Positions 1 through 60,072 of a stretch of DNA of 60,072 nucleotides are shown one piece after another. The stretch spans positions 1 to 60,072 of the forward strand of contig CALDTV010000012.1 in the NCBI GenBank assembly GCA_937923625.1, written 5' to 3'. The notes below the pieces were generated by a model. The model saw only the letters and a program-made list of their open reading frames with translations. It was not told the origin of the DNA and ran no database searches. The DNA comes from an uncultured Alphaproteobacteria bacterium. GTDB taxonomy: Bacteria; Pseudomonadota; Alphaproteobacteria; Micavibrionales; Micavibrionaceae. The stretch's first letter is position 1. The number at the start of each line of letters is the position of its first letter. The translations under genes and the position numbers were made by a program.

Positions 1-492
1 GGCGATGTGGTGCTTGATCCGTTCTTTGGGACGGGTACAACGGGCGCGGTAGCGAAGAAATTGGGGCGTGATTTCATTGGAATTGAACGTGAGGATGATT
101 ACATTAAAGTGGCGAAAAAGCGCATTAAAGAGGCGGTTCGATGTGATGAAGACTCGATTGCGTTGGTGCAAAAACGCGAGCAAATGCGGATTCCGTTCGG
201 CTGGCTGTTAGAGCATGGCCTTTTAGAACCAGGGACACAGTTACAAGACCATAAAGGCCGCAATAAAGTTAAGATAGCGGCGGATGCGAACATAAAAACC
301 ACCGAAGGCAACCACCGTGGGTCAATCCATAAGGTTGGCGCGGCGGTACAAAACGCCCCTTCTTGTAATGGCTGGACGTATTGGCATTACAAAGAAGGCA
401 ACGAGTTGGTGCCGATTGATCATTTGCGTCAAAAGCTTCGTATGAAGATTGAGAGCGATGTGGCTGTGCCAAAAAGCGCCACTATTCAGTAG
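1..492 (+). CDS. ccrM: CcrM-type adenine DNA methyltransferase, C-terminal part
   Basis: The reading frame is open from the first base, so the start lies outside the window. It opens with the AdoMet-binding motif DPFFGTGTTGAVAKKLGR, followed by FIGIE. The second half, with GSIHKVGAAVQNAPSCNGW and YWHYKEG, is the C-terminal extension typical of CcrM beta-class enzymes. In Alphaproteobacteria CcrM methylates the adenine of GANTC and couples methylation state to the cell cycle. The catalytic DPPY motif and target-recognition part would be upstream and are not visible. The family call is secure; the GANTC specificity is inferred from the family. Confidence 0.92.
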   Translation, partial: GDVVLDPFFGTGTTGAVAKKLGRDFIGIEREDDYIKVAKKRIKEAVRCDEDSIALVQKREQMRIPFGWLLEHGLLEPGTQLQDHKGRNKVKIAADANIKTTEGNHRGSIHKVGAAVQNAPSCNGWTYWHYKEGNELVPIDHLRQKLRMKIESDVAVPKSATIQ

Positions 493-590
493 AAATACAT
501 CAAATCCAATATTGTTATTCTATGGAAAACTGTGGCGATCGGGTATAATTTTATTGTAATTTAGGAGATATTTTATTATATAATTTCGCT

Positions 591-1019
591 ATGGGATCAT
601 TATTTAGAGCCGTTACAAGTGGGTATGATAACCAGAAAGTCGTTGAGATACGATCTTCTGAGATTGTTGAGCAGCAGATTTTTGTTAATTGTCTTGAGCT
701 TGAAATGTCTATTGGCGTTTTACCCGAAGAAAAATTAACAAAGCAGCGCGTGATTATAGAGGCTGACATCACAGTCGCCCCATCTGGTGATTGGCAAGCT
801 GATGACGTAAAAAACGTTGTGTCTTATGCGGATATTGTTGATGACATCAAAAAGATTGCCGCCGAAGGTCATATGAATTTAGTTGAAACATTTGCGCAAA
901 AAATTATTCAGGCTTGCATGGCTTATAAAGATGTTCAGCAAGTATCCATCTCCATCCATAAGCCTGACATTATGGCAGATGTGGATAGTGTTGGTGTTTC
1001 CATGACTGCACGAAGATAG
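591..1019 (+). CDS. folB: Dihydroneopterin aldolase family protein
   Basis: A 142-residue protein of the FolB fold. FolB converts 7,8-dihydroneopterin to 6-hydroxymethyl-dihydropterin plus glycolaldehyde in folate synthesis. Family signatures are IGVLPEEK (about 41-48, with the substrate-binding acidic residue), SYADIVDDI (78-86), MNLVETFAQKI (95-105) and IHKPD with the catalytic-type lysine (about 114). It carries about 25 more N-terminal residues than usual. The AGGAG at 563-567 is too far from the ATG for ideal spacing, so the start is uncertain. A TATAAT lies at 544-549. It converges with the next gene, stop codons 2 bases apart. A dihydroneopterin triphosphate epimerase is an alternative. 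Confidence 0.85.
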   Translation: MGSLFRAVTSGYDNQKVVEIRSSEIVEQQIFVNCLELEMSIGVLPEEKLTKQRVIIEADITVAPSGDWQADDVKNVVSYADIVDDIKKIAAEGHMNLVETFAQKIIQACMAYKDVQQVSISIHKPDIMADVDSVGVSMTARR

Positions 1020-1021
1020 AA

Positions 1022-1906
1022 TTATTTTTCAAAATCTACGCTTGATAATAATCTTTTTTGGCCTTGGTCTTCAAATATATCGACCCCCTCAATTTTACCG
1101 ACCATAATCGCAAGAGGCTCACCGTCTTTATTTTTTGCTTCGCCCTGATACTCCATTAATGAAATTCTGATGCGGGCGTAAGCGGGTCTTTCGAAGTTCT
1201 TTACAATGTGCCTTGGGCCTTCCAAAGTTTCATATTTTCTGCGAACGATAAAAGCTTGGGCTATATGCTCATCAACGCTGACAAAGTCATAAATAAACGG
1301 CCTGTTTAATATCATCATAATGTTCTTAGGGTAAAATTTTATATTACCAGCAACGCCGCAAACTCTATTATTATAGGCGTTATCGCCAATTTCAACGCGG
1401 CGCATATTGCGGTAAGCTGTGCCACCAATAAGGGGGAAGCCTTTACGTTTCATATCATAACGCCCTAAATCAACAGGCACCATCATCTTAAATTTTGTTG
1501 GAAAAATCTCTCTGTTTGCTTCAATCATTTTGCGGCCAGCATCACGGATTCTTGGCCATTCAAAGTCATCATTGTAAAATTTTGTGTAAATATCGCACTC
1601 ATTTATGAGTAAAAAATTATCAATGGCCTTATCATTGCTGAGAGGCATTATGCCAATTTTCCAATATAGCTTGGAAATATTTTGAACTGATAAATCCACA
1701 TATTCATTGGCTTTTTCATCAAGGGCAATTGTCACTTCTGCGTCTTTACCAAGCGCAGGCATTTTCGGTGCGGCAGGTTTTTTTTCTAAATTCTCTATAT
1801 TTTCAAATGTTACTTCTGAGCCAACGGTGAACTCTTTTTCTTCGTCCGCCAAAGTTGGGGCAGAAAAAAGTAAGATGACTAATAATGTAAATAATTTTAT
1901 GCGCAT
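1022..1906 (-). CDS. Secreted protein of unknown function (possibly DUF4852-like)
   Basis: A 294-residue protein with a clear signal peptide (residues 1-20, cleavage after TLA), so it is exported to the periplasm or outer membrane. I see no catalytic motif. The body is rich in aromatic and basic residues (WPRIRDAGRKM, RKGFPLIGGT) and has two cysteines, about residues 104 and 184. Its general look recalls DUF4852 proteins, but I cannot confirm that. It starts 13 bases downstream of mutY on the same strand and may be co-transcribed with it. Confidence 0.7.
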   Translation of the reverse strand: MRIKLFTLLVILLFSAPTLADEEKEFTVGSEVTFENIENLEKKPAAPKMPALGKDAEVTIALDEKANEYVDLSVQNISKLYWKIGIMPLSNDKAIDNFLLINECDIYTKFYNDDFEWPRIRDAGRKMIEANREIFPTKFKMMVPVDLGRYDMKRKGFPLIGGTAYRNMRRVEIGDNAYNNRVCGVAGNIKFYPKNIMMILNRPFIYDFVSVDEHIAQAFIVRRKYETLEGPRHIVKNFERPAYARIRISLMEYQGEAKNKDGEPLAIMVGKIEGVDIFEDQGQKRLLSSVDFEK

Positions 1907-1919
1907 AAATCTTATCCGT

Positions 1920-3005
1920 TTAACGCTGCATCAATTTAACAGCTTTTTTAAATAAAGTCGGAAGGCCAACATCATCTACCGTATAGCGTGACAGCCAAAC
2001 ATGGTTGTTTAATGGCAGAATCATGCCTGACGCTTTAAGTGTATCAAAATTAACCGTAAAAATATCCAATGTTAGGTCAAAATGCGTAAAGCTATGTTTG
2101 ACTTGCCGCTTTTGGTTTATTGCTTTGGGGAGTTTATTTAATGTCTTTTTATCTACTTCCCACGTGGATGTCGGAAGCCCTAACATGCCGCCTAACATCT
2201 CTTTTTCATCGCGGCGGATGAATAAAACCTCGTTTTTGGTGTTTTCAACCCAAAAAACATGGCCGTATTTATGTGGTTTAGCCTTTTTAGGCTGTTTTTT
2301 GGGCAATTCAGCCTCGATTCCTTGTTTTTTAGCATCACAAAGGGCAATAACGGGGCATAAAGCACATTTTGGGGAGGTTGGCGTGCATATTGTTGCGCCT
2401 AAGTCCATTAAGGCTTGTGCGTAATCCCCTGAACGGTCTTTGCGGTCTTTGGTTAAGCTTCCTGCTAATTCTTTTAAATGCTTCTTACTGTCAGGCATTG
2501 GCTCTGTTACAGCAAAAATACGGCTCATGACGCGTTCAATATTGCCATCAACCACATTGGCGGGCTTATCAAATGCAATTGCGCGAATGGCGGCACTGGT
2601 GTAGCCCCCTATTCCGGGTAATTTCTCCAGTTCCTTTTGATCTTGCGGAAAAACGCCATTTAGTTCCTCGCTCACTATTTGTGCGCATTTGTGAAGGTTT
2701 CGCGCGCGGGCATAATAGCCAAGGCCAGCCCATTCATGCATAACATCATCACGCTCCGCTTTTGCTAAATCATGCACCGTTGGCCATTTGGCTATAAATT
2801 TTTCAAAATATGGCCCCACTGTGACAACGGTGGTTTGTTGCAACATAATTTCTGACAGCCATGTGTAATATGGATTTTTATCTTTCTTGTTGGTTGCTCG
2901 CCACGGCATAGCGCGTTGATGCTTGTCATACCAACCTAACATTTTTTTACGGAAACTATTGATAAAGGCGTCATTAACCTTGTTGGTTTTTGCCGAAGCT
3001 GTCAT
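1920..3005 (-). CDS. mutY: A/G-specific adenine DNA glycosylase MutY
   Basis: MutY removes adenine mispaired with 8-oxoguanine. Visible are the catalytic-region EIMLQQT, the helix-hairpin-helix LPGIGGYTSAAI, the catalytic aspartate region VVDGNIERV, and a 4Fe-4S cluster motif C-x6-C-x2-C-x5-C (in ICTPTSPKCALCPVIALC). The C-terminal third is the NUDIX-like domain that recognises 8-oxoG (HVFWVENTKNEVLFIRR, KHSFTHFDLTLDIF). An open frame continues to 3122, but that part lies antisense to the DUF721 gene. ATG at 3005 avoids the overlap; ATG at 3017 is the alternative and would overlap the ATG of the opposite gene. Confidence 0.95.
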   Translation of the reverse strand: MTASAKTNKVNDAFINSFRKKMLGWYDKHQRAMPWRATNKKDKNPYYTWLSEIMLQQTTVVTVGPYFEKFIAKWPTVHDLAKAERDDVMHEWAGLGYYARARNLHKCAQIVSEELNGVFPQDQKELEKLPGIGGYTSAAIRAIAFDKPANVVDGNIERVMSRIFAVTEPMPDSKKHLKELAGSLTKDRKDRSGDYAQALMDLGATICTPTSPKCALCPVIALCDAKKQGIEAELPKKQPKKAKPHKYGHVFWVENTKNEVLFIRRDEKEMLGGMLGLPTSTWEVDKKTLNKLPKAINQKRQVKHSFTHFDLTLDIFTVNFDTLKASGMILPLNNHVWLSRYTVDDVGLPTLFKKAVKLMQR

Positions 3006-3015
3006 ATTACTTTTC

Positions 3016-3492
3016 ATGTGTGCTCTAAAATTACTTTCTGATGCCATACCGCGTGTTGCGGATAAAACTTTCAAGCGTAAATATATAGCGCTTGGACGAA
3101 TTGTCACCCATTGGCGAGACATTATGGGTGAGAGATTAGCGGATATTGCCCAACCGCAAAAAATTCATTACCGCAAAGCCAAGCGCAAAGGTGATATGCC
3201 CAATGCGACATTGGAGATTGTGACGTCTTCGGCGAATGCGTCACTTTTAATCATGCAAAAAGGCGTTCTGCTGGAGAAAATCAACCATATTTTTGGCGAG
3301 CAATGGATTACAGATATAAAATTTGTGCATACACCAGCCAATGCCCCAATCAAAAAAGCAAAGCCAACCCCGATTTTATCAGAGGATGATAAAAACAATT
3401 TATCCGAGATGCTTGAAACCATCGATGATCCCGCTATAAAGAAGCGTTTGGAAAGCATGGGCGAAGCGTTTCTAACTGACTTAAAAAAATAA
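3016..3492 (+). CDS. DUF721 / DciA-like protein
   Basis: A 158-residue basic protein beginning MCALKLLSDAIPRVADKT. The N-terminal half (IVTHWRDIMGERLADIAQP, then an I-x-Y strand) has the DUF721 pattern, related to DciA, which loads the replicative helicase in bacteria lacking DnaC. Residues about 100-158 form a Pro/Lys linker and an acidic-to-basic tail. The frame is open upstream to 2923, but that part is antisense to mutY. The ATG at 3016 fits the family start. No good Shine-Dalgarno is visible, so the start is moderately certain. mutY next to DUF721, with a DsbA-like gene and smc further on, is a familiar alphaproteobacterial arrangement. Confidence 0.8.
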   Translation: MCALKLLSDAIPRVADKTFKRKYIALGRIVTHWRDIMGERLADIAQPQKIHYRKAKRKGDMPNATLEIVTSSANASLLIMQKGVLLEKINHIFGEQWITDIKFVHTPANAPIKKAKPTPILSEDDKNNLSEMLETIDDPAIKKRLESMGEAFLTDLKK

Positions 3493-3524
3493 GTGATAAA
3501 GAATAAAAATATAGGAATTGTAAA

Positions 3525-4091
3525 ATGAAAGTTGCGGCGATTACCCTGCGTAAGGGAAATGTCTTGGAACATAATGGTAAGTTGATGGTCGTAAGTAATT
3601 ACGAGATCATGCAGCCAGGCAAAGGGGCGTCGGTTATACAAGTTGAAATGCGTGATATTCGCACAGGGAATAAAGATAACGTACGTTTTCGTACGCAAGA
3701 AACCGTTGAGCGCATTAGGCTGGATCAAGAAAAGCATCAATATTTGTTTGGCGATGGTGAAAATTATACTTTCATGAATAACGAGACATATGAGCAAGTG
3801 ATGGTGAGCGCAGAAATTATTGGTGATGCCGCCATATTCCTTCAGGATGGTATGATCGTGAGCATCGAAACGCATGAGGGGGAACCTTTGGGCGTTCAAT
3901 TACCAGATAGTGTGACCTTGGAAATTGTTGAAGCCGAGCCCGTTATTAAAGGCCAAACGGCGACAACATCTTACAAACCAGCAATTTTAGAAAACGGATC
4001 AAAAGTCATGGTGCCGCCACATATTGATGTGGGAACACGTATTGTCGTTAAAACCGAAGATGGCGTTTACGTCGAACGTGCAAAAGATTAA
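3525..4091 (+). CDS. efp: Elongation factor P
   Basis: At 188 residues this is the standard EF-P length. EF-P enters the ribosomal E site and rescues stalling at polyproline stretches. The modification loop reads MQPGKGAS, placing lysine at residue 33, equivalent to E. coli Lys34. That residue is beta-lysylated by EpmA, and an epmA homologue lies at 38265-39281. Three beta-barrel domains are covered, ending in the usual GTRIVVKTEDGVYVERA. AGGA precedes the ATG. It is 32 bases after the DUF721 gene and 21 bases before suhB. Confidence 0.97.
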   Translation: MKVAAITLRKGNVLEHNGKLMVVSNYEIMQPGKGASVIQVEMRDIRTGNKDNVRFRTQETVERIRLDQEKHQYLFGDGENYTFMNNETYEQVMVSAEIIGDAAIFLQDGMIVSIETHEGEPLGVQLPDSVTLEIVEAEPVIKGQTATTSYKPAILENGSKVMVPPHIDVGTRIVVKTEDGVYVERAKD

Positions 4092-4112
4092 ATCAATCAA
4101 GGATTAAATAAA

Positions 4113-4916
4113 ATGGCTGCCCTTTCCCCTATTATGACTGTCATGATCCGCGCTGCTGAAAAGGCCGGACGTAACTTAACGCGTGATTTTGGTGAGATTG
4201 AAAACCTCCAAGTCTCCCGTAAAGGGCCAGGTGATTTTGTGACTGCCGCGGATAAACGCGCTGAAGAAATTATCTTTGAAGAACTTAAAAAATCCCGCCC
4301 TTCTTATTCTTTCCTTATGGAAGAAAGTGGCGAAGTAAAAGGTGAAGACCTTGACCATAAGTGGATTGTTGACCCCCTTGATGGCACACATAATTTTATG
4401 CATGGATTGCCGCATTGGTGTGTCTCGATTGCGTTGGAAGTGAAAGGCCGTGTTGAGGCCGCTGTGGTTTATGATCCAATTCAAGAAGAAGTTTTTCGTG
4501 CGGAGCGCAGCACAGGCGCTTTTACAAGCCGCAAAAGATTGCGTGTGTCCAACCGTAGTGACATGGAAAGTGCGATTATCAGCTTTGGCTCTGCCCGATC
4601 AGATTTTGGAGAGCAAAAAGGTTATATAAAAGAAATTGCAATGATTTCGGCGGAATGTCCGATGGTAAGACGCTTTGGGGCAGCGGCGCTTGATTTGGCT
4701 TATTTAGCCGCAGGCCGTATTGATGGCTTTTGGGAGCGCGGCTTAAAGCCGTGGGACGCGGCCGCAGGCGTATTGCTTGTGAAGGAAGCTGGAGGATTCG
4801 TCACCAGCATTGAAAGCGAAGAAAATCCGATCTACAGCAAAAATTTAGTGGCTGGAAATCAAGAAATTTACACAAAAACGCGAAAAATTTTGCGTGATGT
4901 GGCTAAAAACACTTAA
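4113..4916 (+). CDS. suhB: Inositol monophosphatase family protein (SuhB type)
   Basis: A 267-residue Mg2+-dependent phosphatase. Metal ligands are visible: the EESGE glutamate (about 70-71), WIVDPLDGTHN with Asp87 and Asp90, and LKPWDAAAG near residue 213. Family members hydrolyse inositol-1-phosphate and related phosphates. E. coli SuhB also acts in rRNA transcription complexes, which cannot be decided here. An efp-suhB pair is common in Alphaproteobacteria. It is close to the following OmpA-like gene (9 bases), suggesting co-transcription. Confidence 0.92.
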   Translation: MAALSPIMTVMIRAAEKAGRNLTRDFGEIENLQVSRKGPGDFVTAADKRAEEIIFEELKKSRPSYSFLMEESGEVKGEDLDHKWIVDPLDGTHNFMHGLPHWCVSIALEVKGRVEAAVVYDPIQEEVFRAERSTGAFTSRKRLRVSNRSDMESAIISFGSARSDFGEQKGYIKEIAMISAECPMVRRFGAAALDLAYLAAGRIDGFWERGLKPWDAAAGVLLVKEAGGFVTSIESEENPIYSKNLVAGNQEIYTKTRKILRDVAKNT

Positions 4917-4925
4917 AATATAATT

Positions 4926-6128
4926 ATGTTTACAAAAACGACACTGTATAAGAAGGAAGCTAAATCTCAGCTTTTTCTTACATGTGTTGTCTTGTTGCTG
5001 TGTTTACCGCAAGCTTCTTTTGCCCAAGAGCCTTATGTGCCGCCGCCTTTATTTGGTGAGCCCAAATTGCCACCGCCGAGAGATCCTGAGGTGCGTAAAA
5101 ATGTTCCTAAAATGCCGCCAATTTCAAAGCCTGTCATTGCGGAAGAGCCAAGAGAAATACCAAGAGAAGCACCAAGCGTAAAAAGCCAGTCTGTAGAGCC
5201 CTTTAATAAGCCCGCGAAAATAGAACGAAAAGTAACAATCGAAAAAGTACCGCAAGAAGAAAAAGCGCCCGCTCAGGCCAAGCAAGCGCCGTTTGTCCAA
5301 AAAACAACGCCCAAGCCAGCTGTTAAACCAAAAGCGCCAACCGCCTCAAAAGAGCCGCGCATAAAGATTGAAAAAGCTGTTGCAGAGGAGGCCTATGCGA
5401 CAGAAAAACAAATTGACGTCATTCCAGGGCCAGAGCCGATTGATTTGTTAAATGAAATTGAAGGAGATGTGCGCGAAGCAGAAAAAGTGCCCGCCCAAGC
5501 AATCGAGATACAAAAAGTTCAAAGCGAAACGGGGAATATCAAGGGCTCAAAATCAATGCCATCCGTCAAAAAACAAGCGGTTGAGAGTGAAGTTTTATTT
5601 GAAGGAGATGATGAAAAGCCCCATTTGATGGAGCGCTTAAAAAACCAGATCACAAAACCTAAAAAATCAGAGCAGGTTGAAGAAGCAGAGGTGATCGACG
5701 CAATAGAACAAGAAGAAGAGAAAAATCAGGCTGAAATAATTGATTTATCTTTACCGACTATATCTGATAAGGCCGCCGATGATGCTTTATCAGAGTTTGA
5801 GACACTTGCGGATGGCCGCAAAAAAATAGTTCTTACCTATGACGATAAACAAATGGATCTATCCCAAGCTCATAAGGACGTTATTAATCAAGTGATTTTG
5901 CCGGCTTTGGACGCCAATGGAGAAGCTCTATTAAAAATTCAAGCCTTTGCCGCCCCGCAAGATGGCAGTTTAAGCGCGGATCGCCGTATCGCGCTCAGCC
6001 GTGCTTTGGCTATAAGGGAATATTTGGTTGAACAAGAGATTATTTCCCCAAGGATTGATGTGCGCTCTATGGGGGCGCAAACCGATATTACGCCGCTTGA
6101 TCGTGTTGAGCTGTATTTAATTGAATAG
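4926..6128 (+). CDS. Exported protein with long Pro/Lys/Glu linker and OmpA-like C-terminus
   Basis: A 400-residue protein. Residues about 16-33 form a hydrophobic signal segment ending ASFAQ. Then comes about 250 residues of low-complexity sequence rich in Pro, Lys, Glu and Ala (repeated KAPAQAK-, EKVP- and KPKAP-like stretches). The last about 110 residues (from LADGRKKIVLTYDDK) resemble an OmpA/Pal peptidoglycan-associating domain: an LKIQAFAAP strand, then SADRRIALSRALAIREYL and an RSMGAQT turn. This suggests a periplasmic spacer protein that touches the cell wall. It lacks a lipobox, so its membrane anchor is unclear. Confidence 0.8.
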   Translation: MFTKTTLYKKEAKSQLFLTCVVLLLCLPQASFAQEPYVPPPLFGEPKLPPPRDPEVRKNVPKMPPISKPVIAEEPREIPREAPSVKSQSVEPFNKPAKIERKVTIEKVPQEEKAPAQAKQAPFVQKTTPKPAVKPKAPTASKEPRIKIEKAVAEEAYATEKQIDVIPGPEPIDLLNEIEGDVREAEKVPAQAIEIQKVQSETGNIKGSKSMPSVKKQAVESEVLFEGDDEKPHLMERLKNQITKPKKSEQVEEAEVIDAIEQEEEKNQAEIIDLSLPTISDKAADDALSEFETLADGRKKIVLTYDDKQMDLSQAHKDVINQVILPALDANGEALLKIQAFAAPQDGSLSADRRIALSRALAIREYLVEQEIISPRIDVRSMGAQTDITPLDRVELYLIE

Positions 6129-6305
6129 ATGCATAAGCTATCGAGTGAAAGAAAACGAAGTTTTCCGTGGATAAGCCGAGCGGCTTAAAACCCCTTGTTG
6201 ACAGCAAGCCCCCCTTTCCCGCACTTTGTTGTGGATTTCCCAATAAAACTGGTTTAGTTATTATGATAATAGCTATACCGTTATGAAAATACGAAAGGTT
6301 TATTC

Positions 6306-7103
6306 ATGTCTAGCTCTGGCAAAGGTATATTAGGTTTACTCATTGCGCTGATTATTTTTCTTCTGGCGGCAAGTGCAGGATGGCAATATTTCAAAAAGAC
6401 CAATGGCGGTAGCTATGGTGATGATGCGCAAACGGCTGAAATGATGGACAGCCAAGAAACAACAGAGCAGGCCACAGAACAAGCAAATGCCTTGTTGCAA
6501 GAAACACACAGCTCTGGCGCCGATGTGCTTGCCAATGCCAAACGTGCGGCGAATATTCAAAAACTAACAGATCGCCCTCTTCTAGGTGTGCGCGGTGTTG
6601 GAAATCCTGACGCGCCTGTGCAAATTCAAGAATTCTTCTCTTTAACGTGTAATCACTGTGCGAGCTTTCACACGGGCGCTTATCAGGAATTAAAAGCAAA
6701 GCATATTGATACAGGAAATGTTTACTTTATCTATCAAGAATTTCCTTTAAACGGCCCTGCCCTTTATGGTTCGATGATTGCGCGCTGTATGCCAGAAGAT
6801 CGCTACGCCTCATTTATTGACCTATTATTGCGTGAGCAGGATAAATGGGCATTTAGTGGTGATTTTAAAGCCGCCTTGAAACAAAACGCCGCCCTTGCAG
6901 GTATGAGTGGCGAAGATTTTGAAGCATGTTTTGCAAACAAAGATTTGCAAAAACAAATCGCTGCAAACATTCAAGAAGCATCACAGGTCTATGAAATTTC
7001 ATCAACGCCAAGCTTTGTCATTAATAATGGCGAAAGAGTGCTTCATGGTGGTCAAACAATTGAAGCCTTTGATGCGGTTGTCAAAGAAATCATGGGTGAA
7101 TAG
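6306..7103 (+). CDS. DsbA-family thiol:disulfide oxidoreductase, membrane anchored
   Basis: A 265-residue protein with one N-terminal transmembrane segment (about 8-24), a Gln/Glu/Ala-rich linker (40-80), and a thioredoxin-fold DsbA domain. The active site is CNHC (Cys115 and Cys118) in FFSLTCNHCASFH, and the cis-proline loop is SSTPSFVIN. It probably forms or isomerises disulfides in periplasmic proteins. DsbA-like genes of this kind sit between mutY/DUF721 and smc in many Alphaproteobacteria, as here. A 14-base tandem duplication straddles its stop codon. Confidence 0.9.
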   Translation: MSSSGKGILGLLIALIIFLLAASAGWQYFKKTNGGSYGDDAQTAEMMDSQETTEQATEQANALLQETHSSGADVLANAKRAANIQKLTDRPLLGVRGVGNPDAPVQIQEFFSLTCNHCASFHTGAYQELKAKHIDTGNVYFIYQEFPLNGPALYGSMIARCMPEDRYASFIDLLLREQDKWAFSGDFKAALKQNAALAGMSGEDFEACFANKDLQKQIAANIQEASQVYEISSTPSFVINNGERVLHGGQTIEAFDAVVKEIMGE

Positions 7104-7122
7104 GTAATGGTGAATAGGTAAT
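7095..7122 (+). repeat. 14-base perfect tandem duplication across the dsbA-like stop
   Basis: The unit GGTGAATAGGTAAT occurs twice in direct succession (7095-7108 and 7109-7122). The first copy contains the stop codon of the preceding gene. The second adds a noncoding duplicate. This looks like a recent replication-slippage event. Confidence 0.9.
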
Positions 7123-7130
7123 AAAATATA

Positions 7131-7171
7131 GTCATTTGCGCTTTTTTCCCTGACTAGTAGGCGCAAATGAC
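7131..7171. repeat. Perfect 11-base inverted repeat, 19-base loop
   Basis: Arms GTCATTTGCGC (7131-7141) and GCGCAAATGAC (7161-7171) are exact reverse complements. The loop carries a T6 run. The second arm is not followed by a T run, so this is not a textbook terminator. It lies between the dsbA-like gene and smc and could stabilise mRNA or bind a regulator. Confidence 0.8.
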
Positions 7172-7175
7172 AACG

Positions 7176-7190
7176 GGTAGCATCGCTACC
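7176..7190. repeat. REP-like hairpin GGTAGC-atc-GCTACC
   Basis: A 6-base perfect hairpin preceded by AACG. The same core (AACGGGTAGC, three bases, GCTACC) recurs at 30214-30232, also in an intergenic space. It lies about 45 bases upstream of smc. Confidence 0.6.
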
Positions 7191-7236
7191 TTAGGCTTTA
7201 GGTAATGCGGTCAGGGATAAATGGTAATTACTGGAT

Positions 7237-10200
7237 ATGTTGCAATTTGAAAAATTACGCTTAAGCGGTTTTAAGTCTTTCGTTGATAAAACGGAGCTTG
7301 AAATTGCAACGGGACTGACAGGGATTGTCGGGCCGAATGGCTGTGGTAAATCAAATTTAACCGAAGCGTTGCGTTGGGTGATGGGGGAAACATCTGCCAA
7401 ACGTATGCGCGGTGGCGGCGGTATGGAAGATGTTATTTTTAATGGCACCGATAACCGCCCTGCCCGTAATTTCGCCGAAGTATCGCTTCTTCTTGATAAT
7501 TCCGATCACTCTGCCCCTGCGGCCTATAATGCAGAAGAAGACATCGAAATTGTCCGTAAGATCGAAAAAGATAAAGGCTCTTTATATAAAGTAAATGGCA
7601 AGACAACCCGTGCGCGCGATGTACAAATGTTGTTTGCCGATACTGTGACGGGCGCGAATTCGCCTGCGCTTGTCTCCCAAGGGCGGGTGACGCAAATGAT
7701 TAATGCCAAGCCGCAAGACCGCCGCATGGTTTTAGAAGAATCTGCGGGGGTTTCTGGTCTTTATGTGCGGCGTCATGAAGCCGAATTAAGATTGCGTGCG
7801 GCAGATGCCAACTTACAACGCCTCGAAGATTTGGTCGGTAGTATGGAAGGCCGCTTAGGTTCGCTGAAAAAGCAAGCGCGTCAGGCGGTCCGTTACAAAG
7901 AATTGAGCGCGAAAATTCGTGTGCTAGAGACATCAATCGCCTATTTAGAGTGGCGCAATTTGGTCAATAAAATTGAAAAAGCCAAAGCAAAATTTGGTGA
8001 GGCCGAAACCATGGTGGCGGATCGTATGGCGACGGTTATGCAGTTAAATAAGACGCAAAATGTGCAGGCGGAAGAATTACCCGCGCTGCGTCAAAAAGAA
8101 GCGGAATCTTCTGCGGCGCTTCAGGCGCAAAAATTGACCTTGCAACGTATTGAAGATCAAGAAAAAGCGCTAGAGGCGCAGTTAAATGAAACGAAAGCGC
8201 AGTTGGCGCGCTTGGTTGAAGACCGTGACCATGAGAAAAACGCGCTCGAAGAAAACTCTGGCACGTTAGAGCGGTTGAAAAAAGAGGAAGAGCGCCTGCG
8301 CTACAACCAAGAAAATGAAGCAGAAATTTTGGAGGAAAAGACCTCTGTAAAGGATAAGTTAGAGGCACAGGTTGAGGAACTTGAAAGCCAGCATGAAAAA
8401 TTTACGGCTGAATTGGCTGAATCCCGTGCAGGACGCCAAACGATTGAACGTCAAATTAACACTGACACACAGCGCTTAAACAGCGCCCAAGAGCGCAAAA
8501 CCCGCTTAAGCAATGACTTATCTGCGGCACAAAAAAAGTTTGGGGAAGATAACACGCAAGAGATGCTTAAGACCGCTATTCTGGCGTTGGAAACAGACCT
8601 TGGTGATATGCGTGCGAAGCGCGAAACCGCCCAAAGCGATTACGAGCAAGCAGAGCAGGCTTTGGATGCCGCGCGTGAAGCCAATCAAAAAGTAAGCCGT
8701 GCAGAATCCGAAATTCAAACGGAAATCAAGACATTAGAAACCGTTCTTAATGCAGAAGATGAAGAAAAATACCAACCTATTTTGAATGAGATTGAACCTG
8801 ATAAAGGGTTTGAAACCGCCCTATCCCGCGCGCTTGGTGATACTTTGATGGCTTCCACTGATGATGATGCGCCTGTGGTTTGGACAGTGCAGAACTTTAG
8901 CCCTTCCGATTTCCCTGCTTTGCCTGCACAAGCCAAAGCGCTTGAGCCGCATGTAAAAGCCCCCACCCATTTAAAAGCGGCTTTGAGCCTTATCGGTGTG
9001 GTTGATTCTATTAAAGATGGTCGTGCCTGCGCCAATAGCCTAAAACCGGGGCAATCTATTGTGTCTTTAGATGGCGCCTATTGGCGTTGGGATGGCTTAC
9101 ATATTAAGGCCACCGCGGCAGATCGTCATGCGCAACAATTACAGCAGATGAATCGCTTAAAAGAGCTGAAAGAACAGCAGCCACAACTTCAAGACGCTGC
9201 AGAAAAAGCCCGCGCCGCATTAGAAAAAGCACAAGCTGATAAAACAGCCAAAAACGAAACCTTGGAAACTTTACGTCGTGATATTCGCAATGAAGAGCAA
9301 TCTTTGGCGGCAAAACAATCTGATTTCAGCCGTCAAACCGAAGCGCGCTCCTCACTTTTTGCCGAGGTCGCAAAATATGAAGAATCTCTGGCAAATATTA
9401 ATAAAGGCATCGAAGAGCTTGAGGCCGCTTTAGTGGAGAATAAAAAAGCGCTTGAAAGCTATGATGACGCTTCTGCTTCGGATCAAAATGAGCGTGCTGA
9501 AAAAGTACGAGCGTTGTTGACTGAAACGCGGGATAATTTGCGCGAAGCCTTGCGTGATTTTGATATGGCGCAACAAGAGCAAAGCCGCCGTAAAGCCCGC
9601 CTTCATGGGATTGCTGATGAAAGCGTGAATTTGAATAACCGTGTTATTCGCTCGCGTGAGCGCCTTAAAGAGCTTGAAGAACGTGAAGCAACCTTATCTG
9701 CGCGTCATGACGAGCTTAAAAATGCCCCCAAAACAATGGGATCAGAGCGTGAAAACCTTATGAGCCGCGTAAGCGAGTTGGAACAACAACGCAATAATGA
9801 TGCGGATCGCTTGGCAAAAGTTGAAAATGAATTATCAGAAACAAATCGTGCCTTAAAAGAAGCTGAAAGCGTGTTAAGCGAAGCCCGTGAAGCCCGCGCC
9901 CACGCGCAAGCAACGGCCTCCGCAGGGCAAGAACAGCTTGATGAAATCGTCACAAGCATTGTTGAGCAATTCGAACTAAAGCCCGAAGCGTTGATTGGTG
10001 AGACAAATTTACAGATTGCCGTTGATCAAGAAACAGGCGAAGAAGAATTGCCAGAGATTGAGCCATTAAAGAGTGAAAAAGAAAAAGCTATTCGTAGCCG
10101 TGATATGATTGGCCCCGTCAATTTACGCGCAGAGCAAGAATCCAACGATCTAGAAAAAGAAGTCGGCGGTAAATTAGAAGAACGCAATGATTTGGTGCAA

Positions 10201-10737
10201 GCCATTGAAGAATTACGCGATGGAATTGAAAAATTAAATGTCGAAGCGCGGGAGCGTCTATTAACAGCGTTCGATCACGTCAATGGACATTTTCAACGTT
10301 TATTCGTTCAGCTTTATGGCGGAGGTCAGGCTTATTTAAAATTGATTGAATCAGATGATCCGCTTAATTCTGGTTTGGAAATTTTTGCGCAACCACCGGG
10401 TAAAACATTACAATCCTTGTCTTTACTATCGGGTGGGGAGCAAACATTGGCGTCAATCGCGCTTATTTTTGCGATGTTCTTGACCAATCCTTCGCCAATT
10501 TGTGTGTTGGATGAGATTGACGCCCCGCTTGATGATGCCAATGTTGACCGCGTTTGTGATTTGCTCGAAGAAATTGCGGCGCGTGGCGAAACTCGTTTCC
10601 TTGTCATTACACACCACCGCCTTACCATGGCGCGGATGGATCGCCTTTATGGTGTAACAATGGCTGAACGCGGCGTCTCTCAACTTGTCTCCGTTGACTT
10701 AAACCAGCAGTTAGATTTCCTCGAAGCGGCGGAATAA
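7237..10737 (+). CDS. smc: Chromosome segregation protein SMC
   Basis: At 1166 residues this is a full-length SMC ATPase. The N-terminal Walker A is GPNGCGKS (32-39). Long coiled coils (about 170-500 and 670-920) flank the hinge (about 515-650, including FETALSRALGD). The C-terminal signature is LSLLSGGEQTLAS and Walker B is ICVLDEIDAPLDD, near residues 1060-1090. SMC forms the condensin ring with ScpA and ScpB, which are not in this window, and organises and segregates the chromosome. It is followed after 3 bases by the ATP synthase assembly gene. Confidence 0.98.
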   Translation: MLQFEKLRLSGFKSFVDKTELEIATGLTGIVGPNGCGKSNLTEALRWVMGETSAKRMRGGGGMEDVIFNGTDNRPARNFAEVSLLLDNSDHSAPAAYNAEEDIEIVRKIEKDKGSLYKVNGKTTRARDVQMLFADTVTGANSPALVSQGRVTQMINAKPQDRRMVLEESAGVSGLYVRRHEAELRLRAADANLQRLEDLVGSMEGRLGSLKKQARQAVRYKELSAKIRVLETSIAYLEWRNLVNKIEKAKAKFGEAETMVADRMATVMQLNKTQNVQAEELPALRQKEAESSAALQAQKLTLQRIEDQEKALEAQLNETKAQLARLVEDRDHEKNALEENSGTLERLKKEEERLRYNQENEAEILEEKTSVKDKLEAQVEELESQHEKFTAELAESRAGRQTIERQINTDTQRLNSAQERKTRLSNDLSAAQKKFGEDNTQEMLKTAILALETDLGDMRAKRETAQSDYEQAEQALDAAREANQKVSRAESEIQTEIKTLETVLNAEDEEKYQPILNEIEPDKGFETALSRALGDTLMASTDDDAPVVWTVQNFSPSDFPALPAQAKALEPHVKAPTHLKAALSLIGVVDSIKDGRACANSLKPGQSIVSLDGAYWRWDGLHIKATAADRHAQQLQQMNRLKELKEQQPQLQDAAEKARAALEKAQADKTAKNETLETLRRDIRNEEQSLAAKQSDFSRQTEARSSLFAEVAKYEESLANINKGIEELEAALVENKKALESYDDASASDQNERAEKVRALLTETRDNLREALRDFDMAQQEQSRRKARLHGIADESVNLNNRVIRSRERLKELEEREATLSARHDELKNAPKTMGSERENLMSRVSELEQQRNNDADRLAKVENELSETNRALKEAESVLSEAREARAHAQATASAGQEQLDEIVTSIVEQFELKPEALIGETNLQIAVDQETGEEELPEIEPLKSEKEKAIRSRDMIGPVNLRAEQESNDLEKEVGGKLEERNDLVQAIEELRDGIEKLNVEARERLLTAFDHVNGHFQRLFVQLYGGGQAYLKLIESDDPLNSGLEIFAQPPGKTLQSLSLLSGGEQTLASIALIFAMFLTNPSPICVLDEIDAPLDDANVDRVCDLLEEIAARGETRFLVITHHRLTMARMDRLYGVTMAERGVSQLVSVDLNQQLDFLEAAE

Positions 10738-10740
10738 TTT

Positions 10741-11085
10741 ATGGCTATCACTCCTGACGATGATCCGAAGCTGCAACAGCTTGATAAAGATCTAAAAGCC
10801 GCACGAGCGGAGTATGAGAAAGATTACAACCCCAAGCCATCCGATGATGGTGAAAATGTGGGTGTTGGCGCAAGGGCTGGTGTTGAGTTGGTGGGCGCAA
10901 TTATTGGTGGCGCATTACTGGGGTATGGCATTGATCACTTTTTTGATACGTCCCCAATTTTCTTTCTGATTTTTACGGTTTTGGGAATTATTACGGGTTT
11001 TTATAATATTTATAAAATAACCATGAATTTTGGCACATCAGTTGGTTTTAAGGGGTTGAAAACACCGCCAAAAGACGCTAAATAA
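10741..11085 (+). CDS. atpI: ATP synthase protein I (AtpI/AtpZ family)
   Basis: A 114-residue protein with a charged N-terminal third (about 1-45) and two membrane segments (about 51-69 with GAIIGGALLGYGIDHF, and 77-98). AtpI-type proteins assist assembly of the c-ring and may carry Mg2+. Position directly before atpB supports the call. It ends in a basic tail (LKTPPKDAK). Confidence 0.85.
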   Translation: MAITPDDDPKLQQLDKDLKAARAEYEKDYNPKPSDDGENVGVGARAGVELVGAIIGGALLGYGIDHFFDTSPIFFLIFTVLGIITGFYNIYKITMNFGTSVGFKGLKTPPKDAK

Positions 11086-11185
11086 AGCCAGAATTTATAC
11101 GATGACGAAGAAGATTATTAAAACTACTGGTAATTAAATAAAACAACCGTCGCGGGCTTACCCGCCTGAGGTAAAATAATAAAAC

Positions 11186-11932
11186 ATGGCAAACCCGATT
11201 AAACAGTTTGAAATTCAACCGCTTGTACCGTTTCAAGTTGGTCAATTTGATTTGTCTTTTACAAACTCTTCTTTATGGATGGCGATAGCCGTGATTGTCT
11301 CTACGGTGGTCTTTACAATGGCGACGCGCCGTAAGGCTCTTGTGCCGGGACGCATGCAAATGTTTGCGGAAACAATTTATTCTTTTATTGCCAATATGAT
11401 TCGCGATAATATTGGGCCAAAGGGGCGTCAGTACTTTCCGCTTATCTTCACACTATTTATGATTGTTCTTCTAGGTAATGTTTTAGGCTTAATTCCCTAC
11501 TCCTTTACCTATACGAGTCACATTGCGGTCACGGCGGCATTGGCGTTTTTAATTTTTATTTTGGTCATTGTTATTGGTTTGGCCAAACACGGCTTTCACT
11601 TCTTTAGTTTGTTTTTGCCGGCTGGCGTTCCTTGGTGGCTGATTCCACTCATTTTGCCAATTGAGATTATGTCCTTTTTAACGCGCCCTATCACTCTGTC
11701 TGTTCGTTTATTTGCGAACATGATTGCGGGCCATATTATGCTGAAAGTTTTTGCTGGCTTTAGCGTTGGTATGATGGCGATGGGAGCAACAGGTTTGTTG
11801 GCGGGTATCTTGCCGATGATTTTCAACAGTATTATGATTGCCTTTGAATTGCTGATTGCATTCTTACAGGCTTACGTTTTTGCTATTCTTAGTTGTATCT
11901 ATCTTAAAGATGCGGTTGAGATCGAGCATTAG
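11186..11932 (+). CDS. atpB: F0 ATP synthase subunit a
   Basis: A 248-residue, multi-spanning proton-channel subunit. The essential arginine is in SVRLFANMIAGH, and later helices carry the conserved polar stretch ELLIAFLQAYVFAIL. It forms the proton half-channels facing the c-ring. The 100 bases before it hold a GCGGG-CTTA-CCCGC hairpin (11152-11165) and an 11-codon open frame at 11102-11137, which I do not regard as a proven gene. The start is the ATG at 11186. Confidence 0.97.
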   Translation: MANPIKQFEIQPLVPFQVGQFDLSFTNSSLWMAIAVIVSTVVFTMATRRKALVPGRMQMFAETIYSFIANMIRDNIGPKGRQYFPLIFTLFMIVLLGNVLGLIPYSFTYTSHIAVTAALAFLIFILVIVIGLAKHGFHFFSLFLPAGVPWWLIPLILPIEIMSFLTRPITLSVRLFANMIAGHIMLKVFAGFSVGMMAMGATGLLAGILPMIFNSIMIAFELLIAFLQAYVFAILSCIYLKDAVEIEH

Positions 11933-11976
11933 TTTTAATTTTAAATTTAACCATTAATCAAAAAGGAAATAGAAAA

Positions 11977-12204
11977 ATGGAATTAGAAGCAGTAAAATTG
12001 TTAGCAGGTGCGATCGCATTGTTCCCGCTTTTCGGTGTGGGTATTGGTTTGGGTATGATCTTTTCTTCTTACAACGAAGCTGTTGGTCGTAACCCGAATG
12101 CAGCGCCAATTTTGGATAAGAAATACTTCCTAGCGTTTGCTTTGACAGAAGCTTTGGCGATTTTTGCGCTTCTTATCTCACTTTACCTTGTCTTTGTGGG
12201 TTAA
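11977..12204 (+). CDS. atpE: F0 ATP synthase subunit c
   Basis: A 75-residue two-helix hairpin. Helix 1 has the packing motif GVGIGLG (20-26), the polar loop is GRNP (37-40), and the ion-carrying carboxylate is Glu58 in ALTEALAIFAL. I see no residues pointing clearly to sodium coupling, so protons are the likely ion. RBS AAGGAAAT precedes the ATG. Confidence 0.97.
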   Translation: MELEAVKLLAGAIALFPLFGVGIGLGMIFSSYNEAVGRNPNAAPILDKKYFLAFALTEALAIFALLISLYLVFVG

Positions 12205-12212
12205 TTGATCCG

Positions 12213-12854
12213 ATGAAAAAGCTTTCCGCTTATATTTTTGCATTTTTATTATCATCGCCCGCTTTTGCGGCCGATGGTCACCATCATGGCGACGTTATGC
12301 ATGAGTTGGCGGAAGGCATTCATGATGCCGAACATGCTTCAAAAGGCGGTTTGCCGCAGTTTGATCCAACATGGTTTGCATCACAAATTTTTTGGTTGGT
12401 GATTGCTTTTGCTTTTATGTATTTCTTTTTTGCGAAGAAAACATTGCCTGATATTTCAAGCGTTATTGAAAATCGTAAAAATCATATTCAATCTGATTTG
12501 GATGCGGCGGAGAAGTTGGCGGCAGAGGCCGACGCCGTTCATGATGCTTATCAGGAAAATATGACCAAATCACAAGCCGAAGCGAGCAAGTCGATGCAAG
12601 ATGCTGAAAGCAAAATGAAAGCTAAGGCGGAAAAATCTGCTGAAGATTTCCGCGTGCGTTCAGAAAAAGAGATTTTGGATGCTGAGGCACGTATTGAATC
12701 CGCTAAGGCTTCGGCTATGGGTGACATGAACATGATTGTTGCGGAAACGGCCAGTGCGGCGGTTGAGAAAATTATTGGACAAAGTGCCGATGTAAAGCAA
12801 GTTAAGGCTATTGTCGATAACATGAATGCGACAACAAAGGCCAAAGCGGCTTAA
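12213..12854 (+). CDS. atpF': F0 ATP synthase subunit b' with His-rich N-terminus
   Basis: A 213-residue peripheral stalk subunit. A signal-peptide-like segment (1-20, ends AFAAD) is followed by a histidine-rich stretch (about 22-43, HHHGDVMHELAEGIHDAEH), then a membrane helix (about 55-73, FWLVIAFAFMYFFF) and a long Ala/Glu/Lys coiled coil. Paired b and b' subunits are normal in Alphaproteobacteria. The cleavable-looking leader and histidine cluster are less usual. Eight bases separate it from atpE. Confidence 0.92.
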   Translation: MKKLSAYIFAFLLSSPAFAADGHHHGDVMHELAEGIHDAEHASKGGLPQFDPTWFASQIFWLVIAFAFMYFFFAKKTLPDISSVIENRKNHIQSDLDAAEKLAAEADAVHDAYQENMTKSQAEASKSMQDAESKMKAKAEKSAEDFRVRSEKEILDAEARIESAKASAMGDMNMIVAETASAAVEKIIGQSADVKQVKAIVDNMNATTKAKAA

Positions 12855-12887
12855 TTATATAAAAGAAGATAAAGCGAGAATAAGAAC

Positions 12888-13382
12888 ATGATGGATTTAC
12901 TTGCCCATGATACCAGTATTTGGATAGCGATATCCTTTCTCGTGTTCGTTTTTGTTGCTTTTAAATTGGGGCGTAAATCAGTTCTTGGTGCGCTTGATGG
13001 GCAGATTGCTGAAGTTAAAAGCGAGATTGAAAATGCCGAGCGCCTGCGCGTTGAAGCGCAAGAATTACTGGCGCAATATCAACGCAAACAACGTGACGCA
13101 GAAAAAGAAGCCTCTGACATGCTGGATCGAGCCAAAGATCAAGCGAAGCAAATTCAAAAAACAGCTGAAACTGATTTAAAAGAAGTGATGGCGCGCCGCG
13201 AAGTGCAATTGGCGGATCGTTTAAAGCGCATTGAAGAAAATGCGATTGCCGAAATTCAAAACCACGCGGCTGAATTAGCTGTAGCGGCGACGACTGAAAT
13301 GATTGTGAAATCATTGGATGAAAAATCGAATAACAAAATGAATGAAGACACCATTCAGAGCCTTCCTAAACATTTGAATTAA
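12888..13382 (+). CDS. atpF: F0 ATP synthase subunit b
   Basis: A 164-residue second stalk subunit: one N-terminal membrane helix (about 8-27, SIWIAISFLVFVFVAFKLG), then a charged coiled coil to the end. It pairs with b' to connect F0 with F1. The F1 genes (atpHAGDC) are not in the window, as is common in Alphaproteobacteria, where the F0 and F1 operons are separate. Two adjacent ATGs make the start ambiguous by one codon. Confidence 0.94.
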   Translation: MMDLLAHDTSIWIAISFLVFVFVAFKLGRKSVLGALDGQIAEVKSEIENAERLRVEAQELLAQYQRKQRDAEKEASDMLDRAKDQAKQIQKTAETDLKEVMARREVQLADRLKRIEENAIAEIQNHAAELAVAATTEMIVKSLDEKSNNKMNEDTIQSLPKHLN

Positions 13383-13439
13383 CAAATTAGGTCGATTCCG
13401 CTTAAACTATATCACTGTGTTTAAGGTGGAAAGACGATT

Positions 13440-14720
13440 ATGCAACCAAACATTATTAAAAAAGATTCTGATTCTGTCCTCTCTGATATGGGGGCGGCAG
13501 CAAAAAAAGCGTCTGCCATCTTGGCTCAGGCGCCAAAAGATTTAATCAATCAGCTCTTAAAAGATTTGGCGACAGCATTAAAAGGGCATGCGGTTGAAAT
13601 TTTAGCCGCAAATAAAAGAGACTTAGACAACACAAAAGATAAAAATCTATCCCCTGCCCTGATTGATCGTCTTAAACTGGATGAAGAGCGCATCGAGGCA
13701 ATGGCGAATAGCGTTATCGAAATTGCAAATTTACCAGACCCGATTGGCGAAATATTAGAATCAACGACGCGCCCGAATGGTTTAATCATTGATAAAGTTT
13801 CCGTGCCGATTGGGGTGTTGGGCATGATTTATGAATCTCGTCCGAACGTCACGATTGATGCCGCGGCACTTTGTTTAAAATCGCGTAACGCTGTTATTCT
13901 TCGTGGCGGTTCTGAATGTTTTTATTCCAACCAAGCGTTTCATGACATTATTGTAAGCTGTTTAGAACAGCATCTTTTGCCGCGCGCTTGCGTTTCAATG
14001 GTGCCTGATACAGATCGTTCTTTAGTCGGGGCAATGTTGCGGGCCCATGAATTTATTGATGTGATTATCCCACGCGGTGGGAAAAATTTAACAGCGATGG
14101 TGATGGAACAAGCAAAAATGCCCGTTTTTGCGCATCTAGATGGAAATTGTCATGTTTTTATTCATGCGAGCGCGAAGGCTGATTTCGCCCTTGAAGTGGT
14201 GCGTAATGCAAAATTACGCCGGACAGGCATTTGTGGCGCAGCAGAATCATTACTTTTTGATACAGCGCTAGAGGACTTATTTGCCGAAAATATTATAACA
14301 ATGTTGTTGGTTGAAGGATGCGCGATTGTCGGTGATGAACGCGTACAAAAATTAGACGAGCGCATTCAACCTGCTACAGAAGAAGATTGGCGCACGGAAT
14401 ATTTAGACAAGAAAATTAGCATTAAATATGTTGATGGCGTTGAGGCGGCCATTGCACATATTAACGAATATGGCTCGCATCACACGGATGCTATCTTGGC
14501 AGAAGATTCCCAAGTGGCAGAAGAATTTCAAAACCGTGTTGATAGTGCAATTGTCATGCATAATGCTTCGACACAGTTTGCCGATGGTGGCGAATTTGGC
14601 ATGGGGGCAGAAATTGGTATCGGCACAGGTAAACTTCATGCGCGTGGGCCTGTTGGTCTGCGTCAGTTAACGACATTCAAATATCTTGTTAAAGGTAACG
14701 GACAAATAAGACCTGCTTAG
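13440..14720 (+). CDS. proA: Gamma-glutamyl phosphate reductase
   Basis: A 426-residue aldehyde-dehydrogenase-fold enzyme for proline synthesis. It reduces gamma-glutamyl phosphate to glutamate semialdehyde with NADPH. Family marks: MIYESRPNVTIDAAALCLKS, AVILRGGSE, IIPRGGKNL and the catalytic cysteine in RTGICGAAESLLFD (Cys265). RBS AAGGTGG lies before the ATG. No proB is visible in the window. nadD follows after 2 bases, so the two are probably co-transcribed. Confidence 0.96.
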   Translation: MQPNIIKKDSDSVLSDMGAAAKKASAILAQAPKDLINQLLKDLATALKGHAVEILAANKRDLDNTKDKNLSPALIDRLKLDEERIEAMANSVIEIANLPDPIGEILESTTRPNGLIIDKVSVPIGVLGMIYESRPNVTIDAAALCLKSRNAVILRGGSECFYSNQAFHDIIVSCLEQHLLPRACVSMVPDTDRSLVGAMLRAHEFIDVIIPRGGKNLTAMVMEQAKMPVFAHLDGNCHVFIHASAKADFALEVVRNAKLRRTGICGAAESLLFDTALEDLFAENIITMLLVEGCAIVGDERVQKLDERIQPATEEDWRTEYLDKKISIKYVDGVEAAIAHINEYGSHHTDAILAEDSQVAEEFQNRVDSAIVMHNASTQFADGGEFGMGAEIGIGTGKLHARGPVGLRQLTTFKYLVKGNGQIRPA

Positions 14721-14722
14721 AC

Positions 14723-15346
14723 ATGACAGAGCTTTTTCGTAATTTTACGGCCCCACGTTTTTATGACGGCCAAAGATGGCGCGGTTTGCGTATTGGCCTC
14801 TTGGGGGGATCATTCAACCCTCCCCATGCGGGGCACCTGCATATTGCGCAACTGGCGCAGGTAAAGTTTGGCCTTGATTTTATCTGGTGGATTGTAACAC
14901 CTCAAAACCCGCTCAAAAGCACAAAACATATGCGCCCCTTTGAGGAGCGATTTAATAATGTTGAAAAAATGTTGCAGGGATTTCCGCGGCAAATGCCCTC
15001 AGTTTTGGAAGCGGAACTTGGCACGACTTATACTTATGAGACAATTGCAGGATTAAAAACATATTTTCCCCACACTGATTTTTTGTGGATTTGCGGGATG
15101 GATAACGCGCATATTTTTCATCATTGGGACAAGTGGCAAGATATAATTGAGATGGTACCTGTTAGCTTTATTGCCCGCCCGCCCGCAAACTATTTGGTGA
15201 AGGCATGTCCGCTTCGTATGATGCATAATATTCCGCATCACCACAACACTGCGGGGCGTCAAACGGATTTAAAAACCCGCGGAATCTATTGGTTAAAGGG
15301 CAATAAAATGCTTGATATCTCTTCGACAAAAATGAGAAAAAAGTGA
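14723..15346 (+). CDS. nadD: Nicotinate-nucleotide adenylyltransferase
   Basis: A 207-residue enzyme joining ATP and nicotinate mononucleotide to give deamido-NAD. The nucleotidyltransferase motif GSFNPPHAGH is at 29-38. The second signature is the C-terminal SSTKMRKK, where the usual SST-x-[IL]-R pattern sits at the very end, so the final helix is shorter than in E. coli NadD. It is followed by the rsfS region, the standard neighbour. Confidence 0.93.
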   Translation: MTELFRNFTAPRFYDGQRWRGLRIGLLGGSFNPPHAGHLHIAQLAQVKFGLDFIWWIVTPQNPLKSTKHMRPFEERFNNVEKMLQGFPRQMPSVLEAELGTTYTYETIAGLKTYFPHTDFLWICGMDNAHIFHHWDKWQDIIEMVPVSFIARPPANYLVKACPLRMMHNIPHHHNTAGRQTDLKTRGIYWLKGNKMLDISSTKMRKK

Positions 15347-15397
15347 TTTTTAACAATGACTTAAGCCTCCTCTTTTGTGTTTTTCGGGTGATATTTA

Positions 15398-15426
15398 TTG
15401 TTATTTAAGTGAATCTTGCGTAAAAT
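15398..15426 (+). promoter_or_regulatory. Sigma-70-like promoter upstream of rsfS
   Basis: TTGTTA at 15398-15403, then 17 bases, then TAAAAT at 15421-15426 (4/6 and 5/6 matches to consensus). A TATAAC at 15426-15431 overlaps. Transcription would begin near 15433, just after nadD. Confidence 0.5.
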
Positions 15427-15432
15427 ATAACT

Positions 15433-15582
15433 ATGAAGAGTAGAATCCGTTTTATCGGGAATATTGTAGAAAGAGAGGCTGAGTGGTCATAAACCGCAAT
15501 AACATCGTTTCTTTATCGTTGATCCCCCATAAAAGAAATCGGGAATTTTTAACCGGTCCGTTGCAAACGGCGCCGGTTTTTT
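15433..15582 (+). ncRNA. Putative ~150-nt sRNA or attenuated leader of rsfS
   Basis: The stretch between the promoter at 15398-15426 and the intrinsic terminator at 15551-15582 has no convincing gene. It contains a 19-codon open frame from ATG 15433 to TAA 15492, without a ribosome binding site and beginning at the expected transcription start. The 9-mer ATCGGGAAT occurs twice. I recognise no known RNA family. It may be an independent small RNA, or a leader whose terminator controls read-through into rsfS-rlmH-envC-ctpA. Confidence 0.4.
15551..15582 (+). terminator. Strong intrinsic terminator before rsfS
   Basis: Two nested stems: AACCGG (15551-15556) with CCGGTT (15573-15578), and CCGTT (15558-15562) with AACGG (15566-15570), followed by a run of T to 15582. 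It lies between nadD and rsfS on the plus strand. Confidence 0.8.
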
Positions 15583-15643
15583 GTTGCGATTTTGTGGAGC
15601 ATGCTTTTATGATTAATGGTTCATAACAAGAAGGAGAACGCCA

Positions 15644-16036
15644 ATTCTGAACAGCACAATCAAAGGACAATTTTCAGCGTCCGACCTTAAAGACTTTGTT
15701 GAACAATCACTTGATGATGACAAGGCTTTAGATATTCAATCCATTCACATCGCGGATCAATCCGCCCTCGCCGATTATATTGTTGTGGCTTCGGGAACAT
15801 CGTCAACGCAAATAAAGCGAATGGCAGATAAGTTAAAAGAAAGATTGAGCGCGCGTGGTTATAAACACATGAGAATTGAAGGTGCTGTGCAAGGAGATTG
15901 GGTTGTCTTAGATGCCGGTGATATTGTTGTTCACCTATTTAGGCCAGAAGTGCGGGAATTTTATAACATTGAAAAAATGTGGACGATGCCTCACTCTTCC
16001 CCTGCTCCGCATGATGGAATTCACAGCGCGACTTAA
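15644..16036 (+). CDS. rsfS: Ribosomal silencing factor RsfS, non-canonical start
   Basis: RsfS binds uL14 of the large subunit and blocks 70S assembly under starvation. The frame gives DLKDFVEQSLDDDKALDIQ, then ADYIVVASGTSSTQIKRMAD, EGAVQGDWVVLDAGDIVVHL and FRPEVREFYNIEKMW, the complete family pattern. A GTG at 15785 would remove the first third of the domain. Upstream in frame there is no ATG, GTG or TTG back to the stop at 15614-15616. AAGGAG at 15631-15636 is 7 bases from ATT (15644) and 10 from CTG (15647), so initiation at ATT or CTG is likely. About 130 residues. Confidence 0.88.
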   Translation: MLNSTIKGQFSASDLKDFVEQSLDDDKALDIQSIHIADQSALADYIVVASGTSSTQIKRMADKLKERLSARGYKHMRIEGAVQGDWVVLDAGDIVVHLFRPEVREFYNIEKMWTMPHSSPAPHDGIHSAT

Positions 16037-16108
16037 AAGCCAAGATTATATATGATATAGATAAGCAACGCGCTTTTGCGTGAATATATAATTAAGGGTG
16101 CTTATCTT

Positions 16109-16558
16109 TTGTCTAGCTTCAACATTGAAATTATTGCCGTGGGGCGTATGAAAAAGACGTCGGCTTTTGCCACATTGTTTGATGACTACACACGCCGCCT
16201 AAATGGTAAATTTAAGCTAATTGAGCTTGAAGGCAAATCCCAAGCAGATGAAAATCAGAAAATTATAGAAAAAATAGACCCTCACGCTGCGTTGGTTGTG
16301 ATGGATGAACGTGGAAAAGCTTTGGGTAGTGTGGCGTTATCAAAACAGCTTGAAAAACTACAACAGGCCAAAAGCGGTAAAATTCAATTTGTTTTAGGCG
16401 GTGCGGATGGCTTGCTGGATGATGTGCGCCAAAAAGCCGATTTATTGATGAGCTTTGGCAAACAAACTTGGCCGCACATGTTGGCGCGTGTGATGCTGTC
16501 AGAACAAGTATATAGAGCGCAACAAATCCTAGCCAACCACCCCTATCATCGTGAATAA
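16109..16558 (+). CDS. rlmH: 23S rRNA pseudouridine-1915 N3-methyltransferase RlmH
   Basis: A SPOUT-class methyltransferase modifying helix 69 of 23S rRNA. IEIIAVGRMKK opens the domain, FVLGGADGLLDDV is the AdoMet knot region, and the protein ends in NHPYHRE, the conserved C-terminus. I choose TTG at 16109 (MSSFNIEIIAVGR), with AAGGG about 10 bases before it, giving 149 residues. A TTG at 16076 would add 11 residues with no support. It forms an operon with rsfS and the envC-like gene (6 bases downstream). Confidence 0.93.
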   Translation: MSSFNIEIIAVGRMKKTSAFATLFDDYTRRLNGKFKLIELEGKSQADENQKIIEKIDPHAALVVMDERGKALGSVALSKQLEKLQQAKSGKIQFVLGGADGLLDDVRQKADLLMSFGKQTWPHMLARVMLSEQVYRAQQILANHPYHRE

Positions 16559-16564
16559 TGAGCT

Positions 16565-17740
16565 ATGCGATTCGTGTTATTCATATTTTTGCTGGTTTTT
16601 CCTTTGGGAGCTTTTGCCCAGAGTGCGCCGTCAGTTTTGCCGCCCAACCATCCTGTCCAAGATATTGAAGAAAAAAAGAAAGCAGCGCAAGCGCGTGAAA
16701 AAGCCTTAAGAGCCGAGTTAAAGCAAATTAGAGCGGAGGTTGAAGCCAAGCGTCAAAAAATGATTGGTGTTGCCAAAAAAATCAAAAAAAATGAAAAAGA
16801 ATTAATTGATTTAGAAACAAATATTGATGTGAAGCGCCAAGAACAACTTAAAATAGAAGCGCGTTTAAATAAGGACAAGGCCGCTATTTCCCGACTTATT
16901 TTAGCCTTAGAGCGTATGCGCCGTGTCCCACCCGAAGCAATGATTGCCCGCCCAGGCGCACCAATGAAAACGGCACAAAGTGCGATGTTATTACAAAGCA
17001 CCCTTCCACGTATTTATAACCATGCGGAACAATTAAAGCAGGACTTATCCAGTTTGGATGTCATTATGACGGAGCTAAAAGATAATCGCGCTTTGGTCGT
17101 GGAAACATCAAAAAAGTTGCAAGGGGACCATAAACAACTGGCGCAGCTTTTGAAATCGCGCGAAGGTCTTTACGATAAAACTTCCAAGGATGTTAAACGT
17201 CGACAAGCGGAGTTGCGAAAGATTTCAAAACAAGCGCGATCATTACGCGACTTGGTTGCCAAAATTGAGCGCAAGCAACGGGAAGAAGATAGTGCCGCTA
17301 AGGAATCAAGCAAAAGAGGCACACAAAAAGCCAGCTTTCGCGCGACGCCTGTGCCTAAATCGGGTGAAGCGCAATTGCCTATTTCTGGTGTGATTAAGGT
17401 TGGATACGGTCAAACAGATGAAATTGGCGCGCAATCAAAAGGCATAAGAATACAAGGCCGCGAAAACGCCTTAATTGTCGCCCCTATGGGGAGCGTTGTT
17501 GATTATGCTGGACCGTTTAAGGGATATGGAAAAATACTTATTCTGCGGCATCAAAAAGGCTATCACAGCCTTGTTGCAGGTTTGGATAAAATTGATACAG
17601 TGGTTGGCCGTTCGGTTTCCGCTGGAGAGCCAATTGGACAACTTGGTCTGGGGATAGACGGTGAGCCGCCAACGTTGTATTATGAGCTTCGATATAAAGG
17701 GAAACCCGTGAACCCTTCCAAAAAAATCTCAGGGCTTTAA
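16565..17740 (+). CDS. EnvC-like murein hydrolase activator (degenerate LytM/M23)
   Basis: A 391-residue periplasmic protein: signal peptide 1-18 (LGAFAQ), extended coiled coil about 35-265 with much Lys, Arg and Glu, then a LytM/M23 domain about 280-388 (IRIQGRENALIVAPMGSVV, KGYGKILILRH). In active M23 peptidases the end carries HxH. Here it is LYYELRYKGKPVNP, so a zinc ligand is missing, as in EnvC, which activates amidases rather than cutting the wall. Position between rlmH and ctpA is typical. Confidence 0.9.
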   Translation: MRFVLFIFLLVFPLGAFAQSAPSVLPPNHPVQDIEEKKKAAQAREKALRAELKQIRAEVEAKRQKMIGVAKKIKKNEKELIDLETNIDVKRQEQLKIEARLNKDKAAISRLILALERMRRVPPEAMIARPGAPMKTAQSAMLLQSTLPRIYNHAEQLKQDLSSLDVIMTELKDNRALVVETSKKLQGDHKQLAQLLKSREGLYDKTSKDVKRRQAELRKISKQARSLRDLVAKIERKQREEDSAAKESSKRGTQKASFRATPVPKSGEAQLPISGVIKVGYGQTDEIGAQSKGIRIQGRENALIVAPMGSVVDYAGPFKGYGKILILRHQKGYHSLVAGLDKIDTVVGRSVSAGEPIGQLGLGIDGEPPTLYYELRYKGKPVNPSKKISGL

Positions 17741-17764
17741 AAAATTTAAAAAAAGGTACGTTTT

Positions 17765-19114
17765 ATGCGCTTCTCATTCTTGTTACTAATTGTCTCTATT
17801 TTCATTCTGCCCAATTGCTCTTATGCGCAAGAAGAAAAAATGGCGGTAGAAGTTGAAAAAACAGCTGAAGAAAAAGCGGCTGAAACGTATCGTCAATTAG
17901 GGCTTTTTGGGGATGTGTTTGAACGTGTGCGTGCCCAATATGTCGAAGAAGTTGGCGACGAACAGCTTGTTGAAGACGCTGTGCAAGGAATGTTAAGCAG
18001 CCTTGATCCGCACTCATCTTATTTGGATGATGACGACTACAAAGATATGCAGGTGCAAACGCGCGGTGAGTTTGGTGGTTTGGGCATTGAAGTCACAATG
18101 GAAAATGGCTTTGTTAAAGTTGTCTCCCCCATTGATGACACACCCGCCTTTAAAGCTGGTATTAAAGCAGGTGATTTTGTCACGCATTTGGATGACGAGC
18201 CTGTGATGGGGCTTAGCTTATCCGAAGCTGTTGACAAAATGCGCGGCAAAGTCGGTGAGCCAATCATGCTAACAATTGTTCGTGAAGGTGCCGATGAGGC
18301 GATGGATATCGAAATTATCCGCGATAAAATTAAAATCCAATCCGTGCGAAGCCGCGTTGAGCAAGAAGATGTTGGTTATGTGCGTATTACAACTTTTAAT
18401 AGAAACACGATGCCCGGGCTTGAAAAAGCGATTGCTGATATCAAACAAGAAGCAGGCGATAAGCTTATTGGATATGTCGTGGATCTTCGTAATAATCCGG
18501 GCGGGTTGCTTGATCAAGCGATTTCGGTTTCTGATGCCTTTTTGGATAAAGGTGAAATTGTTTCAACGCGTGGCCGCAATGAAAGCGACACGAAACGCGA
18601 CAATGCCAAATTAGGTGATTTAACCAACGGTAAGCCGATCATTGTTTTAATTAATGGTGGATCTGCTTCTGCGTCTGAAATTGTTGCTGGAGCATTACAG
18701 GATCATCGTCGTGCTTTGGTTATTGGTGAGCAGTCTTTCGGTAAAGGCTCTGTGCAGACAATTGTCCCGCTTCCGGGGCATGGTGCAATGCGTTTGACAA
18801 CGGCGCGTTATTACACCCCTTCTGGTCGTTCGATCCAAGCCGAAGGCATTAAGCCTGACATTATTGTGAAGCCCGCAAAGCTTGAAGAATTAGCGAGCAG
18901 CTTTAAACGCACGCGTGAAGGTGATTTACGCGGGGCATTGAACAACGACACTAATGCCAATAAAAAACCAAGCGCGGCAAATGATAATTCCCCTGAAGGT
19001 GATAAAGAGGCCGAAGAGGAAAAAGATTATCAGCTTATTCGTGCGATTGATTTACTGCGCGGCGTTATCCTTTACGGTGAGCGCAGCTATAAAATGACAA
19101 AATCGGCAGAATAG
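17765..19114 (+). CDS. ctpA: Carboxy-terminal processing protease (S41)
   Basis: A 449-residue exported serine protease. Signal peptide 1-21, a PDZ domain (about 95-180, FGGLGIEVTMENGFVKVVSP), and an S41 core with DLRNNPGGLLDQA, the nucleophile region INGGSASASEIVAGALQD and the lysine of the dyad in GEQSFGKGSVQT. It trims C-termini of periplasmic proteins. It ends with a charged low-complexity tail. Seven bases separate it from the next gene. Confidence 0.96.
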   Translation: MRFSFLLLIVSIFILPNCSYAQEEKMAVEVEKTAEEKAAETYRQLGLFGDVFERVRAQYVEEVGDEQLVEDAVQGMLSSLDPHSSYLDDDDYKDMQVQTRGEFGGLGIEVTMENGFVKVVSPIDDTPAFKAGIKAGDFVTHLDDEPVMGLSLSEAVDKMRGKVGEPIMLTIVREGADEAMDIEIIRDKIKIQSVRSRVEQEDVGYVRITTFNRNTMPGLEKAIADIKQEAGDKLIGYVVDLRNNPGGLLDQAISVSDAFLDKGEIVSTRGRNESDTKRDNAKLGDLTNGKPIIVLINGGSASASEIVAGALQDHRRALVIGEQSFGKGSVQTIVPLPGHGAMRLTTARYYTPSGRSIQAEGIKPDIIVKPAKLEELASSFKRTREGDLRGALNNDTNANKKPSAANDNSPEGDKEAEEEKDYQLIRAIDLLRGVILYGERSYKMTKSAE

Positions 19115-19120
19115 CTTTTT

Positions 19121-20461
19121 ATGGCGGGGTTTGATGAACAGCTGAAAGAGGAAATGGCCAAGCGTGGCATAGATCACGCCGAGGATGATTTAGGCCGCGA
19201 CCTTGAAGCGCAAGAAGCCACCACAGAGGATCAAGAACGCCCCGCAAAGCTGAAAAAATTAAAAAAGAAGAAAAATAAAGCGGCATCTGAAAAGAAAAAA
19301 GAGGGTGATAAAAAGAAAATATTTTCTTTTGGCGCGTTTTTTCAAATTATTGGATTTGCATTTTTGCTTTTTGGCGCTCTAACCGCTTGGGCGGCTTTTA
19401 AGGCCGAAGATACCGCAAAAAAAGTTCAAGAAAATCTACCCTCAAAAACAGCCATTGTAACAAGGGGCCTTGGTGGAAATACTTTAGAGCAACAACAAAC
19501 ATTGACGATGCCGCCTGTTGTGAAACAACAAGTTGACAATGAAGATGGGAGCAATGATGCCGTTGAAAATGCGGTGAATACCCCAAAATCAGAGGCGCAA
19601 AATACGCCCGCGCAGTCTGCTGTCAAAAATCCTGCAAAAGATAATAATCTGAAACGCAATAAAAATGGCCTTGTCCCTGCGCCAGTGGTTGGCTTATTCG
19701 AAGCCTCAGATAACGGCTTGCTTCCGATTATTCGTCAGTCTGATAAATTGACGGCATTTGAGGCTTATAAGCGTCCTTTCGTGCGCGATTCAAATAAGAT
19801 TTTATTATCAGTTGTGATAGCGGATGTTGGAGTTTCTAAGAGCTCGCTTGCGGCTATTGCCAAAGGTTTTTCGCCTGATGTCACGCTTGCTTTTTCCCCA
19901 TACGCGGCGGATATAAAAACTCAAATTGATTTGGTGCGTGAAAATGGTCACGAAATTTGGCTGACCCTGCCAATGGAAACAAAAGAATATCCTTTGCATG
20001 ATCCGGGGCCGTCAACATTGCTGTTAAATGCCAGTGTGTCACAAAATAAAAGGCGGCTGGATCAAACTCTTTCCAGTGGCACGGGATATGTTGGTGTTGT
20101 CACGCAAAAAGGCCATCGTTTCCGCCCTGAAGACGCGACAACAAACCCGTCCATTAAAGAGATATTTGAGCGCGGTTTGGCTATAGTTGATAGCAACACA
20201 GGCGCAGATAATTTTGTCGCAAACCTTGCGGAACGTGAAAATTACAAAACCGCCCAAAATAATTTTTGGCTAGATGATAATATAACGCCCTTGGCGCTTA
20301 ACCGCAGGATTAGGCAAATTATTGATTATGGACAAATGAACAAGCATGTTGTGGTGATGATGCGCCCCTACCCCGCAAGCTTAAAGGCTGTTCAAAAATT
20401 TTTGAAATCAGAAGCGGCAAAGGATTTTCAATTAGCTCCTTTGTCAGCGCAAATCAAATAA
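19121..20461 (+). CDS. Divergent polysaccharide deacetylase family protein (YibQ type)
   Basis: A 446-residue protein: a cytoplasmic Lys/Glu-rich segment (1-66), one membrane helix (about 68-90, FGAFFQIIGFAFLLFGALTA), a Gln/Asn/Pro linker, and a C-terminal domain from about 225 (ILLSVVIADVGVSKSSLAAI, TLAFSPYAADIKTQID, HEIWLTLPMETKEYP, VVVMMRPYPASLKAV). This matches divergent polysaccharide deacetylases of the YibQ/DUF610 type, which lack an obvious deacetylase metal triad. It likely acts on the envelope. It is the standard neighbour between ctpA and rppH. Confidence 0.85.
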   Translation: MAGFDEQLKEEMAKRGIDHAEDDLGRDLEAQEATTEDQERPAKLKKLKKKKNKAASEKKKEGDKKKIFSFGAFFQIIGFAFLLFGALTAWAAFKAEDTAKKVQENLPSKTAIVTRGLGGNTLEQQQTLTMPPVVKQQVDNEDGSNDAVENAVNTPKSEAQNTPAQSAVKNPAKDNNLKRNKNGLVPAPVVGLFEASDNGLLPIIRQSDKLTAFEAYKRPFVRDSNKILLSVVIADVGVSKSSLAAIAKGFSPDVTLAFSPYAADIKTQIDLVRENGHEIWLTLPMETKEYPLHDPGPSTLLLNASVSQNKRRLDQTLSSGTGYVGVVTQKGHRFRPEDATTNPSIKEIFERGLAIVDSNTGADNFVANLAERENYKTAQNNFWLDDNITPLALNRRIRQIIDYGQMNKHVVVMMRPYPASLKAVQKFLKSEAAKDFQLAPLSAQIK

Positions 20462-20474
20462 GGATATTGCCTCA

Positions 20475-20930
20475 ATGAATAATTATCGCCCATGTGTCGG
20501 GATTGCGCTGTTTAACAAAGATGGAAAAGTCTTTGTCGGGGAGCGTATTGACACCCCTGGTGCATGGCAAATGCCGCAAGGCGGAATTGATCCCGATGAG
20601 GATTTGGAAGTCGCCGCCTTTCGTGAGCTCAAAGAAGAAATCGGCACAAATAAAGCCACGATTTTAAAAATCCACGATGAAAAAATCCGTTATGAATTAC
20701 CAACAGAGCTAGCCCAAAAACATTGGAACGGCAAATATATAGGGCAAGAACAAACATGGATCGCCATGCGCTTTAACGGCGAAGATAGTGACATTGTCCT
20801 TGATGCCGATGACCACCCAGAATTCGCTAAATGGCAATGGGTAAACCTTCCTGATACGCTTGACCTGATCGTGCCATTTAAGCGCAAGAGCTATTCGATA
20901 TTAATCGATGTCTTTAAAGAGTTTACTTAA
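20475..20930 (+). CDS. rppH: RNA pyrophosphohydrolase
   Basis: A 151-residue Nudix enzyme that removes the 5' pyrophosphate of mRNAs to start decay. The Nudix box is complete: Gly36, Glu42, Arg50-Glu51 and Glu54-Glu55 in the stretch from GGIDPDEDLEV to FRELKEEIG. The N-terminus YRPCVGIALFNKDGKVFVG and the LVPFKR-like C-terminal motif (IVPFKRKSY) fit RppH rather than generic Nudix proteins. It is the last gene of the plus-strand block and converges with tolB. Confidence 0.95.
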   Translation: MNNYRPCVGIALFNKDGKVFVGERIDTPGAWQMPQGGIDPDEDLEVAAFRELKEEIGTNKATILKIHDEKIRYELPTELAQKHWNGKYIGQEQTWIAMRFNGEDSDIVLDADDHPEFAKWQWVNLPDTLDLIVPFKRKSYSILIDVFKEFT

Positions 20931-20997
20931 AAAAATTACTCGTCGCCTAAATGATCCTTTCGAAGTGATGCATAATTATATGAATGGGCTTTTAGGA

Positions 20998-22311
20998 TTA
21001 AGGATTCAACGGACTCCATGCGGGATCTGATGCGCCTGATGGGGTTTTAAGGATGCGTTCATTGTATCCCGTTAAATCAATCGTATAGAGCTTGGCGGTA
21101 CGCCCACCCTTTCCTGATCGGCTTTCCTTGAAATAAGTTAGCACGCGGCCGTTGGGTGACCAGCTAGGCCCTTCAACATGGAATGCTTTGGTAATCAAAC
21201 GCTCACCTGACCCATCAGGGCGGATAACCCCAATGTAAAATTGCCCGCCTTGCATTTTTGTAAAAGCAATCAAGTCACCACGGGGCGACCATACAGGGTT
21301 GGCGTAGCGTCCTTTGCCAAAAGTGATGCGTTCCGCATTACCGCCATTACGATCCATTACATATAATTGTTGCGCCCCACCACGGTCAGATTCAAACACA
21401 ATCTGTTGCGCCGTTGGTGAGTATGATGGTGCGGTGTCAATGCCGCTATTGGTGGTTAAACGCCTGCTTTCACGGCTACGAAGATCAAGCTCATGAATAT
21501 CAGTATTACCATTTTTCGATAGGCTCATAATAACTTTATTACCATCAGGCGAAAAGCGAGGCGCAAAGGTCATCCCTGGAAAATTTCCCAGCACTTCTTG
21601 TTGCCCTGTATCAATATTATAAAGATATACGCGCGGCTTACCGCCCTTATAGGACATGTAAGTAATTTCTTGCGCCGAAGGGGAAAAGCGCGGTGTTAAA
21701 ACCAGCTCCCCTGCGGGGGATAAATAACGGTGGTTCGCACCATCTTGGTCCATAATTGCCAGACGTTTAATACGGCTCGTGGCGGGGCCGCTTTCGGAGA
21801 TATAAACAATGCGAGTGTCAAAATACCCTTCCTCGCCCGTAATGCGTTTATAAATTTCATCCGAAATAATATGCGCAATACGGCGCCAATTTTGTGGCGT
21901 GGTCATGTACGCCATGCCTGTTAATTGCTGTTGAGAGAAAACGTCCCACAAACGAAATTCAACCCGCGTGCGTCCATCATCGGTTTTTGTAACAGTACCC
22001 GAAACCAATGCTTGGGCGTTAATGGCGCGCCACTCACCAAAACGCGGCTGATCTGCCTCTATCGATTCTGGTGTTTGGATAAAGTTGTTGGGGCTTAAAG
22101 GTTCAAAAAGGCCAGAGTTTTGCAAGTTGCGCGCAACAATCGCGGGCACATCTTTTGCAAGTTGCTCTTCTTCTGGCGATTGCGCGGAGAATTTACTAAC
22201 GGCAATGGGTAAGGATTGTGCGGACCCTGCGGTAACCGCGGGCGCTTGAATTTGTGCCTGCGCTTGCGTGGCAAAAAACAGAACAAGGATAAATAGCGAA
22301 AAACGTCTCAT
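20998..22311 (-). CDS. tolB: Tol-Pal system beta-propeller protein TolB
   Basis: A 437-residue periplasmic protein: signal peptide 1-19 (TQAQAQ), N-terminal alpha/beta domain (about 25-150), then a six-bladed propeller with repeated [29 protein letters not shown] and [14 protein letters not shown] stretches. TolB bridges Pal and the TolA/colicin machinery and helps outer-membrane constriction. It is the last gene of the tolQRAB set. No pal follows in the window, since the convergent rppH is next. Confidence 0.96.
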
Positions 22312-22333
22312 GAATAAAAACTCCTATTGGTAC

Positions 22334-23248
22334 TTAAGTAACATTACTGGGGTCGAAAGGCACTTCAATATATTGATCTTTCCAGACCTCATATTTGTTT
22401 ACTGGTAAATCGAGCGGCGAACAATTGGGGTGATAAACAGCCCGTCTTGCACTTTCGGCCAAGGCACGGAAGGCAGGATCATTGCCCATACGCCATTGAT
22501 CGGCAATTTCCACTTTGCGCACGGATCTATCTGCATTCGCCCAGATACGTACTTTAACAAGCATATTATTGACATCCTTCGCACCGATGGGGATTTCCCA
22601 ACATCCTACCAGTTGATTGGTGAGTGAGCTTAGCTCATTTTGTGTCATATATTCCGCAAAGGGGGCATCTGGGGCTTGTTCGGCGGCACCCTCCCCGTTT
22701 GTATTGCTCTCTTCTGATGGCTCTGATTCTTGCAAATTTTTCATCAGCGAGGCCAAAGGATCAACATCTGGCACAACGACCTCTTCTTTCACCGCTTCAG
22801 GTTCTGGCTTTGGCTCTTCCTTCTTTTTAGGGGGCTCAGGCTTTTTTAAAATCTTTGATGGAGGCGGTGGTGTGGTCGGTTTGGGGGGTGTTTTCTTCAC
22901 CTTCTCAACGGGTTTTTCAATTGGCTTTTCAAGAGGGGCAATTTTAGGCGGTGTTTTAACATCCACTTTTGGTGGCGCTTTTATTTTTTCAGATTTCTTT
23001 GGCTCTTCCTTAGGCTTATCAGGTACAGGAACAATGCGATTTGGCTTTTTATCGGTGGTGGTTAAATCTGCGGGGTTAATAATTTCTACCGCGATAGGTT
23101 GCGGCGGCAAAATAACGGGCTTTGAAATCATCGGCAATCCAAACGCCCCCGCAAATACCACAGAAATATGAAGCAACGCCGATAAAATCAGCGCCATTTT
23201 CATGCCTTTGGATAAGGATATTTCGTCAGTGGTGAAGGGACTCGCCAT
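22334..23248 (-). CDS. tolA: TolA-type energy transducer
   Basis: A 304-residue protein with an N-terminal membrane anchor (about 17-40, MALILSALLHISVVFAGAFG), a long Pro/Lys/Glu periplasmic stalk (about 60-160) and a globular C-terminus (about 205-304) with the alphaproteobacterial TolA pattern: VGCWEIPIGAKD, VKVRIWANADRSV, AESARRAVYHPNCSPLDLP, with two cysteines. It couples the inner-membrane proton motor TolQR to the outer membrane. The large open frame on the opposite strand (22617-23171) is a shadow of the Pro-rich stalk. Confidence 0.93.
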   Translation of the reverse strand: MASPFTTDEISLSKGMKMALILSALLHISVVFAGAFGLPMISKPVILPPQPIAVEIINPADLTTTDKKPNRIVPVPDKPKEEPKKSEKIKAPPKVDVKTPPKIAPLEKPIEKPVEKVKKTPPKPTTPPPPSKILKKPEPPKKKEEPKPEPEAVKEEVVVPDVDPLASLMKNLQESEPSEESNTNGEGAAEQAPDAPFAEYMTQNELSSLTNQLVGCWEIPIGAKDVNNMLVKVRIWANADRSVRKVEIADQWRMGNDPAFRALAESARRAVYHPNCSPLDLPVNKYEVWKDQYIEVPFDPSNVT

Positions 23249-23269
23249 GAAGGGAAAATTAATCCTGTT

Positions 23270-23710
23270 TTATGGCGAATTTGTGGAGCTATTGGAAATC
23301 AATGCCACCTTACGAAAACCCGCGCCATTAATCGCGCCAAGAACCCCCATCACATCCCCATAATCCATGGATTGATCCGCACGGATATAAATACGGCGAT
23401 CTGGATCATTATTGGTCAATGACCCAAGAAGCGCGACCAAACGCGCCTGTTTGACTTCGGTTTCACCAACGTAAATCGTGCCATTTTTCTCAATACTTAC
23501 TTCAAGTGGTTTATTATCTTCATCGGCTAAAGCCTTGGCATCGCTATCAGGAAGGTCGATGGGCACACCAGAGGTTAGCAACGGTGCCGCCACCATAAAC
23601 ACCACCAGCAAAACCATCATAACATCGACAAATGGCGTTACGTTGATCTCTGCCATGGGTTTGTAACCGCGCCCGCCGCTGTTATTGCCGCTATTTAAAT
23701 TTGCGCCCAT
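23270..23710 (-). CDS. tolR: TolR, ExbD/TolR family
   Basis: A 146-residue single-span protein. EINVTPFVDVMMVLLVVFMVA carries the proton-path aspartate, followed by a periplasmic domain (IEKNGTIYVGETEV, IYIRADQSMDYGDVMGVL). The frame opens further upstream to 23755, overlapping tolQ. The ATG at 23710, one base after the tolQ stop, gives the usual TolR length and fits translational coupling. Confidence 0.95.
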   Translation of the reverse strand: MGANLNSGNNSGGRGYKPMAEINVTPFVDVMMVLLVVFMVAAPLLTSGVPIDLPDSDAKALADEDNKPLEVSIEKNGTIYVGETEVKQARLVALLGSLTNNDPDRRIYIRADQSMDYGDVMGVLGAINGAGFRKVALISNSSTNSP

Positions 23711-23711
23711 T

Positions 23712-24479
23712 TTATCTTGCCCCTTTGACGCCGCGACCACGATCTTGGCTTTCAAGATGACGGGATAAAATTGCCGTAAATTCCGTCACAAAGCCATCTA
23801 GCCGCGCGGCATAACGCCCAAGACGGTTGCTATAGCCATTATAAGCCACAACCGCAGGAATCGCCGCCACAAGGCCAAGCGCTGTCGCAAATAGCGCTTC
23901 GGCAATGCCGGGCGCAACCACCGCAAGCGAGGTGTTATTGCTCTGTGCGATGGCGGTAAAACTATTCATGATTCCCCAAACCGTACCAAATAGCCCGATG
24001 AACGGCGCGGTTGAGCCAACGGTGGCCAAAAATGTCATGCCGCGTTCCAAACGTTGCATTTCACGCCCGATGGTCACGGTCATGGCACGTTCAACACGTT
24101 GACGCAGGCTGGCTTGCAGTTCTTCTTTGTCTGGCAAACCGTTTGAGACAGTATTTTGCCATTCTTCCATGCCCGCAGAAAATGTTTTCAATAGTGGGTC
24201 GCGTGGGCTTTTTTTAATGCGTTGATAAAGCTTATCAAGCGGCTCACCTGACCAAAAAGCATCTTCGAATTTTCTGGCGCGTTTGGTTAATTTTGATATC
24301 ACAGAGCGTTTTTCAAAAATAATCGCCCAGCACCAAACCGATGCCACCGCCAACATAATCATGACGGCTTTAACAATCAGATCTGCCTGCATAAACAAGC
24401 CAATCATGCTCATATCGTGGACATCAACGCTGCCCGCTAAGTTTATAGAATCAACCACACGGTCGGGAGTATTTTGCAT
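23712..24479 (-). CDS. tolQ: TolQ, MotA/TolQ/ExbB proton channel
   Basis: A 255-residue protein with three membrane segments (about 27-48, 145-168 and 185-205) and the family core [25 protein letters not shown] followed by [21 protein letters not shown]. It forms the ring around the TolR dimer. It starts two bases after ybgC ends and is followed directly by tolR. Confidence 0.96.
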
Positions 24480-24481
24480 TT

Positions 24482-24901
24482 TTACGCCTTTTCTAAATAA
24501 TCTTTAAATTTATCCCGCAAATCTTCGGGGATACGGGCGGGCTTGCCGCCTTTATCAATACAGACGATGGTAACATCCATCTTAAATACGTCGATATTTT
24601 GACCATTATTGTCCATTGTGATGGCCTGTTCCATCAAAAAAGAAGAGTTCTTCATAGCTTTTACATGGGTGTGAACGGTCAACAGATCATCCAGCCGTAC
24701 CATTTTTAGATATTCTGCATCCAAATGCCGCACAACAAAGCCAACCCCTGTTTTTTCAAATACCTCAGAGGCAGGCACACCCAAATCCCGTAACATGTCG
24801 GAGCGCCCCCGCTCACAAAAGCAAATAAAGTTCGCATGATACATAATCCCACCCGCATCGGTGTCTTCATAATAAACGCGGAAATCAACGGAGTGTTTCA
24901 T
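24482..24901 (-). CDS. ybgC: YbgC-type acyl-CoA thioesterase
   Basis: A 139-residue hot-dog fold enzyme. The catalytic motif [15 protein letters not shown] carries Asp15. YbgC/4HBT-type proteins hydrolyse acyl-CoA and commonly precede tolQ. Its ATG overlaps the stop of the upstream YgjV-like gene (ATGA at 24901-24898), so the inserted membrane genes are translationally tied into the tol operon. Confidence 0.95.
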
Positions 24902-25419
24902 AGGGAAGCCTTTTTCTTGTTATGTTTTAATCTGCTAATAGTTATTAAATTCAAAATAATCGATGTTAATTCTGTCAGAATTTGGCCTATAGATTGGAAT
25001 TTTATACCATAAGCCAACCAACCAAAAGAGCCAATTAAGCGACAGTATCGCATAGATATTCCAGAAAGTTTAAACATTGAAAAACTTCCTAAGAGAGAGC
25101 AGAAAATTGGTAACAAATCATAGTAAGTTTCAAAAACAACAAAACCGATAACGATGCTTATAGACATAAATACAATCATCAAATTAGTTGATTTGTGAAA
25201 TTTAATTGATGTTCCAACGCGTAATAAATTGAGTAAATTAATAGCCATACCGGCATTGGCGTCCATCAAGAAAAAATGTGTCGCAAAAAGTAAATTTGCC
25301 GTCATAAGGCAAATTTTTAAATAAATATCTTGTTTTTGATAGTAAGAGAAAATCATAAACCCACTGGCAACAACGCCAATGGCCTGAGCAATAAAACCGT
25401 AGGAAAGAAAATCAAACAT
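24898..25419 (-). CDS. YgjV-family inner membrane protein, copy 3
   Basis: A 173-residue hydrophobic protein with about five or six membrane spans. YgjV-family features are visible: LLFATHFFLMDANAGMAINLLN near residues 42-62, an arginine after a conserved NLLR, LLPIFCSLLGSFSMFKLSGI followed by SMRYCRLIGSFGWLAYGI, and a final SIGQILTELTS then TISRLK segment. Function is not known for the family. It overlaps copy 2 by 8 bases and ybgC by 4. It differs from the others in having SIGQ rather than SIGG. Confidence 0.82.
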   Translation of the reverse strand: MFDFLSYGFIAQAIGVVASGFMIFSYYQKQDIYLKICLMTANLLFATHFFLMDANAGMAINLLNLLRVGTSIKFHKSTNLMIVFMSISIVIGFVVFETYYDLLPIFCSLLGSFSMFKLSGISMRYCRLIGSFGWLAYGIKFQSIGQILTELTSIILNLITISRLKHNKKKASL

Positions 25420-25927
25420 TTTCTGAATTCCTTTTGTCCATATGAAGCCTTATGACTGTTGTTGATGAGATAAAAAATAATATGACGGAGTTTATCGTTC
25501 CGCCGATTGAGCCGAAATAAAGATTATGTATGATCCAAAGTAATGTTGCGATGACAACAAGCATTCTAAATTTTATACCGCCCAACAAAAACATTCCAAT
25601 ACAGGTTAAAAATGCGGCTATAACAGGCAACAGATCAATAACAGATTCATAAGTGAAAATGGCAATGCATAAGTATAATAAAACAAAAACATAAAACATG
25701 TTTTTTGATTTGAACAAATAAATGGATGACACATTTCTTATCGCGTTCACAACGCAAACAGCTGCCGCGGCAAAAGCGCCGAGCATGAAAAAATGCACGG
25801 TAAAAATAACAGAGGAAACAGTTAGAATAGTTTTCGTTTTAACATCAGACTTTATGCCATAGCCCAAAATTAAAACAAAGCTAGCGACATATCCCAATAT
25901 TTGTTCAAAAGAAAGCCAATCGCTCAA
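25412..25927 (-). CDS. YgjV-family inner membrane protein, copy 2
   Basis: A 171-residue multi-span protein, homologous along its length with both neighbours: IFTVHFFMLGAFAAAAVCVVN, NAIRNVSS, LLPVIAAFLTCIGMFLLGGI, WIIHNLYFGSIGGTINSV and TTVIRL. Of the three copies it looks closest to E. coli YgjV (HFFLLGTYPAG and WVIHNFWAGSIGGT, from memory). It overlaps copy 1 by ATGA and copy 3 by 8 bases. Confidence 0.82.
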   Translation of the reverse strand: MSDWLSFEQILGYVASFVLILGYGIKSDVKTKTILTVSSVIFTVHFFMLGAFAAAAVCVVNAIRNVSSIYLFKSKNMFYVFVLLYLCIAIFTYESVIDLLPVIAAFLTCIGMFLLGGIKFRMLVVIATLLWIIHNLYFGSIGGTINSVILFFISSTTVIRLHMDKRNSENV

Positions 25928-26445
25928 GATGTTTTCGCCTTTTTATCGCGCATGAGGCGTATGATTGTTATGAGGTTTGTTGTCTGCATAAAAAACTCAG
26001 TCAATAAGCCACCAATGGACTGATAAATAAAATCATAAGCAATCCAGCTTAGTGAGGTGATAATCATACAAAGCCGCATAGGAATACCCGATAATTTGTA
26101 AAGCGCAATAGTTGATGAAATGCCAGCAATTAAAGGAAGAATGTCTGCGGCTTTTTGATATGTTATAAGTGTCGCTATGATGTAAATGACAATAAAGAAA
26201 AACATCATATTGTTTGATTTGTAAAATTTTTTAGATAAATGTGTTCTTACCGTACTAATTAAGCTAATGGCTAAACCTGTATAAGCGCCAAGCAAGAAAT
26301 AATGACAACCAAAGGTAAAAACACCAATTGTCAAAAATGTTTTAAACCGATCGTCACCCTTGTTTGCAAAGGCGAAAACCATAAAAAACGCACCGATCAA
26401 GCCAACAATTTGCGTCCAAACATTATAGGCAGATAAATCAATCAT
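25924..26445 (-). CDS. YgjV-family inner membrane protein, copy 1
   Basis: A 173-residue multi-span protein with the family landmarks [75 protein letters not shown] and [10 protein letters not shown]. Its ATG lies inside the 3' end of ruvB (8-base overlap), so its translation is probably coupled to ruvB. By eye the three genes are AT-richer than ruvB, suggesting later arrival in the operon; I did not compute this. Confidence 0.82.
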
Positions 26446-27472
26446 TGAGAAAATCAGTTTGTGAAGTGATCGCGGATTTTAATGGTTTTAGTCCGAGATA
26501 TTTATATCCTTTTTCACTGATGCAGCGGCCTTGGGGGGTGCGTTGGATATAGCCTTGCTGTACCAAATAAGGCTCAATCACATCTTCAACAACATCACGT
26601 TGTTCTGCCAAGACGGCGGCGATGGTTGCCACACCGACAGGGCCGCCGCCGTAATTCTCAATAATGCAGCTCATGTAACGCCTATCCATACTATCGAGGC
26701 CTTGCGCGTCGACATCCATGCGTTGCATCGCTGTATCGGCGATTTTGGCATCGACTTTATTTTGTTTGGCAACTTGTGCGAAATCACGCACGCGGCGGGT
26801 TAATCGTCCTGCAATACGTGGCGTGCCGCGGGAGCGCTTGGCAATTTCTTGCGCGCCATCATCGGTTAAATCTATGCCAAGAATGCGCCCAGAGCGTTGA
26901 ACAATCAGCCCCAACTCTTCAACGCTGTAAAATTCAAGGCGTAACGGAATGCCAAAACGATCCCGTAAAGGATTGGTGAGCAGACCACTGCGCGTTGTCG
27001 CGCCAATAAGCGTGAAAGGCGGCAAATCAATTTGCACCGACCGCGCCGCAGGCCCCTCGCCGATAATCAAATCAAGCTTACGGTCTTCCATGGCGGGATA
27101 GAGAATCTCCTCAACCGCACTATTGAGGCGGTGAATTTCATCAATGAATAAAACGTCATGCGGTTGTAAATTGGTAAGAATAGCCGCGAGGTCTCCTGCT
27201 TTGCCAATCACGGGGCCAGAAGTCGCACGAAACCCAACCCCCATTTCCTTCGCAATAATTTGCGCCAATGTTGTTTTCCCCAACCCCGGCGGGCCAAAAA
27301 GGAGGACGTGATCCATGGCATCGCCGCGTACTTTTGCGGCTTCGATAAAAACTTTTAAATTCTCCCGCAATTCTGGCTGGCCGATAAATTCATCGAGCTG
27401 TAATGGTCGCAATGGATTTTCGAGGGCTTGTTCGGCTTCTTGGGGGATGGCTTGAAGGTCTGGGTTGTTCAT
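26438..27472 (-). CDS. ruvB: Holliday junction branch migration helicase RuvB
   Basis: A 344-residue AAA+ motor. Walker A is [12 protein letters not shown], Walker B is [10 protein letters not shown], sensor 1 is GATTRSGLL and sensor 2 lies in [11 protein letters not shown], followed by the winged helix ending in [15 protein letters not shown]. RuvB hexamers pull DNA through the RuvA-bound junction. It overlaps ruvA by ATGA (27472-27469). Confidence 0.98.
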
Positions 27473-28092
27473 AGCGCCAACTCCTGCAATGCAAGGCGGA
27501 TCATTTCAGATAATTCAAGTTCATTATCATTGCTTTGTTTTACATTCATCACGGCGGCATAGGCATCCGTGCGTTGATAGCCGAGGTTAATAAGCGCAGA
27601 AACAGCGTCTTGATCAACGCCCCCTGCTCCCGCACCGTCATTAATAGCGTTCGGAATAGCGACACCTTTTGGTTTGGCCTCAAGATCAATTTTTCCTGCT
27701 TTGTCTTTTAGCTCCGTCAAAATACGTGCGGCAAGTTTTGGCCCAACGCCTTCGGCGCGTTGAATGGCGGGTTTATCGCCCGCCGCAATCGCAAAACCAA
27801 TTTGATCTGGGGGGCAAGCGGTAAGAATATTCATGGCGGCCTTTGCGCCAACGCCCTGCACGGAAATAAGAAGGCGAAACCATTGTTGTTCAGCGGCGCT
27901 TAAAAAACCATATAAATTAAAAGCATCTTCGCGAATTTGCGTGTCAATAAGCAGTGATAATGGCTCACCCACGCCATGACATTGCGCCAATGTCGCGCTT
28001 GAGGCATATACCTGATACCCCACCCCCTGCACATCAAGGATGAGAAAATTGTCATGAACACTATCAAGAATGCCAGAAAGTTTTGAAATCAT
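27469..28092 (-). CDS. ruvA: Holliday junction RuvA
   Basis: A 207-residue DNA-junction binding subunit: N-terminal OB-fold ([28 protein letters not shown]), two helix-hairpin-helix motifs ([14 protein letters not shown] and [14 protein letters not shown]), a flexible linker, and C-terminal domain III ([19 protein letters not shown]) that contacts RuvB. It is separated from ruvC by a LysE-type gene rather than lying directly after it. Confidence 0.97.
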
Positions 28093-28105
28093 AATAAATA
28101 CCTGT

Positions 28106-28786
28106 CTAAAGAACGTCGTTTATTTCAAATGCCATATTTTGCCCAAAAAACGCGGAGTAAAGAAGAAAGATAGCTATCAGTAAAAAACTAATATTAATAA
28201 AAAGATTGATATTTTTGCCTGTGTTACCACCTAAAAAAGCGCGTTTCAATTGTGAGATAAGTGTTAATAAAGGCCAGTCCACCATAATCCCAGACAGCAA
28301 AACCAAAGATGCACCTAAAAGAAAGCTATTTACGTCTAAGCCGTCTAACGGAATTAAAGAGGGTAAAATACCAATAAAGTAAAATATCCAAAATGGACTG
28401 GTCATTGCCATGAAAAAACCTAGGGTAAAACTTCCAAAAAATCCTGACTTTTTTTGAATGGCATTATTTGCCTTAGTAAGATTTGGAGCAGTTTCATTTC
28501 TATAAATTTTCTTAAAACCTCTGGTGCTTAAATAAATTAAATAAATAGCCCCCAAGATTTGTAAGACAAAACCCGTATAAGAAAAAATATCTGACAATGC
28601 TTTATAACCAAGACCAGCAACGACAAAGAAAATTGAGCACATCAAGATGCTACCGAAGGAAAATGAAATGCCATAAGGCAAACCTTTATCAAGGGTTGTC
28701 GCAATTTTTAATAGCTGGGCAGGCCCTGGCTTAATCCACATCAATAACATTGAGATAAAAAATATAAGTCCTGCGTCGAAGGTCAT
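28106..28786 (-). CDS. LysE/RhtB-type amino acid exporter family protein
   Basis: A 226-residue protein with about six membrane segments. The family signature KPGPAQLLKIATTLDKGLPYG is near residues 19-38, followed by GISFSFGSILMCSIFFVVAGLG, a TRGFKKIY cytoplasmic loop, LGFFMAMTSPFWIFYF and LGGNTGKNINLFINISFLLIAI. LysE/RhtB proteins export amino acids or related small molecules; the substrate cannot be read from sequence. It sits between ruvC (25 bases) and ruvA (13 bases), an unusual place. Confidence 0.85.
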   Translation of the reverse strand: MTFDAGLIFFISMLLMWIKPGPAQLLKIATTLDKGLPYGISFSFGSILMCSIFFVVAGLGYKALSDIFSYTGFVLQILGAIYLIYLSTRGFKKIYRNETAPNLTKANNAIQKKSGFFGSFTLGFFMAMTSPFWIFYFIGILPSLIPLDGLDVNSFLLGASLVLLSGIMVDWPLLTLISQLKRAFLGGNTGKNINLFINISFLLIAIFLLYSAFFGQNMAFEINDVL

Positions 28787-28811
28787 AAATAAATTCCTTT
28801 GAATATTAAAT

Positions 28812-29321
28812 TCATCGCGCTGCGCCGATCATTTTACCGCCCATCAGCACACTTGAATGGGCATGATGCGCGTGACAGATGGCCACGGCAAGGGCATCGG
28901 CCTCATCTTCGCCAATCTCTCCACAGGTAGGAAGCAAAACGCGGATCATCATGCCAACTTGATCTTTACCCGCCTTCCCCGCGCCAACAACAGATTTCTT
29001 CACGAGGTTGGCAGGATATTCCCCAACGACTAAGTCGTGGCGTGCGGGAACGACCATTGCCACACCGCGTGCCACGCCAAGTTTTAAAGCGCTTGCGGGG
29101 TTATTATTCATGAAGGTTTCTTCAATCGCGGCTTGGTCAGGGATAAAGCGCGCCAGCACTTCGCACATACCATCATCAATTTGCCGCACCCGCTCAGGGA
29201 GTGTTTTCGATGCCGTGGTTTTGATGAGGCCGCTTGCGACGTAGGACAGGCGGTGGCCTTCGGATTCAATGATCCCCCATCCTGTTTTTTGTAAACCTGG
29301 ATCTATTCCTAATATGCGCAT
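28812..29321 (-). CDS. ruvC: Holliday junction resolvase RuvC
   Basis: A 169-residue RNase H-fold nuclease. Catalytic acids are visible: Asp7 in GIDPGLQKTGWG, Glu in AAIEETFMNNNPASALKLG, and the C-terminal pair in GEDEADALAVAICHAHH. It cuts four-way junctions symmetrically. The gap of 105 bases from yebC may hold the promoter of the ruv-tol string. Confidence 0.97.
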   Translation of the reverse strand: MRILGIDPGLQKTGWGIIESEGHRLSYVASGLIKTTASKTLPERVRQIDDGMCEVLARFIPDQAAIEETFMNNNPASALKLGVARGVAMVVPARHDLVVGEYPANLVKKSVVGAGKAGKDQVGMMIRVLLPTCGEIGEDEADALAVAICHAHHAHSSVLMGGKMIGAAR

Positions 29322-29426
29322 TTATGAACCCCAATGTTATCTTTGATATAGGAGGGATGCTTTGGGCAGACCGAAGCAATATAATGATGACTCCATTAAA
29401 GCACAAAAGGTGAACAGGTGATAGCC

Positions 29427-30182
29427 CTATTCTTCCGCCATTAATTTTTCCATGATGTCATCACTGACATCCATGTTGGTTGTGACGACCTGAACATCGT
29501 CATCATCTTCAAGGGCTTCAACCAATTTCATCATGGTGGAGGCTTGGTCTTCGTTGATTTCACTCATCGTGTTTGGTTGCCAGATCAGCTCGGCCTTTTC
29601 TGCTTCACCGAATTTCGGCTCTAATGCATCACGAACGGCGGCCAAATCTTCCATGCCAGTTGTGATAATATGGAAGGATTCATCAGTTTCGCAATTTTCT
29701 GCGCCTGCTTCGACGGCGGCTTCAAACATCTCATCGCCAGAAGCTTTATCAAGGGGGTAGATAATTTGCCCCATGCGGTCAAACATAAACCCAACAGAGC
29801 CTTCTTCGCCTAAATTGCCGCCAAATTTGCCAAAGGCGGTACGCACTTCAGCAAAAGTTCTGGCGCGGTTATCGGTTAGGGCATCCACAACAATCGCCAC
29901 GCCGCCTGCGCCATAGCCCTCATAACGAACTTCTTCGTAATTGGTTTGATCGGCGCCGCCTGCCCCTGTTTCGATGGCGCGTTTGATTCGGTCATTGGGC
30001 ATGTTGACGGCTTTGGCTTTAGAGATAGCAAGGCGCAAGCGCGGGTTCATATCAGGATCGCCGCCGCCCAATTTTGCCGCGACAATAATTTCACGCCCAA
30101 CTTTTGTGAATGCCTTGGCACGCAGTTTATCCTGCTTGCCTTTACGGTGTTGAATATTTGCCCATTTGGAATGACCAGCCAT
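29427..30182 (-). CDS. yebC: YebC/TACO1 family protein
   Basis: A 251-residue protein beginning MAGHSKWANIQHRKGKQD, the invariant family start, with RLRLAISKAKAVNMPNDRIKRAI and GYGAGGVAIVVDALTDNR. YebC homologues have been described as transcriptional regulators and, more recently, as translation factors for proline-rich stretches. It precedes ruvC, as in many Proteobacteria. Confidence 0.97.
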   Translation of the reverse strand: MAGHSKWANIQHRKGKQDKLRAKAFTKVGREIIVAAKLGGGDPDMNPRLRLAISKAKAVNMPNDRIKRAIETGAGGADQTNYEEVRYEGYGAGGVAIVVDALTDNRARTFAEVRTAFGKFGGNLGEEGSVGFMFDRMGQIIYPLDKASGDEMFEAAVEAGAENCETDESFHIITTGMEDLAAVRDALEPKFGEAEKAELIWQPNTMSEINEDQASTMMKLVEALEDDDDVQVVTTNMDVSDDIMEKLMAEE

Positions 30183-30217
30183 GCTTTTTTCTTTCTGCCT
30201 TAATCTGTTTTGGAACG

Positions 30218-30232
30218 GGTAGCCCTGCTACC
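30218..30232. repeat. REP-like hairpin GGTAGC-cct-GCTACC
   Basis: A second copy of the element at 7176-7190. AACGGGTAGC and GCTACC are shared; only the three loop bases differ. It lies in the 53-base gap between the phosphoesterase stop and the yebC start. Confidence 0.6.
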
Positions 30233-30235
30233 GCG

Positions 30236-31051
30236 TTAAAACTCAGGAATCTCTTGTGATAATCTACCACCCACGCGGATCGGTGCAATGTTTTTTGCCA
30301 AACCTGTTATGTCATCTGTTTCGATGAGTGTTCCACAAAGCGTGGCTTCGCCATCGGCAGGAGACATACGATCAATGGCAATTTTGCGGGTGAATCTATC
30401 AATCGGCACAGAAGATTTTACCCCTATAACACTATCATAATCACCACACATGCCCGCATCTGTTTGATAGGCCGTGCCTTTTGTTAATATCTGCGCGTCC
30501 GCTGTGGGAATATGGGTGTGCGTACCAACAACCGCGGAGACACGCCCATCTAAATATTGGCCTAAAGCCATTTTTTCCGACGTTGCTTCGGCGTGAAAAT
30601 CAACGAAGACAGAACAGCCATTACCAATTTTAAGGTCTTTTAAAATTTCATCCGCCACGTCAAAAGGCGCATCAAAATGATGCTTCATAAAGACCGTGCC
30701 ACATAAATGAATGACAATAATTTTTGCGCCATTCGCTGTAATCATTTCCCAAACACCTTTGCCCGGAGTGTGTGAAGGCAAGTTTGCTGCACGCAAGATA
30801 TTATGTTTGTTTTCAACGACGCACATCATCTCCCGTTGATCCCAAATATGGTCGCCCCCCGTCAGGCAATCTACGCCCACATCCATTATTTCTTTAGCCG
30901 TGTCTTTGGTGACACCGCGCCCATTGGCGGCGTTATCGACGTTACAAATAACAACATCGCTTTTAAGTTTTTCTTTAAGGTCCGGCAGGTGTTTTTTTAT
31001 GGCATCACGACCGCTGCGGCCAAAAACATCCCCTAGGAATAAAATTCTCAT
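30236..31051 (-). CDS. YmdB-type metallophosphoesterase (TIGR00282)
   Basis: A 271-residue dimetal phosphoesterase. Metal-binding residues lie in LFLGDVFGRSGRDAIKKHLP, VICNVDNAANGRG, CLTGGDHIWDQ, FVDFHAEATSEKMALGQYLDG and VVGTHTHIPTADAQIL. The Bacillus homologue YmdB hydrolyses 2',3'-cyclic nucleotides and influences motility and biofilm choices. In Alphaproteobacteria it usually stands between the cyclo-ligase gene and yebC, as here. Confidence 0.93.
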   Translation of the reverse strand: MRILFLGDVFGRSGRDAIKKHLPDLKEKLKSDVVICNVDNAANGRGVTKDTAKEIMDVGVDCLTGGDHIWDQREMMCVVENKHNILRAANLPSHTPGKGVWEMITANGAKIIVIHLCGTVFMKHHFDAPFDVADEILKDLKIGNGCSVFVDFHAEATSEKMALGQYLDGRVSAVVGTHTHIPTADAQILTKGTAYQTDAGMCGDYDSVIGVKSSVPIDRFTRKIAIDRMSPADGEATLCGTLIETDDITGLAKNIAPIRVGGRLSQEIPEF

Positions 31052-31090
31052 GCATTTTTAAAAGCGGTCATGCGCGCAAGCGCGAGGACG

Positions 31091-31657
31091 CTATCCTTCT
31101 TTAAAGCTAGTAACACCTTGCGGGGTCAAAATATAATCAAGCGGCACATCATGCGGCTCTATCGGCAGTTTAAATAGCACAGCCTGTTCCGCATAGCCAA
31201 TACCGATATAGCTGACTGATTTTTGTGCACGCAAGGCCTCAAGCGTCGCATCATAATAACCACCGCCTTGCCCCAAGCGATATCCCTTTTGATCAAACGC
31301 CAATAAGGGGGCAATCACTATGTCGGGTATAATCGCTTCGCTGTCTTCAGGCTCCTGTATTCCAAACGCGCCTTTGGTCATTTTTGTTTTATGCGTCCAT
31401 GACACGAATTTTAAAACACGGCTGTCTTTTTCAACGCGCGGCAAAGCGCATTGAAAGCCACGATTAACCAGTTCGTCCATTAAAAAGCAGCAATCAAATT
31501 CTTTCTTATGCGGCCAGTAAAGCGCGATTATTTGATCCTTTGAGGGCGTAAAATATTTAAAAAACGTTTCTATAATTATTTCAAAATCTGCCCCATCCAC
31601 ATCCAGCCTGTCACGGTGCAAGCGCGCTTGTTCTCTATAGGTTTGTTTTTGTGACAT
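31091..31657 (-). CDS. 5-formyltetrahydrofolate cyclo-ligase
   Basis: A 188-residue ATP-dependent enzyme returning 5-formyl-THF to the folate pool (5,10-methenyl-THF). Marks are the N-terminal REQARLHRDRL, the substrate loop and the phosphate-binding GQGGGYYDATL near the C-terminus. It is encoded just downstream of the 6S RNA, the classic bacterial arrangement in which 6S RNA and this gene are linked. Confidence 0.95.
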   Translation of the reverse strand: MSQKQTYREQARLHRDRLDVDGADFEIIIETFFKYFTPSKDQIIALYWPHKKEFDCCFLMDELVNRGFQCALPRVEKDSRVLKFVSWTHKTKMTKGAFGIQEPEDSEAIIPDIVIAPLLAFDQKGYRLGQGGGYYDATLEALRAQKSVSYIGIGYAEQAVLFKLPIEPHDVPLDYILTPQGVTSFKEG

Positions 31658-31779
31658 GTTTTTCTGCCTCAGGCACGTAAACGCGCTACGGCCTCATTAT
31701 TTAACGATAATTTGTCGTGTCAGCCTTGGTCGGCTTGCTAACTTGAAACCATTTAAACGCGACGCGTTTTAAAATTAAG

Positions 31780-31950
31780 TCGCCGCGGAAGCCGTGCCCG
31801 TAACAATATTCGTCATGAAGCCCTAAAAAATAAGGTGGGCGCCGTGTGCCATGCCGAAGCGGCAAAACACTAAGAACACAACAGGGACAGCTCCCTCATG
31901 CGAATGCATCGGCCTCAAGAATAATGGGGGGTCACCTGCCCCGCAGCTAT
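31780..31950 (-). ncRNA. ssrS: 6S RNA
   Basis: Between zapA and the cyclo-ligase gene lies a structured, non-coding minus-strand segment. A closing stem pairs GCUGCGG (31947-31941) with CCGCGGC (31788-31782). Inside are GAGGCCGAUGCAUUCGCAUG and GGGAGCUGUCCCUG-like alphaproteobacterial 6S features near the 5' side. TATAAC at 31960-31955 is a plausible -10. 6S RNA mimics an open promoter and holds sigma-70 RNA polymerase in stationary phase. Ends are estimated from the stem. I rely on synteny plus structure, not on a covariance search. Confidence 0.8.
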
Positions 31951-32055
31951 AAAAGTTATAACCGACATTGATGGAAAATAACAGCATAATCCGCCGTAAC
32001 GAAGCAGTAGAATATCAGCGGCAAGCCAGCCTTTTTGTGACACTATTTATTATTT

Positions 32056-32394
32056 TTAAGCTTTTTGTAGCTCACTCGTAAGTTTTTCAATACGTTCTGC
32101 CATATGGTCAATAGCGTTCGTGATTTTGCCTTCATCTTCGGTAGTGATCTGCAGGCCTTGTAATGGCGCTCTATTAACATTTGCCGCGGCATCACGGGCA
32201 TCGAACAATTCATCTGCCATGATGATTGACGTCAAAACAAGTAAATGGGAGTCATTTGTGCCCGCGCCAGCCGCCTTAATGGCCTTTAAGCGATCATCGA
32301 CAAAGTTGGCTAAATCCATGACGCGTTGTTCTTGACCCTCATCACAAGCGATACCATATTGGCGACCATTTATGCTTACATTTACTTCAGACAT
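32056..32394 (-). CDS. zapA: Cell division protein ZapA
   Basis: A 112-residue protein starting MSEVNVSINGRQYGIACDEG, with VMDLANFVDDRLKAIKAAG, LLVLTSIIMADELFDAR and a C-terminal coiled coil. ZapA cross-links FtsZ protofilaments at the division ring. The open frame extends five codons upstream to 32409, but the ATG at 32394 matches the family start and avoids most overlap with the DUF4164 gene. Confidence 0.92.
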   Translation of the reverse strand: MSEVNVSINGRQYGIACDEGQEQRVMDLANFVDDRLKAIKAAGAGTNDSHLLVLTSIIMADELFDARDAAANVNRAPLQGLQITTEDEGKITNAIDHMAERIEKLTSELQKA

Positions 32395-32398
32395 GTTT

Positions 32399-32632
32399 TT
32401 ATTCCTCATCTCTCAAAAGTTTTTCAACCTTGGCTATTGCCCCATCTAAGCGACTGGCCAAAGCTTTTGTGTCGACATCGGCTTGCGTCGCAGACGTTAC
32501 GGAGAATAAATCTGGCGGAGATGTTCTTTTGCGGGGCTTGCTCGCCTCTTTTTGCATATTAGAAGCAGATTCTTCCAACGTGTCCAAAGCCTTACTAAGG
32601 TCATTCAACGAAGATTTTATAGCAGCGGTCAC
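32399..32632 (-). CDS. DUF4164-like small coiled-coil protein
   Basis: A 77-residue charged protein. N-terminal (SSLNDLSKALDTLEESASNM) and C-terminal (DTKALASRLDGAIAKVEKLL) helices are separated by a Lys/Arg/Pro-Ser linker. It resembles the DUF4164 proteins found before zapA in Alphaproteobacteria and may be a Z-ring accessory factor similar in position to ZapB. Its stop is 4 bases from the zapA start. Confidence 0.7.
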   Translation of the reverse strand: MTAAIKSSLNDLSKALDTLEESASNMQKEASKPRKRTSPPDLFSVTSATQADVDTKALASRLDGAIAKVEKLLRDEE

Positions 32633-32818
32633 TTTGCTCTCCCTATGTCATATAAATTTGTATTATTTTGGCATTATGGACGGTGATCTTGCGGCGTCAA
32701 CCATTCCGCAAGAGTTTTCCGCAGGTTTTACTTGTTCTTTTGTTTCAGGTAGTTGACCTGTGCGTCTTCAAGTTGCATGTTATCGCTTACATAAACACTT
32801 ACACATAAAGGCTCTTAC

Positions 32819-34774
32819 ATGTCCCAAGCTCAAGCCGCAGCTGCGCCAAATGCTTCTTTAGAACTCGATCTTAACAAAATGGCGAATGCGATCCGTATGC
32901 TTTCCATGGATGCGATCAAAAAAGCCAATTCGGGACATACAGGGATGCCGATGGGCATGGCGGATATCGCCACGGTGCTTTATTCAAAATTCTTAAAATT
33001 TGACCCGAAAAATCCGCATTGGACGAACCGTGATCGCTTTATTGTCTCAAACGGTCACGGCTCAATGCTTCCCTACTCTATTGCTTATTTGACGGGGAAT
33101 GAGAAACTCACCATTGAAGAGATCAAAAATTTCCGTCAGCTTGGCTCACATACCCCCGGTCACCCTGAGGTTGATGTGGATGCGAGCATTGAAACGACCA
33201 CGGGCCCGCTTGGTCAGGGCATTTCAAATGCCGTTGGTTTTGCCATTGCGGAACGTATTTTAAATGATAAATATGGCGCAGATTGCGATCACTTTACGTA
33301 TGTTTTCACAGGCGATGGTTGTCTAATGGAGGGAGTGAGTCATGAAGCTTGCTCTCTAGCAGGGCATTTAAAACTCAATAAAATGATCGTGTTTTATGAT
33401 GATAATAACGTCACTATTGATGGCACGATTGATTTAACCTTTAGCGAAAACGTTCAAGAACGCTTCAAGGCCTATGGCTGGAACGTCCTAGAAATTGATG
33501 GGCATGATCACAAAGCCATTGCCAATGCGATTGAAGCGGCGCAAAAATCTGATCGTCCCAACTTGATTGCCTCAAAAACAAAAATTGGTTTTGGTGCGCC
33601 AAATTTTGAAGAACAGCCAAAAGCCCACGGCGCCATCACGGCAGAGGATGAAATCGCCGCGACACGCGAAGCCCTCGATTGGCCGCATGCCCCGTTTGAA
33701 ATTCCAGATGATATTTTGGCGATGTGGCGGTCGTTGGGGATGGAAACACCCAGCAATGCCCTCTCTTATCATATTGACACCTCAAAACTTGAAGCTGTGA
33801 CGGCAGAGCTGAAAAAAACATTTGATGAGGAACGCCCAAGCAAAGCGACGCGTCAAACCTCTGGTGCGTGTTTAGAAAAACTTCTCCCCGCGATTGATAT
33901 GATGGTTGGTGGTTCTGCTGATTTAACAGGCTCGAACAACACCAAAGTCTCTGCTTCTGAATTTTTCACTGCGGAAAATGCGGCTGGAAATTACATTAAT
34001 TACGGCGTGCGCGAGCATGGTATGGCTGCGATTATGAACGGCTTAGCGCTTCATGGTGGCATCATTCCTTATGCGGGAACATTTATGCAATTCGCCGATT
34101 ACAGCCGTCCTGCCATTCGTTTGGCGGCGTTGATGGAGCAACGCGTTATCCATGTCATGACGCATGATTCAATCGGCCTTGGCGAAGATGGGCCAACGCA
34201 CCAACCAGTGGAGCATCTCTCTGCCCTTCGCGCTATTCCCAATTGTTATGTGTATCGTCCGTGCGATGGTATTGAAACGGCAGAATGTTGGGAATTGGCA
34301 ATTAAAAATGAAACCGCCCCTGCTATTATGGCGCTCACCCGTCAGGGCATCCCGACCATCCGCGAAGATGACCCCGTGAATAAATGTTCACTGGGGGCTT
34401 ATATTCTTGAAGATTGCGTAGGAGATGAACCCGAAGTGACCCTTTTCGCCTCTGGCTCCGAAGTGCATTTGGCGATGGAAGCGGCAGAGATTCTGGGTGA
34501 CGGTGTGCGCGTTGTTTCTGTTCCTTGTATGGATTTATTCTGGGAGCAAGATGGCGAATATATTCAATCATTGATCTGTAACAAATCCATCAAAGTTGGT
34601 ATCGAAGCAGGTATTCGTCAAAGCTGGGATCGTTTAATCGGCGGTCATTCGACCTTCATCGGCATGGACAGCTTCGGCGCAAGCGCCCCCGCAGACCAAC
34701 TCTTTAAACATTTCGGCATCACAACGGACGCGATTGTCGCGGCAGTTGAGAGAAAAAGATTAAACGCAAAGTGA
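32819..34774 (+). CDS. tkt: Transketolase
   Basis: A 651-residue thiamine-diphosphate enzyme of the pentose phosphate pathway. N-terminal FLKFDPKNPHWTNRDRFI, TPP-binding GDGCLMEGVSHEAC with NNVTIDG, and the pyrimidine-domain GVREHGMAAIMNGLALHGG are visible. It transfers two-carbon units between sugar phosphates. A TTGACC at 32753-32758 may be part of its promoter. The last four codons and the stop (ending LNAK) lie inside the left inverted-repeat arm at 34759-34792, so the natural C-terminus was probably altered by that insertion. Confidence 0.97.
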   Translation: MSQAQAAAAPNASLELDLNKMANAIRMLSMDAIKKANSGHTGMPMGMADIATVLYSKFLKFDPKNPHWTNRDRFIVSNGHGSMLPYSIAYLTGNEKLTIEEIKNFRQLGSHTPGHPEVDVDASIETTTGPLGQGISNAVGFAIAERILNDKYGADCDHFTYVFTGDGCLMEGVSHEACSLAGHLKLNKMIVFYDDNNVTIDGTIDLTFSENVQERFKAYGWNVLEIDGHDHKAIANAIEAAQKSDRPNLIASKTKIGFGAPNFEEQPKAHGAITAEDEIAATREALDWPHAPFEIPDDILAMWRSLGMETPSNALSYHIDTSKLEAVTAELKKTFDEERPSKATRQTSGACLEKLLPAIDMMVGGSADLTGSNNTKVSASEFFTAENAAGNYINYGVREHGMAAIMNGLALHGGIIPYAGTFMQFADYSRPAIRLAALMEQRVIHVMTHDSIGLGEDGPTHQPVEHLSALRAIPNCYVYRPCDGIETAECWELAIKNETAPAIMALTRQGIPTIREDDPVNKCSLGAYILEDCVGDEPEVTLFASGSEVHLAMEAAEILGDGVRVVSVPCMDLFWEQDGEYIQSLICNKSIKVGIEAGIRQSWDRLIGGHSTFIGMDSFGASAPADQLFKHFGITTDAIVAAVERKRLNAK

Positions 34775-34792
34775 CGCGAAGTCGCGCAAAGT
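34759..34792. repeat. Left inverted-repeat arm of the GxxExxY cassette
   Basis: A 34-base arm that begins ATTAAACGCAAAG and ends CGCAAAGT, containing CGCAAAGT twice and a related GCGAAGT. Its reverse complement matches 35202-35233 at about 28 of 34 aligned positions, allowing two single-base gaps. It includes the tkt stop codon at 34772-34774 and ends directly before the ATG at 34793. Confidence 0.8.
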
Positions 34793-35200
34793 ATGACAGA
34801 GCTTAACGATATAACGGAAGAAACCAACAAACTTTCAAAAGAAATTTTAGATTGTTGTTTCTATATTCATACAAAACTAGGCCCAGGCTTATTAGAGAGT
34901 GTTTATGAGGATTGTTTGTTTCACTTTCTATTGCAAAGAAAAATAAATGTAGAAAAGCAAAAGACACTGCCAATTAAGATTGATGATTTTAAAATTCCTA
35001 CGGCTTTAAGATTAGATTTACTTGTTGAAGATCAAATTATTGTCGAATTGAAATCGGTAGAGCGTTTATTACCTCTTCATGAAGCCCAACTTCATACCTA
35101 CTTGAAATTATCAGGCAAACCTTTAGGTTTACTTTTGAATTTTAACGTTAAATCAATGAAAGATGGCATAAAACGCATCGCTATGACAAAACAAAGATAA
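34793..35200 (+). CDS. GxxExxY family protein, nuclease-like
   Basis: A 135-residue protein with the family motif GLLESVY (Gly32, Glu35, Tyr38) in [14 protein letters not shown] later stretch, [16 protein letters not shown], gives Asp75, Glu85 and Lys87, the spacing of a PD-(D/E)xK nuclease core; the nuclease activity is my inference. The family (TIGR04256) has no established function. The gene fits tightly between two imperfect inverted repeats and is not a metabolic partner of tkt or gap. No ribosome binding site is evident, because the repeat arm occupies that space. Confidence 0.88.
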
Positions 35201-35201
35201 A

Positions 35202-35233
35202 ACTTTGCGGAACTTAGCGCCCTTTGCGTTAAT
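35202..35233. repeat. Right inverted-repeat arm of the GxxExxY cassette
   Basis: The 32-base counterpart of 34759-34792 in opposite orientation, beginning ACTTTGCGGAACTTAGC and ending TTTGCGTTAAT. It starts one base after the GxxExxY stop codon and ends 28 bases before the gap ATG. I found no target-site duplication outside the arms. Confidence 0.8.
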
Positions 35234-35261
35234 AATTTTTAATTTAAGGAGAAAAGCATCA

Positions 35262-36296
35262 ATGACTATCAAAGTAGCAATTAACGGTTTTGGCCGTATC
35301 GGACGGAATACCTTACGCGCCCTATTCGAATCTGGTCGTGATGACATTGAAGTTGTTGCGATTAATGATCTTGCGCCGCTCGCGACCAATAAGCATCTTT
35401 TAAAATATGACTCCGTTCATGGGGCTTTTGGCTTTGATGTTGAAACAGTGGATGAAGACACGATCATCGTTGATGGCAAGAATATTGATGTTTGTCAGGA
35501 GCGCAATCCCGCCGACCTTCCATGGGGCAAAATGGGCGTTGATATTGTGTTTGAATGTACAGGAATTTTCACCTCCCGCGAAAAGGCCGCGATGCATATC
35601 CAAGCGGGCGCAAAAAAAGTGCTTATCTCTGCGCCGAGTGGTGATGCTGACATCATGACTGTTTATGGCGTGAATTCGGATAAAATTACGGCGGAGCATG
35701 AAATTGTTTCTAACGCGTCCTGCACCACAAACTGCCTTGCGCCAATGGCCAAAGCGTTGAACGATGCCATTGGTATTGAAAGCGGTTTTATGACGACCAT
35801 TCACTCTTATACAGGCGATCAACGTATTGTTGATACGGCGCATGGTGATTTGCACCGTGCCCGTGCAGGTGCCGTGAACATGATTCCAACTTCAACCGGT
35901 GCGGCCAAGGCCGTGGGTAAGGTGTTGCCAGAATTAAACGGTAAGTTGGATGGCGTATCGATGCGCGTCCCTACACCCAATGTGTCTGTAGTTGATTTTA
36001 AATTTACTTCATCAAAGCCAACAACTGTCGAAGAAGTGAATAAAGCCATTGTCGCTGCGGCTGGTGGTGATTTGGATGGCGTGCTTGGTACGTATGATGA
36101 GCCATTGGTTTCTGGTGATTTTAACCACAACCCGTTGTCTTCTATTTTTGCGGTCAACGAAACCAAGATCATTGGTGGTAATCTTGTACGCGTCATGAGT
36201 TGGTACGACAATGAATGGGGTTTCTCAAACCGTATGTTAGACACCGCCCGTAAAATGCATGAAGTCGGTTACGCGGCTAAATCAAAAGCGGCATAA
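35262..36296 (+). CDS. gap: Glyceraldehyde-3-phosphate dehydrogenase
   Basis: A 344-residue NAD(P)-dependent enzyme. NAD-binding [13 protein letters not shown] is at the start and the catalytic cysteine Cys154 is in [33 protein letters not shown] and [12 protein letters not shown] are characteristic. A strong AAGGAG precedes the ATG at 35262. The frame opens 19 codons earlier, inside the right repeat arm, and those codons are not needed. It is followed after 10 bases by the aldolase gene; pgk is not between them. Confidence 0.97.
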
Positions 36297-36306
36297 GGAG
36301 AAAGAC

Positions 36307-37218
36307 ATGAATACAGAACAACTCAACAAAATCAAAAATGGTAAGGGCTTTATTGCCGCGCTCGATCAATCTGGTGGGTCAACACCCAAAGCGTTAAAAG
36401 CGTACGGCGTTGAAGAAAGCGGATATAATGGCGAAGCCGAAATGTTCGCTAAAGTGCATGAAATGCGTGCGCGTATCATTACCTCTCCTGAATTTAATGG
36501 CGATAAAATCCTTGGCGCGATTTTGTTTGAAAAAACTATGGATGGTGACATTGAAGGCAAGCCAACGGCAACCTTCCTCTGGGAGGAGCTTAACGTTGTT
36601 CCTTTCTTGAAAATCGACAAAGGTTTGGCGGATGAAGCTGATCAAGTTCAAATCATGAAGCCTATGCCAGAATTAGATGCGCTTTTAAAACGTGCGGTTG
36701 CGGCGGGTATTTTTGGGACTAAAATGCGCTCCGTCATTAACGGCGCAAATGCGGCGGGTATTGCAAACGTGGTCGAACAGCAATTCGATATTGGTAAACA
36801 AATCATCGCGGCAGGTCTTGTGCCAATTATCGAGCCAGAAGTGTCGATTGGCAATAGTGATAAGGCCGAATGTGAAGCCATCATGAAAGCTGAAATACTT
36901 AAACAGCTTGATGCTTTAAACGATGATCAGCTTGTTATGCTGAAGCTAACACTTCCTGAAGAAGCAAACTTTTACAGTGATTTGATCGCGTATAAAAACG
37001 TTCTTCAGGTTGTGGCACTTTCGGGGGGCTATGACATTGAAGAAGCCTGTACGCGTTTATCACAAAATGATGGAATGATCGCCAGCTTCTCTCGCGCCCT
37101 TAGCCAAGATTTACGTGCACAACAAAGCGATGATGAATTTAACGCGGCACTTAAAACGGCAATTGATAAGATCTTTGCCGCATCAATGGCTGGTAACGGC
37201 ACAGCCAAAGCGGCGTAA
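36307..37218 (+). CDS. fda: Fructose-bisphosphate aldolase class I (Fda type)
   Basis: A 303-residue aldolase beginning [20 protein letters not shown]. Features [34 protein letters not shown] and [14 protein letters not shown] match the single-domain class I enzymes such as staphylococcal Fda, as I remember them. It cleaves fructose-1,6-bisphosphate through a lysine Schiff base without metal. RBS AAGGAGAAA precedes the ATG; an in-frame start at 36259 would overlap gap. Many Alphaproteobacteria use a class II aldolase after pgk here, so this is a notable choice. Confidence 0.94.
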
Positions 37219-37225
37219 GTTTTAT

Positions 37226-37786
37226 ATGTTAAAATTAATCAAATCCAAAAAAGCCCTTCTTGTCATGGCGGTTGTAACCATTCTCGGCTGGGCTGGTTTT
37301 CAGGTTAGTGAGCAGAAGGTGACGCAAGTTGTCGACATGGCAATGAGTGCGACGGGGAATGATGAAACGGGGCAAGAAACCCGACAGGCCACTGTTGCTG
37401 ATGAACAGAGCAGAGAAAGTTTTAATGACACTCCCCCTCAATCCGTTACGCAGGATTTTAATAAAGCGAGTGCTATCTCCCCCGCCCGCCGTACGCATAT
37501 TCTCTATGGTGATGCGACAGGGGGCGGTCATTTATTTGGGCAAAATAAGCCCTGTAAATCCGAATTTCCAAAACATTGGAGCGAAGAGGTCATTATCAAA
37601 GAGGTTGATCTTATCGCCGCGAATGATAATCTTAATTGGGAACAGCAACGTAATGGCTATTATGTCACCGAACAACAAGTTGGCACAGTCAAAGTGCGTG
37701 TTGTGAAAGGGCGTGACAATAAAAACGTTATTACTGCCTACCCTACCAATGTGCGGCGCAATCCCTGCCCTGCAAATGATCGTTAA
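37226..37786 (+). CDS. Membrane-anchored EndoU-type nuclease
   Basis: A 186-residue protein: an N-terminal hydrophobic anchor or signal (about 8-26), a Thr/Gln/Glu linker (to about 85), and a compact C-terminal domain with the bacterial EndoU pattern RTHILYGD, GGGHLFG, FPKHWSEE, VRVVKGRDNKNVITAYPT. Candidate catalytic residues are His91 and His102, with Thr170 and Tyr172. Bacterial EndoU domains are usually the toxic tips of large polymorphic toxins and cut RNA, for instance tRNA anticodon loops. Here the domain is free-standing and outward facing, with no large delivery protein. The start at 37226 is 7 bases after the aldolase stop. Confidence 0.82.
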   Translation: MLKLIKSKKALLVMAVVTILGWAGFQVSEQKVTQVVDMAMSATGNDETGQETRQATVADEQSRESFNDTPPQSVTQDFNKASAISPARRTHILYGDATGGGHLFGQNKPCKSEFPKHWSEEVIIKEVDLIAANDNLNWEQQRNGYYVTEQQVGTVKVRVVKGRDNKNVITAYPTNVRRNPCPANDR

Positions 37787-37819
37787 GATTTATAATTATT
37801 CAATAAAAGGAAACTACAA

Positions 37820-38203
37820 ATGACAAAAATATTATCAATTCTGGCTTTAGCAGCCTTTCTTATGATTGCCGCCCCATCAACATCCATGTCGCATTGCGGT
37901 GTTTGCGAAGCATCACAGCATAAAGGCGGCGAGATGAAGCCTTGTACGAAATGTGTGGATGCGGGCAAGACATGCGATTGTGCCCATAAGAAGCATGATA
38001 AAAAGCATAAAGAAAAAACATGTGGAAGCTGTAAAGATGGTATGAAACATGGCCATGGCAAAAAGCCTTGCAAAGTTTGCGAACAAAACGACAAACGTTT
38101 TGAAATGGATAAAGAAATGACCAAAGGAAAACAGAACTTTGGCGAAAAAGGGACATACCGCGTTCAATCCCGCGGCCCAGCCAATACAGGTTATAACGAA
38201 TAA
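37820..38203 (+). CDS. Secreted cysteine/histidine/lysine-rich small protein
   Basis: A 127-residue protein with a signal peptide (1-22) and a mature part holding four CxxC motifs (CGVC, CTKC, CGSC, CKVC) plus CDC, ten cysteines in all, among many His and Lys residues. It probably binds metal in the periplasm, or is disulfide-rich. It lies 33 bases after the EndoU gene and before a terminator, so the two are likely one transcript. An immunity role for the EndoU is possible but unsupported. I recognise no family. Confidence 0.75.
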   Translation: MTKILSILALAAFLMIAAPSTSMSHCGVCEASQHKGGEMKPCTKCVDAGKTCDCAHKKHDKKHKEKTCGSCKDGMKHGHGKKPCKVCEQNDKRFEMDKEMTKGKQNFGEKGTYRVQSRGPANTGYNE

Positions 38204-38225
38204 GATTTATGACATGATGAATTTA

Positions 38226-38266
38226 AACACCCTCGATAAGGTTAAATCCTTTTCGGGGGTGTTTTT
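38226..38266 (+). terminator. Intrinsic terminator after the EndoU/Cys-rich pair
   Basis: AACACCC (38226-38232) pairs with GGGTGTT (38257-38263), with an inner TCGATAAGG/CCTTTTCGG extension and a T tail to 38266. It ends the plus-strand unit that faces epmA. Confidence 0.8.
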
Positions 38267-39281
38267 ATATATCACACCATAAAACATCCTGAATATTCTC
38301 CGCGCCAGTGGTCAGCATCACAAGGCGATCAATTCCAAGCGCTATTCCACCGCTTGGGGGCAAGCCATGCTCTAAGGCGGCTATAAAATCCTCATCAAGC
38401 GGGTAACGCTCGCCATAGAGGCGCTCTTTTTCATCCATTTCGATATGATAGCGTTTACGTTGCTCTGCCGCATCTGTCAGCTCTGAAAAGGCATTGGCCA
38501 GCTCTATACCGCAAACATACAACTCAAAACGTTCGGCAAAACGCGGATCGTCGGCTTTAGGCTTTGACAGACTCGCCATGGATATAGGGTAATCACACAA
38601 AAATGTTAGCTGCCCTATTCCTAGTTGCGGTTCAATTTTCTCATCCATAACACGAAAAAATAGATCATCCCACCCATCATCCTCAGCTGTATGAAGCCCT
38701 AAGGCTTTGACTTCACGATGAAATCCTTCTTTATCCTCTAAATAATCCACAAGCTGAATATTGGCATAGCGTTTAAATGCTTCGCATACCGTCAAATGCT
38801 CCCAATCTTTAAACGGATCACAGGACAAATTTTTATAATTAAATTCATTTTTCGCCGCCGCGATAGCGCAAGCCCGCAACAACTCCACGCAATCAGCCAT
38901 GATGTCCGTATAATCGGCTTGCGTGCGATACCATTCAATCATTGCAAATTCTGGTACATGCCTAGTTGAGCCCTCGGCATTACGAAACACATGGCAGATT
39001 TGATAAATCTTACTCATGCCTGCCACCATCAGTTTTTTCATCGCAAATTCGGGGCTGGTGTGAAGATAGACGGTTTCTTTAATGTTGCCATCAACACCCC
39101 TTAAATCCGTCGCAAAAGCACGAATATGCGTATCAATCACGGGGCAAACCTGCAAAATTGGTGTTTCGACTTCATCAAAGCTATGTGAGTCAAAATAACC
39201 CCGTATGGCCTTTATAATCACTTGCCGCGTTTTTAAATTGGCCTTTTTTGATGCAAAATTTTCAGGAATCCACCAATTCAT
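38265..39281 (-). CDS. epmA: EF-P beta-lysylation protein EpmA
   Basis: A 338-residue paralogue of class II lysyl-tRNA synthetase lacking the N-terminal anticodon-binding domain. Class II motifs: RQVIIKAIRGYFDSH with VETPILQ, HTSPEFAMKKLMVAG then CHVFRNAEGSTRHVPEFAMIEW, and the C-terminal GIALGIDRLVMLTTGAENIQD. EpmA attaches (R)-beta-lysine to EF-P, and the target gene efp is at 3525-4091. EpmB and EpmC are not in the window. Confidence 0.93.
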   Translation of the reverse strand: MNWWIPENFASKKANLKTRQVIIKAIRGYFDSHSFDEVETPILQVCPVIDTHIRAFATDLRGVDGNIKETVYLHTSPEFAMKKLMVAGMSKIYQICHVFRNAEGSTRHVPEFAMIEWYRTQADYTDIMADCVELLRACAIAAAKNEFNYKNLSCDPFKDWEHLTVCEAFKRYANIQLVDYLEDKEGFHREVKALGLHTAEDDGWDDLFFRVMDEKIEPQLGIGQLTFLCDYPISMASLSKPKADDPRFAERFELYVCGIELANAFSELTDAAEQRKRYHIEMDEKERLYGERYPLDEDFIAALEHGLPPSGGIALGIDRLVMLTTGAENIQDVLWCDI

Positions 39282-39408
39282 TCATTCTCTTTCTTTTTTT
39301 AGTCGTCCCGCAAAAACCTTAATAAACGGGCAAATAATTCTGCGTGTAAGGCCACCATATCCTAGCCCCCTTTTTAATTATTAGGGCGTTTCAACACAAG
39401 AAAAGGCT

Positions 39409-39437
39409 TGTTTTTCACCGAATCTGTCGGTATAAAC
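39409..39437 (+). promoter_or_regulatory. Candidate promoter of rpmE
   Basis: TTGTTT (39409-39414), 17-base spacer, TATAAA (39432-39437). Start would be near 39444, leaving a short leader to the ATG at 39467. The -35 overlaps a small ACAAG/CTTGT hairpin. Confidence 0.5.
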
Positions 39438-39466
39438 ACTCCAGAATTTAAAAAGGATACACGACC

Positions 39467-39715
39467 ATGAAAGCTGATACGCACCCTGATTACCACGAAA
39501 TCACGATTGTGATGACAGATGGAACAGAATTTAAAACGAAATCGACTTACGGTAAAGAAGGCGATGTCATGAAGTTGGACGTCGATCCCTTAACACACCC
39601 CGCATGGCAAGGTGGAACAGGCCAAGTGATTGAGAAAGGCCAACTTGATAAGTTCGAGAGCAAGTATGGCTCGTTTCTATCTGCTGGCGCAGGTACAAAA
39701 AAAGAAGGTAAATAA
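39467..39715 (+). CDS. rpmE: Large-subunit ribosomal protein bL31
   Basis: An 82-residue protein: HPDYHEITIVMTDGTEFKTKS, STYGKEGDVMKLDVDP and HPAWQGGTGQ. It has no cysteines, so it belongs to the zinc-free form usual in Alphaproteobacteria. RBS AAGGAT precedes the ATG and a strong terminator follows, so it is probably monocistronic. Confidence 0.95.
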   Translation: MKADTHPDYHEITIVMTDGTEFKTKSTYGKEGDVMKLDVDPLTHPAWQGGTGQVIEKGQLDKFESKYGSFLSAGAGTKKEGK

Positions 39716-39748
39716 GACGCTTAAGCGCTCTTCTTCAACCACAAATTC

Positions 39749-39773
39749 AGGCCGCTTCATGCGGCCTTTTTTT
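39749..39773 (+). terminator. Intrinsic terminator of rpmE
   Basis: AGGCCGC (39749-39755), loop TTCAT, GCGGCCT (39761-39767), then T to 39773. A perfect 7-base GC-rich stem. Confidence 0.92.
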
Positions 39774-39881
39774 ATTTGTAATATCTTTGAAAATTATAAA
39801 AAGACTTTGCTGATTTTTTTATAATCTATAATAAAAAATTTATTTGAATTTTATGAGGCATAATTTTTTTGAGGCTTTTTT

Positions 39882-40286
39882 TTATGGAAGCACTGCTGCA
39901 GGCTCCTTGGCTGTGTTCCCTTTTGAGCTATGCGCCGTTTGAAGGACGCCAGTTCGTTTCTCAATTAAATATATTGCCGTCTCAGCAAATGCCTGTTTTA
40001 ACGCAGGGGATAGATTTTTATATTTTTCAGTTAACTTTGCTGCGATAGCTTCAAATGGCATTAAATCTAGATCTGCTTCTTCTGCAGATGCCGCTATATC
40101 GTTGGCAAAACTGATCAGTTTGAATCTTTTCCCACTCACAGGGTCTTTTAAGCTACCTGTTTTTGCAACAATTTGAAAACTTGTTCGGGGAATGATAGCG
40201 TACGTGACATCTGCTTTTCGATAAGCTTCTTCTGTCCCATCCCAAGCTTTGCAATTTACAACACGCTCATAATTTATACTTTTCAT
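39882..40286 (-). CDS. Hypothetical cytoplasmic protein
   Basis: A 134-residue protein starting MKSINYERVVNCKAWDGTEE. No signal peptide or membrane segment is visible. Middle part YAIIPRTSFQIVAKTGSLKDP and a helical acidic C-terminal half (AEEADLDLMPFEAIAAKL). I recognise no family or catalytic motif. The open frame runs three codons further (from a TTG). It lies 43 bases before the end of valS on the same strand; whether they share a transcript is unclear. Confidence 0.6.
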   Translation of the reverse strand: MKSINYERVVNCKAWDGTEEAYRKADVTYAIIPRTSFQIVAKTGSLKDPVSGKRFKLISFANDIAASAEEADLDLMPFEAIAAKLTEKYKNLSPALKQAFAETAIYLIEKRTGVLQTAHSSKGNTAKEPAAVLP

Positions 40287-40329
40287 AGCGCCCAAGATAA
40301 TTAAGGTAAATCATTATGTCAATAAAAAT

Positions 40330-42981
40330 TTACGCGGCGTCTAGCTGTTTTAGCGCCAGCCCTAATTTTTCTTGTTTCTCACGATCTTGCTCGACAATAC
40401 CTTTTTTCTCGGTGATGATTTCTTCGGGGGCATTTGCGACGAAGTTTTTATTTTCTAACTGCGCGGAGATTTTTTGGATGTTCTCCTCCAGCTTTGAAAT
40501 TTCTTTCTTTAAACGCTCACGCTCTTGAACCAAATCAATCAAATCCGCAATTGGTAACGCATAGGTTGCTTCGCGAATGATTGTTTTAATTGCACCTTTT
40601 GGTGTTTCGGAGGCACTGGCATCAATTGATGAGAGGCGCGCCATTTGTTGTATCATGGCCGCATATTTAGCTAAATTTTCCTGCGTTTGTGTATTAGCAT
40701 CCATCACTAGCAGAGCAATTTCTGCCTTGGCGGGTACATTCATATCTGCACGGATGGAGCGTATTTCACCAATTAAAGCCTGCACCCATTCAATCTCTGC
40801 CTTGGCGGCATCATTTTGAAGGTTTGCTTCGTAAGTCGGCCATTCACCGCTTAACAAAGTTGTGCCATCTGCACGCTTTGCGATAGAGGCATAAAGTTCC
40901 TCTGTAATATACGGCATGAAAGGGTTTAACAGCGTCAAAATTTGATCCAGCACCCAGCCTGTCGTACCACGCACTTCGTCTTTAAGCGCGTCATCATCGC
41001 CAGCCAAAAGCGGTTTGGTGAATTCCAAATACCAATCACAGAACGTGCCCCATACAAATTGATACACAGCATTGGCGGCATCATTAAAACGATAAGCCTC
41101 AAGCGCCTTATCAATAGCTTCTTTGCATTCGACAACGCTGTGAATGATCCATTGATTGGTTGGATTTTTGACGTTTGATGGGTCAAAATCTGCCTGCGGC
41201 AAACATTCATTCATTTCACAAAAGCGCGTTGCATTCCAAAGTTTGGTCGCGAAGTTACGATAGCCCGCAACGCGGTCTTCGGAGAGGCGAACATCCCTGC
41301 CCTGCGCCGCCATTGCCGTCAAACAAAAACGCAAAGAATCCGCACCATATTGATCAATCAAATCGAGCGGATTAATCACATTGCCTTTCGATTTCGACAT
41401 TTTTGCGCCGTTTTTATCCCGCACAAGCGCGTGGATATATACTTTTTTAAACGGTACATCACCCATGAAGTGCATGCCCATCATCATCATCCGCGCCACC
41501 CAGAAGAAAATAATATCAAACCCCGTAATAAGCGTATCACCAGGGTAATATTTATTCAGTTCAGGCGTTTTTTCTGGCCAACCTAATGTTGAAAACGGCC
41601 ATAAGGCAGAAGAAAACCATGTATCAAGAACATCTTCATCTTGGGTTATTTTAACGCCTGCGCCCGCTTGCGCTTGCGCTTCTTCGATGCTTTCAGCAAC
41701 ATAAATATTACCAGCCTCATCATACCAAGCAGGAATTTGATGTCCCCACCATAGCTGGCGCGAGATACACCATGGCTGAATGTTATTCATCCATTCAAAA
41801 TAGGTATTCTCCCAATTTTTCGGGACAAATTCGGTTTTGCCCGTTTTCACCGCCTCAATCGCGGGTTGTGCCAAGGTTTTGGCATCAACATACCATTGAT
41901 CCGTTAGATAAGGTTCAATGACCACGCCGGAACGGTCGCCATAAGGCACTTGGTGGGTATGCTTTTCTACTTTAACAAGAAACTCTAAATCATCTAAATC
42001 TTTGATGATTTTCTTTCTGGCCTCGAAACGATCTAGCCCGACATACTCGTCTGGGCAATTCTCGTTCATTTTACCATCGGGGGTCATCAGGTTAATCAAT
42101 TGAATGTCTTTATCGGGGTGACGCTTGGCGACCTCAAAGTCATTATAATCATGGGCGGCGGTAATTTTCACCGCACCAGAGCCAAATTCAGATTCCACAT
42201 ATTCATCCGCAATGATGGGTATAATACGGTTACAAACAGGCACTACCGCGAATTTGCCCACTAGATCCGTATATTTTTCATCCTCTGGATGCACCGCAAT
42301 CGCCCCATCGGCCAAAATGGTTTCTGGGCGCGTGGTGGCAATATTGATAAAACCGCTGCCATCTTCAAGCGGATATTGAACGTGATACAGCTTGCCTTTG
42401 ATTTCTTTATGTTCAACTTCGATATCGGACACAGCCGTTTGGAACTTAGGATCCCAATTCACAAGGCGTTTATCACGGTAAATCAGCCCTTCTTTATGAA
42501 GCTGAACAAATACTTTTTTAACCGCGGTCGATAATCCCTCATCCATCGTGAAGCGCTCGCGCGCCCAATCAGGGGTTGTGCCGAGGCGCTTTTGTTGACC
42601 AATAATCGTCCCGCCAGACTCCTCTTTCCATTCCCAAACTTTTTTGATGAACGCATCGCGCCCCATGTCACGACGGTCAAGGCCATCTTCGCCTAATTGA
42701 CGCTCAACCACCATTTGTGTCGCAATGCCCGCATGATCCAAACCTGGTTGCCAGAGCGTATCTTTGCCCTTCATACGGTTCCACCGCACCAAAATATCAT
42801 GCAACGTACAGTTCAGCGCGTGCCCCATGTGCAAACTGCCCGTCACATTGGGCGGCGGCATCATAATAGCAAATGGCTGATTATTACTGGTCGGGTCGCA
42901 TTTAAAGTCGCCAGATTTATCCCATTCTGTGTAATGACGCGCTTCGATATCTTTGGGGCTAAAGGTTTTTTCTAAGGGCAT
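40330..42981 (-). CDS. valS: Valyl-tRNA synthetase
   Basis: An 883-residue class I synthetase. Signature PPPNVTGSLHMGHALN (HIGH-type), the editing domain with TTRPETILADGAIAVHP, the KMSKSKGNV loop, and a C-terminal coiled coil (QERERLKKEISKLEENIQK) that grips tRNA. It charges tRNA-Val. The valS-popZ-tolC neighbourhood is conserved in Alphaproteobacteria, but here a divergent unknown gene (43118-43738) stands between valS and popZ. Confidence 0.98.
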   Translation of the reverse strand: MPLEKTFSPKDIEARHYTEWDKSGDFKCDPTSNNQPFAIMMPPPNVTGSLHMGHALNCTLHDILVRWNRMKGKDTLWQPGLDHAGIATQMVVERQLGEDGLDRRDMGRDAFIKKVWEWKEESGGTIIGQQKRLGTTPDWARERFTMDEGLSTAVKKVFVQLHKEGLIYRDKRLVNWDPKFQTAVSDIEVEHKEIKGKLYHVQYPLEDGSGFINIATTRPETILADGAIAVHPEDEKYTDLVGKFAVVPVCNRIIPIIADEYVESEFGSGAVKITAAHDYNDFEVAKRHPDKDIQLINLMTPDGKMNENCPDEYVGLDRFEARKKIIKDLDDLEFLVKVEKHTHQVPYGDRSGVVIEPYLTDQWYVDAKTLAQPAIEAVKTGKTEFVPKNWENTYFEWMNNIQPWCISRQLWWGHQIPAWYDEAGNIYVAESIEEAQAQAGAGVKITQDEDVLDTWFSSALWPFSTLGWPEKTPELNKYYPGDTLITGFDIIFFWVARMMMMGMHFMGDVPFKKVYIHALVRDKNGAKMSKSKGNVINPLDLIDQYGADSLRFCLTAMAAQGRDVRLSEDRVAGYRNFATKLWNATRFCEMNECLPQADFDPSNVKNPTNQWIIHSVVECKEAIDKALEAYRFNDAANAVYQFVWGTFCDWYLEFTKPLLAGDDDALKDEVRGTTGWVLDQILTLLNPFMPYITEELYASIAKRADGTTLLSGEWPTYEANLQNDAAKAEIEWVQALIGEIRSIRADMNVPAKAEIALLVMDANTQTQENLAKYAAMIQQMARLSSIDASASETPKGAIKTIIREATYALPIADLIDLVQERERLKKEISKLEENIQKISAQLENKNFVANAPEEIITEKKGIVEQDREKQEKLGLALKQLDAA

Positions 42982-43117
42982 AGGAATGGCTTTATTCTGT
43001 AAGGGTTAACATTGTTAGAATGTTTTAATATCTTCACTTCTAAGTTGCAATATAAGCTTTTCGTTGACAACAGGCTAGTTACCTTTACTTACTTATGTCT
43101 AAAAGAAGGAGATCGTT

Positions 43118-43738
43118 ATGAAATATGAAGAGTTATTAAAAAATTTAGATTTTAGAATGGGCACTGATGCCGTAATTCCTGAGGTTGATGTCAAAGTTGA
43201 GGCATTATCTAAAATTTTTATCCAATATGCCGCAAGTCATGTAGCACAATCTCAAAGGCTTCAAGAAGTTATTGAATTCATGGAAGTTGATGCCGAAGAG
43301 GATGAAACTTATTCGTCCAATCCAACAGCTGTTAAGCTTCTTGAAGATTTTGGCGTTACAGACGGATCAATCATATTTAAAATAGGTAGAACAACAGAGA
43401 CAGCCAAAGAAAAAATTAGTCGCGCTGAACTAGATGATAGAATTATGAAATGTCAGATAGCGATAGAATACGCAAGAGAGGCACTATACGCTCTTAGACA
43501 TGTTGACGCTCAAACAAATCATAAAGGTCGCATAACAATCGCAAGGGACTCGCAAACAGATAATTTTGCGAAACATTGTGATTTAAACAGGCTTTTTGTT
43601 GATAAATTTATGAGGGAGGCTTCGAAAAACGCCCTAAGCGAAGCCCCTAAAGATCGACACAATGATTATGTTCATAGTGTTGGTATGCAAATCATTTCGA
43701 ATGCCGTCAGAGCGCATGGTTACAATTTTAAAGGCTGA
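43118..43738 (+). CDS. Hypothetical protein between valS and popZ
   Basis: A 206-residue soluble-looking protein starting MKYEELLKNLDFRMGTDAVI, with good AAGGAG (43106-43111) before the ATG. It is mostly helical and charged (FIQYAASHVAQSQRLQEVIE, RAELDDRIMKCQIAIEYARE) with no signal peptide. It contains several His (NHKGRIT, KHCDL, RHNDYVHSVGMQ), but I cannot assign a metal site. I recognise no family. It is divergent from valS and converges with popZ, and appears AT-richer than its neighbours, so it may be an insertion. Confidence 0.65.
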   Translation: MKYEELLKNLDFRMGTDAVIPEVDVKVEALSKIFIQYAASHVAQSQRLQEVIEFMEVDAEEDETYSSNPTAVKLLEDFGVTDGSIIFKIGRTTETAKEKISRAELDDRIMKCQIAIEYAREALYALRHVDAQTNHKGRITIARDSQTDNFAKHCDLNRLFVDKFMREASKNALSEAPKDRHNDYVHSVGMQIISNAVRAHGYNFKG

Positions 43739-43759
43739 ATTTTATAGAGGACAGAAAGA

Positions 43760-44344
43760 TCAATCATCCATCGCGCGGCGGGTGAGTTTTTCGATTTCCT
43801 TTTGGACAATACGCTCAACCATGTTTGGTAGATGGTCATCCATCCACTCACGCAACATGGGGTGAAGTGTTTCACGGACAATGTCTTCTAATGTAACGCC
43901 ATCATATGAACGCGAACGTTCAATCGGCATACGGGTTTTTAACTTCCCTAAACTGCCCAAGGCTGCGGCTTGTGCGCCAGAGGACAAAATATCAGACGGA
44001 ACAGGAACTGCGGGCTCATATTCAGGCTCAGGCTCTGCAACAATTTCTGGTTCATCATCCATGTCTTGATAGGCGTCATCAACATCACGCATGTCAATTT
44101 CGATTTCTTCTTGAGGTTCAGGCTCTGGCTCTGGTTCAGGTTCTGGCTCAGGAAGTTCTTCCTCTTGCGCGGCCAAATCATCTTCGGTGAGCTCAAGCAC
44201 ATCATTACTTGAATCTCGCACAGGACTCTCTATAGGATTCTCTTCTTCCTTTTGTTCTTCTTCGTCATCATCAGAAATAATTTGGCGAATAGAAGCCAAA
44301 ATTTCTTCGATGGAAGGTTCCTGATCTGTTGGGTTGTCGGACAT
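43760..44344 (-). CDS. popZ: Polar organizing protein PopZ (DUF2497)
   Basis: A 194-residue protein. The N-terminal helix is EPSIEEILASIRQIISDDD, followed by an acidic, proline-rich disordered linker with a Pro-Glu repeat (PEPEPEPEPEPEP region), and the C-terminal oligomerisation region LEDIVRETLHPMLREWMDD with HLPNMVERIVQKEIEKL. PopZ forms the polar scaffold that anchors centromere and signalling proteins in Alphaproteobacteria. ATG at 44344 matches Caulobacter PopZ better than the ATG at 44365. Confidence 0.93.
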   Translation of the reverse strand: MSDNPTDQEPSIEEILASIRQIISDDDEEEQKEEENPIESPVRDSSNDVLELTEDDLAAQEEELPEPEPEPEPEPEPQEEIEIDMRDVDDAYQDMDDEPEIVAEPEPEYEPAVPVPSDILSSGAQAAALGSLGKLKTRMPIERSRSYDGVTLEDIVRETLHPMLREWMDDHLPNMVERIVQKEIEKLTRRAMDD

Positions 44345-44522
44345 ATGCTCGATAGAATCATTCAATTTATAATGAATTCAGTTTGTTACAGTCGCAAAAC
44401 CTTGTCAAAGCCTAACAAGGCCAAAATAATTTCTGTCCTCATTTAATCTCTTAAAGAAGCGCAAAAATAAGGCCTAGCCTTGGGATAAGGGCGGGATAAC
44501 TTTGGGATAAAACATGAATAAC

Positions 44523-45917
44523 TTATGGCTTAATACCAGAAAACCCTAATTTTTGCGGCACAAGCACCCCTAAATTACGCGCCAAGGCGAATCGTGCAAT
44601 GATTTCATTGCCCTGTGCCTGCACCAAATTAACTTGGGCGTTGAGTAATTCTTGATTTGAATCAAGCGCATCAAGCAAGGTTCTCTCGCCAAATTCAGTT
44701 TCATAATGCACACCTTCTCTGGCAATGCGGGCGGCTTCTACTTGAATTGTGCGGGCTTTAATCTCCGCTTCTGCGGCGCGAAGGTTTTTCCATGTTGTAA
44801 TGATTTCTTGTCTGACCTGTTGATGCGCTTCGGTCATTTGAACGTGCCGTTGATTGGCGCGATGTTTTGCTTCACGCACCCGTGAGCGTGCAGCGCCTGC
44901 CTGATATAAAGGGATAGAGGCACTTAAACCAATACTCGCTTGTCTTTGATCGTCAATAAAATCAGTAGGATCATAGGTTTTGTTCAACTGCCCAATCGCA
45001 GAGATTTCTGGCAGTAAGGCGCCAAATTGGCTGTCAACGCTATCTTGTGCCGCGCCAGCAATAAATTTGGCTTGTAAAATCGAGCGATTATTTGTTTCAG
45101 CAAGTAACAATGCTTCTTTCAGAGAGGTTGGAAGACTTAATTTCCTGGCGGGAAAGGCAATAAGCGGGAGCTTTGTCTCATTTACGAGTTGTTGATATAT
45201 CGCAACAGCGCTGTCATAAGCTGCTTCTGCGTTAATAATTTCAGCTTCTGCCTCAGCAAGCCTTGCTTTGGCTTGGCTGACATCGGTACGCGTAAGCTCC
45301 CCTACTTTGAAACCATTTTCGGCACGCTCTAACTCACGCGCGGCTAAGCTTTTATTATTCTCGTTGAGTGCCAAGATCGCTTTGTTTTGAACTAAATTTA
45401 TATAAGCAACGGCAACATCATATAAAACAGCTTGCTCGGTTGCGCTTAAGCCAAGCTGTTGTGCGGTTATAATATTTTTTGCGGCGCGAATATCCGCCAT
45501 AGTCCTTCCACCACGATAGAGCGGCTGATTCAAATTTAAAGATGCAGATTTGGCCGTATTACCACCATCCGAAGAAACGAACGATTGCCCATCCGTTTTT
45601 GTATTACTGTAAGTAATGTCCGCCCCTGCCGTAATGGTTGGTTTAAAGCCAGCCTGTGCCTGTGGAAGTTGCTCTTGTACAGCAAGTAATTCTGCCCTTG
45701 CCGCCTTTAAACTAGCATTATTTTGATACGCAATCGCAAGAACATCATACAATGTGTCTTGACGTTGATCCAACCCATCGAAAACTGGCTGGTTGTTATG
45801 TTCTAACAACAGCTCTTCAGTTTCTTTTAATAGGCTCGATGGCTTATTACCCTCATTCGCCTTGGGTGACGAAATGTTCAATAGCATCAGGACAAGACAA
45901 AGAAAAAGAATTCTCAT
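44523..45917 (-). CDS. tolC: TolC family outer membrane efflux protein
   Basis: A 464-residue exported protein: signal peptide 1-20, then two repeats of long helices and beta strands (YDVLAIAYQNNASLKAARAEL early; KEALLLAETNNRSILQAKFIA later), with LNLNQPLYRGGRT and SIPLYQAGAARSRV marking the two barrel halves. It is the outer-membrane exit duct for type I secretion and efflux. It starts immediately after the stop of the PCMT-like gene. No ABC exporter or adaptor is in the window, so the partner pump is unknown. Confidence 0.93.
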   Translation of the reverse strand: MRILFLCLVLMLLNISSPKANEGNKPSSLLKETEELLLEHNNQPVFDGLDQRQDTLYDVLAIAYQNNASLKAARAELLAVQEQLPQAQAGFKPTITAGADITYSNTKTDGQSFVSSDGGNTAKSASLNLNQPLYRGGRTMADIRAAKNIITAQQLGLSATEQAVLYDVAVAYINLVQNKAILALNENNKSLAARELERAENGFKVGELTRTDVSQAKARLAEAEAEIINAEAAYDSAVAIYQQLVNETKLPLIAFPARKLSLPTSLKEALLLAETNNRSILQAKFIAGAAQDSVDSQFGALLPEISAIGQLNKTYDPTDFIDDQRQASIGLSASIPLYQAGAARSRVREAKHRANQRHVQMTEAHQQVRQEIITTWKNLRAAEAEIKARTIQVEAARIAREGVHYETEFGERTLLDALDSNQELLNAQVNLVQAQGNEIIARFALARNLGVLVPQKLGFSGIKP

Positions 45918-46589
45918 TTAAAAAACAAAATCATTTTGCGGCGCAAAGCCTTTTAAAAATGGCGTTCCAGAATCAAATAACACCCTTTGGGAAAAATGAT
46001 CACCGCGCCTTTCCACCAAAGTGGCCTTGCCAACAGCATTGTTTGTTTCACGCACAACCGCAACAAGACGCCCACCATCATTTAATTGCTCTTTAATTTT
46101 CTGAGGGATAGAAGCAACAGCGCCGTTAAAGATAATAATGTCATAAGGCGCATTAACAGGCGCTCCCTCAACTAGCGGCCCTAAAGCGGCCGCTATATTG
46201 CAATAACCAAGATCATCCCAAATAATCTGGGCTTTTTTGATCAGCTCTTCTTGTTCTTCTAAGGCGATGACAGTACTTGAAACCTTGGATAATATTGATG
46301 CGTTATATCCAAGCCCCGCCCCAATATTTAAAATCACATCTTCTGATTTTGGGTTTGAAAATTGTACAAGGCGGGCAAAAACCGATGGCTCCATTAGATA
46401 GCGACCATCAACAATCTCAACATCTTCGTCGCAATAACTGGCGCCGCGTTTATCCTCGGGGAAAAATAGCTCCCGTGGAACATCTAAAAAAGCATTCAGC
46501 AAGACCTTATCAACAACCCCCATTGGATGGATCTGGCTGTCAACCATGGCCTTGCGGGCATCTATGTAATTTGTGGCAGTGGCTTTCAT
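45918..46589 (-). CDS. Protein-L-isoaspartate O-methyltransferase family protein
   Basis: A 223-residue AdoMet-dependent enzyme. ARKAMVDSQIHPMGVVDK and VPRELFFPEDKRGASYCDED are the N-terminal family marks, VILNIGAGLGYNASILS is the AdoMet site, and YDIIIFNGAVASIPQKIKEQL is the late motif. Pcm repairs isoaspartyl residues, but this alphaproteobacterial tolC-linked subgroup is divergent, so the substrate is uncertain. Its stop abuts the tolC start codon. Confidence 0.88.
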   Translation of the reverse strand: MKATATNYIDARKAMVDSQIHPMGVVDKVLLNAFLDVPRELFFPEDKRGASYCDEDVEIVDGRYLMEPSVFARLVQFSNPKSEDVILNIGAGLGYNASILSKVSSTVIALEEQEELIKKAQIIWDDLGYCNIAAALGPLVEGAPVNAPYDIIIFNGAVASIPQKIKEQLNDGGRLVAVVRETNNAVGKATLVERRGDHFSQRVLFDSGTPFLKGFAPQNDFVF

Positions 46590-46772
46590 TGTTTTCTTAA
46601 TTTTATAAAGGGGTAAATAGAGAGGAATTTAAAACACACCATATAATAGCGTAATTCCTTCTATTCTTAAATAGATGAATTGAAAAGTAAAAAAGCGGAC
46701 AAACAAAAAAATCAGGGCTAGATTTAACAGATCAATAATGATATCTCATACGCCTACACTCAATTATCGGCT

Positions 46773-46846
46773 GGCGCGGTGGCAGAGTGGCTATGCAGGG
46801 GACTGCAACTCCCCGTACAGCGGTTCGATTCCGCTCCGTGCCTCCA
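46773..46846 (+). tRNA. tRNA-Cys (GCA)
   Basis: Acceptor GGCGCGG pairs with CCGTGCC, anticodon loop ACTGCAAC carries GCA, T-loop GGTTCGATTCC, and CCA is encoded. A TTAACA at 46724-46729 may belong to its promoter. Confidence 0.97.
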
Positions 46847-47035
46847 TTCATTTCCCCCCTCTTTAAGAATATTTTTTGTGCGCTGAGTTACTGCTATCCT
46901 TATTTATACAAGAGATGCTGGAATGAAGAGCTTTACTAGGATTAATTCTTAATCTTTGTTGCCTTTATTTCCCATTACAATTAATTTTATTTTCATAATG
47001 CTTGACTTTTGTGTGGTATATATGTCATATGACCC

Positions 47036-48697
47036 ATGTTTAAACGTGTATCAATGATAGCTATCGCGGCCGTCTTTTCTGGCTGTAGCTTGGCACCTCA
47101 ACCTGCCATATTCTCAGGAGATAACGATATAAATTTGCGCAATTCGTTCGAATTGTCCTGCGGCAATATTTATGCTGCGACGATGTCCGTTTTTGACAAG
47201 CTCCATTATAGCGGAAAAACAGATAAAACAGCGCAAGAATTGTTAAATATTGGTTTGGACGCGCTCCCTGCCCTTGATAAGAATAGCCCAATAGAAATAA
47301 TGGGGCCGCCAGCACCAGAAGCCTTCCCGCTTAAAAAATATTTAAAAGTTTGTGAGCATCTTATTCCTCATGTTATAGCTTCCGCGGCGCAAAGTGGCGA
47401 TACAATTGAAGCCCATTTGGCCGACATAACCGATGCAACAATAGAAATGACCAGAGACAAAAGGTCTGGCTTTGAACTTTTGCAAGAAGGCGAACAAGTA
47501 AGAGACTTCTTCGAAGGTCGCGATAACGGTCTTGGCGCAAGAATTTTAAGACGTAACGGCATGTTTATTGTTACCGATGTCGAAAAAGGCCGTCCAGCCG
47601 AGCAAGCAGGAATTAAAAATGGCGATATTATTAACGCTGTAAATGGAAAAGATGCCTCTTCTCTGCATTATTCTGATTTTATTGAAACAATGTTTAAACA
47701 AAATAATGACTATGTATCTTTCATCATTGAACGTGACGGGCAGCAGATAAATTCTGACTTCACGGTTACAATGGACGAAGGCATGCCAAGGAATGTGTCA
47801 TTGGAGTCCATCGGAGACGCCACTTATTTAAGGATAAAACAATTCACCAGCTCCGCTCTTGATGATGTCATAAAATTGTTAGAGAGAAAAACGTTAGCTG
47901 ATGGGAAACCCACAAAAATTATCATTGATCTTGAAGACGACCCTGGTGGAGAAGTGTCGATATCTCATGCCTTAACCGATTTATTCCTGCCGCAAATTAA
48001 CGGATCACAAACGATTTCTAAAAGATCTTCTCTCAATGAAACAGGCTTATTTGTTTCAGATGAGGGTCGTGAAGTTTCTTATGGTAGCGCGGACATAGCC
48101 GTGCTTGTGAACGGTAATTCAGCCTCCGCGGCAGAAGATATGGCAGGCGCGTTAAAAGTAAATTCAGCCGCGCGGCTATATGGAAGCCGAACCTATGGCA
48201 AAGGCACTGTTCAATCTATCTTGCCTATCGGTGAACGTGGTCGCGCGCGCATAACGCAGGAATTATTTGCGGCAGGCGGCGAACAATACACGCAATGCTT
48301 CGGTGTTGAGCCAGACGTAAAGGTAATGACACAAGATTATAGAGATAGCGTGAATCATGTTTTAGATCCGCTTAAAAGAGAGACGTGTGACGAAGATTCA
48401 ATCCAATCGGCAGGCGCCTCTTCTCTTATTCAGGAAAACCATGAAGAATTATGCACATTACGCACCAAATATGCAGGGGTTTTAGCCCCCCAAACTGCAG
48501 ACAGCCTTCCCGATTATTTAAAAGAATACAAAGTTTTTAAAACTAATGATGGTGAAATCATAAAAGGATATTTCTTTAAAGCCGCTTTGGCTTGCGCCTT
48601 AAGTGACTTTGGGCAAGATATGAGCCAGTATGTTGCATCTAGACCTAATCACGCTCATAGGGCTTCTAACACCCCTCAAATAGGACTAAATAACTAA
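47036..48697 (+). CDS. S41-family protease, lipoprotein with PDZ domain
   Basis: A 553-residue protein. A lipobox-like FSGC with Cys17 follows the hydrophobic leader, so it is probably a lipoprotein. Residues about 165-240 form a PDZ domain (LGARILRRNGMFIVTDVEKG, then RPAEQAGIKNGDIINAVNG). The S41 core has IIDLEDDPGGEVS, the nucleophile region VLVNGNSASAAEDMAGALK and the lysine in GSRTYGKGTVQSI. The roughly 130-residue C-terminal extension is rich in cysteine. It is a distant paralogue of ctpA at 17765. A TTGACT lies 34 bases before the ATG; ATG at 47054 is an alternative start. Confidence 0.88.
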   Translation: MFKRVSMIAIAAVFSGCSLAPQPAIFSGDNDINLRNSFELSCGNIYAATMSVFDKLHYSGKTDKTAQELLNIGLDALPALDKNSPIEIMGPPAPEAFPLKKYLKVCEHLIPHVIASAAQSGDTIEAHLADITDATIEMTRDKRSGFELLQEGEQVRDFFEGRDNGLGARILRRNGMFIVTDVEKGRPAEQAGIKNGDIINAVNGKDASSLHYSDFIETMFKQNNDYVSFIIERDGQQINSDFTVTMDEGMPRNVSLESIGDATYLRIKQFTSSALDDVIKLLERKTLADGKPTKIIIDLEDDPGGEVSISHALTDLFLPQINGSQTISKRSSLNETGLFVSDEGREVSYGSADIAVLVNGNSASAAEDMAGALKVNSAARLYGSRTYGKGTVQSILPIGERGRARITQELFAAGGEQYTQCFGVEPDVKVMTQDYRDSVNHVLDPLKRETCDEDSIQSAGASSLIQENHEELCTLRTKYAGVLAPQTADSLPDYLKEYKVFKTNDGEIIKGYFFKAALACALSDFGQDMSQYVASRPNHAHRASNTPQIGLNN

Positions 48698-48707
48698 ACT
48701 GTTCGAC

Positions 48708-48736
48708 TTGACAGCTCTGAGCGATTCCTTCATAAA
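48708..48736 (+). promoter_or_regulatory. Promoter of tRNA-Asn
   Basis: A perfect TTGACA (48708-48713), 17-base spacer, and CATAAA (48731-48736). The expected start, near 48743, is just before the tRNA. Confidence 0.6.
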
Positions 48737-48748
48737 TCCTTTCAGTGT

Positions 48749-48823
<75 letters not shown>

Positions 48824-49061
48824 CTCGCCTTATCCTATTGATATGAATAATTAATTCCCTTTGCCGCTGTACAGCTTTCCTATTTTGGTTAACCCGCTCA
48901 CAATCTATGTTTTTAAGAATGTCCGTTTTCGGCTATTAGCAGACATTAAAGCTTCATAAAAGCTCGTTACGTTTAAAGGGAAAAATACTTTTTAGATACA
49001 GTTTTTGTATAGCCATTTGCACCACATTCTCTAGAATTTTTTGAGATGCTATAAGTGTTGG

Positions 49062-50921
49062 TTATACAACTGTATCTAAATGCCCGTTTGTTTCTAATAC
49101 GCCCGCATCCAGACCGGCATTGCCAATAATAGTTATAAGGTCGACAAAATTATCAGCGCCACCATCAGCATCAACTTCCAAAATTGCATCACCGCCGCTA
49201 TCCCGAATTCTAACAAAATCACTTAATAAATCTGTCATCGGATCATACCCTTGAAGAACATGAGAGATATCAATGACGTCATTATCAGCAACATCAAAGT
49301 CATTAATAATGGAGTGCCCCGAACCTTGAGCGTTAAATAAAAATAAGTCTGCCCCACCACCACCTATGATGATTTCATCCTGCCCAAATAATAAAAAATA
49401 ATCATCATCCGTTGTGCCAGCAACCGCCCCCACATCATCAAAATCACCGCGATAGGTAAAGGTAGCTCCTGACCGAGTTGCACCAACATCACTAAATGGT
49501 GCGCCGATTAACAGATGATTTCCTTCTATCGTGACGCTATCACCGAACCTGACTATATTACCGGTATCTGGATTGTTAATTTTAAAAACAAGATCGCCAG
49601 TGTTAACATCATAAACATAAACTGATCCCGCAGATGTTACTCCCTCAACCATATTTTGATTAGCAGAAACGGCTGCATAGCTTTTACTGATTGTTGTGCT
49701 CCATCCGAAAAAATCAAGACTGGTTGGATCAGGATTATTTAGGGTATGAAGAAGATTGCCCGTCGCAACATCAAATATAAAAGCGACGTTTGGATCGCCT
49801 ACGCTGGCATTATGACGAGCGGCTGAAACAATAATATTGTTTTCATCAATATCCACACTAAAACCAAAGCGATCCTGACATCCTAGTAAAGGATTATTTA
49901 ATGTATAAAGCAAATCACCCGTTATCACATCGTAAACATAGGCAGAGCCCGTATCACTTGCGCCTGTGTCATCACGATTTGCTCCAACAATGACATAGTT
50001 TTCGCTAATAGCCGCATTTCCGAAACTATCTGACGCTTGGGGATCAGGATTGTTTAATATGTGAAGCAAATTACCCGTTGCCACATCAAAGATGTAAGCA
50101 CTACCTGCGTCTGTTGCTCCCGTGTCATCGAATAATGCCCCTGCAATTATGTAGTCACCATTAATACCGGCAGATCGCCCAAAACCATCAGACGCTTGCG
50201 GGTCAGGATTGTTAATGCTGTAGAGTAGATTTCCTGTTGTAACATCAAAAACATGAATTGACCCTGCATTGCTCGCTCCTGTATCGTCTTGGCTAGCAGA
50301 CACAACAGCATAATTACCATCTATGCTTACCCATTCGCCAAAAAAGTCTGTACCAGGCGGATTAGGATTGGTTAATGTGTGTAATAGATCACCATTCGTA
50401 ATATTATAGATATAAGCAAAACCAACTTGGCCGCCTATAATCGCATAATCTCCACTAATGTTAGAAGTAGATCCAAAAAGGCCATTCGTTATTGGAGTGG
50501 GATTAGCAAAAAATGATCTTCCTACTACTATCTCTGGTAAAGTGAATGGCGTGCTTTCTTCTGTCTCATTACTTTGATTATGAGATACAAATTTATTCTG
50601 ATGAAATTGAGAACGAGTAATACTCTGATAATCTAAAGATGTAGTCTTAAGCCCAAGCTCTTCATAATTAACAATGTTACTATTTATAAATTCTGCATCA
50701 TCCCTCATTATTATTGAAGAAACTTGATTGATGGAAGAGCTAAAGGTTGCTAAACCGCCTTCATTATTTTCTCCCTGATCAATAAGAGAGAATTCGTCAA
50801 TTAGGCTATTTGGGCTTAGATATTTTTGATATGGCTTACCTTTATCGCCGTCACCATCATTCTCTGAGGTTTCCGCTAAAAATTGAAGAAATTCTTTAAA
50901 GTTTGAATGATAATCACTCAT
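49062..50921 (-). CDS. Seven-repeat FG-GAP-like propeller protein with type I secretion tail
   Basis: A 619-residue acidic protein without an N-terminal signal peptide. Residues about 145-500 hold seven repeats of about 52 residues following a pattern like FG-x3-I-x-GDY-x-I-x-GA then DDTGASDAGSAYVFD, TGNLLHTLNNPDPQASD. Seven blades suggest a closed beta-propeller. The last about 110 residues (DEIIIGGGGADLFLFNAQGS, SIINDFDVADNDVIDISHVL) are a calcium-type RTX turn and C-terminal target domain used by type I secretion. It is probably exported and may bind a surface or ligand. No dedicated ABC exporter is nearby; tolC is at 44523. Confidence 0.85.
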   Translation of the reverse strand: MSDYHSNFKEFLQFLAETSENDGDGDKGKPYQKYLSPNSLIDEFSLIDQGENNEGGLATFSSSINQVSSIIMRDDAEFINSNIVNYEELGLKTTSLDYQSITRSQFHQNKFVSHNQSNETEESTPFTLPEIVVGRSFFANPTPITNGLFGSTSNISGDYAIIGGQVGFAYIYNITNGDLLHTLTNPNPPGTDFFGEWVSIDGNYAVVSASQDDTGASNAGSIHVFDVTTGNLLYSINNPDPQASDGFGRSAGINGDYIIAGALFDDTGATDAGSAYIFDVATGNLLHILNNPDPQASDSFGNAAISENYVIVGANRDDTGASDTGSAYVYDVITGDLLYTLNNPLLGCQDRFGFSVDIDENNIIVSAARHNASVGDPNVAFIFDVATGNLLHTLNNPDPTSLDFFGWSTTISKSYAAVSANQNMVEGVTSAGSVYVYDVNTGDLVFKINNPDTGNIVRFGDSVTIEGNHLLIGAPFSDVGATRSGATFTYRGDFDDVGAVAGTTDDDYFLLFGQDEIIIGGGGADLFLFNAQGSGHSIINDFDVADNDVIDISHVLQGYDPMTDLLSDFVRIRDSGGDAILEVDADGGADNFVDLITIIGNAGLDAGVLETNGHLDTVV

Positions 50922-51386
50922 TATGCCCCTAAGCCTTTAACGAAAAATCATAATACGCCTCATTATATCAATAAACGGCTTAATTTTTGGTAAATGAACT
51001 AGCTTTACTCTTTATTTAAGAGGTAAGCTATTGAGATAACTATTTTATAATGGCGACGATCCAAGTCCAATGCTTATGTAAGCTTTCATGGAGGTTGATA
51101 ACATCGACATAGAAATTTGCTCGTAATGTATCAATTACGCTAAGCCACTTCCCTACTTCCCCCAATTTATACTAGTCCAAACGAAAGATAATGTTGAGTT
51201 TTAGACATTTCTAACGCCCTCCTATGAACGGTCTTGCTTCCTTCTGAAGTGGACTGTTTTTAGTTGTTATTTGTGCGTAAATATATAAATTCCATTATAC
51301 GAAAAAACACAAAAAATCAGGCTAAATGGGCAGTGAATTCTGTTTGAACCAATTCAACCAAAACTAGAATTTAATGTGGAAAAATA
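50922..51386. other. 465-base intergenic region, possible gene remnant
   Basis: No gene is convincing. On the minus strand, 51120-51040 reads ANFYVDVINLHESLHKHWTW then IVAIIK and a stop, which looks protein-like but is broken by stops upstream, so it may be a decayed coding fragment. The rest is AT-rich. The region separates the divergent propeller gene and kinase-like gene and must contain both their promoters. Confidence 0.4.
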
Positions 51387-52721
51387 ATGAACAAAGAAGC
51401 AGAAAAAAACGCATCCTCATTAAGCAATGCATTGCTGTCTTTTCGGAGTGGAAATATTCGTGATGCTGAACGGCACTTGGCGGTGTTTATTTCACTTAAA
51501 TTTGGGCTTGAATTAGATAATCTAACTATCCGCGAAGATAGCTTAAGCCTCAATTCTATTAATGGCACTTTCGATGTTGTTGGCGGCGATAAATTGTTTT
51601 TTAAATTTCACATGGAAGAAAGCGAAGATACCGTGCAGGAATATTATCGCGCAGAACTTTTATCCAATGCTGGCTACCCTGTTGAAAAACCTCTTTATAT
51701 TTCCAAAGATGTTGGGGAACAAATTTTGATTTACCCCTATAAAAACAGCGAACGCCTTGCGGATATGTGCCGACGGCTAGATGTTGAGCAGGATATAAAC
51801 AGCGAAGAATGTCAAAACCTTATTACAGCACAAAAAAATCTAGATATTATTTGCGCCGACAAGTCTATTGAAACGCTTAAAACGAGCACACCAAAAAACC
51901 TTCAAGAAGAACCATTATTACAGCTTTTTTATTGGCGTCTTGTTGATAAACAAGAGGACGACACAGTAATTGCTGGGGGGCGTTATAAAAGCTTTTACGT
52001 AGATCAAGATTTTGAATTTCCTGACGAACAAACGCTTTCTTATGACACATTAGCAAAATTGCAATGGAATATTAACGGGATAAATTACCCGATAACGATT
52101 GAGCAAGCGTTCCAACAAGCGCGAAAATTATTAGCGCCAGATTATTACAGTGAATATGCCGCCTGTACGGCGCATGGTGATGCACATAATGGCAATGTTT
52201 GGGCGAATAAAACCCCTGATGAGAAAATTGATCTAACATGGTTTGACCCTGCTTTCGCGGGAGAACACATTCCTGTTCTTTTGGCGGATGTAAAACATTT
52301 GTTTCACAACATATTTGCTCACCCTGATTGGCTCTATAATTCAAAAGAAGCGCATCCGCACTTAAAGGCAACGTGCGAAATAGAAGGCAACAAAATAATT
52401 GTAGATCATGATTGGCAATTAACCGATTTAAGAAAAGCTTTCTTAGAGACTAAATTGGAATATTTTTGGATACCTGTCTTAAAAGAGATAAACAGGCGCG
52501 GTCAACTCCCCCCTGATTGGGAAGAATACGTACGAAGCGCCTTATTTTGCTGTCCGACTTTGGTGATGAATTTACGCGCGAACGCGGGAACGGAGCAAAA
52601 TAGTCACACCCCTAAGACTTCTCTTCTTGGTTTGTCTATCTCCATTATGTTAGCGTCAGCACCAGATAACGGACAGGACATAGTCGCCGATTTTTTTAAT
52701 GAACTGAGAGCGTCAATTTAA
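51387..52721 (+). CDS. APH/kinase-fold phosphotransferase-like protein
   Basis: A 444-residue soluble protein. The catalytic loop reads CTAHGDAHNGNVW, with the base-like Asp265, and the metal-binding Asp287 is in TWFDPAFAGEH. A lysine in KLFFKFHMEESED could be the ATP-binding lysine. This is the layout of aminoglycoside, homoserine and choline kinase-like proteins; the substrate is unknown. The C-terminal 100 residues show no known domain. It is followed 10 bases later by the HisD-like gene and then a HAD protein, so it likely phosphorylates a metabolite in that pathway. Confidence 0.75.
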   Translation: MNKEAEKNASSLSNALLSFRSGNIRDAERHLAVFISLKFGLELDNLTIREDSLSLNSINGTFDVVGGDKLFFKFHMEESEDTVQEYYRAELLSNAGYPVEKPLYISKDVGEQILIYPYKNSERLADMCRRLDVEQDINSEECQNLITAQKNLDIICADKSIETLKTSTPKNLQEEPLLQLFYWRLVDKQEDDTVIAGGRYKSFYVDQDFEFPDEQTLSYDTLAKLQWNINGINYPITIEQAFQQARKLLAPDYYSEYAACTAHGDAHNGNVWANKTPDEKIDLTWFDPAFAGEHIPVLLADVKHLFHNIFAHPDWLYNSKEAHPHLKATCEIEGNKIIVDHDWQLTDLRKAFLETKLEYFWIPVLKEINRRGQLPPDWEEYVRSALFCCPTLVMNLRANAGTEQNSHTPKTSLLGLSISIMLASAPDNGQDIVADFFNELRASI

Positions 52722-52731
52722 CAAGGAATAA

Positions 52732-54075
52732 ATGATGAATATCAACTATTGGAAACTATCAGAACTAAGCGATGCACAGCGTGGTAAAATCATGAAGCGC
52801 GCCGAAGCTGATATTGCAGATATTTCAGCGATCGTTGAGCCAATTATAGAAGATGTGCGCCAGCGTGGTGATGCGGCGCTAATTGACTATGCAGAAAAGT
52901 TTGATAAGTCAGTTATCAAAGGTAGCTTAAAAGCCACGGAAGAAGATTTTGCACAAGCTTATAAGCTCGTTGACGCCGATGTTATTGAGGCCATAAAAAC
53001 ATGCGCTGAAAATGTGCGTATTCACCACCAACAACAAATGGATAGGGTCGAAAAACAATGGATGGACGAAGTTAAACCAGGGATTTTTGCGGGTGAAAAA
53101 GTGACCGCCCTTCCCTCTGTGGGGCTTTATGTTCCGCGTGGTAAAGGGGCTTTTCCTTCTGTTATGTACATGCTTTGCACCCCTGCGGTGATTGCTGGTG
53201 TTAAAGAAATAGCGGTCTGTACGCCCCCTACTCCTGATGGCGGGATTGACGCCGCCTCATTGGTTGCCGCAGATATTTGTGGTGTTCATAATGTTTATAA
53301 AGCTGGTGGAGCGCAGGCCATTGCGGCAATGGCGTTTGGAACAGAAACAATTCCCAAGGTTGCGCAAGTAAACGGCCCTGGAAGCCCTTACGTGGCGGCG
53401 GCTAAGCGTCTGTTAAGCAATGTTATGAATCCGGGCATGCCCGCGGGCCCTAGTGAGGCTATTATTTTAGCAGATGAGAGCGCAGACCCATGGAATACAG
53501 CGCTTGATTTAATTAATGAAGCAGAACACGGGCCTGATTCCGCCTCCGTACTTGTCACCCCTTCTGAAAAATTAGCAGATGCCGTAAAAGATATTCTTCC
53601 AGGAATTATTAACTCACTGCCCAAGCAGAGACAAGAATTTTGCACAACAAGCCTTTCTGAATATGGTGGTATAATGCTGTGTGATACCATGGATGATGCT
53701 ATCGATTTTTGTAATGAATATGCCGTTGAGCATTTGCTTATGAAGGTCGAAAATGCTGAGGATGTTCTGGATAAATTGCAAAATACGGGCGAAATTCTCA
53801 TTGGTGAAACCACCCCTATAGTAATGGGTAATTTTGGCATAGGGATTAACGCCATTCTTCCCACAGGGCAAAATGCCTTAACCCATGATTGCACATCTGT
53901 ATGGACATTTTTAAAGCGCACAAGCCTGTCTTACATTAACGCCGAGGGCTACCAATCTTTAAAAGCGCCCGTGACAACTTTAGCAAAATATGAAGGTTTT
54001 GATGGCCATGCAAAAGTTATAACAGATCGCAATGAAGACGCTTTTAACGATCCCCCCTTAAAAAAAGTATTCTAA
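52732..54075 (+). CDS. Histidinol dehydrogenase-like enzyme with altered active site
   Basis: A 447-residue protein with the HisD fold: YVPRGKGAFPSVMYML, VYKAGGAQAIAAMAFGTETI, VNGPGSPYVAAAKRLLS, MPAGPSEAIILADESADP. By alignment to E. coli HisD (from memory), Glu326 and His327 are kept as Glu333 and His334, and zinc ligands His262 and His419 as His266 and His426. Zinc ligand Gln259 is Glu263, Asp360 is Asn367 and His367 is Ala374. No other his genes are near. It is therefore probably a HisD-family dehydrogenase of another alcohol substrate rather than the histidine enzyme, although a divergent true HisD is not excluded. Confidence 0.85.
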   Translation: MMNINYWKLSELSDAQRGKIMKRAEADIADISAIVEPIIEDVRQRGDAALIDYAEKFDKSVIKGSLKATEEDFAQAYKLVDADVIEAIKTCAENVRIHHQQQMDRVEKQWMDEVKPGIFAGEKVTALPSVGLYVPRGKGAFPSVMYMLCTPAVIAGVKEIAVCTPPTPDGGIDAASLVAADICGVHNVYKAGGAQAIAAMAFGTETIPKVAQVNGPGSPYVAAAKRLLSNVMNPGMPAGPSEAIILADESADPWNTALDLINEAEHGPDSASVLVTPSEKLADAVKDILPGIINSLPKQRQEFCTTSLSEYGGIMLCDTMDDAIDFCNEYAVEHLLMKVENAEDVLDKLQNTGEILIGETTPIVMGNFGIGINAILPTGQNALTHDCTSVWTFLKRTSLSYINAEGYQSLKAPVTTLAKYEGFDGHAKVITDRNEDAFNDPPLKKVF

Positions 54076-54076
54076 A

Positions 54077-55156
54077 GTGACAGCCTTTAAAGATCACATC
54101 TTCATTTTTGATCTTCATAATACCTTGTATGATGAAGTTATTGAATATGGTGGCGCTATGGATGCCGCGATAGATTGTTTTTTCGAACACGCTAAGCAAC
54201 ATAATCAAAGTTTGATAAAAGATGACTTGTACAAATTCATCGCCAAAGGCCACGGTGCGTTGGGGTCTGATTGGGATGAAGATGTGTGGAATTATGTTGC
54301 AACAGAATGCGGTATAAATAATTACGAGGCAATTAAACAAAAAACTATAGATGTTCGGCGTAAAACGAGCGAGCGTCTGACTAAAAAACATGCCTACACA
54401 GACACATTAAAGACAATTCAAACGTTAAAAAAAGACGGCGCGCAAATTTATTTAGCAACCGAAGCAACAGCCAACGCGGCAGCTGATGGCGTTCGTTGGT
54501 TAGGTTTGGATGGTGTTTTTGATGGCGTTTATTCATGGCCTTTTTCCAAACCGTATGAAACATTAAATCATACAAAACAATTATTCTTTCCAAGTGTCTC
54601 CGTTGAAAAAAATATATTTTTACAAAAGCCGCACCCTCATATTTTGGCAACAATTATCTTGGATATTGCAAAAGGCAAAAAGCTTATACCAGAAGACATC
54701 GCCATATCAGATGTTTTTGATACCGTGCTAGACACACGAATAGATATATCAATATTGCTTTCAAAAATTGAAGCCACGCCAAATAATGAACAAGCAATGG
54801 AAACCATTAACGCCATTAAAACGCGGATCACTCTAAAAGACAGCGCTTATAAAACCGATTTAAAAGAATTATGGGGCAAGTGTTATTACGTTGGCGATAG
54901 CTTTTTTAAAGATGGTTTTCTTGCGCGCAATGCTGATTTACCATTTATCCATGCGGCCTATGGTAAAGAAGTGTCCGCAGAAAATCAGGCCCCCTATGAA
55001 AAGGCAAGAGACACGTTATATCGTGTCACGGGCTGGCCAACTTACCTTCTTAAACTCACGCAAGAAGCAGGTCGATTGCCAGAATTAACGGATAAAATAA
55101 CCCCCCATTTTACATGCCATAAAAGCTTTTCCGAATTTGTCATCGAAATAGATTAA
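54077..55156 (+). CDS. HAD-superfamily hydrolase-like protein with DxH motif
   Basis: A 359-residue protein starting at GTG (54077), one base after the HisD-like stop. Motif I reads FIFDLHNTLYDE: the nucleophile is Asp12, but the second aspartate of DxD is His14. Motif II is near YLATEATAN, the lysine is in WPFSKPYETLNHTK, and motif IV is YYVGDSFFKDG (Asp274, Asp279). Between motifs there is a long insertion of about 110 residues. HAD enzymes without the second aspartate include dehalogenases and phosphonatases, so the chemistry may differ from plain phosphatase action. Its role with the two genes upstream is unknown. Confidence 0.8.
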   Translation: MTAFKDHIFIFDLHNTLYDEVIEYGGAMDAAIDCFFEHAKQHNQSLIKDDLYKFIAKGHGALGSDWDEDVWNYVATECGINNYEAIKQKTIDVRRKTSERLTKKHAYTDTLKTIQTLKKDGAQIYLATEATANAAADGVRWLGLDGVFDGVYSWPFSKPYETLNHTKQLFFPSVSVEKNIFLQKPHPHILATIILDIAKGKKLIPEDIAISDVFDTVLDTRIDISILLSKIEATPNNEQAMETINAIKTRITLKDSAYKTDLKELWGKCYYVGDSFFKDGFLARNADLPFIHAAYGKEVSAENQAPYEKARDTLYRVTGWPTYLLKLTQEAGRLPELTDKITPHFTCHKSFSEFVIEID

Positions 55157-55158
55157 AA

Positions 55159-55188
55159 CAAGGCCAACTTACATATATGTCGGCCTTG
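55159..55188. terminator. Bidirectional terminator between HAD gene and DEAD-box gene
   Basis: CAAGGCC (55159-55165) pairs with GGCCTTG (55182-55188), and ACATA/TATGT adds an inner stem. On the minus strand it is followed by TTTT, on the plus strand by a shorter ATTT, suiting the convergent genes on either side. Confidence 0.65.
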
Positions 55189-55219
55189 ATTTAAAACGTG
55201 GTAGTGAGGCACGGACAGT

Positions 55220-56824
55220 TTAAGCCGCTTTGCCATTGCGGTGATTATTACGTTGTTTGTGACCGCCTTTTACGCCTGACTTTGCACTAGTGTTCTTCTT
55301 ACCCTTTGGCCCCTTTGAAAAAGAAGGCTTGCCAGATTTCTTTGAAGCCGTCTTTCTTGACGCGGGCTTATCCCCTGATTTACCAAAAGGTTTTTTATTA
55401 AAAGACTTCTTAGGTTTATCGCCACCTTCAGTTCTATCCGATTTTGAAACATATTTTTTATAAGGTTTTTTTGTACGCGGCTTATCACCGTCTTGACGTT
55501 TATCGCTGTCAAAGCGTTCTTCATTTCTTTGGCCATCTTTCTTAAAAGGCTTTTTGAAATTACGCTTTTGATCGTCACGTTTTTCTTCGTTTGCGTTGGC
55601 GTTATCGCGGCGTGATCGGCTTTGTTTATAGCCGCCCTTTTTAAATTCTGGCTTGCCACTACCAAAATTACCGCCCTTGCCAGAACGTCTCGGCTTTCCT
55701 TTTTTACCAGAAGATTTGCCGCCACCCTCGCTCTTCTTATTGGGATCAAGAAGGCGTTCAATCGCACCCCATTTCATCGCCTCTTGGGGGGAGATAAAGC
55801 AAAGAGCTGAACCTTCCGCGCCTGCCCGCGCCGTCCGTCCCATGCGGTGAATATAATCCTCCGCAACTTGTGGAAGGTCGTGGTTAATCACATGTTCAAT
55901 ATGTGGAACATCCAAACCGCGCGCAGCAATATCCGTAGCAACCAAAATGCGGAATTTTTTATCACGGAAACGTTGCATCACTTTGTCACGATTACGTTGG
56001 CGTAAGTCACCATGAAGCGCATCGGCTTCAAAGCCGTCACGGTTCAAATTCTTCGCCATGCGCTCTGTGCCGTATTTTGTTTTCACAAAGATAATAACGG
56101 AGCCATTGCGATCATAAAGCTGGTTAACCAGCTCCTTATATTTTGCGCCTTGGTCAATGCGGATAATTTCTTGTTTGATTTTTGTGGCAACGACATTTGT
56201 GTCACCCATTTTAATGCGCTCTGGATTGTCCAAATAACGCGAAGACATTTGCACAATTTCTTTTGGCATTGTCGCAGAGAACATTAATGTTTGTTTTTTC
56301 TTCGGCATGAATTTTAAAATGCGGTCAATCTGAACGCCAAAGCCCATATCAAGCATGCGATCAGTTTCATCAAGCACAAGAAAGTTTGCATCATGCAATT
56401 TCATCGTGCCGCGTTCCAAATGGTCATTGATACGCCCAGGCGTACCAACAATAATACGCGGGTTACGACGTAGCTCGTTCATTTGTTTATCCATGGACGC
56501 GCCACCAATAAGAAAAGCCGTGTTGATTTTGCTTTCACGACCAACAAGCTGGGTGATGACATCTAAAACTTGTTTTGCAAGCTCACGTGTTGGCGTTAAA
56601 ATCAGTGCCGATCCACGCTCAGAGTTTAAGATTTTTTCGACAACTGGAATACCAAACGCCGCTGTTTTTCCTGTACCTGTTTGCGCAGATCCAAGAATAT
56701 CGCGTCCATCAAGCGCCAGTGGAATGGCCTTTGCCTGAATCGGGGTTGGTGCTGTATATCCCATTTTTGTTAAGGATTTCATCAACATTGGAGATAGGCC
56801 AAAGCCTTCAAAATTATTTTGCAT
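55220..56824 (-). CDS. DEAD-box RNA helicase with basic low-complexity tail
   Basis: A 534-residue protein. Q motif FEGFGLSPMLMKSLTKMGYT with PTPIQ, motif I AQTGTGKT, motif Ia PTRELAKQ, motif II DETD in VLDETDRMLDMGF, SAT in MFSATMP, and motif VI HRMGRTARAG. Motif II is DETD rather than DEAD. After about residue 365 follows a 170-residue tail of Lys, Arg, Gly and Ser (RRSGKGGNFGSGKPEFKKGG-like), which binds RNA non-specifically in RhlE/CsdA-type proteins. Likely role: ribosome assembly or mRNA turnover in the cold. Confidence 0.92.
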   Translation of the reverse strand: MQNNFEGFGLSPMLMKSLTKMGYTAPTPIQAKAIPLALDGRDILGSAQTGTGKTAAFGIPVVEKILNSERGSALILTPTRELAKQVLDVITQLVGRESKINTAFLIGGASMDKQMNELRRNPRIIVGTPGRINDHLERGTMKLHDANFLVLDETDRMLDMGFGVQIDRILKFMPKKKQTLMFSATMPKEIVQMSSRYLDNPERIKMGDTNVVATKIKQEIIRIDQGAKYKELVNQLYDRNGSVIIFVKTKYGTERMAKNLNRDGFEADALHGDLRQRNRDKVMQRFRDKKFRILVATDIAARGLDVPHIEHVINHDLPQVAEDYIHRMGRTARAGAEGSALCFISPQEAMKWGAIERLLDPNKKSEGGGKSSGKKGKPRRSGKGGNFGSGKPEFKKGGYKQSRSRRDNANANEEKRDDQKRNFKKPFKKDGQRNEERFDSDKRQDGDKPRTKKPYKKYVSKSDRTEGGDKPKKSFNKKPFGKSGDKPASRKTASKKSGKPSFSKGPKGKKNTSAKSGVKGGHKQRNNHRNGKAA

Positions 56825-57302
56825 TATATTTTTCCTTTTCGAACAATCGCCCCTTCACGGCAATGGCAGCGGTGAAGAATTTTCGTTCAGGTTTAAGTGT
56901 CTTTTTTAAACGACACATGAAGCCATTATTGGCGTTTTAAGTGTCATCACGCCATATATGTGAAAACACTTATCAAAATCGCCATACGCTTTTGCTTCAT
57001 TCGCATTTGCCAGTGGGCGACACCTATAAATCTGAACTTGTTCCGAAAAGATGATTTTAAAATCATGCACCCAAGAAATGGATGACTTTCTGTAAGCTCT
57101 TTCTCATAGAGTTGGGCATATATGACAGGCTGAATAGATTCTGTCAAATTTTATTTGCTGAATGAACCTAAAGGTTAATGAAGCCTTAACGCTAAATTTA
57201 TTGCCAAAGGATAAAATATTGCCAAAACGCCCAAATAAGGACAAAAAATCACTTGCTATGCATTTACTGCATAATTGACAGCAAAAAAACTCATTATTTC
57301 GC
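56825..57302. other. Long 5' region upstream of the DEAD-box gene
   Basis: No supported gene. On the minus strand near the helicase start, CTTCAC and GTGAAG form a hairpin at 56854-56879. TTAAGTGTC occurs twice (near 56893 and 56938), and GTGTC/GACAC arms flank an AT-rich loop near 56896-56915. A 66-codon frame at 57147-56947 shows no family features and I leave it out. Helicase mRNAs of this class often have long regulated leaders. Confidence 0.35.
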
Positions 57303-57340
57303 TTGCCTTAACCTAATTTTAGTGTAATATAATATTACAC
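57303..57340 (+). promoter_or_regulatory. Promoter-like TATAAT inside a 19-base palindrome
   Basis: GTGTAATAT (57322-57330), A, ATATTACAC (57332-57340) is a perfect 9-base inverted repeat with a one-base centre. It contains TATAAT (57328-57333). TTGCCT at 57303-57308 is a possible -35 with a 19-base spacer. This is the look of an operator overlapping a promoter. No plus-strand gene follows, only the terminator at 57359. Confidence 0.45.
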
Positions 57341-57358
57341 ACCCTCTATTACCGCTAT

Positions 57359-57399
57359 TGTCCGGAGATCTGATAAAACAGATTTTCGGACATTTTTTT
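57359..57399 (+). terminator. Intrinsic terminator not following any gene
   Basis: TGTCCG (57359-57364) pairs with CGGACA (57387-57392), the inner ATCTG pairs with CAGAT around loop ATAAAA, and T7 follows (57393-57399). The nearest plus-strand gene ends at 55156, more than 2 kb upstream. With the promoter-like element at 57303-57340 it would define a transcript of about 60 nt. Confidence 0.75.
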
Positions 57400-57559
57400 A
57401 TTTTTCATTTGAGGTGATTCTCCACTCTAATACTGCCCCAATATCTGTTCTCATGGAGGCTGGATAAGCAAGCAATTACTCATTAATATCGTTCTGACGA
57501 TAATTGAGCCTCTCTCTGGTGTCGTTTACGCTGTATATTATCGTAAGAAAATAATACTC

Positions 57560-58531
57560 TTAGCCATCGCTAAAATTTACATTAGACGTTTTTAAGTGCA
57601 GATCTCGCTGTGGGAACGGAATTTCAATGTCGTTTTCTTTGAATTTATTCCAAATGCTGAACATAACCTCACTCTTGATGTTACGAAGGCCTTTATTGAT
57701 ATCTTCAATCCAAAAATAAAGGATAAAATTAACGGAGTTATCACCAAAATTATCAAGCCAGCACACGGCTTCTGGTGTTTTGATGGAGCGTTCATGTTCA
57801 TTAACGGCTTCTATCGCTAAGTCACGTGCTAAAGTTATGTCAGCGTTATAAGAAACGCCAAAATTAATTGTCACCCGCGCTTTTTTGTTATTTAACGTCC
57901 AGTTCACCACCTGTTTGATTATAAATTCTTCATTTGGAACAAGGACTTCTTTGCCATCAATGGTCTCAATCAATGTTGCGCGTGATGTCGTTTCAAGAAC
58001 ATAACCAAATGTGCCATCTTCTAATTCTAACAAATCGCCTTTTTTCAACGAGCGTTCAAGTAACAAAATCATGCCACTAACAAAGTTGGAAGCAATTTTC
58101 TGCAATCCAAACCCTAAGCCAATACCAAGTGCTCCGCTCAAAATCGTTAGGCTGGTTAAATCAATGCCTAAGATATTTAGCGTAAACAAGAAGGCGATAA
58201 GGTATATAATAATTTGAAGCACCCTTTGGAATAATGCTTTGTTTGCAATATCCATTTTCTTCATGTTAGCGATACGCTTTTCAGCAAATTCTGAGACAAT
58301 CGCTGTTATCCAAAACACAAAAATAATGAGCAATAATGCCTTTATCGCAATATATAGAGAAATATTGACATCCCCCAAAGACAGGGTGAATTTTTCTGTG
58401 TCTAGATATTTCTTCGCAAGGTCAAAATGCCCTTGCGTCCATAGCCACACGACCCCACCAAGCATCATTAAAATAAGCCATTTTGCAAAAATACCTTTTG
58501 GCTTAAGAATAAAACTCCAGATTTTGTTCAT
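57560..58531 (-). CDS. Small-conductance mechanosensitive channel (MscS family)
   Basis: A 323-residue protein with about four membrane helices (about 17-32, 57-80, 106-125, 130-150). The pore helix region is LSGALGIGLGFGLQKIASNF, followed by the beta domain RSLKKGDLLELEDGTFGYV and GKEVLVPNEEFIIKQVVNW, then the alpha/beta cytoplasmic end. It releases solutes on hypo-osmotic shock. Upstream on the same strand is tRNA-Arg. Confidence 0.94.
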   Translation of the reverse strand: MNKIWSFILKPKGIFAKWLILMMLGGVVWLWTQGHFDLAKKYLDTEKFTLSLGDVNISLYIAIKALLLIIFVFWITAIVSEFAEKRIANMKKMDIANKALFQRVLQIIIYLIAFLFTLNILGIDLTSLTILSGALGIGLGFGLQKIASNFVSGMILLLERSLKKGDLLELEDGTFGYVLETTSRATLIETIDGKEVLVPNEEFIIKQVVNWTLNNKKARVTINFGVSYNADITLARDLAIEAVNEHERSIKTPEAVCWLDNFGDNSVNFILYFWIEDINKGLRNIKSEVMFSIWNKFKENDIEIPFPQRDLHLKTSNVNFSDG

Positions 58532-58562
58532 CTTACGCTTCGTGTTGTTGTTTGTAGGTAAA

Positions 58563-58639
<77 letters not shown>

Positions 58640-58738
58640 ATATATAGAGTGTTTTATCCATCATAAACTTGGATAACAAATGCACTTTAGAATATTCAAG
58701 TATCTTAAGGAATGGATGGTGTTACGCCAAGTGTAAAA

Positions 58739-59038
58739 TTAATCTTCGCTCACAGCTATATATTTAAAATTATCCATGTAGCTGCGTGGGCGGACATTTG
58801 GCTCGCGATTAACCGCAATGCTATATTCCCATCCCTGCCTTTCAGCATGGGCGATAGCTTCTTCTCGGGTTTTGAATTTTAATTTTATTTGCGCCAATGT
58901 GTCATCAGCACTTGTCCAGCCCATAAGCGGTTCAGGAAGGCGCGCAGAGGTTGGAAGTGCTTCCAAAATCCATTGCCCTGTTTTTCCATGCCCTGATTGC
59001 ATAGCGCTTTTTGATGGTTTGTAAATTCGTACTTTCAT
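58739..59038 (-). CDS. NDUFS4-type complex I accessory subunit
   Basis: A 99-residue protein: MKVRIYKPSKSAMQSGHGKT, WILEALPTSARLPEPLMGWT, LKFKTREEAIAHAERQGWEY and RPRSYMDNFKY match the ETC complex I conserved-region family. In Alphaproteobacteria and mitochondria this subunit joins the NADH dehydrogenase matrix arm. The ATG at 59038 is preferred over a TTG two codons earlier. Its presence supports the alphaproteobacterial assignment. Confidence 0.92.
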   Translation of the reverse strand: MKVRIYKPSKSAMQSGHGKTGQWILEALPTSARLPEPLMGWTSADDTLAQIKLKFKTREEAIAHAERQGWEYSIAVNREPNVRPRSYMDNFKYIAVSED

Positions 59039-59070
59039 AATCAAAGATTATACGTACGTGTAAAAAAAAG

Positions 59071-59733
59071 TCACCACTTAAACAGCTTGCGGGCAAAGAA
59101 AGATAATCCCGCGCCAACAACCGCAAAGGGCATGATGTGGTTAATCAACACATGCCCCATATCAGCCATAGGACAGGTCAAACGGAGTCCCATCCAACCT
59201 AGGGCTGAAACAGCCAAAATGTTCATCGCCATAGACCAATAAGGCTGCGTGGTGTGTCCCCGCATGGTGATAATAACGAGCGCGATAATTGGCACAACCT
59301 CCATCAACAGACCTTCTTCGGCGCAATGACCGATATGCAGGCCGCCGTTAAAAACCGACGCCCCCTGCTCTATCATGTTTGCAATAATCCATAGGATAAA
59401 AGTCGCAAATAACGTCACAGGGACGACCTTCATCCATGGGCGACCTATACAATCGGGAAAGCTAAGCCATGAGGACGCTAAGGCTGCCGAAGTAAACATA
59501 AAAAACACGAGTGATGTTTCAAAAAGATAAACGCTATCCGATAATTTATCGGCTAAATCACCGCGAACGCCAATGACACCAACAATAACTGCTAAATAAA
59601 CCAAAGACAGAACAAACCAAACCCCCACATGACGATAAGGACATCTGGGGCATTCTTTTTTTAAGTCATCGGTCAGCTCCCCGATTAAAGCATCAGGAAG
59701 ATCAATGGGTGTTTTTTGGTCAAAGTTACTCAC
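59071..59733 (-). CDS. nrsF: NrsF-family membrane anti-sigma factor (DUF1109)
   Basis: A 220-residue protein with six membrane segments after a short N-terminal cytoplasmic part (1-35). The N-terminus, with the ECPRCPY pair (Cys28, Cys31), would face the sigma factor. Further cysteines are Cys95 (FPDCIGRPW), Cys137 (HCAEEG) and Cys187 (TCPMAD). In Caulobacter a related anti-sigma with conserved cysteines controls SigF under metal and oxidative stress. It starts with GTG overlapping the sigma stop (GTGA), so the two are translated together. Confidence 0.9.
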   Translation of the reverse strand: MSNFDQKTPIDLPDALIGELTDDLKKECPRCPYRHVGVWFVLSLVYLAVIVGVIGVRGDLADKLSDSVYLFETSLVFFMFTSAALASSWLSFPDCIGRPWMKVVPVTLFATFILWIIANMIEQGASVFNGGLHIGHCAEEGLLMEVVPIIALVIITMRGHTTQPYWSMAMNILAVSALGWMGLRLTCPMADMGHVLINHIMPFAVVGAGLSFFARKLFKW

Positions 59734-60072
59734 TTCAAAATACCTTGTAATTTTTTCATTGTTCGATGCGCGGAGACTTTGACCGCGCTTTCTTTCATAT
59801 CTAGCTCATTCGCCACTTCTTTGGCCGAATATCCTTCAATTTTAATCATGCGAAAGATGCGTTGCTGTTGATCGGGAAAAGCGGCAAGTGCCTCTTCTAT
59901 ATCTTTTAATTCGCCTGCATGGGCACTATTGGTTACATTTGCGGCTAAATATTCTGGATTATCATCAATAGTGGCGGTTTTATCGTCGCGTTGCGCATAA
60001 TGCTTGCGTAAAAAGTCCGTACGGCGAAAGTTAATGATTGCCATCAGCCAAGGCTTAAACGGTCTGTCACCG
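59730..60072 (-). CDS. ECF sigma factor, C-terminal part
   Basis: The gene enters from the right window edge. Visible are GDRPFKPWLMAIINFRR, the end of region 2, a linker, and region 4 with LAAFPDQQQRIFRMIKIEGY and SAKEVANELDMKESAVKVSA (helix-turn-helix). The beginning of region 2 is missing. It is paired with the NrsF anti-sigma, so it presumably drives a stress regulon under membrane-signal control, in the manner of Caulobacter SigF. Confidence 0.93.
   Translation of the reverse strand, partial: GDRPFKPWLMAIINFRRTDFLRKHYAQRDDKTATIDDNPEYLAANVTNSAHAGELKDIEEALAAFPDQQQRIFRMIKIEGYSAKEVANELDMKESAVKVSAHRTMKKLQGILK

Follow-up and report, generated by a model that had tools for sequence, protein, structure and literature searches.

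The window, that is, the whole stretch of 60,072 nucleotides that was analysed, carries a small GxxExxY gene enclosed by two inverted arms (Table 1). A sequence-only reading had described these arms as imperfect inverted repeats, each with a sub-repeat present twice. The inverted match is real: the up/down local alignment scores 20, and none of 2000 dinucleotide shuffles does as well (mean 8.8, maximum 16). However, each arm contains three 7-base units instead of two, in steps of 9–10 bases. Taken as a single word, CGCAAAGT is not rare (5 occurrences in the window against 2.98 expected). The ORF fills the space between the arms, as had been noticed: its start abuts the left arm and its end lies 1–2 bases short of the right arm. 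The left arm also encodes the last four residues of transketolase, L-N-A-K, and the stop codon TGA, again in agreement with the earlier reading. The genome of the window has three GxxExxY copies with three arm flavours.

Table 1. Positions of the cassette and of the adjoining host genes in the window
Feature	Position	Strand	Description
tkt (transketolase)	32819..34774	+	ORF; host gene upstream of the insertion site
Left arm	34759..34792	+	three CRCNRAG units, period 10
Left-arm units	34765-34771, 34775-34781, 34785-34791	+	CGCAAAG, CGCGAAG, CGCAAAG
GxxExxY / PDDEXK_3 gene	34793..35200 (stop included)	+	135 aa
Right arm	35202..35233	-	inverted copy, three units
Right-arm units	35222-35228, 35213-35219, 35203-35209	-	CGCAAAG, CGCTAAG, CGCAAAG
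gap (glyceraldehyde-3-phosphate dehydrogenase)	35262..36296	+	ORF; host gene downstream of the insertion site

The GxxExxY protein

The protein matches the GxxExxY profile TIGR04256 (140.7 bits, cut-off 35) and Pfam PDDEXK_3 (PF13366, 136 bits, cut-off 22), and no other profile. Asp75, Glu85 and Lys87, which the sequence-only reading had placed in a PD-(D/E)xK-like spacing, are present and, like E35, Q99 and Y103, invariant in 43 aligned sequences including that of the window; D replaces E85 in four further homologues outside this alignment. The Pfam match and these invariant residues support the assignment, and the protein is a conserved member of the PD-(D/E)xK family and a putative nuclease. 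The gene is under purifying selection, with dN/dS of 0.03, 0.10 and 0.12 in the three of ten pairs that have a measurable dS.

The structure model (pLDDT 92.6) points in the same direction. The nine best Foldseek matches are chains of SSO0001 (which we take to be a Cas4), lambda exonuclease or LHK-Exo; none has E ≤ 0.001, and the best one is weak (E 4.4e-3, TM 0.41 on the query). A sequence search of the PDB with the protein gave 0 matches. The GxxExxY protein is probably a DNA-cutting enzyme.

The gene does not appear to be plasmid- or phage-borne cargo: the window protein has tblastn matches in six plasmid records out of 72,556 (all but one of the six longer than 400 kb) and in none of 50,697 phage records. 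Housekeeping genes adjoin the gene in the three records from the plasmid search whose surroundings were examined. The matches listed included no near-identical plasmid record lacking the gene, which would be an empty-site control.

Arms and insertion sites in other genomes

The sequence-only reading had mentioned similar CGCAAAG-rich sequence around other GxxExxY genes. Arms are indeed common at such genes, but CGCAAAG is only one of many flavours: the general unit is CRCNRAG, or CRCNRAT in another protein subfamily. In 64 of 110 GxxExxY loci, which come from many phyla, both arms carry at least two CRCNRAG units on the predicted strands, compared to 5 of 110 with the same rule on the wrong strand (L016 and L093, which are one locus, are both counted among the 110, and L117, whose flank is too short, is omitted). 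Each arm has at least one unit in 80 of the 110 loci, and one or both arms have none in 30. The density of units is 2.2 per 120 nt beside the 110 genes, versus 0.14 and 0.11 in the far flanks. One set of 80 loci consists of the best 80 of 575 confirmed and favours GPGLLE-type proteins. The strict pattern was found in 6 of the 15 loci of a later class-wide set and was absent from 9, one member of the set, L270, having been cut at wrong coordinates. Some loci that fail the CRCNRAG rule have other flavours and others have none.

The arm flavours differ from locus to locus, and the two arms of one locus share their flavour in 43 of 64 cases (permuted mean 8.7 and maximum 16 in 2000 permutations). 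The type of protein predicts the class of the arms. Of 166 loci, 22 have no ORF under a rule that accepts D or E before xK, 2 are duplicates and 39 belong to neither arm class. In the 103 classed loci, counted without L093 and uncorrected for relatedness, GxGF proteins have ..AT arms 14 times and ..AG arms once, while GxGL proteins have ..AG arms 86 times and ..AT arms twice. A narrower rule, with E only before xK, gives 12:1 and 83:1, respectively. The exceptions are L122 (GxGF, AG), L107 and L292 (both GxGL, AT). L292 is otherwise L018-like.

Closely related genomes show the same sites in different states. Within the genus, 4 of 10 genomes have nothing inserted at the tkt|gap junction and one further genome has a gene-less hairpin there, a comparison that leaves the insertion reading standing. 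The atpA|atpG junction is empty in six congeners and has a hairpin of another flavour in one, so that within one genus both junctions are found empty, with a solo hairpin and with the gene. The lipA|coq10 junction is also empty in 4 of 10 genomes. The flanks joined across the cassette resemble the four empty sites; there is no certain target-site duplication, and the sequences between the genes have diverged too far for the exact ends to be read.

Gene-less hairpin copies of the arms are about 57–180 bp long, and the arm tips of the copies examined are AACC / GGTT or near it. Three of the five hairpins that were folded beat 200 of 200 shuffles, the other two 199 and 188. Among the matches listed, neighbouring arm matches within 600 nt are inward-facing in 27 and 25 cases, outward-facing in 2 and 2, and same-facing in 3 and 0. 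Some gene-less hairpins, e.g., L196 and L197, lie between convergent genes, as judged from crude open frames.

These hairpins are enriched, with exceptions, where the genome carries the gene. In counts that are uncorrected for relatedness, include the gene's own arms and accept weak and partial gene matches as gene-bearing, at least two arm matches occur in 16 of 19 gene-bearing relatives versus 6 of 39 others, and at least four in 8 of 17 gene-bearing genomes of a class sample versus 5 of 223 others. For the AT-class pattern, whose matches overlap within an arm and again include the gene's own arms without correction for relatedness, at least ten matches occur in 11 of the 18 genomes that have an L018-like gene (the criterion of choice being a match of at least 80 bits to L018 and not the GxGF letters) versus 6 of 380 others; the reversed pattern, used as a control, also matches in some rich genomes (8 vs 23 in G307, 15 vs 49 in G313 and 5 vs 23 in G470). 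The exceptions go both ways: G003, G054, G242, G256 and G534 are rich in arms but yield no gene match, and the gene-bearing relatives G002, G015 and G031 have zero AG-class arm matches.

If the gene simply encoded a host or defence nuclease, flanked by terminator- or attenuator-like hairpins and devoid of mobility, it would be under purifying selection as observed. PADLOC gave weak matches for three proteins, to Cas4-, AbiEii- and RT-type models only (best E 8e-4, others to 0.02), and no clear match to an anti-phage defence model. Partial termination is possible at the right arm of the window because AATAATTTTTAA follows it. However, many of the solo hairpins examined, although not all, have T-runs before and A-runs after, which is the reverse of a terminator. 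GxxExxY matches are patchy (19 of 58 relatives have any, and the number ranges over 0–5 per genome), each locus has a different arm flavour, and the arms hug the gene and not the operon. Since the same sites exist in empty and solo states, the reading as a host or defence gene only was rejected; it is very improbable.

A candidate mobile element

The sequence-only reading had suggested a minimal mobile element, or a nuclease cassette that spreads with repeats of its own, and this is the best-supported reading. We put at about two thirds the probability that the cassette belongs to a widespread family of mobile elements, with arms, an optional nuclease gene and gene-less hairpins, which the nuclease would move. 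The element would consist of (i) inverted arms, typically AACC-tipped, of 2–4 CRCNRAG units (CRCNRAT in one subfamily) in steps of about 9–11 bases, (ii) optionally, a PD-(D/E)xK-type gene of about 110–150 codons between them, and (iii) hairpins that consist of these arms and lack the gene. The nuclease may recognise its own flavour of the iterated unit in the folded arms, as a single-stranded hairpin or cruciform, and cut at or near them, in trans where a copy has no gene. The element, gene included or not, would then be copied into short AT-rich intergenic gaps. The gene-bearing insertions that survive are located between a stop and a start codon, with the gene codirectional with the host operon, presumably to be transcribed from the operon promoter, as the gene probably has none of its own. 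Hairpin-templated correction could perhaps keep the arms of one locus alike while they drift between loci.

The same architecture exists with another protein. The intervening sequences (IVS) of 23S rRNA consist of a small ORF within inverted repeats that form one stem in the transcript, and RNase III cuts these stems (PMC4990558). S23 genes have been reported within cas operons, e.g., between Cmr3 and Cmr2 (PMC3936711). The S23 genes found here outside rRNA sit in operon gaps with iterated inverted arms like those of the GxxExxY cassettes, and 15 of 20 exceed the 99th percentile for mispaired arms, in a set that includes L254, cut at wrong coordinates. Because these genes encode an unrelated protein, the GxxExxY nuclease is not needed for the arm architecture.

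The cassette could be a selfish element at the RNA level, like the 23S IVS: RNase III would cut the arm stem in the transcript and make the insertion harmless, and DNA mobility would be rare and secondary. The S23 cassettes and the cleavage of IVS stems agree with this, the predicted RNA fold of 34740-35260 pairs the two arms, and the genes flanking the GxxExxY gene are codirectional with it (++ 76, -- 2 among 99 assessed loci, with crude longest-ORF gene calls and L016 and L093 both counted). On the other hand, the fold of the whole stretch is no better than that of shuffles (z -1.18, with 10 of 100 shuffles doing equally well), L196 and L197 lie between convergent genes, and co-direction is likewise expected if the gene is kept only when transcribed. 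This explanation is unlikely. The cassette is not a 23S IVS proper, considering its site between tkt and gap, its PF13366 protein and the absence of any Rfam match in a scan of 34500-35500.

Another enzyme, borne by the host or by an element, might mobilise the arms, GxxExxY being a passenger or a nuclease tamed for a host role and the protein–arm agreement resulting from co-inheritance. The four-helix-bundle S23 genes fit this explanation, as do the genomes in which arms are numerous and the gene is missing. Arm flavour also follows the protein tree, only partly: it requires 36 changes, compared to a mean of 48.8 and a minimum of 43 in 300 shuffles, on a tree built without L093 and six rows whose matched stretch contains a stop. 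Yet a cognate enzyme would be expected to produce the match between protein type and arm class, the catalytic residues invariant across phyla and the enrichment of solo arms of the matching class in genomes that have the gene. A passenger role is rather unlikely, and mobilisation by the GxxExxY nuclease is preferred.

A broader proposal falls slightly short of even odds: a new class of transposable elements, spread over many phyla of bacteria and at least one genome bin of archaea, in which one small Cas4-like PD-(D/E)xK nuclease would recognise the arm flavour of its own and would mobilise its cassette and, in trans, a large population of gene-less hairpins, with the S23 cassettes as a second, unrelated lineage of similar life style that would also explain the 23S rRNA intervening sequences. 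Searches of openly available papers yielded no description of a GxxExxY-arm mobile element, as the sequence-only reading had supposed, and the nuclease gene with its mirror-image repeats in housekeeping-gene gaps appears to be a previously undescribed one. GxxExxY, so far a family name without a function, would gain one as the hallmark of a hairpin element. Many of the unexplained CACAGAG-, CGCAAAG- and CACGAAT-type repeats of environmental genomes would get an owner, within a class of mobile elements having no recognised transposase, recombinase or reverse transcriptase. The arm flavours and their matching proteins would form a natural series for the co-evolution of nuclease and site, and the S23 parallel is a concrete starting point for the origin of the 23S rRNA intervening sequences.

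Comparison with known systems

Like the 23S rRNA IVS, the GxxExxY cassette is a small ORF enclosed by inverted repeats, but it sits between protein genes and not in 23S rRNA, and its protein and arms are unlike those of the IVS with an S23 / 23S_rRNA_IVP ORF. The gene-less hairpins resemble MITEs, being tens to hundreds of bases long, with inverted repeats and in many copies. Unlike MITEs, they show no clear target-site duplication, their arms vary between loci and match within a locus, and no transposase relative was seen between the arms, where the gene sought was GxxExxY.

The protein resembles Cas4-like SSO0001 and lambda exonuclease by its best, weak fold matches and its D...ExK residues, and Q99xxxY103 fits the QxxxY motif typical of RecB/Cas4-type enzymes. 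It differs from other PD-(D/E)xK nucleases in its length of 135 aa and in that arms of its own enclose it, and Cas1/Cas2 or Red partners are absent beside the copies whose neighbours were examined.

REPINs are inverted doublets of extragenic repeats, hairpin-forming and non-autonomous, whose repeat groups are related to specific proteins (PMC3116915). The GxxExxY arms too are dispersed inverted doublets that form hairpins. They are, however, made of iterated 7-mers with AACC at the tip and lack the GTAG or CGTC tags named for REPs, and a genome may carry up to several copies of the gene, which lie inside operons and in the direction of these. The cassette is not a RAYT system itself: RAYT is a tyrosine (HUH) transposase, whereas the window protein matches only GxxExxY and PDDEXK_3 and its best fold matches are PD-(D/E)xK enzymes. 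By analogy, the best reading is that this family of elements would work like REPIN/RAYT, with an unrelated putative nuclease.

The cassette at the tkt-gap junction and its empty sites

It is well supported that the arms, the GxxExxY gene and the gene-less hairpins (arm pairs without the gene) form one dispersed family. The sequence-only reading had described the GxxExxY gene between tkt and gap as a compact cassette bounded by inverted repeats, and its coordinates and description are correct on re-reading the sequence. The last residues of transketolase (LNAK) and the stop codon lie in the left arm, and the ORF fills the space between the arms, both as claimed. The two arms align with a score of 20, the highest of 2000 dinucleotide shuffles being 16.

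Features of the cassette in the window, with the 7-base units of its arms
Feature	Positions	Strand read	Units
Left arm	34759-34792	+	CGCAAAG (34765), CGCGAAG (34775), CGCAAAG (34785); n = 3
GxxExxY ORF	34793-35200		
Right arm	35202-35233	-	CGCAAAG-CGCTAAG-CGCAAAG; n = 3

The genome (G000, 2.05 Mb in 28 contigs) contains three GxxExxY genes, each located between two housekeeping genes, in the direction of the operon, with inverted arms directly around it. The arm flavours (the particular 7-mers) are different: CGCAAAG at tkt-gap, CACAGAG/CGCAGAG at lipA-coq10-like and CACGAAT at atpA-atpG. All three arm pairs are better than 2000 of 2000 shuffles.

These junctions were compared in ten genomes of the genus (G000-G009). 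The suggestion that the cassette may be a mobile element finds support at tkt-gap, where the gene is present in G000 and the junction is empty, with a gap of about 20–25 nt, in G001, G002, G008 and G009. G006 has a gene-less hairpin there, in G007 another gene is followed only by a stretch resembling the right arm, and G003, G004 and G005 have a different sequence upstream of gap. A genome of another genus (G026, gap 87% identical) carries a decayed GxxExxY gene with both arms at the same junction. The atpA-atpG junction is filled by the gene in G000, empty in G001, G004, G005, G006, G008 and G009, altered in G002 and G003, and occupied in G007 by a gene-less hairpin whose flavour differs from that of the G000 element. 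That gap was thus entered twice in one genus with different flavours (loci L223 in G000 and L224 in G007), and therefore some gaps may be preferred targets. The lipA-coq10 junction has the gene in G000 and is empty in G001, G002, G008 and G009; the remaining five genomes have other upstream genes. Comparison with the empty sites gave no certain target duplication at the window cassette, whose joined flanks are similar to them.

Arms and gene-less hairpins in other genomes

PF13366 occurs patchily, with 1–5 matches per genome in 19 of the 58 genomes of the relatives set (G000 is one of the 19). A scan of genome contigs gave a wider set, the best 80 of 575 confirmed GxxExxY loci, which come from Proteobacteria, Bacteroidota, Planctomycetota, Verrucomicrobiota, Chloroflexota, Acidobacteriota, Cyanobacteriota, Nitrospirota, Spirochaetota and others, and include one Methanosarcinales bin.

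The expectation that such arms surround other GxxExxY genes was confirmed: at least two CRCNRAG units occur in both arms on the predicted strands in 64 of 110 loci (opposite strands, 5/110), and at least one in both arms in 80/110. Per 120 nt, the upstream side has 2.20 forward and 0.50 reverse units, the downstream side 2.17 reverse and 0.52 forward, and the far flanks 0.14 and 0.11 (829 windows). The median upstream-downstream alignment score is 21 for own arms vs 10 for mispaired arms; the own pair exceeds the 99th percentile of mispaired arms in 44/110 loci, and at 35 loci the own partner ranks first of the 110. The commonest unit is identical in both arms in 43 of the 64 loci (permuted mean 8.7, maximum 16 in 2000). 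Arms are therefore alike within a locus and unlike between loci. Two or more CRCNRAG units per arm were counted at six of 15 additional loci taken from the class-wide sample; several of the remainder show a different flavour or are missing an arm, and one was cut at wrong coordinates.

Four loci (L025, L032, L273, L274) hold divergent PF13366 relatives (57–70 bits), possibly resident host versions; L025 and L032, the two that were aligned, have no arms and lie on a long separate branch. Two GxxExxY copies (L098:2287-2939 and L142:2263-2912) are 87% identical in DNA, with otherwise unmatched surroundings, and are enclosed by a larger inverted repeat, GCTACTCTTT...GAGTAGC; this cassette seems to be carried within another element.

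The pattern AACCRCNRAGN{1,3}CRCNRAG has 200 matches in 28 of the 58 relatives (reversed pattern, 13). Among the matches listed, neighbours at most 600 nt apart point inward (27 and 25), outward (2 and 2) or the same way (3 and 0), and the inward spacings are mostly 38–178 (solo hairpins), with two of about 260, then 394–470, the size of a gene copy. The hairpins inspected include near-perfect intergenic palindromes of about 57–100 bp. When five were folded as DNA, three were better than 200 of 200 shuffles and the other two better than 199 and 188. Five AACC-type hairpins (L182, L188, L189, L190, L194) have a second palindromic repeat, of CGTCATCCCG type or close, nested in the loop.

The hairpins accompany the gene. 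With no correction for relatedness, at least two matches occur in 16/19 gene-bearing relatives vs 6/39 others (p 6e-7), in 14/16 vs 5/26 when counted per genus (p 2e-5), and in 11/19 vs 6/39 when counted in excess of two per gene copy; in the class-wide sample of 240, likewise uncorrected, at least four occur in 8/17 vs 5/223 (p 1e-7).

Crude gene calls around 99 assessable loci gave neighbour orientations ++ 76, -+ 11, +- 10 and -- 2 (12 of 111 loci were unassessable and one was entered twice). Annotated examples have GxxExxY between radA and a FAD-dependent gene (Bacteroides finegoldii) and between fabD and fabG (Sphingomonas parapaucimobilis). The window's protein as query matched six plasmid records out of 72,556 and none of the 50,697 phage records, which is odd for a mobile element.

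The GxxExxY protein and its agreement with the arms

The window protein is assigned to TIGR04256 and PF13366. Twelve positions are invariant in 43 sequences, among them E35, D75, E85, K87, Q99, Y103, N116, F117 and R128. In four other, L018-like homologues (L318-L321), D replaces the catalytic E85 before xK; this VDTK variant still fits the PD-(D/E)xK pattern. dS could be measured for three pairs, which have dN/dS of 0.03, 0.10 and 0.12; the other seven pairs are saturated.

A sequence search of the PDB found no relative. When the AlphaFold2 model (pLDDT 92.6, pTM 0.86) was compared with the PDB by Foldseek, SSO0001 (4ic1; a Cas4 protein), lambda exonuclease and LHK-Exo came out best, and further down the ranking are, among others, splicing, restriction and R2 endonucleases; the top match is weak (E 4.4e-3, probability 0.95, TM 0.41), and none has E ≤ 0.001.

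Protein type and arm class agree: AG-ending vs AT-ending units are 86:2 for GxGL..E..Y-type proteins and 1:14 for the GxGF type (166 loci, minus 22 without an ORF by rule, two duplicates and 39 with neither class). A stricter ORF rule gives 83:1 and 1:12 (Fisher 2e-13). By eye, further GxGF loci have other endings, e.g., CACGGAA- and CACGGAC-like. The AT-class pattern CRCRRATNRACRCRRAT has at least 10 matches in 11/18 genomes with a match of at least 80 bits to the GxGF protein of locus L018 vs 6/380 others (p 4e-13), and inside one family (f178) in 10/15 vs 6/59 (p 2e-5). Matches vs control matches are 94 vs 2 (G440), 49 vs 15 (G313), 23 vs 8 (G307) and 189 vs 0 in G405, whose 189 are overlapping units and which has an L018-like GxGF gene (L318). 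The 7-mer flavour changes 36 times on the protein tree (shuffled mean 48.8, minimum 43 in 300). Given this agreement and the conserved active site, the simplest account would be that the putative nuclease moves the arms and hairpins.

Comparison with known systems

Mentions of GxxExxY, PF13366 or TIGR04256 in the open full-text literature include a neighbouring-gene label and a virus gene table; no description of such an element was found there. The repeat words of the arms gave no paper in that literature. Among the matches listed for PD-(D/E)xK nucleases associated with MITEs or palindromic elements, none describes this system in its title or abstract start, and a term search of the text of a 2024 MITE review returned neither GxxExxY, REPIN nor S23.

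In the RNA fold predicted for 34740-35260, left and right arm are base-paired; as a whole, this fold is not above shuffles (z -1.18, 10/100 equally good). An Rfam scan of 34500-35500 matched no family.

Genes for S23 (23S_rRNA_IVP), an unrelated four-helix-bundle protein, occur in 13/240 class genomes and 3/58 relatives. Inverted arms often flank them directly; these too consist of a repeated unit, about 7 bases long, but their sequences differ from the GxxExxY arms. At 15/20 S23 loci the own arms score above the 99th percentile of mispairings, and the own partner is best or equal best in 17/20 (L254 was cut at wrong coordinates; L068/L069, a single gene that matched as two pieces, were excluded). 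Among the units at L066, L067, L068/L069 and L243-L260 are GCGAGTA-, GGTATAG- and GGCGAGA-like ones, alike within a locus and different between loci. In an excerpt on Coxiella, the 23S rRNA intervening sequence (IVS) with an S23 ORF is termed a selfish element, and RNase III excises it (PMC4990558). Other excerpts place S23 genes at several rRNA insertion sites in CPR bacteria (PMC11270868) and 18 inside cas loci (PMC3936711), a distribution consistent with insertion into operons.

As far as can be seen, the GxxExxY hairpin system would operate like REPIN/RAYT, the closest system by behaviour as presented in part of PMC3116915, but it lacks the defining transposase of the latter. Since it is without a defining feature of REPIN/RAYT and of the 23S IVS, it is rated new in kind, as judged against these two only.
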